IMG/VR virus record: IMGVR_UViG_3300044855_000244
Location: 1 to 34,639 of that record
Source: a virus
Length of the DNA stretch: 34,639 nt
Strand: one strand, 5' to 3'
The position numbers were made by a program, and so were the translations under genes. Under the pieces are notes generated by a model. It saw nothing but the letters and a program-made list of their open reading frames with translations, searched no databases and had not been told where the DNA came from. This document shows positions 1 to 34,639 of the stretch, one piece after another (positions within the stretch are counted from its first letter, which is position 1; each line of letters starts with the position of its first letter).

Positions 1-183
1 CGGGGCGCGGGCGCGTTCAAGGGTTGGACCCCATTTCCGAGCCAGAAACGCGCCTTCCTGCGAGCGCGTGGAAGAATCTTGGCGATTCTCCGCCATTCAA
101 GGCGAAAGCCGTTCCATTGTGGGCGAAGCACGGCACTATTCATCCAGTCAACCAACCCGCGGCACTGCCGCAAGGAGCTCGCA
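1..183 (+). other. Noncoding upstream region of the first gene cluster
   Basis: No convincing gene is seen before the first AAGGAG ribosome binding site at about 171. Bases 100-150 are less GC-rich than the surroundings. A poor promoter-like pair (TTCCAT at 113-118, TATTCA at 137-142, 18-bp spacing) lies there, but the match to sigma-70 consensus is weak. If the genome is circular, this stretch joins the repeat-bearing gap at the window end, so it could carry the promoter of the small-gene operon. Confidence 0.3.
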
Positions 184-771
184 ATGAAGACCCCGAAGAA
201 CGCCAAGAAGACCAACCTCGACCGCATCGCTCGCGACTACCTGTCGGTCAATCGGCGACGCGCCACGGCCGAGTCCATCCGCGAAGCGGTCGAGATGCTG
301 TGTGAAGACAACGGGCTCGAGCGCATCCTCGACGAGATCCGCTCGGGCGCTCTCGAGCCGAAGCAAGTCTCGTGCTTCATGTACGAGGACGGATCGATCG
401 ATCTCGAAGGCGAGACCGCCGACGAGACCGACGGCGAGACCGAAGTCGAAGCCGTCGTGACCGACGCGAGGAAACTCGAGATCGTCAACGGACTCCTTGC
501 GAGCGAGCTCACGAGCGCCGAGATGCGTGAGCGAGCCGCCGCTAGTCGCGTCGAGCAGCTGTCTCGCACGCTCGTCAATGCGGCGACGGACATCGGCAAC
601 AAAGCCGCCAACTACTTGACCGTCGACGTGTACACCGACGCCGTCGACAGCCGCGCTCGTGACCTCGCCGACGCGATCCGTGATCTGACCGAAGCTCGCG
701 AGCGCCGCAAGATGCTCGTGGCCCTCGGCCGCAGCCGCCGCTACTTCGAGTCGCAAGCGGCCGCTAAGTGA
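184..771 (+). CDS. Hypothetical phage protein, 195 aa
   Basis: I do not recognise a family. The ATG at 184 is chosen because AAGGAG lies 8 bases upstream; an in-frame ATG at 79 lacks such a site. The N-terminal 60 residues are basic and helical. They are followed by a strongly acidic stretch (about residues 75-95, rich in Glu, Asp and Thr). The C-terminal half is predicted helical with a regular charge pattern (DLADAIRDLTEARERRK), so a coiled coil is likely. It is the first of a run of small same-strand genes. Its stop codon lies inside a 35-nt leader repeated before the next three genes. Position suggests an early accessory protein; no function is assigned. Confidence 0.75.
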   Translation: MKTPKNAKKTNLDRIARDYLSVNRRRATAESIREAVEMLCEDNGLERILDEIRSGALEPKQVSCFMYEDGSIDLEGETADETDGETEVEAVVTDARKLEIVNGLLASELTSAEMRERAAASRVEQLSRTLVNAATDIGNKAANYLTVDVYTDAVDSRARDLADAIRDLTEARERRKMLVALGRSRRYFESQAAAK

Positions 772-803
772 ACCCGCACCCTCAGCACAAGGAGACACCA
801 ATG
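769..803 (+). repeat. Stop-to-start leader repeat, copy 1
   Basis: The first of three nearly identical 35-nt units that begin with the TGA of the upstream gene and end with the ATG of the downstream gene. The unit reads TGAACCCGCACC, then a short variable dinucleotide, AGCACAAGGAGACA, one variable base, CAATG. It contains the Shine-Dalgarno AAGGAG. Copies 1 and 2 are identical. Confidence 0.9.
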
Positions 804-1139
804 TCCAACACCACCCCGAATCTTTCCGACGAGCACGCGGCCGCGGCCCGAGCCCGAGACCAAGCGATCGAAGTCGTCGCCACGATGTGCAACATGCTCG
901 CGTCCGACGACATGATCGTGACCGAGCGCGCTGAGCGCAACCTCCGCTCGCTCAAGGGTGCGATCGATCGCATCCTCCTCAACCTTCGCTCGAGCGATTG
1001 GGACCCGACGTCGTGGAATCTCGCCGTGACCGCGGGCGACTGCATGGAAGACATCGGTCGCCTTCATGCGATCCGACGCGCTCGCAATGTCGCCGAGTCT
1101 CGTGCCGCCGAGCTCGGGCCGTGGATCGGCACTCGTTGA
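801..1139 (+). CDS. Hypothetical phage protein, 112 aa
   Basis: No family is recognised. The ATG at 801 is used rather than the in-frame GTG at 768 because AAGGAG sits 7 bases before it. The protein is small and mostly helical. An alanine-rich N-terminal helix (HAAAARARDQAIEVVATM) is followed by an amphipathic segment with ERAERNLRSLKGAIDRIL, and a tryptophan-containing turn (DWDPTSWN) near residue 75. It lies between two copies of the 35-nt leader, so it is one of several interchangeable-looking small genes. Its role is unknown; an early host-interaction function would fit the location but is inference only. Confidence 0.7.
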   Translation: MSNTTPNLSDEHAAAARARDQAIEVVATMCNMLASDDMIVTERAERNLRSLKGAIDRILLNLRSSDWDPTSWNLAVTAGDCMEDIGRLHAIRRARNVAESRAAELGPWIGTR

Positions 1140-1171
1140 ACCCGCACCCTCAGCACAAGGAGACACCAATG
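1137..1171 (+). repeat. Stop-to-start leader repeat, copy 2
   Basis: Identical over 35 nt to the copy before the previous gene, from the TGA stop to the ATG start, including the AAGGAG ribosome binding site. The identity ends at the reading-frame boundaries, as the flanking coding sequences are unrelated. Confidence 0.9.
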
Positions 1172-1420
1172 TCGCACTTCTTCGGCACTCTCTCGAATCT
1201 CGGATCGACCAATCGCGTGACGCGAACGGGCAGCATGAAGACCGGTCTCACGGCGGAAGTCATGACGTACTCCGCCCGCATCATCGTCCGAGTCTGCACC
1301 GTCGACGGCGTCGACCACTACGACGTCATTCTCGCCCCGCACCCGCTCCAAGACGACGGCCGACGCACGACCCTCGCGTGCGGCGTGCTCGACCTCGAAG
1401 CGGATGAGACCCGCAAGTGA
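1169..1420 (+). CDS. Hypothetical phage protein, 83 aa
   Basis: No family is recognised. The ATG is fixed by the AAGGAG in the repeated leader. The protein is small and probably beta-rich: alternating hydrophobic stretches such as ARIIVRVCTVDG and DHYDVILAPHPL suggest strands, after a serine- and threonine-rich N-terminus. There is one cysteine in each half (VCTV and ACGVL), no signal peptide and no membrane segment. It is part of the small-gene cluster, with the same leader on both sides. An antisense frame covers the same bases but has no ribosome binding site and breaks the codon pattern of its neighbours. Confidence 0.65.
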   Translation: MSHFFGTLSNLGSTNRVTRTGSMKTGLTAEVMTYSARIIVRVCTVDGVDHYDVILAPHPLQDDGRRTTLACGVLDLEADETRK

Positions 1421-1452
1421 ACCCGCACCCCAAGCACAAGGAGACAGCAATG
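1418..1452 (+). repeat. Stop-to-start leader repeat, copy 3
   Basis: Third copy of the 35-nt leader, with three substitutions relative to copies 1 and 2 (CCA for CTC before AGCACAAGGAGACA, and G for C before CAATG). It again runs exactly from the TGA of the upstream gene to the ATG of the downstream gene. A shorter relative (AGCAAGGAGACCGCCATG) precedes the gene starting at 2123. Confidence 0.85.
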
Positions 1453-1791
1453 CCCAACACCAACCAGACCACCGCCGAAGACCGCCTCGCCCTCGTCGAT
1501 CAACTCCTCGACGAGCACCTGACCGTCGCTCGCTTCAATGTCGCCGAAGCCCGCGGGCGAGTCGAGCGGGCGCTCGCTCGCATCGCTCGCAGCGTCGAGC
1601 GGCTCGAGGAGCGGCTCGCGAATCGCGAGCACCTGTACCTCGGCGGGCTCGAGTCGAACAACGTCGACGCGATCGTCGCCGTGACCGAGCTCGAGCTCGA
1701 GCTCTCGCGTCTCTCCGACTTCGAGCGCATCGCTGCGTGCCGAGCCAACTACAAGCCCGCCGCTTCGTCGAGCGAAGGGGGTGCCGAGTGA
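1450..1791 (+). CDS. Hypothetical coiled-coil phage protein, 113 aa
   Basis: No named family is recognised. The start is set by the AAGGAG of the third leader repeat. Residues 20-65 have a clear coiled-coil character (VAEARGRVERALARIARSV then ERLEERLANREH), and a second leucine-rich helix follows (TELELELSRLSDFERI). The C-terminus is Ser/Glu/Gly-rich and disordered-looking. No cysteine cluster, signal peptide or membrane segment is seen. The gene overlaps the next one in a GTGA arrangement, suggesting translational coupling. The protein probably oligomerises or docks on a partner; function is unknown. Confidence 0.7.
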   Translation: MPNTNQTTAEDRLALVDQLLDEHLTVARFNVAEARGRVERALARIARSVERLEERLANREHLYLGGLESNNVDAIVAVTELELELSRLSDFERIAACRANYKPAASSSEGGAE

Positions 1792-2108
1792 ATCGCAAGA
1801 AGACCTACATGAAGCCGCTCGCGAATCTCATCGCGAGCCTTCCCGAGTCGATCAAGACCGTCGCACAAGCGCGGCGCTTCTGGAAGCTTCTCCTCGACGC
1901 CGGATGCTTCTACCACCTCGACGACTCTGCCGCCGATCTCGTCGAGCACGGCACGGACGGCAACAAGCGAGTCTTCAGCGTCAAGGTCGCCCGTCGCATC
2001 GAGGCGCTGCAAGACGAAGCCTTCCACGCTTGCCGCCGTCGCAACCTCGACCCGTATGAGATCGCCCTCGAAGTTATGCACTCGCACCCTTCTTTCCGCA
2101 ACGACTGA
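1788..2108 (+). CDS. Hypothetical phage protein, 106 aa, GTG start
   Basis: No family is recognised with confidence. The GTG at 1788 overlaps the previous stop and has GAAGGGGG just upstream; an internal ATG at 1809 has a poorer site. The protein is compact and mixed alpha/beta. Features include TVAQARRFWKLLLDAGCFYHLDDSA (residues 24-48, given here in outline), a basic helix with VARRIEALQDEAFHACRRR, and a C-terminal YEIALEVMHSHP. The pattern of hydrophobic helix plus short-chain acidic loop resembles many small phage proteins expressed early, but nothing catalytic is visible. The next gene follows after 14 bases with a shortened version of the repeated leader. Confidence 0.7.
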   Translation: MNRKKTYMKPLANLIASLPESIKTVAQARRFWKLLLDAGCFYHLDDSAADLVEHGTDGNKRVFSVKVARRIEALQDEAFHACRRRNLDPYEIALEVMHSHPSFRND

Positions 2109-2122
2109 GCAAGGAGACCGCC

Positions 2123-2635
2123 ATGAACATCATCGCCTACGCCTACGACTCCGACCACCACTGCCCCGGATGCACTTGCCTTGCCGCGAACGTCGGCACG
2201 CTCAAGCGTGAGCCGCCGCTCGAGCTCGGCACCGACGCGAACGGTCTCGCCTTCGATCTCGTCGATCGCGAAGGCAACCGGGTGTCCCCGATCCACGATA
2301 TCGACGAGCCGCCCGAGGAAGGCTTGTACTGCGCCGACTGCGGTGGCGAGATCACCCCGCCGCTCATGCTCGATGCGCACTTCGACCGCTTCTCGATCTC
2401 GATGCCGCCCGCATGCGCTCGCGATTGCTCGGCCGCGGGCCGAGTCGACGATGCGGTCGAAGCGTGGCTCGGGCGCTCGAGGATCGATTGGAGCAAGATC
2501 GACCCCGACGACATCCGGGCCGAGCTCGCCGAGTATGGCGCTTGGGACGAGAGCGATCTCACCGACGACGACGAGAACAGGATGCGCATCCTCTGGATCG
2601 CGGCATGCAACATCCGCGAAGGGGGTGACCTGTGA
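2123..2635 (+). CDS. Zinc-ribbon-like hypothetical phage protein, 170 aa
   Basis: Two CxxC knuckles are seen. The first is in HHCPGCTC near residue 13 and the second in YCADCGGEI near residue 70, with a segment between them that reads FDLVDREGNRVSPIHDIDEP. Small proteins with this arrangement (an N-terminal AYAYD strand, paired CxxC and a long acidic spacer) are common in phages and metagenomic contigs. They probably bind a structural zinc. The C-terminal 60 residues are acidic and helical (RIDWSKIDPDDIRAELAEYG). The ribosome binding site is AAGGAG at 2111. The stop overlaps the next GTG start. Zinc binding is inferred from the cysteines; biological role is unknown. Confidence 0.75.
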   Translation: MNIIAYAYDSDHHCPGCTCLAANVGTLKREPPLELGTDANGLAFDLVDREGNRVSPIHDIDEPPEEGLYCADCGGEITPPLMLDAHFDRFSISMPPACARDCSAAGRVDDAVEAWLGRSRIDWSKIDPDDIRAELAEYGAWDESDLTDDDENRMRILWIAACNIREGGDL

Positions 2636-2856
2636 ACGGCTACGCGAATCGAGCCACCTGGAACGTCGCGCTTTGGCTCTCGAACGACGAAGGGATCTAT
2701 ACGGCGCTCCGAGACCATTTCCGGTGCTCGACGCCGACGCCGCCTCGGGTCCGAGTCTTCTGCGAGCGGACGTTCGGGACCGAGACCCCCGACGGCGACA
2801 AGCTCTCGGCCGTGCAATGGAAGGAGATCTGTCGTACAGTGAAGGAGCTCCTATGA
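2632..2856 (+). CDS. Small phage protein with NRATWNVALWL motif, 74 aa
   Basis: The N-terminus NRATWNVALWLSNDEGIY matches a motif I know from many short phage and mobile-element proteins, in which a conserved Asn-Arg-x-Thr-Trp precedes a Leu-Trp-Leu-x-Asn stretch. Those proteins have no established function. The rest is a mixed region with two cysteines and a C-terminal helix (SAVQWKEICRTVKELL). It starts with GTG inside the stop of the zinc-ribbon gene and ends in an ATGA overlap with the helix-turn-helix gene, so the three are probably one translational unit. Family membership is from memory of the motif rather than a search. Confidence 0.75.
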   Translation: MNGYANRATWNVALWLSNDEGIYTALRDHFRCSTPTPPRVRVFCERTFGTETPDGDKLSAVQWKEICRTVKELL

Positions 2857-3059
2857 CCGGCACGAACGACAAGATCCTCTCGCCCGCTCAGGTCGCCGCC
2901 GAGATCGGGGTCCACATCGACACCGTCCGAGAGTGGATCCGAAGCGGCAAGCTCCCCGCCGCTCGACTCGGGTACCGGACGATCCGCATCCGTCGCGAAG
3001 ACCTCGATGCCTTCCTCGGAAAGGGCGGCACCGACCCCGGACCGACCGACCGCCGCTAA
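2853..3059 (+). CDS. Excisionase-like helix-turn-helix DNA-binding protein
   Basis: At 68 residues this has the size and shape of an Xis/AlpA-type MerR-like DNA-binding domain. Residues 8-30 (ILSPAQVAAEIGVHIDTVREWI) form the helix-turn-helix, followed by the typical RSGKLPAARLGYRTIRI wing and a final DLDAFL helix. Proteins of this class bend att DNA during excision or act as small regulators. An integrase gene is present about 22 kb away, so an excisionase role is plausible, but the distance also allows a transcription-regulator role. GAAGGAG lies 6-7 bases before the ATG. A strong hairpin terminator follows 25 bases after the stop, ending this operon. Confidence 0.85.
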   Translation: MTGTNDKILSPAQVAAEIGVHIDTVREWIRSGKLPAARLGYRTIRIRREDLDAFLGKGGTDPGPTDRR

Positions 3060-3083
3060 GGCTCGACCCGCCGCGATCCGAAC

Positions 3084-3118
3084 CGACCCCCCGACCGATC
3101 GGGGGGTCGATTCATTTC
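3084..3118 (+). terminator. Rho-independent-like terminator after the small-gene operon
   Basis: A perfect 11-bp stem (CGACCCCCCGA at 3084-3094 pairing with TCGGGGGGTCG at 3099-3109) with a 4-base loop is followed by a short T-containing tail (ATTCATTT). The very GC-rich stem and position just after the helix-turn-helix gene support termination of the first operon. The T tract is imperfect. Confidence 0.8.
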
Positions 3119-3153
3119 GGGCGCCTTGGATCGCCCCGGACGCGTCCGGGCCG
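3118..3153. repeat. Palindromic intergenic repeat A, copy 1
   Basis: A 36-nt sequence repeated exactly at 3254-3289. It contains GCGCCTTGGATCGCC followed by the 16-bp perfect palindrome CCCGGACGCGTCCGGG (3135-3150). Diverged or partial copies occur at 25169-25191 and 34606-34639, and an inverted fragment (CCAAGGCGCCCG) at 3202-3213. All are in noncoding gaps. Confidence 0.9.
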
Positions 3154-3253
3154 CGGGCGGGTCGGAAGTCGGCCCGGCGATCCGGGCGCCCCGGAAGCCG
3201 TCCAAGGCGCCCGAGGCGCGTCCGGGATCGGTCGACCGGCCCCGGATCGATCC

Positions 3254-3289
3254 CGGGCGCCTTGGATCGCCCCGGACGCGTCCGGGCCG
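3254..3289. repeat. Palindromic intergenic repeat A, copy 2
   Basis: Exact 36-nt duplicate of the copy at 3118-3153, with the palindrome at 3271-3286. The two copies are in direct orientation, start to start 136 bases apart. The spacer between them contains an inverted fragment of the same repeat. Confidence 0.9.
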
Positions 3290-3323
3290 ATACCCGACCG
3301 AATGGCCGCCCCGATCGCCCGGG

Positions 3324-3347
3324 CGCGTCCTAAGTCGTCCTGGCGAG
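3324..3347. repeat. Intergenic repeat B, copy 1
   Basis: This 24-nt element (core TCCTAAGTCGTCCTGGCGAG) matches 34483-34506 with a single difference (AGG for AAG). A diverged inverted relative (CGCCAGGACGAC) lies at 25117-25138. All three are in gaps that also carry the GGACGCGTCC palindrome. Confidence 0.8.
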
Positions 3348-3496
3348 CCACGGGTCGATCGGCCACGAGGCGCCCGGATCGATTCTGCAGGCGATTCGAT
3401 CGACCGATCGGTCGCCCGGGCGATGCTTCGCTCGACCCTCGGGCGACGTCGCGATCGACGGATCGATCGACCGCCGCCCGAACGAGAACCCGGCAC

Positions 3497-4027
3497 ATGA
3501 GAATCAAGGATCGCATTCGCGAGCTCCGGCGAGTCCCCGCCAGCGAGCTCAGGCCGAATCCCAAGAACTGGCGCACGCACCCGAAGGAACAGGCCGACGC
3601 GCTTCGCGGCACGCTTGCCGAGATCGGCTTCGCCGAGGCGATCGTCGCTCGCGAGCTGCCCGACGGCACTCTCGAGATCATCGACGGCCACCTGCGAGCC
3701 GAGACCGCCGCCAACGCGAAGGTCCCGGTGCTCGTGCTCGACGTGACCGAGGAGGAAGCCGACAAGCTTCTCGCCACGCTCGATCCGCTCGCGAGCATGG
3801 CGACGGTCGACTCGGACAAGCTCGCCGAGCTCGTCGCATCCATCGAGATCGACAGCGAGGCGCTCAAGGCCGCGGTCGATGAGCTCATGCTTGCGCACGG
3901 CCCGATCCCCGACAAGCATCGCGACCAGCGCACCATCAACCGCGGCGGCGAGGTCGAGCTCGCGTCGGAAGACTTCGAGCACAAGTGCCCGCGCTGCGGA
4001 TTCGAGTTCAATGAACCCGAAGAATGA
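3497..4027 (+). CDS. ParB/Spo0J N-terminal-fold protein with C-terminal zinc knuckle
   Basis: The N-terminal 100 residues match the ParB/Srx nuclease-like fold: VPASELRPNPKNWRTHPKEQ, then ADALRGTLAEIGF, and the signature IIDGHLRAETA (about residues 55-65). Phage proteins of this type usually sit beside methyltransferases and terminases. In other systems the fold is a CTPase or nuclease; in phages its role is unsettled. At 176 aa it lacks the central helix-turn-helix of plasmid ParB. The C-terminus carries CPRCGFEF, half of a zinc ribbon. No strong ribosome binding site is seen before the ATG. The last 17 bases overlap the methyltransferase start, so the two genes are probably translationally coupled. 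Confidence 0.85.
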   Translation: MRIKDRIRELRRVPASELRPNPKNWRTHPKEQADALRGTLAEIGFAEAIVARELPDGTLEIIDGHLRAETAANAKVPVLVLDVTEEEADKLLATLDPLASMATVDSDKLAELVASIEIDSEALKAAVDELMLAHGPIPDKHRDQRTINRGGEVELASEDFEHKCPRCGFEFNEPEE

Positions 4028-5060
4028 TCTCGCCTGGCGGCTGACCGATCTCGCGAAGATCGAGAAGCGGGGCGTGCGGGTGATGTCGACTTTCGCGTGC
4101 GGCGGCGGGTCGAGCATGGGCTACAAGCTCGCCGGTTGCGACATCGTCGCCGCGAACGACATCGATCCCGACATGGAGCACCACTACAAGTGGAATCTCC
4201 ATCCGCCCCTGTTCTATCGGTGCCCGATTCAGGACCTGGCCTCGATGCCGTTGCCCGGCGAGCTCGAGGATCTCGACATCCTCGACGGCTCGCCGCCCTG
4301 CTCGACCTTTAGCACGATCGGTCTTCGCGAATACGATTGGGGACGCGAGAAGAAGTTCCGCGAAGGTCAGGCCGTGCAGGTGCTGTCCGACCTGTTCTTC
4401 GACTGGCTCGCGCTCGTGAATCGACTCAGGCCGAAGGTCGCGATCGCCGAGAACGTCAAGGGGATGCTTCTCGGTCGCGCTCGAGGGTATGCCAAGCTCG
4501 TGATGGACAACCTGCGAGCGATGGGGTACCGGCCGCAGTGCTTCCTGCTCAACGCCGCCGACTGCGGGGTGCCGCAGACCCGGGAGCGCGTCTTCTTCTG
4601 CGCATTGCGCGAGGACATCGAGCGCCCGAAGCTCAGCATCGCGCCGAGGGCGAAATGGGTCACCGCATCGCAAGCACTCGCCGACCTCGGCAACATCACG
4701 GCCGACGAGCGCGAGGCGACGGCGTTCACGGAGCACATGCACTTCTGGTGGTCGCGAACGAAGCCAGGGAAGCACTTCGGCACCGCGAAGAAGGCGGCGG
4801 GACTTCGCGAGACGCAGTTCTCGAGCTACCGGCTCGCCGGAAACAAGCCTTGCATGACGATCGCATCGGGCGGCACCTATTGCCATTGGTCCGAGCGACG
4901 GCAACTCACGTTCCGGGAGATCAAGCGGCTCGGCTCGTTCCCCGACGACTATCAGGCCCGATCCGAGCGCATCGGCAAGTACATGGTCGGCATGTCCGTT
5001 CCGCCTCGACTCACGAAGGCCGTCGCCGATGCGGTGGTCGAGCAGTGGCTGAGACGCTGA
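4011..5060 (+). CDS. DNA (cytosine-5) methyltransferase, orphan phage type
   Basis: The conserved C5-methyltransferase motifs appear in order. Motif I is STFACGGGSS (around residues 26-35, the AdoMet site), motif IV is GSPPCSTF with catalytic Cys97, motif VI is the E147-N148-V149 triplet, motif VIII is QTRERVF (189-195), and motif X is GMSVPPRL near the end. The target recognition region between VIII and X is short, as in single-specificity phage enzymes. At 349 aa it is full length. No restriction endonuclease is adjacent, so it probably protects phage DNA from host restriction or marks it for other purposes. The ATG at 4011 overlaps the ParB-fold gene; a later ATG at 4083 would trim motif I's lead-in. 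Confidence 0.93.
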   Translation: MNPKNDLAWRLTDLAKIEKRGVRVMSTFACGGGSSMGYKLAGCDIVAANDIDPDMEHHYKWNLHPPLFYRCPIQDLASMPLPGELEDLDILDGSPPCSTFSTIGLREYDWGREKKFREGQAVQVLSDLFFDWLALVNRLRPKVAIAENVKGMLLGRARGYAKLVMDNLRAMGYRPQCFLLNAADCGVPQTRERVFFCALREDIERPKLSIAPRAKWVTASQALADLGNITADEREATAFTEHMHFWWSRTKPGKHFGTAKKAAGLRETQFSSYRLAGNKPCMTIASGGTYCHWSERRQLTFREIKRLGSFPDDYQARSERIGKYMVGMSVPPRLTKAVADAVVEQWLRR

Positions 5061-5076
5061 ATCGAGGAGCACAAAG

Positions 5077-5562
5077 ATGCCCGGTCCGCCCCGCAAGCCA
5101 ACCCCGCTCCTGAAGCTGTCCGGCTCATGGCTCGCGACCGATCGCGAGAAGCACGAGCCGAAGCCCGCCGCGAAGGCCCCGAAGATGCCGCCGTGGCTCG
5201 ACGCCGAAGGCAAGAAGGCGTGGAAGGAGCTCGTGCCGATCCTCGAGCGCATGCGGGTGCTGACCGAGGCCGACGGGTATGCGCTCGCGATGCTGTGCCA
5301 CGCATGGAGCCGGTATCGGATCTCGTGCGACCGCCTCGAGCGATTCGGCGATGTGTACCCCGTCAAGGGTCCGAACGGCGAGCTCAAGATGCTGAGGCGA
5401 TCCCCGTACTCGTCGCTCCAACTCGAGCACGCGCTTGTCGTGCGTCGGATGCTCGCCGAGTTCGGCCTGACTCCGGCGGCACGCGGCCGCCTCGTCTCGC
5501 TGCCCGAGGAGAACAATGCCAAGAAAGACCTCTTCTCGAAAGCGCACGGACGGATCGGCTGA
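5077..5562 (+). CDS. terS: Terminase small subunit, P27 family
   Basis: The protein (161 aa) starts with the typical MPGPPRKPTPLLKLSGS leader, continues with a Pro-rich PPWLDAEGKKAWKELVPIL segment and a helical core (EADGYALAMLCHAWSRY). It ends with SSLQLEHALVVRRMLAEFGLTPAARGRL. This is the order seen in P27-like phage small terminase subunits, which recognise phage DNA and hand it to the ATPase. GAGGAG precedes the ATG by 8 bases. The gene overlaps the large-subunit gene by 47 bases in another frame, which is longer than the other overlaps here and consistent with coupled synthesis. Confidence is high from family features and position. Confidence 0.92.
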   Translation: MPGPPRKPTPLLKLSGSWLATDREKHEPKPAAKAPKMPPWLDAEGKKAWKELVPILERMRVLTEADGYALAMLCHAWSRYRISCDRLERFGDVYPVKGPNGELKMLRRSPYSSLQLEHALVVRRMLAEFGLTPAARGRLVSLPEENNAKKDLFSKAHGRIG

Positions 5563-7162
5563 GACGACCGCCGAGGCGTTCAACACGATCCCTGGCTATG
5601 ACGCGATCGCCACCGCGGGCGATGCGACCTTCGTGCCTCAGGCCGCGATGCACACCATCCGGTTCATCGAGGAGCTTTGCACCCACGCGAAGGGCATATG
5701 GGCCGGGCAGCGCTTCAAGCTTCTCCCGTGGCAGCGAGCGGTCGTCGCGAACCTGTATGGCTGGCTTCGGCCCGACGGGACCCGGCGATATCGGGAGTGC
5801 GGCATCTGGGTGCCGCGAAAGAACGGCAAGACCGAGCTCGCCGCGCCATTAGGCCTCTATCACCTGCTCGCCGACGAGGAGCCGACGCCGGAAGTGGTCA
5901 GCATCGCGGCCGATCGCAAGCAAGCCAAGTTGGTGTTCGATCGGGCCAAGTCGATGATCCGAGCCGACCCCGAGCTCGAGTCGCGAACGGAGATCTACCA
6001 GAACCGCATCGTGGCCCCGTCGCTCGGCGGTCTTTGGGGCGCGCTCTCGAGCGACGCGCCGACCGCCCACGGCTTGCATGTCTCGTTCCTGATCGCCGAC
6101 GAGATCCACGCGATGGGCAACCGTCGCGAACTGTGGGAAGCGGTGCAGACATCGATGGGCGCTCGACGCCAGCCGCTTTCGGTCTCGATCACGACCGCGG
6201 GCACGCTTCGCGAGTCGCTCGAGTTCGACCAGTACGACTATGCCTGCAAGGTCAGGGATCGCATCATCGACAACCCCGCCTTCCTGCCCGTGATCTATGA
6301 GGCGAGCGAAGGGATGGACTGGACCTCGCCCGAGGCGTGGGCGATCGCGAACCCCTCGCTCGGCGTGACGCTTCAAGAACAATGGCTCTCGACCGAATGC
6401 AAGCGCGCCCAAGAGCAACCGTCCTATGAGACGCCGTTCCGCACGCTCCACTTGAATCAGCACGTGACCGCCGACACCCGATGGGTGCGGATGTCCGATT
6501 GGGATGCGTGCGAGACCGAGATCGACTGGTCGAGGCTTCGCGGTCTCCCGTGCTGGCTCGGCATCGACCTCGGCGAGGTCTCGGACCTCACGAGCCTGAC
6601 GGCGGTCTGGATCGACGGCGACGAGCTGTGGGTCCGCTCGTGGTCGTATGCGCCCGAGGAAGGGGCGCAGCGACGGGCGAGACAGGATCGGGTGCCTTAT
6701 CTCGATTGGGCGAGGCGCGGGTACCTGACGCTCACGCCCGGCGATGCGACCGATTACGAGTTTCTCCGGGCCGAGGTGAAGCGCATTGCCGCCGAGCATC
6801 GCGTGCAGTGCGTCGGATACGACCCGAACAACGCGGGCGGGCTGTCGCAGCAACTACACAACGACGGCTTGAACCTGAAGCGAGTGCCGCAGTCGTTCAT
6901 CGCGATGTCGGGTCCGACCCGGCGATGGGAGGCGGCGGTCGTCGGCAGGAAGCTTCGGCATGACGGGAATCCCGTCCTGACTTGGGCGATGTCCAACTGC
7001 GTCGTCGAGCTCGATCATGGCAACAACCCGAGACCCTCGAAGAAGCGCAGCGTCGAGAAGATCGACCCCGTCATTGCCGGTATTGTCGCTCTCGCCGTGG
7101 CGCTCGACTCGCCGGTGGTAGAACCTAGCCCCTACGAGTCCCGAGGGATCGCATGGCTCTGA
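5516..7162 (+). CDS. terL: Terminase large subunit (packaging ATPase and nuclease)
   Basis: This 548-residue protein has the two-domain layout of phage large terminases. The ATPase domain carries a Walker A-type loop PRKNGKTE (Arg101 to Thr106) and a Walker B FLIADEIH with Asp195 and Glu196. A coupling segment (SVSITTAGT) follows. The RNase H-like nuclease domain begins at GIDLGEVSDLT with Asp351; further candidate metal ligands are Asp436 (VGYDPNNA) and Asp517 (KIDPVIAG). It powers DNA translocation into the prohead and cuts the concatemer. The DNA end type (cos or headful) cannot be read from the sequence. Its end overlaps the portal gene by 10 bases. Confidence 0.95.
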   Translation: MPRKTSSRKRTDGSAETTAEAFNTIPGYDAIATAGDATFVPQAAMHTIRFIEELCTHAKGIWAGQRFKLLPWQRAVVANLYGWLRPDGTRRYRECGIWVPRKNGKTELAAPLGLYHLLADEEPTPEVVSIAADRKQAKLVFDRAKSMIRADPELESRTEIYQNRIVAPSLGGLWGALSSDAPTAHGLHVSFLIADEIHAMGNRRELWEAVQTSMGARRQPLSVSITTAGTLRESLEFDQYDYACKVRDRIIDNPAFLPVIYEASEGMDWTSPEAWAIANPSLGVTLQEQWLSTECKRAQEQPSYETPFRTLHLNQHVTADTRWVRMSDWDACETEIDWSRLRGLPCWLGIDLGEVSDLTSLTAVWIDGDELWVRSWSYAPEEGAQRRARQDRVPYLDWARRGYLTLTPGDATDYEFLRAEVKRIAAEHRVQCVGYDPNNAGGLSQQLHNDGLNLKRVPQSFIAMSGPTRRWEAAVVGRKLRHDGNPVLTWAMSNCVVELDHGNNPRPSKKRSVEKIDPVIAGIVALAVALDSPVVEPSPYESRGIAWL

Positions 7163-10086
7163 CGCTCCGAGGTCTTATCCCGAAAGCATGGCGGCCGAAG
7201 CAGGGCTTCGAGGACAACACGCCGATCGGTCAGCCGATCGCGGGTCTGGTCCAGGGCTACATCTCGCCGTGGGCCGAGACCGGGCTGCAGATCACGCCAC
7301 AGAACGCACGCGAAGCGCCGACCGTCTTCGCGTGCGTCCGACTCATTTCGACCTCGATCGCCCGCATGGAATGGCGGGTATTGAAGGCGGAAGAAGGCGA
7401 ATCTCCGAAGCCGATGCCCGAGCATCCGCTGTGGCGCCTGTTGAACGACGAGCCCAACCCCTACATGAGCGGCTTCACATTCCGTGAGTCGCTCCTGACC
7501 GACTGCCTGCTGTTCGGCAACGCGTATGCGTTCATCGAGCGAGACGCGTCGGCGAGGCCGATCCGACTGCTCAAGCTTCGGCCCGACCTGATGTACGTGC
7601 TTCGAGGTCCCGACAACTCGCCGACTTACCACTACGCGGCGGGCACGAACGGCGGGCATCGGGAGCTGCACGGCTTCGATGTCTTCCATCTCGCCGGGCC
7701 AGGAAGCGACGGCCTTCTCGGCGATCCGCCGATATACCTCGCTCGAGAGGTGATCGGCCTCGAGATCGTCGCGACCAAGTTTGTCGCGAAGTTCTTCCAG
7801 AACGGCGGCCGACCCGCGGGCGCGCTCACGACGCCGGGCACGCTCAGCCCCGAGGCGCTCGATCGGTTGCGGCAGTCGTGGCAGGCGTTGCATGCAGGCG
7901 CAGACAACGCCGGCCGGGTCGCGATCCTCGAGGCGGGGATGAAGTTCGAGAAGATGGCAATCGATCCGAACGAGGCGCAGCTCCTCGAGCTCCGGTCGTA
8001 CTGTCGCGAGCAGATTGCCGCCGCCTTCGGCGTCCCGCCGCACATGGTCGGCGACAGCGCCAAGCAGAGCTACGCCAGCGCCGAACAGGCCGACATCGAG
8101 TACGTCAAGCACTGCCTCGGCGCGTGGGCGAGTCGACTCGAGCGCGAGGTCTCGAGGAAGCTCATCGTGAACGACGACGGGCTCACGACCCGGATCTCGT
8201 TCGACGAGCTGATGCGTGGCGACATGGCGGCACGGTTCAACTCATACAACACCGCGCTTTCCGCCGGATTCCTGTCCATCAACGAGATCCGCGCTCGCGA
8301 AGGCCTGTCTCCGGTCGATGGCGGCGACCGCATCCGGGTGCCGCTCAACATGCAGACGCTCGACCCGGACGCGAACGTGGCGGGCGACATTCCGCCCGCC
8401 GACGGGCCGGAGACCGCCGCCCCGGACGCGACCGGCGGCGAGGCGAAGCCGACCGCCTCGGCGGGCGATTCGAGCGACGGGCCGGGGTTGAATGGCGCTC
8501 AGATCAGCGCCGCGAAGGAGATCCTCCTCGCCGTGACCGCGAAGCAGATCGCGGCGGCGGCGGCCGAGACCCTGCTTGTCGCGTGCGGCCTGACCCCGGC
8601 GATGGCGAGGACGATCATCACCGCTCAGGCCGCGATCGAGCCGAGCGAGGTTCAGCCGGTGCCCGAGGCGACCATCCCGGCGGCCGAGGCGGCGAGCGAG
8701 CAGCCGCCGCCCGAGGGTGGAAACGTTTCCATGCCGGACGAGCGGTCAGAGATTCGAGACGACGGCTGCGGAACGGGCTCGGGCGGATTCAAGCCCGGCA
8801 ACACCTGCGGCAAGGAAGACGGGGCCGGAGGCGACGACGACAAGCCCGGTGCCAAGGCCGACGCGAAGTCAAAGGGCGTCAACAAGACCAACGAAGACCT
8901 CGGCGCGCTCGACTATTCGCATCTCGATGTCGGGGAGCACGAGGTACATCACGTTGAAGATTGGAAGGCGAAGAACGGCAACCCATACTTGATGAATGTC
9001 TTCTCGACAATGCCCGAGCTGGCTGCGCAAATAGGCGTGCCGACGAACATCAACGCACGGCATGGCACGGTAAAGATCATGGTCGACCCGGAGAAGCCAG
9101 ACGCGGGCTACTACGTGAATGTGATCGACTATCGCAAGCCTGGCTTCAAGAGAGAAGACCTGCGCAATCGAGTCGTGACGGGACCGGACGGGAAGCCGTT
9201 GTCGTTCAAGCAGGCGACGGAGATCTACAAGCATCACGTGGCGAAGTCGGAAGAAGAAGACAAGCAGCCTTTGCCTGAGCAGCCCAAGACGGAAGCGCCG
9301 AAGCCGACGGCACCGCCGCCTGCTCCGCCGTATCCCAAGCCGAAGCTCAGCACGGCGAAGTCGCAATGGAAGGGTGCAAAGCACCCGTGGCCAGCCGAGG
9401 TCTCCGACGACGAGCACGCCACGATCGTCAAGAATGCGGGCATCGAAGGCGAGGGCGCCAAGAAGATCGCCGAGGCGATGAAGGGCAAGATCCACCCGAA
9501 GGATCCACAAGGCCCGCACATCCTGCGTGCGATCGCCGAGCATGGCGCCCATGTCGGCCTCGATCCCGCGCTCGCCGCGTTGCAGCTCGATGGCCTCGGC
9601 AAGACGGTATCGCACCAGGACGGCAAGCTGCTCACGAGCGGCAGGCGTGGATCGCGTGGTGCGCATGGCCTGTATCACCCGGTCACGGGCGAGATCAGGC
9701 TCAGCGCACAGAGTTTGCCGGATGCGCACGGCCGTGTGTACACGATCGCCAACGGGACGCTTGCGCACGAGCTCGGGCACCATGTCCACATGCAGCGAAT
9801 GACCGACGCGGCGGCCGATGAGTGGGCGGCAATCTCGAAGAAGGGCAAGACCGCGAGAGTTTCCGCCTACGCTCGAACCTCGACCGGCGAGCACTTCTGC
9901 GAGGCCTATCGCGCATGGCATTCCGGCGAAGCGGGACAGAAGACCTTGCGCGATCTCGAGCCCGAGGCATACGCCTACATGAAGAAGTTGCACTCGGGCG
10001 AAGGCAAGGACATGCTGTTGCCTGCGGGACAGCGAGCGCCGTTCGTTGTCGGAGAAGCCCGATGGGAAGGGAAGCCCTCGAAATGA
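7153..10086 (+). CDS. HK97-type portal protein fused to a C-terminal zincin-like metallopeptidase domain, 977 aa
   Basis: Residues 1-420 are an HK97-family portal: VFACVRLISTSIARMEWRV, the LLNDEPNPYMSGFTFRESL segment, LLFGNAYAFIERD, and AFGVPPHMVGDSAKQSYASAEQ. Family portals are usually about 400-500 aa, so more than 500 extra residues follow. Residues 420-590 are Ala/Pro/Gly-rich linker and contain CGTGSGGFKPGNTCG (539-553). Residues 590-690 form an unrecognised domain, with codon use less GC-biased than its surroundings, followed by a Pro-rich hinge. The C-terminal 200 residues contain HELGH (872-876), and 40 residues later SAYARTSTGEHFCEAYRAW, with Glu917 as a plausible third zinc ligand, as in gluzincin-type proteases. 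The portal forms the dodecameric DNA gate. The peptidase may act on head proteins, or be injected. Proteolytic activity is inferred. Confidence 0.88.
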   Translation: MALTLRGLIPKAWRPKQGFEDNTPIGQPIAGLVQGYISPWAETGLQITPQNAREAPTVFACVRLISTSIARMEWRVLKAEEGESPKPMPEHPLWRLLNDEPNPYMSGFTFRESLLTDCLLFGNAYAFIERDASARPIRLLKLRPDLMYVLRGPDNSPTYHYAAGTNGGHRELHGFDVFHLAGPGSDGLLGDPPIYLAREVIGLEIVATKFVAKFFQNGGRPAGALTTPGTLSPEALDRLRQSWQALHAGADNAGRVAILEAGMKFEKMAIDPNEAQLLELRSYCREQIAAAFGVPPHMVGDSAKQSYASAEQADIEYVKHCLGAWASRLEREVSRKLIVNDDGLTTRISFDELMRGDMAARFNSYNTALSAGFLSINEIRAREGLSPVDGGDRIRVPLNMQTLDPDANVAGDIPPADGPETAAPDATGGEAKPTASAGDSSDGPGLNGAQISAAKEILLAVTAKQIAAAAAETLLVACGLTPAMARTIITAQAAIEPSEVQPVPEATIPAAEAASEQPPPEGGNVSMPDERSEIRDDGCGTGSGGFKPGNTCGKEDGAGGDDDKPGAKADAKSKGVNKTNEDLGALDYSHLDVGEHEVHHVEDWKAKNGNPYLMNVFSTMPELAAQIGVPTNINARHGTVKIMVDPEKPDAGYYVNVIDYRKPGFKREDLRNRVVTGPDGKPLSFKQATEIYKHHVAKSEEEDKQPLPEQPKTEAPKPTAPPPAPPYPKPKLSTAKSQWKGAKHPWPAEVSDDEHATIVKNAGIEGEGAKKIAEAMKGKIHPKDPQGPHILRAIAEHGAHVGLDPALAALQLDGLGKTVSHQDGKLLTSGRRGSRGAHGLYHPVTGEIRLSAQSLPDAHGRVYTIANGTLAHELGHHVHMQRMTDAAADEWAAISKKGKTARVSAYARTSTGEHFCEAYRAWHSGEAGQKTLRDLEPEAYAYMKKLHSGEGKDMLLPAGQRAPFVVGEARWEGKPSK

Positions 10087-10328
10087 AGCTCGAAGAGTTC
10101 GTCAATGGCGTGATGTCGGAAGAGATCGAAGTCGTCGTCGGCGTCAAGGAAGGCGACGCCTACGGCTCGACGGCCGCCGATCCCGACGACTTGACCGACG
10201 AGGACATCGCGGCCGAGGCGATCGGCCAGCGAGTCGAAGGGCTCGAAGGCATGAGCTTCGAGGAAATCGTCAAGCGCGTGCATGAGCTTCGCGAAGGCGA
10301 CGACGATGAGGAGGTTGGCGATGAGTAG
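10083..10328 (+). CDS. Small acidic protein between portal and prohead protease, 81 aa
   Basis: No family is recognised. The ATG overlaps the portal stop (ATGA). The composition is strikingly acidic: roughly a third of residues are Asp or Glu, including ADPDDLTDEDIAAEA and the C-terminal EGDDDEEVGDE. It has no cysteine, and a helix with FEEIVKRVHELRE. Its place between portal and protease could fit a scaffolding or chaperone role, but phages with a delta-domain capsid protein, as here, usually need no separate scaffold. It overlaps the protease start by 8 bases, which suggests coupled translation in a fixed ratio. Confidence 0.7.
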   Translation: MKLEEFVNGVMSEEIEVVVGVKEGDAYGSTAADPDDLTDEDIAAEAIGQRVEGLEGMSFEEIVKRVHELREGDDDEEVGDE

Positions 10329-11253
10329 CGTCGAGATCCGAACCGCACGCGGCGCTATTCGCTCCGCGCCGGCGGGCGCGTCGACCGTCGATCGCGAGAC
10401 GCTCGTCGGGTACGCGTCGACCTTTCGCGAGGCCTACGACATGGGCGACTTCTGGGAGGAGGTCGCCCCGGGCGCGTTCTCCGAAAGCCTGAAGTCGCAG
10501 GACATCGTCGCGCTCGTCAATCACGACTCGACCCGGCCGCTCGCTCGCATGAGCCGGGGTACTCTTCGCATCGCCGAGGACGAGCGAGGTCTTCGCGTCG
10601 AGATCGACCCGATCGACACGACCTACGCTCGCGACCTGGTGGTCGCCGTCAGGGAAGGAGTCGTCGACTCGATGTCGTTCGGCTTCAAGGTCAAGAAGGA
10701 CAAGTTCGAGCGACGCGACGGGAAGACCGTTCGAGTGCTCGAGGATGTCGAGCTGCACGAGGTTTCGTGCGTCACGTTCCCGGCGAATCCCAATGCCGAT
10801 CTCGTGCTCGATCGCCGAAGCTTCGATCGGTGGCGATGCGAGGACGAATGCGACGAGCGCAACCAATCGTCCGATGCACCCGAGCGATACTCGGGGATCG
10901 ACTTCAAGCCCACGAAGGAGATGGCGGCCGCCGCCGCTCGCGGGCTCGAGCTCCGGCGCGAGTTCAATCGGGGCGGCACGGAGGTCGGCGTCGCCCGTGC
11001 GACTCAGCTCAAGAACCGGGAAGTCCTGTCCCCGGACACCGTTCGCCGGATGCGATCGTACTTCGCGAGGCATGCGGTCGACAAGCGCCCCGGGTGGGAC
11101 GATCCGAAAGACCCGAGCGCCGGATTCGTGGCTTGGCTTCTGTGGGGCGGAGATCCGGGCGAGTCGTGGTCCGAGCGCCTCGTCGAGCGGATGGAAGCGG
11201 CCGACAAGAAGGGCGCACGCTCGAGGCGGTTCTTTTTGCTGCCGCCTCGATGA
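10321..11253 (+). CDS. HK97-family prohead protease (S78) with an extra C-terminal domain
   Basis: Residues 1-175 are the caudovirus prohead serine protease. They show LVGYASTF, DFWEEVAPGAF, IVALVNHD with candidate catalytic His68, VDSMSFGF with candidate nucleophile Ser119, and LHEVSCVTFPANP. The enzyme removes the capsid delta domain and other internal parts during maturation. Family members are often about 200 aa; this one has 310. The extra C-terminal part (about residues 195-300) carries the pattern RGLELRREFNRGGTEVGVA, then LSPDTVRRM, FARHAVDK, and GFVAWLLWGGDPG. I know this pattern from other phage structural or regulatory proteins of unassigned function. The GAGGAGG at 10308 lies 6 bases ahead of the ATG. 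Confidence 0.9.
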   Translation: MSSVEIRTARGAIRSAPAGASTVDRETLVGYASTFREAYDMGDFWEEVAPGAFSESLKSQDIVALVNHDSTRPLARMSRGTLRIAEDERGLRVEIDPIDTTYARDLVVAVREGVVDSMSFGFKVKKDKFERRDGKTVRVLEDVELHEVSCVTFPANPNADLVLDRRSFDRWRCEDECDERNQSSDAPERYSGIDFKPTKEMAAAAARGLELRREFNRGGTEVGVARATQLKNREVLSPDTVRRMRSYFARHAVDKRPGWDDPKDPSAGFVAWLLWGGDPGESWSERLVERMEAADKKGARSRRFFLLPPR

Positions 11254-11283
11254 TGCGACCGGCGAGTCTGATACAGAAGCGCC

Positions 11284-12324
11284 ATGCTCTACGCGTCACT
11301 CATCGACCGCGCCGCCGAGGAGAACGGCTTCTCGAAGTTCATCAGAACAGGCGAGACCCGTCAACTCGGGTATGGGGCCGATGATTCCGGCAGCGTGATC
11401 GCGCCGCGATCGTTCGCGGACAAGGTCTCGATGCGGATGAAGGAAAGCTGGATCCGCAAGTACGCGACGGTTGTGAAGTGCACGCGATCGTTCCAGGCTG
11501 CATGGATCAACACCGAGCCGACCGTCGGCGTGCGCACTCCCGCCGCTTCGACCGGCGTTCTCGCGATGGGGACCGAGTCTGCGCCCACGGTTGCGCTCCC
11601 GACCTTCGCGACGGGCGGCACGCCTTCGACCGAGCTGCGCGAGCTCAAGCCGAGATTCATGACCGTCTCGACCTATGTCTCGCGAGAGCTGCTCGAGGAT
11701 TCGGCCTCGGGCGCTTCGGTCGAAGACTTCCTCGCGATGGCCTTCGCCCGCAAACTCGCCGAGGAGGAGCATAAGCAGGCGATCATTGGCACCGGCACGA
11801 ACCAGTATCTCGGCATGCGGACTGCGGTGAGTGATGCAAGCCGCACCGTCCAAGCCGCCGCCGCGAATACCCTAACGCTCTCCGACTTCCAAGAGGCGAT
11901 CGAGTCGGTCGGGATCGGCGTCTACGAGAATGCCTGCTGGATCCTCTCGCACTACGCCTATCGAGTTCTTGCCGGATACGCGACGTCGGCACCGCTTGGC
12001 TCGGGATCATTCCAGACGCACATCGTTGACGGCAAGCCGATCTTCACGCTATTCGGTCGACCGGCCCACCTCACCGATCACCTCGTCCTAACGACGAAGT
12101 CCGGCGGATTCAGCGTCCCCGCCTCCACCGACCACAGCGTGGGTCTCGTCGATCTTTCGCAGTACCTCATCGCGGAGACGAGCGAGTTTCGCGTCGAGCG
12201 ATACGACGAATGGGACAACGGAACACTTGGCGCCACGAAAGGTCAAGTCATGTTCCTCGGACGGATGCGCACCGACGGCGCGCTGCTCGATCCGCGGAAT
12301 GCAACGTTCATCAAACACCCCTGA
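11284..12324 (+). CDS. HK97-fold capsid protein without delta domain (first of two)
   Basis: The protein reads as a phage major-capsid-type HK97 fold. After only about 28 residues comes the N-arm-like SGSVIAPRSFADKVSMRM. Then follow a beta-rich E-loop region, the spine-helix stretch VSRELLEDSASGASVEDFLA with FARKLAEEEHKQAIIGTGTN, and a C-terminal SEFRVERYDEWDNGTLGATK typical of the A-domain end. At 346 aa it has no N-terminal scaffold, unlike the next gene. It could form part of the shell together with that protein, a vertex or minor capsomer, or a decoration relative. The ATG at 11284 has only a weak AGAAG upstream, 30 bases after the protease stop, so expression may be lower than that of its neighbour. 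Confidence 0.82.
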   Translation: MLYASLIDRAAEENGFSKFIRTGETRQLGYGADDSGSVIAPRSFADKVSMRMKESWIRKYATVVKCTRSFQAAWINTEPTVGVRTPAASTGVLAMGTESAPTVALPTFATGGTPSTELRELKPRFMTVSTYVSRELLEDSASGASVEDFLAMAFARKLAEEEHKQAIIGTGTNQYLGMRTAVSDASRTVQAAAANTLTLSDFQEAIESVGIGVYENACWILSHYAYRVLAGYATSAPLGSGSFQTHIVDGKPIFTLFGRPAHLTDHLVLTTKSGGFSVPASTDHSVGLVDLSQYLIAETSEFRVERYDEWDNGTLGATKGQVMFLGRMRTDGALLDPRNATFIKHP

Positions 12325-12336
12325 TAAGGACAGACA

Positions 12337-13671
12337 ATGCCGAACGATACGCAGGAAGACATCGAGCAGAAGGCGGACGACGCCACCGAAGCGCCCGCGA
12401 CCGAGACCGAGACCAAGGGCAGCGAAGGGTACGAGGACGTCGTGCGCGAGCTCGGCAAGCTGTACGATCGCATGCGCTCGATGATCGAGCGGGCGAATCG
12501 CGAAGGCGACATGACGAAGAAGGACGAGGAGGAGCTCGCGGGCATCCGCTCCCGCTACGACAGGCTCATCAAGATTCGCGACGCGAATCACGACCTCGCG
12601 AAGCGCTCCGCCGCCAGCCGCCAGCTCTCCTATTCGATGGAGCGCGCCGAGCGCGCCGCTCACGGCAAGCCGGTCGAGCAGCGCCTCGCGATCATGCAGC
12701 GAGCGGAGTACCGCAGCGCCTTCGCGAGTTACCTCCAGCACGGCCACAAGCCGAGCTTCGAGACTCGCGCCCTGAGCGAAGGCTCCGATCCCGACGGCGG
12801 CTACCTGCCGAGCCAGGACTTCTACAACGTGCTCTCGAAGGTCCTCGAGCAGGAGGTCGTGCTTCGCAAGATCGCGACCGTGATGCCGCTCGGGACGTTC
12901 AAGACCAATGTGGCGGTCGAAGGCGGGATCGTCTCGGCGTCGTGGGGCACTGAGGCGGCAAACGTCGCGGTCGACACCGCGCAGACCTTCGAGCAGCGTC
13001 AGCTCACGCCGAAGCGCCTGAGCGTGATCGTCAAGGCGTCGATGGAGCTCGTCGAGGACGCGCCGAGCCGCGGCCCGGGCTTCAGCGTCGAGACGATCGT
13101 CGCCGACCAGATGGCCCGCGCCTTCGCCCTGAAGGAAGAAGAGGGCTTCGCGGTCGGAACCGGGGCGAGCGGACAGCCGAAGGGCATCTTCAAGTACACC
13201 GGCGCAGGCGAGATCAGCACGGGCAAGACTGCGGCGACCGCGTCGGCGTTCACCGCGAACGAGCTCATCGACCTGATCTACTCGCTGCCTCGCCAGTACC
13301 GAACGACTCCGAACGTCGCGATTGTGTGCAACGACACCGTGATTGCCGCCATCCGCAAGTTCACCAACCCCGGAAGCGGCACGTCGTTCCTGTCGTACCT
13401 GTGGGAACCGTCGTTCAAGCTCGGCGAGCCCGACCGGATCATGGGCATCCCGATTTACTCGTGCCAATACGCGCCCGATGTCGCGACCGGCACCGTCCCC
13501 ATCATCATCGGCGACTTCTCGAGGTTCATCATCGGTACCCGCACCGGCCTTTCGGTGCGCGTCCTGCGCGAGCTGTACGCGGGCAACGGCCAGCTCGGGT
13601 ACCTCGGCATGGAGCGCGTCGACTGCATCCCGACGGTTTACAACGCCTTCCGCTACCTCAAGATGGCCTGA
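12337..13671 (+). CDS. Major capsid protein, HK97 fold with N-terminal delta (scaffold) domain
   Basis: The first 110 residues are charged and helical (YEDVVRELGKLYDRMRSMI, KKDEEELAGIRSRYDRL), the delta domain that guides assembly and is then cut away by the prohead protease. The mature shell part begins near residue 115-149, where SDPDGGYLPSQDFYNVL marks the N-arm. It continues with TVMPLGTFKTNV, the spine-like SVIVKASMELVEDA with ALKEEEGFAVGTGASGQPKG, and the C-terminal GLSVRVLRELYAGNGQLGY. At 444 aa it has the usual precursor length. AAGGAC lies 8 bases before the ATG. A strong terminator follows immediately, as expected for the most abundant virion protein. Confidence 0.94.
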   Translation: MPNDTQEDIEQKADDATEAPATETETKGSEGYEDVVRELGKLYDRMRSMIERANREGDMTKKDEEELAGIRSRYDRLIKIRDANHDLAKRSAASRQLSYSMERAERAAHGKPVEQRLAIMQRAEYRSAFASYLQHGHKPSFETRALSEGSDPDGGYLPSQDFYNVLSKVLEQEVVLRKIATVMPLGTFKTNVAVEGGIVSASWGTEAANVAVDTAQTFEQRQLTPKRLSVIVKASMELVEDAPSRGPGFSVETIVADQMARAFALKEEEGFAVGTGASGQPKGIFKYTGAGEISTGKTAATASAFTANELIDLIYSLPRQYRTTPNVAIVCNDTVIAAIRKFTNPGSGTSFLSYLWEPSFKLGEPDRIMGIPIYSCQYAPDVATGTVPIIIGDFSRFIIGTRTGLSVRVLRELYAGNGQLGYLGMERVDCIPTVYNAFRYLKMA

Positions 13672-13691
13672 GCCTGAGTCTTCTCGTGCCG

Positions 13692-13732
13692 AAGGGGGCC
13701 GTGGTCGGCGACGGCCACGGCCCCTTTCTCTT
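13692..13732 (+). terminator. Rho-independent terminator after the major capsid gene
   Basis: A perfect 10-bp stem (GGGGCCGTGG at 13695-13704 with CCACGGCCCC at 13715-13724), a 10-base loop, and a pyrimidine tail TTTCTCTT follow the capsid stop by 20 bases. It probably terminates most head transcripts, with partial readthrough into the connector genes. Confidence 0.88.
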
Positions 13733-13747
13733 GGCAAGGAGCATCGA

Positions 13748-13924
13748 ATGAGAATCCAGATCCTGCAGCAACTCGTCGGACCCGCGGTCAACATGATGCC
13801 CGGCGACATCGTCGACCTTCCTGCCGACGAGGCGCGTCGGCTCATCGATGCCGGGATCGCCGAAGCCGTCGCCGACGAGCGTGCGACTCAGGCCGAGCCG
13901 CCGAGGAAGGCGACGCGACGATGA
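13748..13924 (+). CDS. Small head-region protein, 58 aa
   Basis: No named function. The AAGGAG at 13736 lies 6 bases before the ATG, and the stop overlaps the connector start (ATGA). The sequence QLVGPAVNMMPGDIVDLPADEARRLIDAGIAEAV is a compact strand-turn-helix of a kind often encoded between capsid and connector genes: a PGDIVDLP turn followed by an EARRLIDAGIA helix. The tail is short, basic and flexible (RATQAEPPRKATRR). A role in decorating or stabilising the head is possible but unproven. Confidence 0.8.
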   Translation: MRIQILQQLVGPAVNMMPGDIVDLPADEARRLIDAGIAEAVADERATQAEPPRKATRR

Positions 13925-14529
13925 GCCTGAACACAGGCGTCTCGACATCGAACATCGAAATCAGCTCGCCCGCCGAGGAGCCGCTCACGCTCGGCGAGGC
14001 GAAGCTGCATCTTCGCATGGATCACGATGCCGACGACACCCTGATCTCAGGCCTCATCGTCGCCGCTCGCGAGCACGCCGAGGCGTTCTGCCGTCGACCG
14101 CTGGTGACTCGCACCTACCTCGCGACCTTCTCGAGGTTTCCCGATCGGGGCAAGCCGCTATGGCTCCCGATGCCCGGGGTGACGATCGTCTCGAGCGTGA
14201 CCTACACGAACGAGTCCGGCACAAGCGTGGCGATGGTATCCGGCACAGGCTATCGACTCGTGCGAGGCCCGACGCATCATGCGCTCGAGCTTCCGGCGTC
14301 GATCCCGCTCTGGCCTTGGACGGCCTTGCAGAGCGATGCCGTGATCGTCGCGTATACGGCGGGATACGGGTATGCGGGCGATGTGCCTCGAGGGATTCGC
14401 TCGGCGATGCTGCTTCTCGTCGGCCATCTCTACGAGAATCGCGAGGCGGTCAGCAAGGAAGCCGGTAACGAGTTGCCGATCGGCCTTCAGGCCCTGCTGT
14501 TTCCGTTCCGTTCGGGGGAGGTCAGATGA
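13921..14529 (+). CDS. Head-tail connector (adaptor) protein, gp6-like
   Basis: The N-terminal pattern EEPLTLGEAKLHLRMDHDADD, followed by LISGLIVAAREHAEAFCRRPL, is the hallmark of the HK97 gp6/SPP1 gp15-like connector family, which forms a ring under the portal. The middle is beta-rich (PMPGVTIVSSVTYTNESG), and the C-terminal helix RGIRSAMLLLVGHLYENREAV is also typical. At 202 aa it matches the longer (TIGR02215-like) branch of the family. It overlaps the preceding and following genes by 4 bases each, in keeping with a coupled connector operon. Order relative to head closure, neck and tail terminator genes agrees with lambda-like siphophages. Confidence 0.9.
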   Translation: MSLNTGVSTSNIEISSPAEEPLTLGEAKLHLRMDHDADDTLISGLIVAAREHAEAFCRRPLVTRTYLATFSRFPDRGKPLWLPMPGVTIVSSVTYTNESGTSVAMVSGTGYRLVRGPTHHALELPASIPLWPWTALQSDAVIVAYTAGYGYAGDVPRGIRSAMLLLVGHLYENREAVSKEAGNELPIGLQALLFPFRSGEVR

Positions 14530-14849
14530 GGATCGGTCGACTCAGGAAGCGAGTGCGACTCGAGCGACCGGTGCGTGCGGTCGACGACTACGGCCAGGGC
14601 GTGACGACTTGGGAGCTCGTCAAGTACCTGTGGGCCGAGATATCGCCGATGAGGGGCGACGAGGCGATCCTCGCCCGCGTACCGACCGGCACGGTGTCCC
14701 ATCGCATCACGACCCGATGGACCGGCGAAGTGCCGGACAACGCGTGGCGCATCGTCTTCAACGGCCGCACATTCCAGATCACCGAGCGAACCAACTGGCT
14801 CGAGCGAAACATCATGCTGGACATCATGGCGAAGGAGATCCTCGCATGA
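14526..14849 (+). CDS. Phage head closure protein (head-tail adaptor)
   Basis: At 107 aa it fits the SPP1 gp16-like head closure family. The N-terminus RIGRLRKRVRLERPVRA with DDYGQGVTTWELVKYLWAEI is the typical opening: a short basic strand, then Trp-x-x-x-x-x-x-Trp-Ala. The end is ERNIMLDIMAKEI, after a strand FNGRTFQITERTNW. The protein seals the connector after DNA packaging and provides the tail docking surface. It is preceded by GGGGAGG and overlaps both neighbours by 4 bases. Assignment rests on motif order and the conserved gene order. Confidence 0.9.
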   Translation: MRIGRLRKRVRLERPVRAVDDYGQGVTTWELVKYLWAEISPMRGDEAILARVPTGTVSHRITTRWTGEVPDNAWRIVFNGRTFQITERTNWLERNIMLDIMAKEILA

Positions 14850-15301
14850 ACGGCGTGCCGATCGAAGTGACGCTCCAGGGCGTCGACAAGGTAATCGCCG
14901 CCTTCGACAAGCTCGAGCGCCGCATGCAGCAGAGCATCATCGGCAAGGCAGGTCGTGCCGCGCTCGATGTGGTCGTTCCGATCGCGAAGCAGAACATCGC
15001 TTCGCTTCCGTTCGCCAACCCGCCGAGCAAGAAGAACGTTCGAGGCACGCTCGTGCGATCGGTGCGGAAGAAGACGAGCAACAAGGTCGGAGCGACGATC
15101 GTCACCGCGATGCTCGACTACAAGCGCGGCGGCGTCGTCAAGCTCGCGCACCTGTTCGAGTTCGGATTCAACCATCCCGGCGGCAGTCGAATGCGGGCCC
15201 ATTACATGATGAGCCAGGCATGGGAAACGAAGAATCCTGAAGTGCAGCGCATTCTCGCCGAGCGCATGAAGGCTCTCATAGAGCAGGCGGTCCCGTCATG
15301 A
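14846..15301 (+). CDS. HK97 gp10-like neck/tail completion protein
   Basis: The protein of 151 aa opens with VTLQGVDKVIAAFDKLERRM and GRAALDVVVPIAKQNIA, the pattern of the HK97 gp10 (tail completion or neck) family. In these, a helix with a Leu-x-x-Leu-x-x-Lys repeat precedes a basic beta-sheet. LAHLFEFGFNHPGG and AHYMMSQAWETKNPEV are further family hallmarks (an E-F/Y-G turn, then a P-x-h-M/R-P-A-like region and a final helix). AAGGAG lies 9 bases before the ATG, and the start overlaps the head closure stop. It helps complete the neck and join head to tail. Confidence 0.88.
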   Translation: MNGVPIEVTLQGVDKVIAAFDKLERRMQQSIIGKAGRAALDVVVPIAKQNIASLPFANPPSKKNVRGTLVRSVRKKTSNKVGATIVTAMLDYKRGGVVKLAHLFEFGFNHPGGSRMRAHYMMSQAWETKNPEVQRILAERMKALIEQAVPS

Positions 15302-15717
15302 GCATCGAGATCGAGCTCAGGACGATGATCCTCGAGGATGATGCCGTCGAGGCGCTCGTCGGCACGCGTGTATTCCCGGCGCTTCGGATCGAGGATACGG
15401 CGCTTCCCGCGGTGGTCTACACCACCACACGGAGCGATGCCGAGCAGGCGCTCGCCGAGCAGACCACGCTCAGCAAGTCGACCATCCGCTATGAGTGCAT
15501 CGCGACCTCGCTCGCCGTGTCTCGCCAGGTCGCCGAGGCCGTGCGGCAGTCGATCGCCGGAATCACGGGCACCGTCGGCGACATCGAGCGCGTCGCGGTG
15601 CGATTCATCACGCTCGAGGACAACGCGATAGATCCCTTTGACGGCAGCGGAGATCCGCTGTTCTCGACCTCGATCGAGTTCGAGGTCTTCCACGGCATCC
15701 CATCCATCGGAGTCTGA
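15298..15717 (+). CDS. Tail terminator-type protein (DUF3168-like)
   Basis: This 139-aa protein has the features of DUF3168/gp17-like tail terminators. There is an N-terminal helix (EIELRTMILEDDAVEALV), a GTRVFPALRIEDTALPAVVY segment, then strand-rich repeats and a C-terminal DPLFSTSIEFEVFH. The terminator ring caps the tail tube and sets the junction with the neck. Its position between the gp10-like neck protein and the tail tube gene is exactly as in other long-tailed phages. It overlaps the previous gene by 4 bases and is separated from the next by 2. Confidence 0.88.
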   Translation: MSIEIELRTMILEDDAVEALVGTRVFPALRIEDTALPAVVYTTTRSDAEQALAEQTTLSKSTIRYECIATSLAVSRQVAEAVRQSIAGITGTVGDIERVAVRFITLEDNAIDPFDGSGDPLFSTSIEFEVFHGIPSIGV

Positions 15718-15719
15718 AC

Positions 15720-16124
15720 ATGGCAGCATCACCCTCATACGGCTCAACCCTCTCCATCGGCGGCACCATCGCGGGCGTCAGGTCCATCGACGGCCCGCAG
15801 ATGTCTCGCGAGATGATCGACATCACGGCTCTCGCCGATCCGCACAAGGTCAAGATCCCGGCGCGTCCGAACGGCGGCACGGTCACGGCCGAGATCCTGC
15901 TCGAGTCGGCGCATCACGGAAGCGCTGACGACTGGCTCGGCGCGGGAATCACCACGACCGACGTTCCGTCGCCGATCGCATGCGTCGTCACTTTCCCGTC
16001 CGGCTCATTCTCGTTCGATGCCTTCGTGACCGGCTTCGCGCCGAAGGCGAGCAATGATGAGGCCCTGACCGCGACCATCACCCTCGAGGTCACCGGTCCC
16101 GTCACTTGCGCGGGTGCGTCATGA
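15720..16124 (+). CDS. Major tail tube protein
   Basis: Length (134 aa), location and sequence agree with a siphovirus tail tube protein. It starts with SYGSTLSIGGTIAGVRSIDGP and continues with MIDITALADPHKVKIP, both typical of tube proteins whose first strands describe a target such as Gly-Thr-x-x-Gly-x-I. It ends with SNDEALTATITLEVTGPVT, a final beta strand. It polymerises in hexameric rings around the tape measure. It lacks the C-terminal Ig-like domain found in larger relatives such as lambda gpV. It is followed at once, with an ATGA overlap, by the tail-assembly chaperone pair. Confidence 0.88.
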   Translation: MAASPSYGSTLSIGGTIAGVRSIDGPQMSREMIDITALADPHKVKIPARPNGGTVTAEILLESAHHGSADDWLGAGITTTDVPSPIACVVTFPSGSFSFDAFVTGFAPKASNDEALTATITLEVTGPVTCAGAS

Positions 16125-16471
16125 ATCGAGAATCGATACTCGCCAAGCGAAGCGTGCGCATCGTCCCGGTCGAGGTCCCGGAATGGAACGACACCGTCTT
16201 CCTCCGGGCCTTGACCGTCGGCGATCGCGACCGGATCGACCAGTTCGTGCACGAGTCGAAGCAGCGCCTCTCGGGATTCCGCTCGCTCGTGCTATCTCTG
16301 TGCCTGTGCGATCAGCACGGCAATCGAGTGTTCACCGACGCGCAGCGAGCCGAGATCGACAGCATCGATGCGGGAATCGCGGAGCGGCTGTTCAACGCCG
16401 CGATGCCGCTCGCAGGCATCTCGGCGGCGGACGCGAAGGAGATCGAGGGAAACTCGAACGCCGGCCCCTGA
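16121..16471 (+). CDS. Tail assembly chaperone, short form (gpG-like)
   Basis: The 116-residue product begins with a strand (SVRIVPVEVPEWNDTVFLRALTV in outline), then a helix (DRIDQFVHESKQ) and FRSLVLSLCLCDQHGNRVF. It ends soon after IDAGIAERLFNAAMPLAGIS. This order (a beta hairpin, then LVLSLCDEDG-like and an E-R-L-F-x-A helix) is common in gpG-like chaperones of siphophages. Such proteins keep the tape-measure protein soluble and recruit the tail tube. Placement between tail tube and tape measure, plus a slippery heptamer 18 bases before its stop codon, makes the assignment firm although no homology search was done. Confidence 0.88.
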   Translation: MNRESILAKRSVRIVPVEVPEWNDTVFLRALTVGDRDRIDQFVHESKQRLSGFRSLVLSLCLCDQHGNRVFTDAQRAEIDSIDAGIAERLFNAAMPLAGISAADAKEIEGNSNAGP

Positions 16472-16770
16472 GAAGGTTCCTGCTCAGGATCGCCGGGCAT
16501 CTCGGCATGACGGTCAGGGACCTCGAGGAAACGATGGACACGACGGAGCTCAACGAGTGGGCAGCGCTTGCGAAGGTCGAGCCGATCGGGCTCGAGCGCA
16601 TCGAGGTGCTGCTTGCCCAACTGTGCTCGCTGGTGTTCAACGCGAACCGCCCGAAGCACGCGAAGCCAGCGACGCCGATCGAATACATGCCGTGGTACGA
16701 CACCGACAGGGATAGCGGATTCGCGGCGAGCGAGATGGCCTTCAGGATGATGGCCAAGAAGGACCGCTGA
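16121..16770 (+). CDS. Tail assembly chaperone, frameshifted long form (gpGT-like), joined 16121-16453 and 16453-16770
   Basis: A -1 shift at the heptamer G GGA AAC converts the short form into a longer protein: 111 codons in the first frame, then 105 codons in the second, 216 aa in total. After the shift the reading continues LERRPLRRFLLRIAGHLG, then MTVRDLEETMDTTELNEWAAL, and ends with EMAFRMMAKKDR. The MTVRDLEETM and ELNEWAAL motifs are typical of the T extension that binds the tape-measure protein in many phages. The second reading frame has no ribosome binding site of its own at its apparent start, which supports expression by frameshifting. Only the ratio of the two products is unknown. 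Confidence 0.88.
16447..16453 (+). promoter_or_regulatory. Programmed -1 ribosomal frameshift slippery site
   Basis: GGGAAAC is read as G GGA AAC in the incoming frame, the canonical X XXY YYZ form, similar to lambda's GGGAAAG in the same place. A potential stem (CCTGAG at 16467-16472 with CTCAGG at 16483-16488) begins 13 bases downstream. The zero-frame stop is at 16469-16471. Confidence 0.9.
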
Positions 16771-16771
16771 T

Positions 16772-17818
16772 ATGGCAACAGTCGGCACGCTATTCGTCAA
16801 CATCGCCGCCAAGACGCAGCCGTTCATCGCGGCGGTGCGTGGCTCGGCCAAGCAGCTCAGGGCGATGGCGACTACGGCATCGTCCGGCGTCGGGTCTTCG
16901 GCGGCGACCTTCGGCACGAAGTACAGCGCGGCGCTTGCCGCCTACGGCCGAACGACCAAGAGCATGTTCACGGGGCAGGCCGCATATTCCGGGTTCTCGA
17001 AGATGAGCGCGGCGATGTTCGCCGTCTCGCCTAGCCTCGGCAAGGCGGGATTCGCGCTCGAGCGCTTCGGCGTGCGAGCGGGCGGCATCGCGAAGAACAT
17101 CGGCGGATCGTTCAAGGGGCTCGCGAACACATTCGGCTTCGGGAGATTGACCGGGCTGCTGAGCCTCGTCGCGGTCGGGACATTCTTCGCCTACATCACG
17201 AAGCTCTCGATCAGCCGATTCGTCGAGTTGCGGAAGCAGCTCTATGACCTGACGCGGCAATGGCGAGTGATCTCCTACGAGGCCGCTCGGGCATTCGCGC
17301 CCGCGATCAAGGCTGTGATGGAGCTGATGAGCATCAAGCTGAAGGAATGGTTTGACTCATCGAACGGATCCTTGCAGGCGATGGCGCAGGGCGCGGTCGT
17401 GGTGGCTGGCCTGTTCTTCCTGGCGGCCGATGCCGTCAAGATGATCTGGAACATCATCACGATCCTCGGTCGTACGATTCTGCTCAACCTCGTGCGACCG
17501 CTGGAGATGATCGAGGCAGCGACCGATGCGGCGGGCCTGACGGACAGCAGCACGAACATGTTTGGGGATGTCGCGAAGGAGTTGGAAGCGGGCATCCTCG
17601 GCGACATCGACGACGTCATTGCTGCGGGCAAGGGAATGGGCACGACATGGGACAAGACGCAGCAGGGCATCATCGATGCCGAGGCTGGACCGGGAGCGGC
17701 GGGCCTGACTGAATCGGGCTATGGCGGAAGCGCACAGCTCATCGACGAGGCGCGACGACAGAACGCGCAGCTGCAAAGGATCGAGAACGCGATTCTCCGC
17801 ACGGGAGGACTGACCTGA
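16772..17818 (+). CDS. Tail tape-measure protein, unusually short (348 aa)
   Basis: The start TVGTLFVNIAAKTQPFIAAV, followed by GSAKQLRAMATT, is the typical opening of a tape-measure protein (a strand, then an x-F-x-x-x-h-x-x-A-x-x-x-L helix). There are Ala/Gly-rich helices, then hydrophobic segments at about 125-150 (GRLTGLLSLVAVGTFFAYI) and 205-235 (AVVVAGLFFLAADAVKMIW). It sits directly behind the chaperone pair. The tape measure sets tail length at about 0.15 nm per residue, so the tail should be near 50 nm, far shorter than in typical siphophages. The C-terminal LQRIENAILRTGG is a short coil. No lysozyme or peptidase domain is fused to it. Confidence 0.85.
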   Translation: MATVGTLFVNIAAKTQPFIAAVRGSAKQLRAMATTASSGVGSSAATFGTKYSAALAAYGRTTKSMFTGQAAYSGFSKMSAAMFAVSPSLGKAGFALERFGVRAGGIAKNIGGSFKGLANTFGFGRLTGLLSLVAVGTFFAYITKLSISRFVELRKQLYDLTRQWRVISYEAARAFAPAIKAVMELMSIKLKEWFDSSNGSLQAMAQGAVVVAGLFFLAADAVKMIWNIITILGRTILLNLVRPLEMIEAATDAAGLTDSSTNMFGDVAKELEAGILGDIDDVIAAGKGMGTTWDKTQQGIIDAEAGPGAAGLTESGYGGSAQLIDEARRQNAQLQRIENAILRTGGLT

Positions 17819-18684
17819 TGGCCGTCGAGATTGTCGAAGACACGCACTCGCAAGCGCTGACCGTCGAATGGGAGGGCGGCACGCAGACCTTCATCCGCAA
17901 GTTTGTCGCGTTCAATCGCGAAGGCGGCACGACCGGATGGTCGACCGACGCGGTCCTGACCGCCCTCGCGGATGCCACCATCGGCGTGCAGGTCGGCGAG
18001 TCGTATCCGCCGGGCGAAACGGCCACGGGCCGATTGGTCTGTCGAAGCATCCAGCTCGAGCCGATTCCCAATGCAACCGCCTACAACGTCACGGCGACCT
18101 ACACATCGCTGCTGCGCTTCGCGGATCAAGGGCCGGTCTTCTGCGAGCCGACCATGACGCCGAGCTCGAAGACCGTCGACATCTACCGGTTGAACGTCGC
18201 GGTGCCGACCGACGGCGATGCGACCGGGACGGCCGACATGGGCGGCGACAAGATCGACGAGGCGGGAAAGCCGTTCCCCTGGCCGATCCGGCAGATGGAG
18301 ATCACCATCGACATCCTGTGGGATGCGACCGACTATTTCCCGGTCTTCGTCGACTTCGCCGAGTACACGAACAAGCGGAACGAAGTCGAGTTCCTCGGCT
18401 TTCCACCAGGCAGCCTTCTCTACCTCGGCCCGAGCTTCGCGCCGAAGCACTTCGGATGGTATGTCTGCTCGCATCGGTTCCTGTGGGACCAGCTCTCGCA
18501 TTGCGAGCAACGGCCGAAGCTCGACATCGACGGGAAGCCGATCACCGACGGGCTAGGGGGAATCGGCAACGCCGCCGAGGTCTATTGGTTCCAGATCTAC
18601 TCGAGCAAGTTTGACTTCTACGACCTGTTCACGGCCGACGAGAAGGACTATCTCGATCGCGCTCCGCCTTCGCCACCCCCATGA
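17818..18684 (+). CDS. Putative tail-tip protein, 288 aa
   Basis: The family is not recognised. The start overlaps the tape-measure stop by one base. It is predicted beta-rich: alternating strands in QALTVEWEGGTQTFIRKFVAF and AYNVTATYTSLLRFA, then a WPIRQMEITIDILWDATDYF segment, and aromatic stretches (VYWFQIYSSKFDFYDLF). Two or three cysteines occur without a metal-binding pattern. The C-terminus ends in a short Pro run. Position just behind the tape measure, where distal tail and tail-associated proteins normally lie, suggests a component of the tail tip that starts tail assembly. This is inference from gene order. Confidence 0.65.
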   Translation: MAVEIVEDTHSQALTVEWEGGTQTFIRKFVAFNREGGTTGWSTDAVLTALADATIGVQVGESYPPGETATGRLVCRSIQLEPIPNATAYNVTATYTSLLRFADQGPVFCEPTMTPSSKTVDIYRLNVAVPTDGDATGTADMGGDKIDEAGKPFPWPIRQMEITIDILWDATDYFPVFVDFAEYTNKRNEVEFLGFPPGSLLYLGPSFAPKHFGWYVCSHRFLWDQLSHCEQRPKLDIDGKPITDGLGGIGNAAEVYWFQIYSSKFDFYDLFTADEKDYLDRAPPSPPP

Positions 18685-19202
18685 GTTTCGACCAACCGAG
18701 AATCTGGAAGGGCAGCGGTCGCCTGTCTGCGGTCGCCTTCAACCGCCAGCAGGCGGCGTCGAAGTTTGTCGGGCAGCAGACATCGCGACTCGAGCGGACG
18801 ATGTCGCACCCAACCCTCGAGACGCCCGGGCGCGGATACCCGTACTTCTTCGCGAGGATCACATCGGCGAGCGCGATCTCCGGCAAGGTCAACCGCTGGT
18901 CCTATGGCTTCGAGGAGATCCGGTACAACACATCCACGAAGGAGTGGGAAGCGGTCGCGCCGATCGGCACGGCTACTGCTCCGGTCGGCCTCAGCGGGAC
19001 GGCGATCTCCGCGATCGAGGGCGGAAACGACGGGGCGGTCGTCATGCCCGGCGTCGAGATCACCAACATCCCGCCGGGCTTCGAGGTGAAGCCGCTCGAG
19101 GTCGGATGCCCCGTCCTGATTCTGACGAGTCGAGCGATGGACGGGACCGTGCAGTTTGTAATCTCCCCGCTACCCAACGCGATCGATGGCGCGTGCGAGT
19201 GA
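18681..19202 (+). CDS. Putative tail-tip or baseplate-type protein, 173 aa
   Basis: No family is recognised. It overlaps the previous gene by 4 bases. The first 45 residues are basic and polar (LSAVAFNRQQAASKFVGQQ). They are followed by a beta-rich domain: FFARITSASAISGKVNRWSY, then RYNTSTKEWEAV and VEITNIPPGFEVKPLEVGC. This 'ITSASAISGKVNRWSY-x-E' layout looks like an OB- or beta-sandwich attachment domain, as is often found in tail-tip proteins of phages, where an Ala-x-Ile-Thr strand opens the domain. Function is inferred from position between another tail-tip gene and the fibre genes. Confidence 0.6.
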   Translation: MSFDQPRIWKGSGRLSAVAFNRQQAASKFVGQQTSRLERTMSHPTLETPGRGYPYFFARITSASAISGKVNRWSYGFEEIRYNTSTKEWEAVAPIGTATAPVGLSGTAISAIEGGNDGAVVMPGVEITNIPPGFEVKPLEVGCPVLILTSRAMDGTVQFVISPLPNAIDGACE

Positions 19203-19214
19203 CCGGAGAACCCA

Positions 19215-19559
19215 TTGGCCGAGCCTCACGACATCACAATCGAGCAGGGCGCGACCTTCTCGCTCGTCGTCGAGTGGCAAGATCCTGACCTGGAGCCGAT
19301 CAACCTGACCGGCTACACGGCCGCCATGCAGATTCGCAAGACTTATGGCGCTCCGATTACCCTGTCGCTCACGAGTTCGAGCGGCATCGCGATCGATGCG
19401 CTCGCCGGGAAGCTGACGATCACGATCTCGTCGACCGCGACCGCGGCGCTCGCCGCGCCCATGCAAGGGGTCTATGACCTCGAAGTGACGAGCGGAGGAG
19501 GCCAGGTCACTCGACTCATCGAGGGCAAGGTGTTCGTCACGCCGGAGGTGACGCGATGA
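19215..19559 (+). CDS. Small tail protein with Ig/BppU-like domain, TTG start
   Basis: The sequence HDITIEQGATFSLVVEW with LTGYTAAMQIRKTYG, and the end GVYDLEVTSGGGQVTRL followed by EGKVFVTPEVTR, is a pattern I know from many phage tail or baseplate proteins. It resembles the N-terminal domain of baseplate upper proteins, a beta-sandwich that anchors fibres. At 114 aa it consists of that domain alone. The TTG start is chosen because GGAG lies 7-8 bases upstream and the next in-frame ATG would remove the first conserved strands. It overlaps the fibre gene by 4 bases, so it probably connects the glycine-rich fibre to the tail tip. Confidence 0.8.
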   Translation: MAEPHDITIEQGATFSLVVEWQDPDLEPINLTGYTAAMQIRKTYGAPITLSLTSSSGIAIDALAGKLTITISSTATAALAAPMQGVYDLEVTSGGGQVTRLIEGKVFVTPEVTR

Positions 19560-21682
19560 GCGACAACATCATCGTCACCCAAGTCGTGAATCGGGTTGTC
19601 GTCGCAACTCCCGGTCCGCAGGGCGCATCGAGCGGAAGCGGCGTCACCGACGGCAACAAGGGCGACATCACGGTATCCGGCACGGGCTCGAGTTGGCAGA
19701 TCAATCCGGGCGCTGTTGGCGCAAGCGAGCTGGCTGCGGGTGCCGTCACGCTCGCGAAGGTCCAGCAGATCTCCAGCGGATCCTTGCTCGGCAACGCGTC
19801 AGGCGTTACGGGGTCGCCATCGGCGCTCACGGTCCAGACGCCATTGGTCTTGAACACATCGACGAATCGACTCGAGATCACGAACGTCGCAAGCGACACG
19901 ATTCAGATGCAGGCGGGCACCGGCTTGACCGGCGGCGGAACCCTCGAGGCGAGTCGGACCTTCACCGTCGACTTCGCGACGAGCGGCTCGGCGACCGCCG
20001 GGAAAGCCGTCGAGGCGACCGACTCGCGACTCTCGAACGCTCGCACGCCGACGACGCACAAGACCTCGCACGCGACCGGCGGCACCGATGCGATCGCCCC
20101 GGCCGACATCGGGGCAGTATCGACATCGTCAACGATCATCTCGGTCAACGATGAAACCTCGACCCTGACCAACTCGCGGCGGCTGGTCGGCGGCGGGGCC
20201 GTGACCCTGAATACATCGACGGCCGGTCAGATTCAGGTCCGCCGCGCCGCCCTGACCGGCGACGTGACGGCGGCGGAGAACAACAACAACCTGACCATCG
20301 CAAACGACGCGGTTACGTTCGCGAAGATGCAGAACATTGCCACCGACAAGTTGCTTGGTCGGGCCACCCCTAGTTCCGGTGACGTCGAGGAGATCGCCTG
20401 CACGGCAGCGGGACGAGCGCTCCTCGACGACGCTGATGCCGCAGCGCAACGCACGACCCTCGGCGCTGCTGCGACATCGCACACCCACGCCGTCGGCGAC
20501 CTGACTGCGGGCAGCGCGACCAGCGGGCAGGTGCTAACGTTCAATGGCACCGCGTGGGCACCGGCGGCACCGACGGGCGGCAGCGGCAGCGTGGCCACCG
20601 ACACGATTTGGGACGCCAAGGGTGATCTCGCGTTCGGCACTACTGCCGACACCGCGGCTCGGTTGGCCGTCGGGGCCAACGGCACGATCCTCGTCGCTGA
20701 CTCCACACCCTCGCAAGGCGCACGGTGGGGTGCAGTCGAGATCCCGACCAAGGCGTTCACGAGCGGCACGAACAACGACGCGACGCCGGACCTGTACGAA
20801 ACCGTCCGGTACACCACGACCACGACCAGCATCACGGTCCCCGCCGGTGCGACCTACATGATGGTCGTCGGTGCGGGCGGCGGTGGTGGCGGTGGCGGCG
20901 CGCAGTTTCAGTTCGACATCGATGCTGCTCGTGCCGGAGGCGGCGGTGGTCAGGGCGGTCAGGGGTGGCTGCACGTCTTCAGACTTGCTGATCTGTCTTC
21001 ACCCTCAACCATTGCCGTCGCGATCGGTGCCGGTGGTGCTGGCGGAGCGGGTGGAGCGTCTGGTGCTGCTTCAGCAAACGGAGGCGCAGGGACCGCTGGC
21101 GGCGACACGACAGTAGACGACGGGTTCGCGTTACTTATCGCGAAGTTTCCCGGCGGCGCAGGCGGAAATGCCGGTACCACTGCACAAGCGGGGGCAGTTT
21201 CGTCAAGCCAACACTTCGGCATTCAAGGCGGGTCTGGTGGTCGCGGCGCACGTTCGACAAACACCGCGTACGCGGGCGGAAACAACCTGTACGGCGGCGG
21301 AGGCGGCGGGGGCGGTGCGGGCCGCACGACCAACAACGGCGATAGCAACTGTGCTGATGGGGGTGCGAGCGGTTTGAACGACGGCTTGTTGCTTCAGTTG
21401 GTCGCAGACAACGCTCGGGGTGCGGCCCGCCCGACTGCATTACAAACGAACGGAACCGCCGGTGCCGCCGGAAGCGGTCTGTTCGGCGGCGGCGGCGGAA
21501 GCGGTGCCACGGGGTACAGAAGCGCAACGGTCGCCGGGAACGGCGGAGATGGTGGTGCCGGTGGTGCGGGAGGCGGCGGTGGTGGCGGTGGAGGGACGTT
21601 GACCGGATGGACTACGGCGGGTTCGCGTGCCGGAAACGGCGGAGCGGGCGGAGCCGGATTCGTGACCCTGAGGTTCTGGTGA
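19556..21682 (+). CDS. Tail fibre / receptor-binding protein with glycine-rich C-terminus, 708 aa
   Basis: The N-terminus (IIVTQVVNRVVVATPGPQG) anchors the fibre. The middle has fibre repeats: GDITVSGTGSSWQINPGAV, LAKVQQISSGSLLGNAS, AAATSHTHAVGDLT (a His-x-His turn), and IWDAKGDLAFGTTADTAARL. From about residue 435 the protein becomes extremely Gly-rich, with runs of six to nine glycines. It contains few aromatic residues and ends in GGAGFVTLRFW. Such Gly-rich regions form polyglycine helix bundles in known phage adhesins, with variable loops that contact the receptor. Codons in the C-terminal part use more GGT, GGA and GCA than the head genes, which suggests separate acquisition. The receptor is unknown. 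Confidence 0.88.
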   Translation: MSDNIIVTQVVNRVVVATPGPQGASSGSGVTDGNKGDITVSGTGSSWQINPGAVGASELAAGAVTLAKVQQISSGSLLGNASGVTGSPSALTVQTPLVLNTSTNRLEITNVASDTIQMQAGTGLTGGGTLEASRTFTVDFATSGSATAGKAVEATDSRLSNARTPTTHKTSHATGGTDAIAPADIGAVSTSSTIISVNDETSTLTNSRRLVGGGAVTLNTSTAGQIQVRRAALTGDVTAAENNNNLTIANDAVTFAKMQNIATDKLLGRATPSSGDVEEIACTAAGRALLDDADAAAQRTTLGAAATSHTHAVGDLTAGSATSGQVLTFNGTAWAPAAPTGGSGSVATDTIWDAKGDLAFGTTADTAARLAVGANGTILVADSTPSQGARWGAVEIPTKAFTSGTNNDATPDLYETVRYTTTTTSITVPAGATYMMVVGAGGGGGGGGAQFQFDIDAARAGGGGGQGGQGWLHVFRLADLSSPSTIAVAIGAGGAGGAGGASGAASANGGAGTAGGDTTVDDGFALLIAKFPGGAGGNAGTTAQAGAVSSSQHFGIQGGSGGRGARSTNTAYAGGNNLYGGGGGGGGAGRTTNNGDSNCADGGASGLNDGLLLQLVADNARGAARPTALQTNGTAGAAGSGLFGGGGGSGATGYRSATVAGNGGDGGAGGAGGGGGGGGGTLTGWTTAGSRAGNGGAGGAGFVTLRFW

Positions 21683-22047
21683 TGCGATACGCGCAGATCA
21701 ATCAAGGCAAGGTCTTCAATGTCGTGGTCGGCATCGACCTGCCATTGCCATTCGTTCCGTGCGGCGAGCTCGTGCAGATCGGATGGGATTACAACGGCAC
21801 GACGTTCACTCCGCCTGTGGAGTCGCGACGCTGGACCGCATATGAGTTCTTGAACCGGTTCACGCCTGCAGAACGCTCTGCGATTCGCTTGGGCAGCCAG
21901 TCGGACTCGATGCTCGCCGACTTCCTGATGATGTCGCAGGCGGCGCAAGAGATCGTCTCCGACGATCCCGTGACCGTCGCCGCAATGGGCTACCTCGTTT
22001 CGCTCGGCATCTTGTCGCCCGCACGGCGGGCGGAGATCCTCTCGTGA
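21682..22047 (+). CDS. Fibre-associated hypothetical protein, 121 aa
   Basis: Two parts are seen. The N-terminal 45 residues (MRYAQINQGKVFNVV, CGELVQIGWDYNGTTFTPP) form a small beta domain common in proteins encoded beside phage fibres. The C-terminal 70 residues have the recurrent pattern YEFLNRFTPAERSAIRLGS, DFLMMSQAAQEIVSDDP, and LVSLGILSPARRAEIL, an all-helical domain that I also know from genes next to fibre or lysis genes, with no assigned role. The start overlaps the fibre stop in an ATGA-like way, and the next gene starts with GTG inside its stop. It may assist fibre folding or attach to it. Confidence 0.75.
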   Translation: MRYAQINQGKVFNVVVGIDLPLPFVPCGELVQIGWDYNGTTFTPPVESRRWTAYEFLNRFTPAERSAIRLGSQSDSMLADFLMMSQAAQEIVSDDPVTVAAMGYLVSLGILSPARRAEILS

Positions 22048-22211
22048 CCGTTGATACCGTCCTGTCCATCCTCGGCTCGTTCCTCGCGGTCTGGTCCGCG
22101 GCGGCCGTTCTCTACAACCGCATCGCGAAGATCGACGCACGCATCTCGGCGCTCGACGAGCGATCGCAGCACCACGATCGTCGCATCACGCGACTGGAAG
22201 GCCACCGATGA
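22044..22211 (+). CDS. Small membrane protein with one TM segment and a coiled coil, XhlA-like, GTG start
   Basis: This 55-residue protein starts with GTG in the stop of the previous gene (GTGA). Residues 3-24 (VDTVLSILGSFLAVWSAAAVLY) are a single hydrophobic segment. The rest is a basic coiled coil with heptad spacing (RIAKIDARISALDERSQHH, DRRITRLEGHR). It ends in an overlap with the holin-like gene. Small proteins with one membrane segment and a coiled coil near the holin, such as XhlA, take part in lysis. In XhlA the coiled coil precedes the membrane segment; here the order is reversed, so the likeness may be only functional. An i-spanin-like role is an alternative. Confidence 0.65.
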   Translation: MTVDTVLSILGSFLAVWSAAAVLYNRIAKIDARISALDERSQHHDRRITRLEGHR

Positions 22212-22414
22212 GCAAGTCCTGGCGCACCACCGTTCTCGGCATCACTACCATCATCGCGGCGATCGCGAGCATCGTGCAGTCTGCGATCGATGCAGACCCG
22301 GCGACGAACCCCGATCTCACAGTCGCGGTCGCCGCGATCATGAGCGGCATCGGCCTGCTCTTCGCGAAGGATGCCAAGGTGTCCGGGCTTCCTGGCGACG
22401 GAGCGAAGGCGTGA
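22208..22414 (+). CDS. Putative holin, 68 aa, two membrane segments
   Basis: The protein has a basic start (MSKSWRTT), a first hydrophobic helix (VLGITTIIAAIASIVQSAI), a polar turn DADPATNPDL, a second helix (TVAVAAIMSGIGLLFA), and ends KDAKVSGLPGDG. This layout, including the DPATNPD turn and the KDxxV end, is common among small phage proteins annotated as holins. Their job is to open the inner membrane at a set time. The charge distribution and size are as expected for the class. It is translationally coupled to both neighbours. No lysis assay is implied; two short helices and position support the call. Confidence 0.75.
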   Translation: MSKSWRTTVLGITTIIAAIASIVQSAIDADPATNPDLTVAVAAIMSGIGLLFAKDAKVSGLPGDGAKA

Positions 22415-22415
22415 T

Positions 22416-22604
22416 ATGGCGGAGCTCGTCGCTTTGCTCGTTCCGATCGTCGTCGGGATCATCGTCGCGCTGCTTGACCGGCCTGCTCGCCCACCCGTTG
22501 TCGGCGGTGGCGTTGGGCATCGCGACAGCATTCGTCGTGTTCTTCGCCGGATGCGAGACGGTGCCGGCCGTGGTCCCGACGGGCGAGCCGATGCTGATCG
22601 TTGA
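22416..22604 (+). CDS. Possible short membrane ORF overlapping a lipoprotein gene, 62 aa
   Basis: An ATG one base after the holin stop opens a frame whose first 20 residues (MAELVALLVPIVVGIIVALL) are a clear membrane segment. The remaining 40 residues are arginine- and glycine-rich, and their bases also encode the lipoprotein in another frame. A hydrophobic start with an overlapping lipoprotein frame recalls nested spanin pairs (Rz/Rz1), but no periplasmic coiled coil is seen. It might instead be a leader peptide that couples translation of the lipoprotein. The protein-coding value of the second half is doubtful. Confidence 0.4.
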   Translation: MAELVALLVPIVVGIIVALLDRPARPPVVGGGVGHRDSIRRVLRRMRDGAGRGPDGRADADR

Positions 22605-22734
22605 AGGCTGCGGCAAGGTCAGGCTCACGGCGATGAGGTCGGACGGCACATGGGTCGATCTCGGCTGGCGCAGCGCCTCGAGCCTTCATGGCTACACAGT
22701 GGTCGCGTACGACTGGCAACTGACTGATGAGTAA
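22474..22734 (+). CDS. Putative lipoprotein of the lysis region, 86 aa, TTG start
   Basis: The TTG start is an inference: it is the only reasonable start before a signal sequence in this frame, and no clear ribosome binding site is visible. Residues 5-26 are hydrophobic (HPLSAVALGIATAFVVFF) and lead to a lipobox-like Phe-Ala-Gly-Cys, after which the chain reads ETVPAVVPTGEPMLIVEG and a small beta domain with SDGTWVDLGWR. It ends in an overlap with the cysteine-rich gene. Codon use downstream of 22474 is like that of neighbouring genes in this frame, which supports it over the overlapping ORF. An outer-membrane spanin-like or other cell-envelope role is possible. Confidence 0.6.
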   Translation: MTGLLAHPLSAVALGIATAFVVFFAGCETVPAVVPTGEPMLIVEGCGKVRLTAMRSDGTWVDLGWRSASSLHGYTVVAYDWQLTDE

Positions 22735-24745
22735 CACCCGGGCATGCTGCTGCACGCCGGGCGTCGGCTCGTGCGATACCTGCATCGTCGGCGCGACGAT
22801 CCACGACGAGGCGGGATGTTGCCACGGTCCCGGACAGCGACTCATGTTCTGGATCGAGCGTCCCGCTCGCACGGATACCGATTCGGGTTGCTGCCCGATC
22901 TCCCCGCCCGAGGGCGAGTTCGACTGCTTCTCCTACTGCTGTTCGACCGAGATCGAGGAGGCGCCGCCGATTCGAGCCTTGTACGACTACCTCGGCAAGG
23001 GGCCGAAGTTTCGAGTCGTCAAGTTCCGCTACCAGGTCGGCGTCGATCGGTCCGTCATTCGATGCGGGGTATGCGACACGAGCGAGACGGCGGGCGTGTG
23101 CTGCGGCAGCGGTCCGTTGGGCAACGAGGGTTGCGTGTGCGATCCCGACGGCCAGGGAAAGAACGTATCGCCGTACCAGAAGCAGGTGATGGAACAGTTC
23201 GAGGCTTACTGGCTCGCGCTCGACATCCTGTGCTACGACGATGGAGCGTCATTGCGATGGAGCGTCTCGAACGATTCGCTCATGGCATATGAGCCCGCGA
23301 CCCCGTGCCCGACAACGCCATACGTGCTCGGCACCCTTTGGGGTCACACGCTCGCGATCGTTCACAAGGAACATTGGTACCGCTTCGCGGACTGCGGCGA
23401 GACGCCGAACCCATATCCCGAGTTGACCGAGCCGAACGGCGAAGGCACGCCGTTCCAGTGCATCGGCCCGAAGCATTGGATCTATGCGTGCTCCGGCGCT
23501 CCGCTGTTCGACTTCGACCTCGATGATGCGGTCGAGCGCGGCAAGATCACCGAGCAGGATCGATGCGACCTGTACCAACAGCTCACGGCCGACTGGAGCG
23601 TCGACCCGCCGAGCCAGGCGATCCTCGCGAAGCTGTGCAATGCGGGATACTTCGACACACGCGACTGGCGCGAGGTCGTGCGACAAGAATGGCAGCAGCT
23701 CAAGGATCGGTTCCCCGAGGTCTACACGGGCTCGATCCCGACATGCGACTCGATGGATCCGCTCGGCCCGGTGCGCCGCAGGTTGTGGCGAGTCCAGAAC
23801 GTTCCCGGCAGTGGCGGCTCGCAATGGGAATGGGTCAGGCTCGAGCGCACGAAGGCACGAACGCTCGACATCCAGATCCCCGCGTCGTGGGACCTCGATC
23901 CGTGGAACGGCGGGCCGTATCCCGTCGAGGGCGATGCCGACTATGACGACTTCGTATTTTGGGCCGATCGCCAGTACGTCTATTTCCACGCGAGGCCGGG
24001 CGGATGGGACTGGACATGTTGGGATGCGGTCTCGACCGGAGGCGGCGTCGGAAGTCAGGAAGACGACCTGATCCCGCACATACTCAGGCGGGACTCCGAC
24101 ATCTGCGGGGGAGATTGCATCACCGTATCCGGCTTCCCTCGCGACTACACCGTGAATGACTGCGGCGGGACGACCCCGCCGACCTGCGACGAGTGCACGA
24201 GCGTCGAGCAACGCGCGTGCGGATCGGGCGCATGCCCACAGGTCGGCTGCGATGCGCAGGACTATTGCCTCTTCGCGCCGGAGAACGGCGGGCGAAACAC
24301 GCCGTGTGAGGATGTGATGATCGCCGCCAACTGCGACGGCATCCACTTCCGATTCACGCGGATCCGCTTCGTCGACACCGGCGAGGGCTCGGCGTGCGAT
24401 GCGGCGACATGGCGATATGCCCCGAAGTGCGAGGTCTTGAATCACGCGTACCTGTTCACGCTTCAACGCCAGGAAGGCAACTACGGGATCGAGTGCCCGT
24501 TCTACTGCCGGGACCTGACCGTGCCGCAGTCGATCGCCGACGCAGTGCCGAACGTGTACGACTCGCTCCTCGCCTATCGGGGAGTCTGCGCCGCGATTCA
24601 GGCGGGATGCACCGAGGCCACGATGTGCTGCGGGACGTTCTGCATCCCGATCATCGAGGACGGGTCGGGATGCTGTGACGGCCACACGGCGGCCGAAGCG
24701 TGCGACGCCGATCCGCCCGGCGAGGCAGACCACCCATGCGCATGA
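22727..24745 (+). CDS. Cysteine-rich structural or adhesion protein of unknown family, 672 aa
   Basis: I count about 51 cysteines (near 7.6%), many as Cys-Cys pairs or CxxC: ACCCTPGVGSCDTC at the start, YCCST, VCCGS, CDECTS, ACGSGACPQVGCDAQDYC, MCCGTFC, and GCCDG near the end. Cysteine is dense at both ends and sparser in the middle, which is rich in Trp and Tyr (QWEWVRLERTKA, YVYFHARPGGWDWTCW). No signal peptide or membrane anchor is seen, and no catalytic motif. It lies after the lysis-region genes and before a zinc-binding small protein. Possible roles are a disulphide-knotted tail spike, adhesin or metal-binding virion protein. It overlaps the lipoprotein gene by 8 bases. Family unknown. 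Confidence 0.75.
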   Translation: MSNTRACCCTPGVGSCDTCIVGATIHDEAGCCHGPGQRLMFWIERPARTDTDSGCCPISPPEGEFDCFSYCCSTEIEEAPPIRALYDYLGKGPKFRVVKFRYQVGVDRSVIRCGVCDTSETAGVCCGSGPLGNEGCVCDPDGQGKNVSPYQKQVMEQFEAYWLALDILCYDDGASLRWSVSNDSLMAYEPATPCPTTPYVLGTLWGHTLAIVHKEHWYRFADCGETPNPYPELTEPNGEGTPFQCIGPKHWIYACSGAPLFDFDLDDAVERGKITEQDRCDLYQQLTADWSVDPPSQAILAKLCNAGYFDTRDWREVVRQEWQQLKDRFPEVYTGSIPTCDSMDPLGPVRRRLWRVQNVPGSGGSQWEWVRLERTKARTLDIQIPASWDLDPWNGGPYPVEGDADYDDFVFWADRQYVYFHARPGGWDWTCWDAVSTGGGVGSQEDDLIPHILRRDSDICGGDCITVSGFPRDYTVNDCGGTTPPTCDECTSVEQRACGSGACPQVGCDAQDYCLFAPENGGRNTPCEDVMIAANCDGIHFRFTRIRFVDTGEGSACDAATWRYAPKCEVLNHAYLFTLQRQEGNYGIECPFYCRDLTVPQSIADAVPNVYDSLLAYRGVCAAIQAGCTEATMCCGTFCIPIIEDGSGCCDGHTAAEACDADPPGEADHPCA

Positions 24746-25113
24746 ACAACTCCTATCTCGGTCCGCACTCCGCACCCGGCACGATCCGGCCGCGATCGAG
24801 CTCGCCCGTCGCGAAGCCGCCGACGCCGCCGCCGATGTCGACTCGCGAGTCGCGGGCGAGATTCACGCCGGGCAACGCGTGGCGATACCTGAAGGCGGTC
24901 GCGAGCCTCGCGATACTCGGGGCGACCCCGACCTCGACGCGACTCGCTCGAGCGAAGGCTTGTCTCGGCTGCGAGCATCGGCGCAGCCGACCCGGATCGG
25001 CCGAGCCGATCGGCTGGTGCGGCGCTTGCGGCTGCGGGTCGAGCGATCGCTCGGCCTTGTCGAAGAAGGTCCAGATGCCCGGGGCGACTTGCCCGAAAGG
25101 CCGATGGCCCTGA
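24742..25113 (+). CDS. Small protein with C-terminal zinc-binding CxxC...CGxCGC...CP domain, 123 aa
   Basis: The last 50 residues contain ACLGCEHRR, GWCGACGCGSS, then K...ATCPKGRW. That arrangement (CxxC, then CxxCxC, a Lys-rich turn, then Cys-Pro-x-Gly-x-Trp) is a small zinc-binding motif known from phage and bacterial proteins, with no known activity. The first 45 residues are Pro/Ser-rich and disordered. A central helix (NAWRYLKAVASLAILGAT) joins them. The ATG at 24742 gives a 4-base ATGA overlap with the cysteine-rich gene; an ATG at 24736 is also possible. It may help fold or load metal into its upstream partner, which is inference. Confidence 0.7.
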   Translation: MNNSYLGPHSAPGTIRPRSSSPVAKPPTPPPMSTRESRARFTPGNAWRYLKAVASLAILGATPTSTRLARAKACLGCEHRRSRPGSAEPIGWCGACGCGSSDRSALSKKVQMPGATCPKGRWP

Positions 25114-25116
25114 AGC

Positions 25117-25191
25117 CGCCAGGACGACCCCGGACGCGCCCGGACGCCGGAAGGGCCTGAGTCGGCCCGATCGCCCCGGACGCGTCCGGGC
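25117..25191. repeat. Intergenic repeats A and B, diverged copies
   Basis: Just after the zinc-protein stop, CGCCAGGACGAC followed by CCCGGACGCG (25117-25138) is an inverted, diverged copy of repeat B. Then GATCGCCCCGGACGCGTCC and GGGC (25169-25191) match 23 bases of repeat A, including the 16-bp palindrome at 25175-25190. Confidence 0.8.
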
Positions 25192-25229
25192 GCCTTCTGG
25201 CGAGCCTAGGGCGACATCGAATCCACTCC

Positions 25230-25281
25230 CGACCTCCGGTCGGCTCGAAAGACCTCCTCGAGTCGGCCGGAGGTCGTTCTC
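25230..25281 (+). terminator. Rho-independent terminator upstream of the integrase
   Basis: A 19-bp stem (25230-25248 pairing with 25258-25276, two G-U positions) encloses a 9-base loop and is followed by TTCTC. It ends the late tail and lysis transcript before the integrase gene. The 5' arm begins CGACCTCCGG and the 3' arm ends CCGGAGGTCG. Confidence 0.85.
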
Positions 25282-25377
25282 GGACCAGGACCCCCGATCT
25301 TTGAATCGTTTCACCCATCAGGGGTGGCATCGCCCGGCGCGCACACGGTATGCCCTATGTCGCGAAAGGAGGAGTGC

Positions 25378-26553
25378 ATGGCTCGGCTTCGGCTCGTCGG
25401 CGTTGAATCGATTCGGGAAGATCTCGTGGGCGACATCGATGCATGGATCGAAGACTCGATCGACCGGCTCGGCCGCGATCGATACAGCGCCGCCAAGCAG
25501 GCGAGGATCGTCCTGCGCTTCGCTCGCGAGTCTGGCGTCCGTTCGCTCGAGGAGATCTCGGCGAGACTCGTCACCGCCTGGCTCGCGAGGATCGGTCACG
25601 AGGGCGCGGCGAGCCAGACTCGGGCCAATGCGCTTTCGGCGATCCGGTCTTTCGTCCGGTGGGCGGTCGAGGTCGAGCGGCTCGATGCGAATCCCCTCGA
25701 GCTCGTCCGGCTCGCCCGTCGCGAGCGATCGGGGCAGGGGGCGAGCGCGTTCACCGCCGACGAGGTCGCCGCGCTCGTGGCGATCGCGAGGCGGGACATC
25801 GAGGAGTCGAACCTCAGGCTCAGCAAGGGTGCGGACCTGCGGGCGACGCTGTACCTCGTGCTCGCCACGACCGGGCTTCGCATCGGCGAGGCGAGAACGC
25901 AGCGATGGGCCGACGTCGATCTCGAGCGGCGCTCGCTCGTCGTGACGCGAGACAAGGCTCGGCGTCGAGACTCGATCCCGTTGTGCGAGGAAGCCGTCGA
26001 GGTGCTGAGGTGGTGGCGGTCTCGATGCGAAGGCCCGTTGGTCTTCGCGATGGTCCCGACGCATCGCACCCTCGAGCGGGACATGCGTCGATGCGGCATC
26101 GAGTCGGGCGCGGGCCAGTGGCATCGATTCAGGAAGGCGGCCATCACGATCCGGGCCGAGGCGGGCGTGCCGATGTGGGACCTGACTCGACTCGCCCGCC
26201 ATGTCGACCCGCGAACGACCCTCCGCTACGTGACCGCCCGCGACGAGGCGCTCGCGAGGGCGGCCGAGGCGATGCCGAGGCTTGTGGTTGAAACGACTCT
26301 AAGCCTCGAAGGTCGAGAATCCTCGCCAGAATCGACGCGGGGATCGCGACCCGGGAAAATGTGCGTGCCAGGGGGTTTGCAAGCCGAGAGAAGCACGGTA
26401 TTACCCGCAGCGTCTCGTGGCTCGGCAAAGTGGAGCCGGGGGGATTCGATCCCCCGCACTGAAGCCGAGCCTCAAGGTCCACAGGACCGGAAAGGCTCGA
26501 ATGATTACGGCACGACAGAAGGAAGCCAGGAAGAGCGGCATCGGCTCGAGTGA
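25378..26553 (+). CDS. int: Tyrosine-family site-specific integrase, 391 aa with an extended C-terminus
   Basis: All catalytic residues are present in order: Arg168 in TTGLRIGEA, His249 and Arg252 in WHRFRKAA, His275 in ARHVDPRTTLRY, and the nucleophile Tyr284. The N-terminal 110 residues form the SAM-like core-binding domain (SAAKQARIVLRFARESG, TRANALSAIRSFVRWAVE). Related enzymes end 20-40 residues after the tyrosine; here 107 follow. They are low-complexity and are translated from DNA that includes the tRNA/tmRNA-like attP candidate and the ribosome binding site and start of the exonuclease gene. The ATG has a perfect AAAGGAGG. The tail may be unstructured or functionless, but integration would change it. 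Being on the same strand as all other genes is notable. Confidence 0.92.
   Translation: MARLRLVGVESIREDLVGDIDAWIEDSIDRLGRDRYSAAKQARIVLRFARESGVRSLEEISARLVTAWLARIGHEGAASQTRANALSAIRSFVRWAVEVERLDANPLELVRLARRERSGQGASAFTADEVAALVAIARRDIEESNLRLSKGADLRATLYLVLATTGLRIGEARTQRWADVDLERRSLVVTRDKARRRDSIPLCEEAVEVLRWWRSRCEGPLVFAMVPTHRTLERDMRRCGIESGAGQWHRFRKAAITIRAEAGVPMWDLTRLARHVDPRTTLRYVTARDEALARAAEAMPRLVVETTLSLEGRESSPESTRGSRPGKMCVPGGLQAERSTVLPAASRGSAKWSRGDSIPRTEAEPQGPQDRKGSNDYGTTEGSQEERHRLE
26430..26459 (-). other. Candidate attP core: tRNA/tmRNA 3'-end-like sequence inside the integrase gene
   Basis: On the minus strand this reads as a T-arm and acceptor 3' strand: GGGGG, loop ATCGAAT, CCCCC, then CGGCTCC and A. 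Bacterial tmRNA and some tRNAs (for example tRNA-Tyr) end in TCCACCA after such an arm; here TCCAC is followed by TTT, so no encoded CCA. No complete tRNA or tmRNA surrounds it. Tyrosine integrases commonly use the 3' end of a tRNA or tmRNA gene as attB, with attP next to int. The match is only to the T-arm and acceptor, and the loop differs from consensus at its first position. A second copy is not found in the window, fitting attP or a permuted genome. Confidence 0.55.
26466..26499 (+). promoter_or_regulatory. Hairpin covering the exonuclease ribosome binding site
   Basis: CGAGCCT (26466-26472) pairs with AGGCTCG (26493-26499), and within it GGTCC (26476-26480) pairs with GGACC (26484-26488) around ACA. 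The Shine-Dalgarno-like GGAAAGG (26489-26495) lies in the outer 3' arm and inner bulge, so the folded RNA would hide it from ribosomes. It begins 7 bases after the candidate attP core. Confidence 0.55.
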
Positions 26554-27406
26554 TGCCGCCGCGATCATGGGTCTCGACCCGTATCGCACCGCCCACGATG
26601 TGTGGCTCGAGAAGACCGGACGCGTCGACGGATTCGAGGCGGGCGAGAAGGCGGAGCTCGGCAACGCGCTCGAGCGAGGTCTTCTGAAGCTCGTCGGTCG
26701 TCGCATCAACGACACCGTCCGAGCGCCGCGATGGTCGTTCGTTCGCGGTCGAATGCGGGCGAACATCGACGGCATGGTCGGCGAGCCACAGAAGGGCGCG
26801 CCGATCGTCGAGGTGAAGACCACCGGACTCGTCGACGGTTGGGGTCCCGACAACTCCGCGGAGATCCCCGATCGCGTGCTCGTCCAGGTGCACCATCAGA
26901 TGTGGTGTGCCGAGTCCGATCGCGGATTCGTCGCATGCCTTCGCGCCTTCCGCGGGCTCGAGCTCACGATCCATCCCGTGCGGATCGACCCCGATCTCTC
27001 GACCCGGATCGTCGAGTCGTGCGAGCGCTTCTGGAAGGACAACGTGCTTCGCGACAAGCCGCCCGAAGGCTCTGTCGGATCGCTCGACACGCTCGCGAAG
27101 GTCAAGCGCAACGGGGCGAGCATCAAGCTCGCCGAGCCGACGATGCAGGTCGTGCGACGGTATGTCGAGGCTCGCGAGGTCATGTCGAAGTGGGAGCGCG
27201 AGTGTGAAGACCTGAAGGCCGCGATCATCACCGCGCTCGGCGATGCCGAGCATGCCGACGCGGGCGACTTCACCGTCTCCTACAAGGCGAGCGAGTCGAA
27301 CCGGATCAACACCGATCGACTCCGGCGCGAGCACCCCGACATCGCGGCGACCGTCACGATGCCGGTGATGACGCGGCGCTTCGAGTGCAAGGCGGTGCGT
27401 CGATGA
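26501..27406 (+). CDS. YqaJ/lambda Exo-type alkaline exonuclease, 301 aa
   Basis: The YqaJ nuclease motifs are seen: GIGSSDAAAIMGLDPY (residues 13-28), a glutamate in ELGNALERG, Asp90 in ANIDGMVG, and Glu104-x-Lys106 in IVEVKTT. VLVQVHHQMWC follows. This is the PD-(D/E)xK layout. Lambda Exo-like proteins digest one DNA strand from an end to give 3' single strands for annealing. The partner ERF gene lies directly downstream. The C-terminal 100 residues are helical (EAREVMSKWERECEDLKAAII). The gene starts 53 bases before the end of the integrase frame, behind a hairpin that could hide its ribosome binding site. It probably works in phage recombination and replication. Confidence 0.9.
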   Translation: MITARQKEARKSGIGSSDAAAIMGLDPYRTAHDVWLEKTGRVDGFEAGEKAELGNALERGLLKLVGRRINDTVRAPRWSFVRGRMRANIDGMVGEPQKGAPIVEVKTTGLVDGWGPDNSAEIPDRVLVQVHHQMWCAESDRGFVACLRAFRGLELTIHPVRIDPDLSTRIVESCERFWKDNVLRDKPPEGSVGSLDTLAKVKRNGASIKLAEPTMQVVRRYVEAREVMSKWERECEDLKAAIITALGDAEHADAGDFTVSYKASESNRINTDRLRREHPDIAATVTMPVMTRRFECKAVRR

Positions 27407-28086
27407 AGGCAGTTCAAGCAGCATTCGTTGCCGCGCTAGGCGAGATCCGCAACCCGGCATTTGATCGAGTCAATACGGCATTCGGCAAGGGCGGTTTCCA
27501 GTATGCATCGCTGGCGTCGTTCGTCGAGGCGGCTCGCGAGGCACTGACCCGGCATAAGTTGGCGCTCGTTCAGCCGATCTTTCCCATCGGTCTCTGTTCC
27601 CGATGTATGACCGGCGACGGTCACTACCTCGAGATCCAGACGCGGGTCCTGCACGAGTCGGGCGAGATCCTTGAACTGGGAAGGTTCCCGTTCATGCCTG
27701 ATGCCTCCAAGCCGCAGTCCGTCGGAGCGACCCTGACCTACTTCCGTCGCTATGCGTTGGCCGCGGCACTGGGGATCGTGGCAGACGAGGATCAGGACGG
27801 CAACGATGCCGTGACGAAGCGCAAGCCGCAGCCGAAGGTGGAAACGTTACCACCCGCGGCCGATGTCCCGCTCGGTCTCGCGCTCGCGAGCGAGCTCAAG
27901 GCGAAGCTTCGTGACCGCGATCTCGCGCTCGAGGATCTCCACAAGGCGCTCGTCGGCGAAGGGCTTCTCGGCGTGCGAGGCGTCCCGCTGTCGCTCGATC
28001 CCGCGGAGTGGCCGACGGGGCATCGGCGTCGCATCGGCGAGTGGATGCGAGACAACGCGAAGCCGCCGAAGGTCGAGCCATCCTGA
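27403..28086 (+). CDS. ERF-family single-strand annealing protein, 227 aa
   Basis: The ERF signature appears as YASLASFVEAAREALTRHKLAL (near residues 34-55) and KPQSVGATLTYFRRYALAAALG followed by IVADEDQDGNDA (near 105-138). ERF-like recombinases anneal complementary single strands made by the exonuclease, whose gene overlaps this one by 4 bases. The linker after DGNDA is charged, and the C-terminal 70 residues form a helical domain (ALASELKAKLRDRDLALEDL) that may contact other phage proteins. The first 250 bases use more GCA, GTT and TTG codons than neighbouring genes, which suggests it came from another source. A terminator follows the stop by about 15 bases. Confidence 0.92.
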   Translation: MKAVQAAFVAALGEIRNPAFDRVNTAFGKGGFQYASLASFVEAAREALTRHKLALVQPIFPIGLCSRCMTGDGHYLEIQTRVLHESGEILELGRFPFMPDASKPQSVGATLTYFRRYALAAALGIVADEDQDGNDAVTKRKPQPKVETLPPAADVPLGLALASELKAKLRDRDLALEDLHKALVGEGLLGVRGVPLSLDPAEWPTGHRRRIGEWMRDNAKPPKVEPS

Positions 28087-28097
28087 ACCCTTTCCGA

Positions 28098-28145
28098 GAC
28101 GCCCCGCGGCTCGATGAGCCTCGACCGCGGGGTCTTCTCTCCTTG
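28098..28145 (+). terminator. Rho-independent terminator after the ERF gene
   Basis: CCCCGCGG (28102-28109) pairs with CCGCGGGG (28125-28132), with an internal GCTC/GAGC pairing possible in the 15-base loop. It is followed by the pyrimidine tract TCTTCTCTCC. It lies 15 bases after the ERF stop and ends the exonuclease-ERF transcript. Confidence 0.85.
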
Positions 28146-28565
28146 CGCTCGGCGTCGGCCTCAGGTCGGCGTCGAGCTTTCGTCGGAACAACCAGGGCAT
28201 TGCGTGAGGTGCCTGAACCCTGCGGGGTCTCACGTGGCGGGAAAGCGGCCCGCATCGATCGCCGCAGTCTGCAGAACGGTCTTCGCCCGTGCGTCTCGAC
28301 GCCGGTGCACGCATCGCCATCCAGCAAGCGATGCGGAAGCGCGAAGGCCGGAGTCGTCTCGATTGACCGTCGGGACGCCGTCGTGACTCGTCGTCGCGAT
28401 GGGGTGAGGCCTCGTCCTACCCGGGAGAACAGACCCCCAAACAGGCCGCACGACGAGGCACGCGAAAGGCATGGGCTAGGCGACGGTGCAAGCGCATTCC
28501 GCACGCGACGCCATCACTCGGGTCGCGTGGCGGGTCTGGCTCAAGTGCAAGGAAGCAGGTGAACC
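28146..28565 (+). other. Unexplained 420-bp gap between recombination and helicase genes
   Basis: I find no supported gene. Frames that cross it have Arg-rich, low-complexity products and no good ribosome binding site. Base composition lacks the codon periodicity of its neighbours. It contains possible hairpins: CGTGAG/CTCACG around 28205-28235, and CACGCGAC (28502-28509) with GTCGCGTG (28522-28529). None of the GGACGCGTCC repeats of the other gaps occurs. It could hold a promoter, a structured RNA or a replication origin for the adjacent replication genes. AAGGAAGCAGG precedes the next ATG. Confidence 0.5.
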
Positions 28566-29381
28566 ATGAAGAAGACGACGCGAATCCGAATCTCAGACAT
28601 CCAAGTGACTCCCGCGCTCCAATCGCGGGCGAATCTCGACGGCGAGACCGCCGAGGAGTACGGCCGACTCATCGCCGAAGGCGTCAAGCTTCCGCCGATC
28701 GAGTGCATCGCGACCGACGGCGGGATCGTCGCGGTCGACGGCTTCCATCGCATCGAGGGCGCGAAGCAGGTCGGGCACGACTCGATCGAGGCGATCGTGA
28801 CGCAAGGTACGTGGGCCGATGCGGTGTGGGCCGCCGCCGGCGCGAACCGCACCCACGGCCTGAAGCGATCGGTCGCCGACAAGCGACGGGCCGTCGCGAT
28901 GCTGCTCGGCGACATGACCTTCGCCGTGATGTCGGACCGCGAGCTCGCCAAGCAGGTCGGCGTCACGCACCCCTTCGTCGCATCGATGCGGAAGCGGCTC
29001 GAGTCGATCGAGCACGAGACCGCCGAGACGGAGACCGACGAGATCGTCGAGGAGATCGAGGCCGAGGCGGATGAGCCCGAGGCGACCGCGACCGTCGAGG
29101 AGCGGATGAAGGAGGCGAAGCGCGTGCTTCGCGAGATCGAGCAGCAGGTCTCGGCATGCGAGTCGGCGCTCGTCGAGATCATCGAGCGCGAGGATCACGG
29201 CGCTTTCCTGTCGAGCTCGATCGTCCCTGACCTTCGCGACATCCGCTCGAGGATTCGGATGGCCATGCCGCACAAGCCGTGCCCGTACTGCCACGGCGAG
29301 GGGTGCGCGACGTGCAAGGGTCGCGGGTGGGTCGGTCGGCTGTTCTGGGACACCGCCGTTCCCGAGGAGCTCAAGGGATGA
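28566..29381 (+). CDS. ParB-fold protein with helix-turn-helix and C-terminal DnaJ-like zinc motif, 271 aa
   Basis: The N-terminus has the ParB/Srx-type signature: IRISDIQVTPALQSRANLD, then KLPPIECIATDGGIVAVDGFHRIEGAK (given in outline), with DGFHRIEGA the conserved loop. Next comes a helix-turn-helix (MSDRELAKQVGVTHPFVASM, residues 119-138), a long acidic helical linker (TETDEIVEEIEAEADEPE), a coiled coil and CPYCHGEGCATCKGRGW (Cys239, 242, 247, 250), like a DnaJ zinc centre. Its layout is closer to a DNA-binding ParB than that of the shorter ParB-fold protein at 3497. No ParA is encoded, so plasmid-like partition is not supported. It probably binds phage DNA in replication or regulation. 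The stop overlaps the helicase start. Confidence 0.85.
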   Translation: MKKTTRIRISDIQVTPALQSRANLDGETAEEYGRLIAEGVKLPPIECIATDGGIVAVDGFHRIEGAKQVGHDSIEAIVTQGTWADAVWAAAGANRTHGLKRSVADKRRAVAMLLGDMTFAVMSDRELAKQVGVTHPFVASMRKRLESIEHETAETETDEIVEEIEAEADEPEATATVEERMKEAKRVLREIEQQVSACESALVEIIEREDHGAFLSSSIVPDLRDIRSRIRMAMPHKPCPYCHGEGCATCKGRGWVGRLFWDTAVPEELKG

Positions 29382-31030
29382 GACTTCGCCCGTATCAGGC
29401 CGAGGCCGTCGCCGCGATCGAGGATTCGTTCCGACGCCACTCGTCGGCACTGCTCGTGATGGCGACCGGTCTTGGCAAGACCGTCGTGATGGCTCAGGTG
29501 ATGGCCCGCCGCTATCGCTCGGGCACGGGTCGATGCTGTCTCGTCGCCCATCGCGGCGAGCTCGTCGACCAGGCGGCGAGGACCGTCCACAGGCTCGCCG
29601 GTCTCGAGGCGGATGTCGACATGGCCGACCGGCGTGCGGTGCACGACGGATTCCGCATCGCGCCCGTGGTGTGCGCAAGCGTGCAGACCCTCGCCGCAGG
29701 TCGCGGGTCGAGACTGCGGCGGATGGAACCGAAGCGCTTCGGCACCCTCGTGCTCGACGAGGCGCACCATGCGGTCGCGGGCACCTGGAAGACCGTAATC
29801 GAGCACTTCGGCGGGCACGCGAAGATCCTCGGCGCGACGGCGACGCCGGACCGATCCGACGAGGCGGCGCTCGGGGAGATCTTCGAGACCGTCGCGTACC
29901 GGTACGACATCGTTGACGGCATCAGGGACGGGTGGCTCGTCCCGATCCGCCAGTCGGTCGTCGATGTCGAAGGCCTCGACTACTCCGAGATCCGCACGAC
30001 GGCGGGCGACTTGAACGGCGGCGACCTCGCCCGGGTGCTCGAGTATGAGGCGAACCTGCATCGGATGATGCGGCCGACCCTCGAGATCGCGGGCGATCGG
30101 CGCACGCTCGTCTTCGCGGCGACCGTCGAGCAGGCGAGGCGGCTCGCCGAGATCGCGAATCGGGTCCGGCCCGACACCGCCGCAAGCGTCGACGGCCTGA
30201 CTCCGCTCGATCGCCGAGCCGAGATCTTCCGCCGATTCTCGTCGGGCGAGCTGCAGGTGCTCGTCAATGTCGGGATCGCGACCGAAGGGTGGGACGACGC
30301 CGCCGCCGACGGCCGCGGCGTGCAGGTCATTGCCATGATGCGGCCGACCAAGTCGCGAGCGCTGTACACGCAGATGTGCGGCCGCGGGCTTCGCCCGCTC
30401 CCTGGCGTCGTCGATGCGATCGAGGATGCCGACGGTCGCCGCGAATCGATCCACGCGAGCCGCAAGGACGGCGTGCTCATCCTCGACTTCGTCGGCAACG
30501 CGGGTCGGCACCGGCTCATGACCGCCGCCGATGCGCTCGGCGGCAGGTACGACGACCGCACCCGCGATGCCGTTCGCGATCGAGTCTCCAACGCCGGCGA
30601 GGGCGACGAGATCGACATCCTCGAGGAGCTCGACGAGCAGGACCGACTCATCCGAGCGGAGGAGGAAGCGCATCGCCGACGGAAGATCGTCGCACGGGCG
30701 AGCTTCACCACGAACGAGATCGATCCATTCGCTTTCGTCGGGATCGTCGCCCCGAAGGTCTCGGCGTCCGCCCGGATGCAACCGCTCTCGCCGAAGCAAC
30801 GGGCTTTCCTGCTCAGGAACGGCATCGCGAACGTCGACCGGCTCTGCAAGAAGGAGGCGAGCGCGATCATCGAGCGCATCCTCGGGAAGCCGTCCGAGGC
30901 GCAGGCTTGGGTGCTGCGGAAGCACGGCTACGACCCCTCGCAGTTCAACCGACGCGAGGCGAGTCAGATCATCGACCAGATCAAGACCGGCGGATCGAGC
31001 GCGTCGCTCGCCGTCGCCGGTCAGGCATGA
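29378..31030 (+). CDS. Superfamily 2 DNA helicase (DEAH type), 550 aa
   Basis: The helicase motifs are complete: LRPYQAEAVAAIEDS (Q-like), ATGLGKT with Lys34, LVLDEAHH (Asp127 to His130), GATATP, a motif V region VNVGIATEGWDD, and QMCGRGLRP with Arg336 and Arg339. This is the UvrB/Hef-like phage helicase type used in replication or recombination. After the RecA-like domains, the C-terminal 150 residues contain a charged helix (EEEAHRRRKIVAR) and a helical tail with LSPKQRAFLLRNGI, then KKEASAIIERILGKPSEAQ, and SQIIDQIKTGG, a region that recurs at the ends of phage helicases. The start overlaps the ParB-fold gene by 4 bases. No ribosome binding site stands out, so coupling is likely. Confidence 0.93.
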   Translation: MRLRPYQAEAVAAIEDSFRRHSSALLVMATGLGKTVVMAQVMARRYRSGTGRCCLVAHRGELVDQAARTVHRLAGLEADVDMADRRAVHDGFRIAPVVCASVQTLAAGRGSRLRRMEPKRFGTLVLDEAHHAVAGTWKTVIEHFGGHAKILGATATPDRSDEAALGEIFETVAYRYDIVDGIRDGWLVPIRQSVVDVEGLDYSEIRTTAGDLNGGDLARVLEYEANLHRMMRPTLEIAGDRRTLVFAATVEQARRLAEIANRVRPDTAASVDGLTPLDRRAEIFRRFSSGELQVLVNVGIATEGWDDAAADGRGVQVIAMMRPTKSRALYTQMCGRGLRPLPGVVDAIEDADGRRESIHASRKDGVLILDFVGNAGRHRLMTAADALGGRYDDRTRDAVRDRVSNAGEGDEIDILEELDEQDRLIRAEEEAHRRRKIVARASFTTNEIDPFAFVGIVAPKVSASARMQPLSPKQRAFLLRNGIANVDRLCKKEASAIIERILGKPSEAQAWVLRKHGYDPSQFNRREASQIIDQIKTGGSSASLAVAGQA

Positions 31031-31041
31031 GGAGACCAGTG

Positions 31042-31353
31042 ATGCAAGGCACGAAGGAACGGATCGCGCCGACGAGCGCGGGCAGGATCGAGGCGCTCAT
31101 CCGGTTGATCGACCGGGCGCTGAAGGAAGTCGTCGAGATCCAGGCGGCGGAACGCATGCAGGTCGGCGACCTGCTGCTCGATGCGGCCAGGGAGATCGAC
31201 CGCCTCACGAGCGAGCGCGACGACGTTCGGAGACGGTATTGTCGCGATGTGTGGCACGGGATCGGGGACGAGGACGAGTGCATCCGCCTCTCGCCCGAGG
31301 AGATCGCCGATCGCGAAGGGTGGCGTGGCCTGTTCAACGGGGAGGGACGCTGA
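31042..31353 (+). CDS. Coiled-coil hypothetical protein, 103 aa
   Basis: No family is recognised. The ATG at 31042 is preferred to the ATG at 31027 because GGAGA lies 7 bases upstream. The N-terminal 70 residues are helical with coiled-coil spacing (RIEALIRLIDRALKEVVEIQ, LLLDAAREIDRLTSE). The rest is a polar region with DVWHGIGDEDECIRLSPEE and ends FNGEGR. The LLLDAAREIDRLTSER motif resembles LLEAAKEIDELRS in the next gene, so the two may share a common helix or partner. The stop overlaps the next start. It is part of the replication operon by position only. Confidence 0.65.
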   Translation: MQGTKERIAPTSAGRIEALIRLIDRALKEVVEIQAAERMQVGDLLLDAAREIDRLTSERDDVRRRYCRDVWHGIGDEDECIRLSPEEIADREGWRGLFNGEGR

Positions 31354-31793
31354 TGCTCGACACCGTCAAGCGACTTCGCGAGCGATCGGCTCGCGAGCAG
31401 GAAGACGTCGGTCTCGCCTGTCTCCTCCTCGAGGCGGCGAAGGAGATCGACGAGCTCCGGTCCCTCATCGCCTCGGCGAAGTTCCTCAGCGACTGCGAGG
31501 AGGAGCACGGCGAGAAGCAGCCCTATCCGAAGGTCACGAGGGTCGGCGACGCGCTCGATATCGAGTTCGACACCACCGAGCTCGTCGGCCTGTGTGACCG
31601 GCTCGAGCTCGCCGCCGCCCGGAAGGTATGCGAGCGATCGGCGACCGCACGCGCCGCGAGTCGGCACTATGTCGGCGAGGCCCATCACGAGATCGAGTTC
31701 ATCGCGGCTCGGCTGATCTTCGAGCTGCATCGCAACCTGTGGCCGATGCTCGAGCCCGAAGCCGACGCGGGAGGCGCAAATGAACCCTCATGA
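31353..31793 (+). CDS. Hypothetical helical protein, 146 aa
   Basis: No family is recognised. The GGGAGG 6 bases before the ATG and the single-base overlap with the preceding stop fix the start. The N-terminal helix (LDTVKRLRERSAREQEDVG, then LACLLLEAAKEIDELRSLIA) is like that of the previous gene, and a short acidic loop with three cysteines follows. The C-terminal half is helical and contains RLELAAARKVCERSATARAA, then ASRHYVGEAHHEIEF with two adjacent histidines and a Glu, which could bind a metal but are not a known motif. It overlaps the next gene by 14 bases. Confidence 0.65.
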   Translation: MLDTVKRLRERSAREQEDVGLACLLLEAAKEIDELRSLIASAKFLSDCEEEHGEKQPYPKVTRVGDALDIEFDTTELVGLCDRLELAAARKVCERSATARAASRHYVGEAHHEIEFIAARLIFELHRNLWPMLEPEADAGGANEPS

Positions 31794-32013
31794 GGCGGAA
31801 GTCGATCGCGTGGTCTATCTCCGCGCCCGCATCGCCAGCGCCGTCGAGACCGATCTCGGCGATCCGATGGTGCTCATCGAGCCGGTCGACGGCCAGGGAC
31901 GGGCGATCGAAGGGGCGTGGACGCATTGGGTTCAGGTCAAGCATCTCGTCTCGCTCGAGCAGGCTCGGGCGGCGCTTCAAAGGAGGGCTCGAAAGTGCGA
32001 AGCATCCGTGTGA
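31780..32013 (+). CDS. Hypothetical small protein, 77 aa
   Basis: No family is recognised. GGGAGG ends 5 bases before the ATG. The sequence has a short helix (HEAEVDRVVYLRARIASAV), a strand region (DPMVLIEPVDGQGRAIEG), a Trp pair in AWTHWVQVKHL, and a basic C-terminus with QARAALQRRARKCEASV. It overlaps the previous gene by 14 bases and the next by 19. Codon use is like that of adjacent genes. Nothing indicates a membrane or metal-binding function. It is supported mainly by ribosome binding site, codon pattern and tight packing with its neighbours. Confidence 0.6.
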   Translation: MNPHEAEVDRVVYLRARIASAVETDLGDPMVLIEPVDGQGRAIEGAWTHWVQVKHLVSLEQARAALQRRARKCEASV

Positions 32014-32201
32014 CCTTCACCGTGGCTGAGGATGATCTCAAGCGGATTCTCGACTCGCTCGAGTCGGCTGCTGATGCCTGTTGGGCGATGTCGACCGATT
32101 CGGCGGCCGAAGGCGTGGCCGATGCCGCCGAGTCGTGGAAGCGGGACGTCGACAACCTCGATCGGATCGGCGATCTCATTCGCGAAGGGAAGGAGCCATG
32201 A
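31995..32201 (+). CDS. Hypothetical small protein, 68 aa, GTG start
   Basis: No family is recognised. The GTG at 31995 is chosen because AAAGGAGGG ends 7 bases before it. The product starts with a strand (RSIRVTFTVAEDDLKRIL) and is otherwise an acidic helical chain with ADACWAMSTDSAAEGVADAAESW and LDRIGDLIREGKEP. It overlaps the TOPRIM gene in an ATGA arrangement, which suggests coupled translation with it. A replication accessory or regulatory role is possible from position only. No cysteine pattern or hydrophobic segment is seen, apart from a single Cys. Confidence 0.6.
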   Translation: MRSIRVTFTVAEDDLKRILDSLESAADACWAMSTDSAAEGVADAAESWKRDVDNLDRIGDLIREGKEP

Positions 32202-33112
32202 GCAACTTCGCCGTGGTCCTGGTCGACAAGCGCACCGGCGAGCCGACCTTCGAGGGCGAGCGCGTCCATCGAAACCTGCCTTGCCCGATCTGCGCACACC
32301 TGCACCGCAATCAATCGTGGTGCCTCATCGACCTCCGGCGTCGGCTCGTGATCTGCCCACGCGTGCGGAGCGAGAAGCCGATCCGGTCGGCCGGATGGCT
32401 CCACTCGATCGACGGCTCGCCCGTCAACCTCGAAGCGGCGACGGTGTGCAAGCGGTCCGATCGGGTCGTGATGCCGGACATGAGCCGGTACCTCGACGAG
32501 CACCGATCGAACCGCGATCTCGTCGACGCGTCGATCGAGCTCCTCGCCGCTCGGTGGCGACTGCCCTACTCGGCGGTCGCCGCGCTCGCGCCCGGGTGGG
32601 ATGACGCACGCAGGCGCCACCTGTTTCCGATGTACGGCCGCAACGCCGAAGGCGATTGGGTCGTGTGCGGGATCCGCACGCGAGTCGGATCGAAGAAGGC
32701 CGCGATCGTCGGCAGCCGCAACGGGCTGCTGATACCCGGGCGACCCGATTGGCCCGAGTTCCGTTCGCGACCCGACCGCAAGCGGGACCTGTACATCGTC
32801 GAGGGCGAGAGCGACCTCGCCGCCGCGATCTCGCTCGGCCTTCAGGCGATCGCCCGGCCCGGGTGCCTCGCCGTCGAGCAGCAAGCGGTCGAGTACGCGG
32901 CCGACTGCGATGTCGTGATTGTTCGCGACAATGACGGGCCAGGACGCGAAGGAGCCGAGCGCCTGCGAGGCCTGATCCTCAAGCGAGGCCGAGCCCGGTC
33001 CTGCGTGACGATCTCGCCGCCGCCGCGGCACAAGGACCTCCGCGAATGGGCGGCGGTCTGCGACGGGCCCGCGGTCGTCGAGGCGGTCACGCGGGGGAAA
33101 CGAGGCTTCTGA
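32198..33112 (+). CDS. Zinc-TOPRIM protein, minimal DNA primase-like, 304 aa
   Basis: The N-terminus has a zinc ribbon: Cys29-x-x-Cys32, then Cys42 and Cys53. A middle domain of about 140 residues follows. The TOPRIM fold is marked by YIVEGESD (catalytic Glu202) and VRDNDGPG (Asp244, Asp246), and the chain ends 60 residues later. A DnaG-type primase adds a C-terminal helicase-binding domain, which is absent. It probably makes primers for phage DNA synthesis with the SF2 helicase, but a topoisomerase-like or OLD-nuclease role cannot be excluded. AAGGGAAGGAG lies before the ATG. No DNA polymerase is encoded, so host replication enzymes must be used. Confidence 0.85.
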   Translation: MSNFAVVLVDKRTGEPTFEGERVHRNLPCPICAHLHRNQSWCLIDLRRRLVICPRVRSEKPIRSAGWLHSIDGSPVNLEAATVCKRSDRVVMPDMSRYLDEHRSNRDLVDASIELLAARWRLPYSAVAALAPGWDDARRRHLFPMYGRNAEGDWVVCGIRTRVGSKKAAIVGSRNGLLIPGRPDWPEFRSRPDRKRDLYIVEGESDLAAAISLGLQAIARPGCLAVEQQAVEYAADCDVVIVRDNDGPGREGAERLRGLILKRGRARSCVTISPPPRHKDLREWAAVCDGPAVVEAVTRGKRGF

Positions 33113-33114
33113 CC

Positions 33115-33348
33115 ATGCGACGGGCCAGCCTAGAGCTCGCACGGCTTCAGGCCGAGAACGAGATGCTCAGGGGCGAGCTCGAGCGGTGTGAAGCCCGCAC
33201 GGCTCGCCTGTTTCACCAGAACGCTTCCATCGACGAGGCGATCCGACGCGAGCGCGATCGCCTCGAGGTCGAGTCCAAGCGCGTCCTGCGCTTCAACTCG
33301 GCGCAAGTCATAGCTCGCTTCGACTCGCTCCTGAGGTTCCTGCAGTGA
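33115..33348 (+). CDS. Coiled-coil hypothetical protein, 77 aa
   Basis: No family is recognised. Almost the whole protein is a coiled coil: LELARLQAENEMLRGELERC, then EARTARLFHQNASIDEAI and RERDRLEVESKRVLRF. It starts 2 bases after the TOPRIM stop and overlaps the resolvase start. GGGGGAAACGAGG lies 11-20 bases ahead of the ATG, which is somewhat far. Basic and acidic residues alternate in a manner typical of dimeric coils. It may bridge replication proteins or be a small regulator. Role is unknown; existence is supported by codon pattern and packing. Confidence 0.65.
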   Translation: MRRASLELARLQAENEMLRGELERCEARTARLFHQNASIDEAIRRERDRLEVESKRVLRFNSAQVIARFDSLLRFLQ

Positions 33349-33779
33349 GATCCGTCTCGTTCACCATCCCGGGGATCGCCGCACCTGGCGGCAGCAAGCG
33401 GGCGCTTCGGACCCGCACCGGCCGCACCGTCGTGATCGACGCGTGCAAGCGCAATGGCGCATGGAGAGGATCGGTCGCCGCCGCCGCCGCGGGCCAGATG
33501 GCGGGCGTCGAGCCGTTCCTCGGGCCGCTCGACCTCCAGGTCCTGATCTACATGCCGAGACCGAAGGCGCACTATCGACGCGACTCGCTCCGGCCCGACG
33601 CGCCGGTGTGGCACGAGGTCAGGCCTGACGCGACCAAGCTCCTCCGTGCGATCGAGGACGCAATGACCGGGATCGTGTGGGTCGACGACTCGCAGGTCGT
33701 GCGGCAGCGCGTCGAGAAGCGATACGCCGGCTCGGGCGGCCCGTGCGTGCTCGTGACGGTCTCGGAGGTCGAGGCATGA
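33345..33779 (+). CDS. RusA-family Holliday junction resolvase, 144 aa, GTG start
   Basis: The RusA signature is RPDATKLLRAIEDAMTGIVWVDDSQVV (given in outline; about residues 93-119). It contains acidic residues at DATKLLRAIEDA and at VDDSQV, which coordinate Mg2+ in RusA, and the basic KRYA after it. The N-terminus has FTIPGIAAPGGSKRA, typical of RusA openings (Pro-x-P-x-x-x-R). Length is as expected. The enzyme cuts four-way junctions made by recombination or replication, which fits the exonuclease and ERF genes. The GTG start overlaps the preceding stop (GTGA). Its end overlaps the HNH gene by 4 bases. Confidence 0.9.
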   Translation: MRSVSFTIPGIAAPGGSKRALRTRTGRTVVIDACKRNGAWRGSVAAAAAGQMAGVEPFLGPLDLQVLIYMPRPKAHYRRDSLRPDAPVWHEVRPDATKLLRAIEDAMTGIVWVDDSQVVRQRVEKRYAGSGGPCVLVTVSEVEA

Positions 33780-34492
33780 AGAAGCCGCCGAGCGTCGGTG
33801 CCAAGGTCCGCAAGTACCCGAAGTCTTGGGACCGGCTCTCGACCGCGACCCGCCTCGAGGAGCCGCTCTGTCGGATGTGTCTTGCGATCGGCAAGTCGAC
33901 CATCGCCGACTGCGTCGACCACATCGTGCCCAAGGCCGAGGGCGGCTCGATCCACGACCCGTCCAACCTTCAGCCCCTGTGCCGCAAGCATCACGACCAG
34001 AAGACCACCCGAGATCTCGCTCGAGGGATCGGACGAGGCCCGCACGAGACGCACATCCGGGTCGTGACCGGACCGCCCGCCGCGGGCAAGTCGACCTTCG
34101 TGCGAGAGCGTCGAGCCCCTGGCGACCTCGTCTTCGATTGGGATGCGCTCGCGTCGACGCTGTTCGATGTGCCGCCTTGGGGATCGACTCGCGAGCAGGT
34201 CGAGGTGCTGCGGCGGATGCGAGCCGCGATCCTCGCCGCAGCCGCCGAGGGTTGGATCGGCGGGACGACATGGGTAATCGTGACCGACCTCGGCCAGGCG
34301 ACCGCGATCGCGGCCGACGCTAACGCTCGACTCGACGCCTTGGCGACCCCGATCGATGCCTGCCTCGATCGACTTCGCGACCGATCGATCCCGCCCGAGC
34401 GCCGGTCTTCGATGCATGCCGCAGTGACCGCATGGCACGCTCAGCATCGAGAGCGAGCCTCGAGCCGGTCGAGCGGGTCGGACGCGTCCTAG
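33776..34492 (+). CDS. HNH nuclease fused to a P-loop kinase-like domain, 238 aa
   Basis: Residues 18-80 form an HNH domain: Cys32-x-x-Cys35, VDHIVP with Asp48-His49, the Asn64 of NLQPL, and Cys69-x-x-His72 of CRKHH. Phage HNH proteins near terminase aid DNA packaging or cut DNA. Residues 93-238 form a P-loop domain: Walker A GPPAAGKST (99-107), then VFDWDALASTLF with Asp121 and Asp123, and WVIVTDLG. This resembles T4 polynucleotide kinase-type or zeta-toxin-type kinases, where an Asp-x-Asp after the P-loop helps activate the substrate. The fusion could cut and then phosphorylate or process a DNA or RNA end. Both activities are inferred from motifs. It is the last gene before the window end. 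Confidence 0.88.
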   Translation: MKKPPSVGAKVRKYPKSWDRLSTATRLEEPLCRMCLAIGKSTIADCVDHIVPKAEGGSIHDPSNLQPLCRKHHDQKTTRDLARGIGRGPHETHIRVVTGPPAAGKSTFVRERRAPGDLVFDWDALASTLFDVPPWGSTREQVEVLRRMRAAILAAAAEGWIGGTTWVIVTDLGQATAIAADANARLDALATPIDACLDRLRDRSIPPERRSSMHAAVTAWHAQHRERASSRSSGSDAS

Positions 34493-34506
34493 GTCGTCCT
34501 GGCGAG
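34483..34506. repeat. Intergenic repeat B, copy 2
   Basis: Matches 3324-3347 in 23 of 24 bases (core TCCTAGGTCGTCCTGGCGAG). It begins inside the last codons of the HNH-kinase gene and runs past its TAG, so part of the repeat is coding here. Confidence 0.8.
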
Positions 34507-34639
34507 TCGGCGTCGGCTCGTCGGTCGAGCGATCGATCGAGGAGCGACCTCGCTCGGCTCGTCGAGTCGGCTCGGGCCGGGTCGATCGAGCGCTCGATCG
34601 AGGATCGCCTTGGATCGCCCGAGACGCGTCGGTCCGGGC
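34493..34639. other. Noncoding end of the window with repeat A remnant
   Basis: No gene is seen. The stretch is rich in CGATCGAG and GTCGAG words. It ends within a diverged copy of repeat A (CGCCTTGGATCGCCC exact at 34606-34620, then a changed palindrome up to the window edge). A break within a repeat is what one expects at the end of an assembled circular or permuted phage genome. Confidence 0.6.

Follow-up and report, generated by a model that had tools for sequence, protein, structure and literature searches.

The window analysed here is a stretch of 34,639 nucleotides from a virus record (IMG/VR IMGVR_UViG_3300044855_000244), in which a tyrosine integrase gene is followed by genes for a YqaJ-type exonuclease and an ERF-type single-strand annealing protein. 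The features at this locus, together with one small gene lying elsewhere in the window, are as follows.

25378..26553, + strand: tyrosine integrase ORF, phage form, 391 aa, reading through attP
25750..26244, + strand: integrase catalytic domain, residues 125–289 (PF00589)
26227..26229, + strand: codon of the catalytic Tyr284
26284..26429, + strand: open tail from the catalytic domain to the att core, putative P arm
26419..26471: 8-bp inverted repeat GGCTCGGC/GCCGAGCC around the att core
26425..26456, − strand: attP identity with a host tmRNA 3' end (31/32 bases to locus L038)
26430..26459: putative att core, the 30-mer of the preliminary description, codons 351–361 (WSRGDSIPR)
26460..26553, + strand: phage-encoded integrase end after the core, 30 aa, without the int(C) motif described below
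26501..27406, + strand: YqaJ-type exonuclease gene (PF09588)
27403..28086, + strand: ERF-type single-strand annealing protein gene (PF04404)
2853..3059, + strand: small HTH_17/MerR-like protein, candidate excisionase (recombination directionality factor; PF12728, 2e-14)

Residues 125–289 of the window integrase matched Phage_integrase in Pfam (PF00589, 2e-17), and the R-K-H-R-H-Y catalytic set of this domain is complete, R168, K193, H249, R252, H275 and Y284 all being invariant relative to the integrase of a second phage (L002). The family catalytic profile was matched as well, the Planctomycetota integrase profile recognising the window protein at 1.2e-33. The preliminary description had placed the 30-mer well after the catalytic tyrosine and had proposed it as an attP candidate inside the integrase frame. 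Its coordinates and anatomy proved correct, with the core sitting 67 codons past Tyr284 and the ORF open through it, and the exonuclease gene does begin 41 bases past the 30-mer (ATG at 26501). The integrase end beyond the core overlaps the first 53 bases of that gene. GC by codon position was 0.70/0.53/0.84 in the catalytic part and 0.62/0.67/0.52 in the pre-core tail, where the codon bias of the integrase gene is missing. AlphaFold, given a two-row alignment, produced a poor model of the window integrase, with a tail pLDDT of about 30.

The inverted repeat around the core is perfect, and the fold of the attP region has a z of −2.4. The entire attP can form one hairpin in the integrase mRNA, a structure that would belong to the attP form only and be broken by integration. 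The HTH_17 protein is the natural excisionase candidate of the window phage; its gene is distant from the integrase gene. A C5 cytosine DNA methylase gene (4083–5057, + strand; PF00145, 5e-45) lies directly upstream of the terminase genes.

The putative attachment core and the host tmRNA gene

Read on the minus strand, the 30-mer is GTGCGGGGGATCGAATCCCCCCGGCTCCAC and comprises a T-stem, a T-loop and an acceptor strand ending in CGGCTCCA. As the preliminary description had proposed, host genomes were searched for it. An exact 28-base stretch of the 30-mer occurred in 0 of 84,980 species genomes, and a 25-mer with T-loop position 54 left free was found in 68 stretches, nearly all of which ARAGORN identified as tmRNA genes or tRNA-Ala genes. 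The Phycisphaerales (Planctomycetota) stretches are tmRNA genes with no encoded CCA, the same as in the phage, and those of Dehalococcoidales and Thermaceae are tRNA-Ala genes, mostly with CCA. The best host match, at locus L038 of genome G001, covers 31 of 32 bases and includes the 3' flank CTTTGC past the gene end; the single mismatch falls in the T-loop. What had been described as a tRNA/tmRNA 3'-end-like 30-mer can thus be named an antisense tmRNA 3' end. Rfam returned only sub-threshold matches for the window region, among them a 10-bit tmRNA fragment.

The phage terminase has relatives 43–47% identical in genomes of the same host class, and its best cultured-phage matches show 36–38% identity. 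Taken together, the tmRNA match and the terminase relatives in the same class make a Planctomycetota host, with the tmRNA gene as the probable target of the window phage, well supported on sequence grounds. No integrated copy of this phage turned up; it is represented by its IMG/VR record.

The integrase frame across the core in related elements

Taking only the window, 13% of shuffles of the same composition left the frame open all the way from Tyr284 through the core. By itself the open frame is not beyond chance and proves little. It may be that in this phage the frame crosses attP by accident, in GC-rich DNA with no stop before the core, and that the tail is functionless. The tail without codon bias, the lack of int(C) in the window, and the long open frames that also run into the tmRNA core at integrase-free host loci all agree with such an accident. 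However, the second phage has the same in-frame layout: its integrase, 40% identical to that of the window, reads ...EEWSRGELNPR... in frame through the core, and YqaJ again lies downstream. Against chance stand also the related integrases surveyed below, and we consider this explanation possible, at odds of somewhat less than even.

For the family survey, the window integrase was searched against 298 host-class genomes, of which 76 gave matches, and the counted set consisted of 66 integrases with a convergent tRNA/tmRNA gene within 700 bases. The integrase frame was open past the RNA 3' end in 61 of the 66, where composition expects 5.4. The other frames were open to the RNA 3' end in 13/66 (+1) and 4/66 (+2). 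When integrases were clustered at 60% identity, the frame was open in 46 of 51 clusters, and among Verrucomicrobiota it was open in six of seven. Five of the 66 related integrases terminate before att. As far as these sequences go, keeping the frame open through att is a rule of the family in related integrases, far from chance.

Alphaproteobacteria and Chloroflexota, taken as controls, yielded zero convergent integrase/tRNA pairs, and DLP12 of E. coli and IMG/VR integrases were used in their place. The intD gene of DLP12, of the classical convergent type, also encodes a tyrosine integrase aimed at a tRNA 3' end, but its stop lies 15 bases before argU. In IMG/VR, a further nine convergent integrases with a tmRNA-like core nearby likewise stop short of it, so the open-frame rule is not universal. 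At five loci (L087, L141, L150, L165 and L523), integrase or int(C) ORFs pass through a tRNA gene in the sense direction, suggesting that the arrangement also exists in the opposite polarity.

Throughout the integrase family, tRNA/tmRNA cores occupy the same place. The tails before them are weakly constrained at the protein level (dN/dS 0.3–1.35), and an in-frame [AK]TGT[DCY]D motif, with third positions free, occurs about 29 residues past the Tyr in 37 of 66. Compared with the catalytic part, the tails often show stronger conservation at third codon positions, which is what P-arm DNA sites overlapping the coding tail would produce. Cys occurs in the pre-core tails at about 4.6 times its frequency in the catalytic domain (66 integrase tails, L085–L187).

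Two candidates for the selected part were rejected. A fixed peptide from the core does not fit, all three T-arm frames being in use across the family, and neither does the host-encoded tail, for within the antisense RNA gene the integrase frame does not outrun the other two (length ranks 18/29/14; median 59 vs 64 bases). In the preliminary description, a host-encoded tail replaces the last 30–40 residues of the integrase. One correction applies: no frame selection was seen on this tail, and the conserved part is on the phage side, beyond att.

A conserved integrase ending beyond the core

The circular form of related elements was rebuilt in silico by joining the integrase to the DNA after the displaced core copy, 4–38 kb away, and the long integrase forms described here derive only from this joining of both element ends. 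In 11 elements the integrase frame runs 71–123 codons from the core start to a conserved ending, int(C), with the consensus DxxLAxLIxAWPxLPxxIRxGIxAMV. When applied to held-out elements, the int(C) profile detected this ending in the correct frame in four of six (L113, L117, L182 and L186); the endings of the other two, L098 and L119, are weaker look-alikes. Altogether, of 17 relatives whose far-end core copy could be used, 15 continue in frame past the core into int(C). No int(C) was found for L173, whose integrase stops before the core. Elements without a recovered copy of the core at the far end yielded no int(C) either, which need not mean that they lack it.

Identity in int(C) by codon position is 0.46/0.61/0.33, which shows conservation as protein. 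AlphaFold predicted a confident two-helix hairpin (block-mean pLDDT 83–95) preceded by a disordered linker. No matching family was found for int(C) in Pfam, PHROGs or NCBIfam.

Three displaced tmRNA 3' fragments, picked out purely by pattern (L018, L026 and L058, all Phycisphaerae), each have int(C) after them. Matches to the profile occur in 195 of the 298 host-class genomes. At 24 of the best 30 int(C) loci an antisense T-arm lies 80–210 bases upstream in the same ORF, against a background of 9% per 300 bases, and at none of these 30 is int(C) fused to an integrase. A search of viral contigs for a contiguous natural integrase with int(C) found none.

Genome G001 apparently carries an integrated element within its tmRNA gene, seen across contigs C1 and C8 (L038/L280 and L058/L281): the intact tmRNA lies by the end of one contig, and the displaced 3' fragment with int(C) by the end of another. 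At L140, L149, L295, L513 and L519 an integrase and int(C) flank a single core or lie close to it, but not in the same ORF or frame; these are probably tandem elements of different frame types sharing one tRNA gene. Elements with a split integrase can be as small as about 4–10 kb (L177 with L344/L345; L111 with L329). Going by a reading of their sequences, one of these two is defence-island-like, with a large helicase/restriction-like subunit and a Fic-like protein, and the other encodes a primase-helicase-like protein.

It could be argued that the open frame serves only to let ribosomes travel over the attP part of the transcript, sparing the downstream recombination genes transcription termination (polarity). 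The YqaJ and ERF genes do lie directly downstream in the window phage, and the missing frame selection on the host-encoded part agrees with a role of this kind. Such a role does not account for a conserved int(C) lying in frame beyond the core, however, and we regard it as improbable.

Alternatively, the far junction might give rise to int(C) as a small protein in its own right, such as a directionality factor, which shares the integrase frame only by coincidence. This would suit a short sequence located at the end of the element, but in 15 of 15 elements where the profile supports int(C), the integrase frame carries on through the core into it, and the DNA upstream of the core at the far junction is host DNA. 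Moreover, 12 of the 15 linkers between core and int(C) contain no Met, so int(C) is unlikely to be a separate gene, and we give this explanation very little credence. Hardly any weight attaches, finally, to the idea that the 30-mer is a hairpin or terminator-like element of the integrase message and no attachment site: the flanking inverted repeat and stable fold would allow it, but it is opposed by the near-complete identity with a host tmRNA, the absence of a T run after the 30-mer, the constant place of tRNA/tmRNA cores in the family, and the far-end repeat copies in those elements where one was found.

A proposed split of the integrase upon integration

The reading that we favour, with a probability of roughly three in four, is that the attP core lies in the 3' frame of the integrase, that integration trims the integrase C-terminus, and that the severed int(C) is present in most Planctomycetota relatives. 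It builds on the site, the frame, the family rule, the conserved int(C) and the separation of int(C) from the integrase in chromosomes, each established from DNA sequence. The 30-mer of the window would serve as attP core for a Planctomycetota phage whose insertion point is the 3' end (T-loop) of the tmRNA gene. Before integration, the integrase would be translated across attP and finish in phage-encoded residues. Integration would sever the gene past the catalytic domain, leaving the catalytic part whole at one junction, where it would gain whatever tail the antisense tmRNA encodes, and the phage-encoded end would be stranded at the other junction with no start codon.

In most related Planctomycetota elements this severed end would be the conserved two-helix int(C). 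Since the frame crosses the core into int(C), integration would remove a conserved C-terminus and leave it at the far end of the element; and because the gene is cut at att, the long integrase form would exist only in the circular element. We infer that translation does yield this long form, that integration or its control benefits from int(C), and that losing int(C) helps the element stay integrated. The use of int(C) would likely be in controlling the direction of recombination or the stability of the integrated state.

For the window phage and the sampled Phycisphaerales tmRNAs, the predicted hybrid integrases after integration are 364–426 aa long, in keeping with the earlier expectation that a host-encoded tail replaces the integrase C-terminus. 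The preliminary description had also suggested a built-in switch. This idea holds in part: a switch is possible because relatives keep the frame open to att and lose a conserved C-terminal piece on integration, but neither the window nor L002 gave a match to the int(C) profile, and with int(C) not recognisable only a reduced version of the switch could apply in the window phage. With less assurance than for the main reading, we lean towards a wider proposal. Planctomycetota, and possibly more of the PVC group, may hold a large class of tyrosine integrases whose genes are severed on integration, in which a conserved C-terminal helical hairpin, present in the circular form only, serves as an integrated-or-free switch; the window phage would be a derived member whose hairpin was lost or replaced.

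Self-disrupting integrases have been described as exclusively archaeal (review PMC8371274). The archaeal SSV-type 'suicidal' tyrosine integrases are alike in that att lies inside the integrase gene and integration splits the gene (PMC8371274). There the N-terminal part and the catalytic domain come apart and neither half is active, whereas here the catalytic domain would stay whole and a C-terminal piece would be lost; with att so far past Tyr284, the catalytic C-terminal part is not separated from the N-terminal one. The Planctomycetota case is, in addition, bacterial and concerns an ordinary PF00589 integrase.

In the integration-dependent immunity system of mycobacteriophage BPs, attP likewise lies inside a regulatory gene, and the prophage protein is C-terminally shortened and the viral one longer (PMC4557955). 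In BPs it is the repressor gene that is split, with loss of a C-terminal ssrA-like degradation tag (PMC4557955). In the window, by contrast, attP lies in the integrase ORF, and the end to be lost would be a conserved helical hairpin in the relatives or, in the window, an unconserved tail. The window tail ends in RHRLE and int(C) in, for example, EASKA or AASK, both unlike ALAA tags by sequence. The DsiB serine integrase of Dehalococcoides ssrA islands has a frame that overlaps attL at the tmRNA 3' end, with its stop only beyond the island (PMC3146451). It differs in being a serine recombinase and in that no conserved far-side domain was reported; the function of the overlap was left open by its authors (PMC3146451). 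In the open-access literature we came across no description of a bacterial tyrosine integrase from which its own att site severs a conserved C-terminal domain.

The arrangement would represent a widespread bacterial counterpart of the self-splitting integrases, one that spares the catalytic domain and takes away a conserved C-terminal piece. It would explain the odd tRNA-antisense peptides, such as WSRGDSNPR, that end such integrases, and in phyla about which little is known, orphan int(C) ORFs may serve as a marker for the far ends of integrated elements. An integrase cut by its own integration may also be a simple answer to the question of how an element senses that it is integrated.
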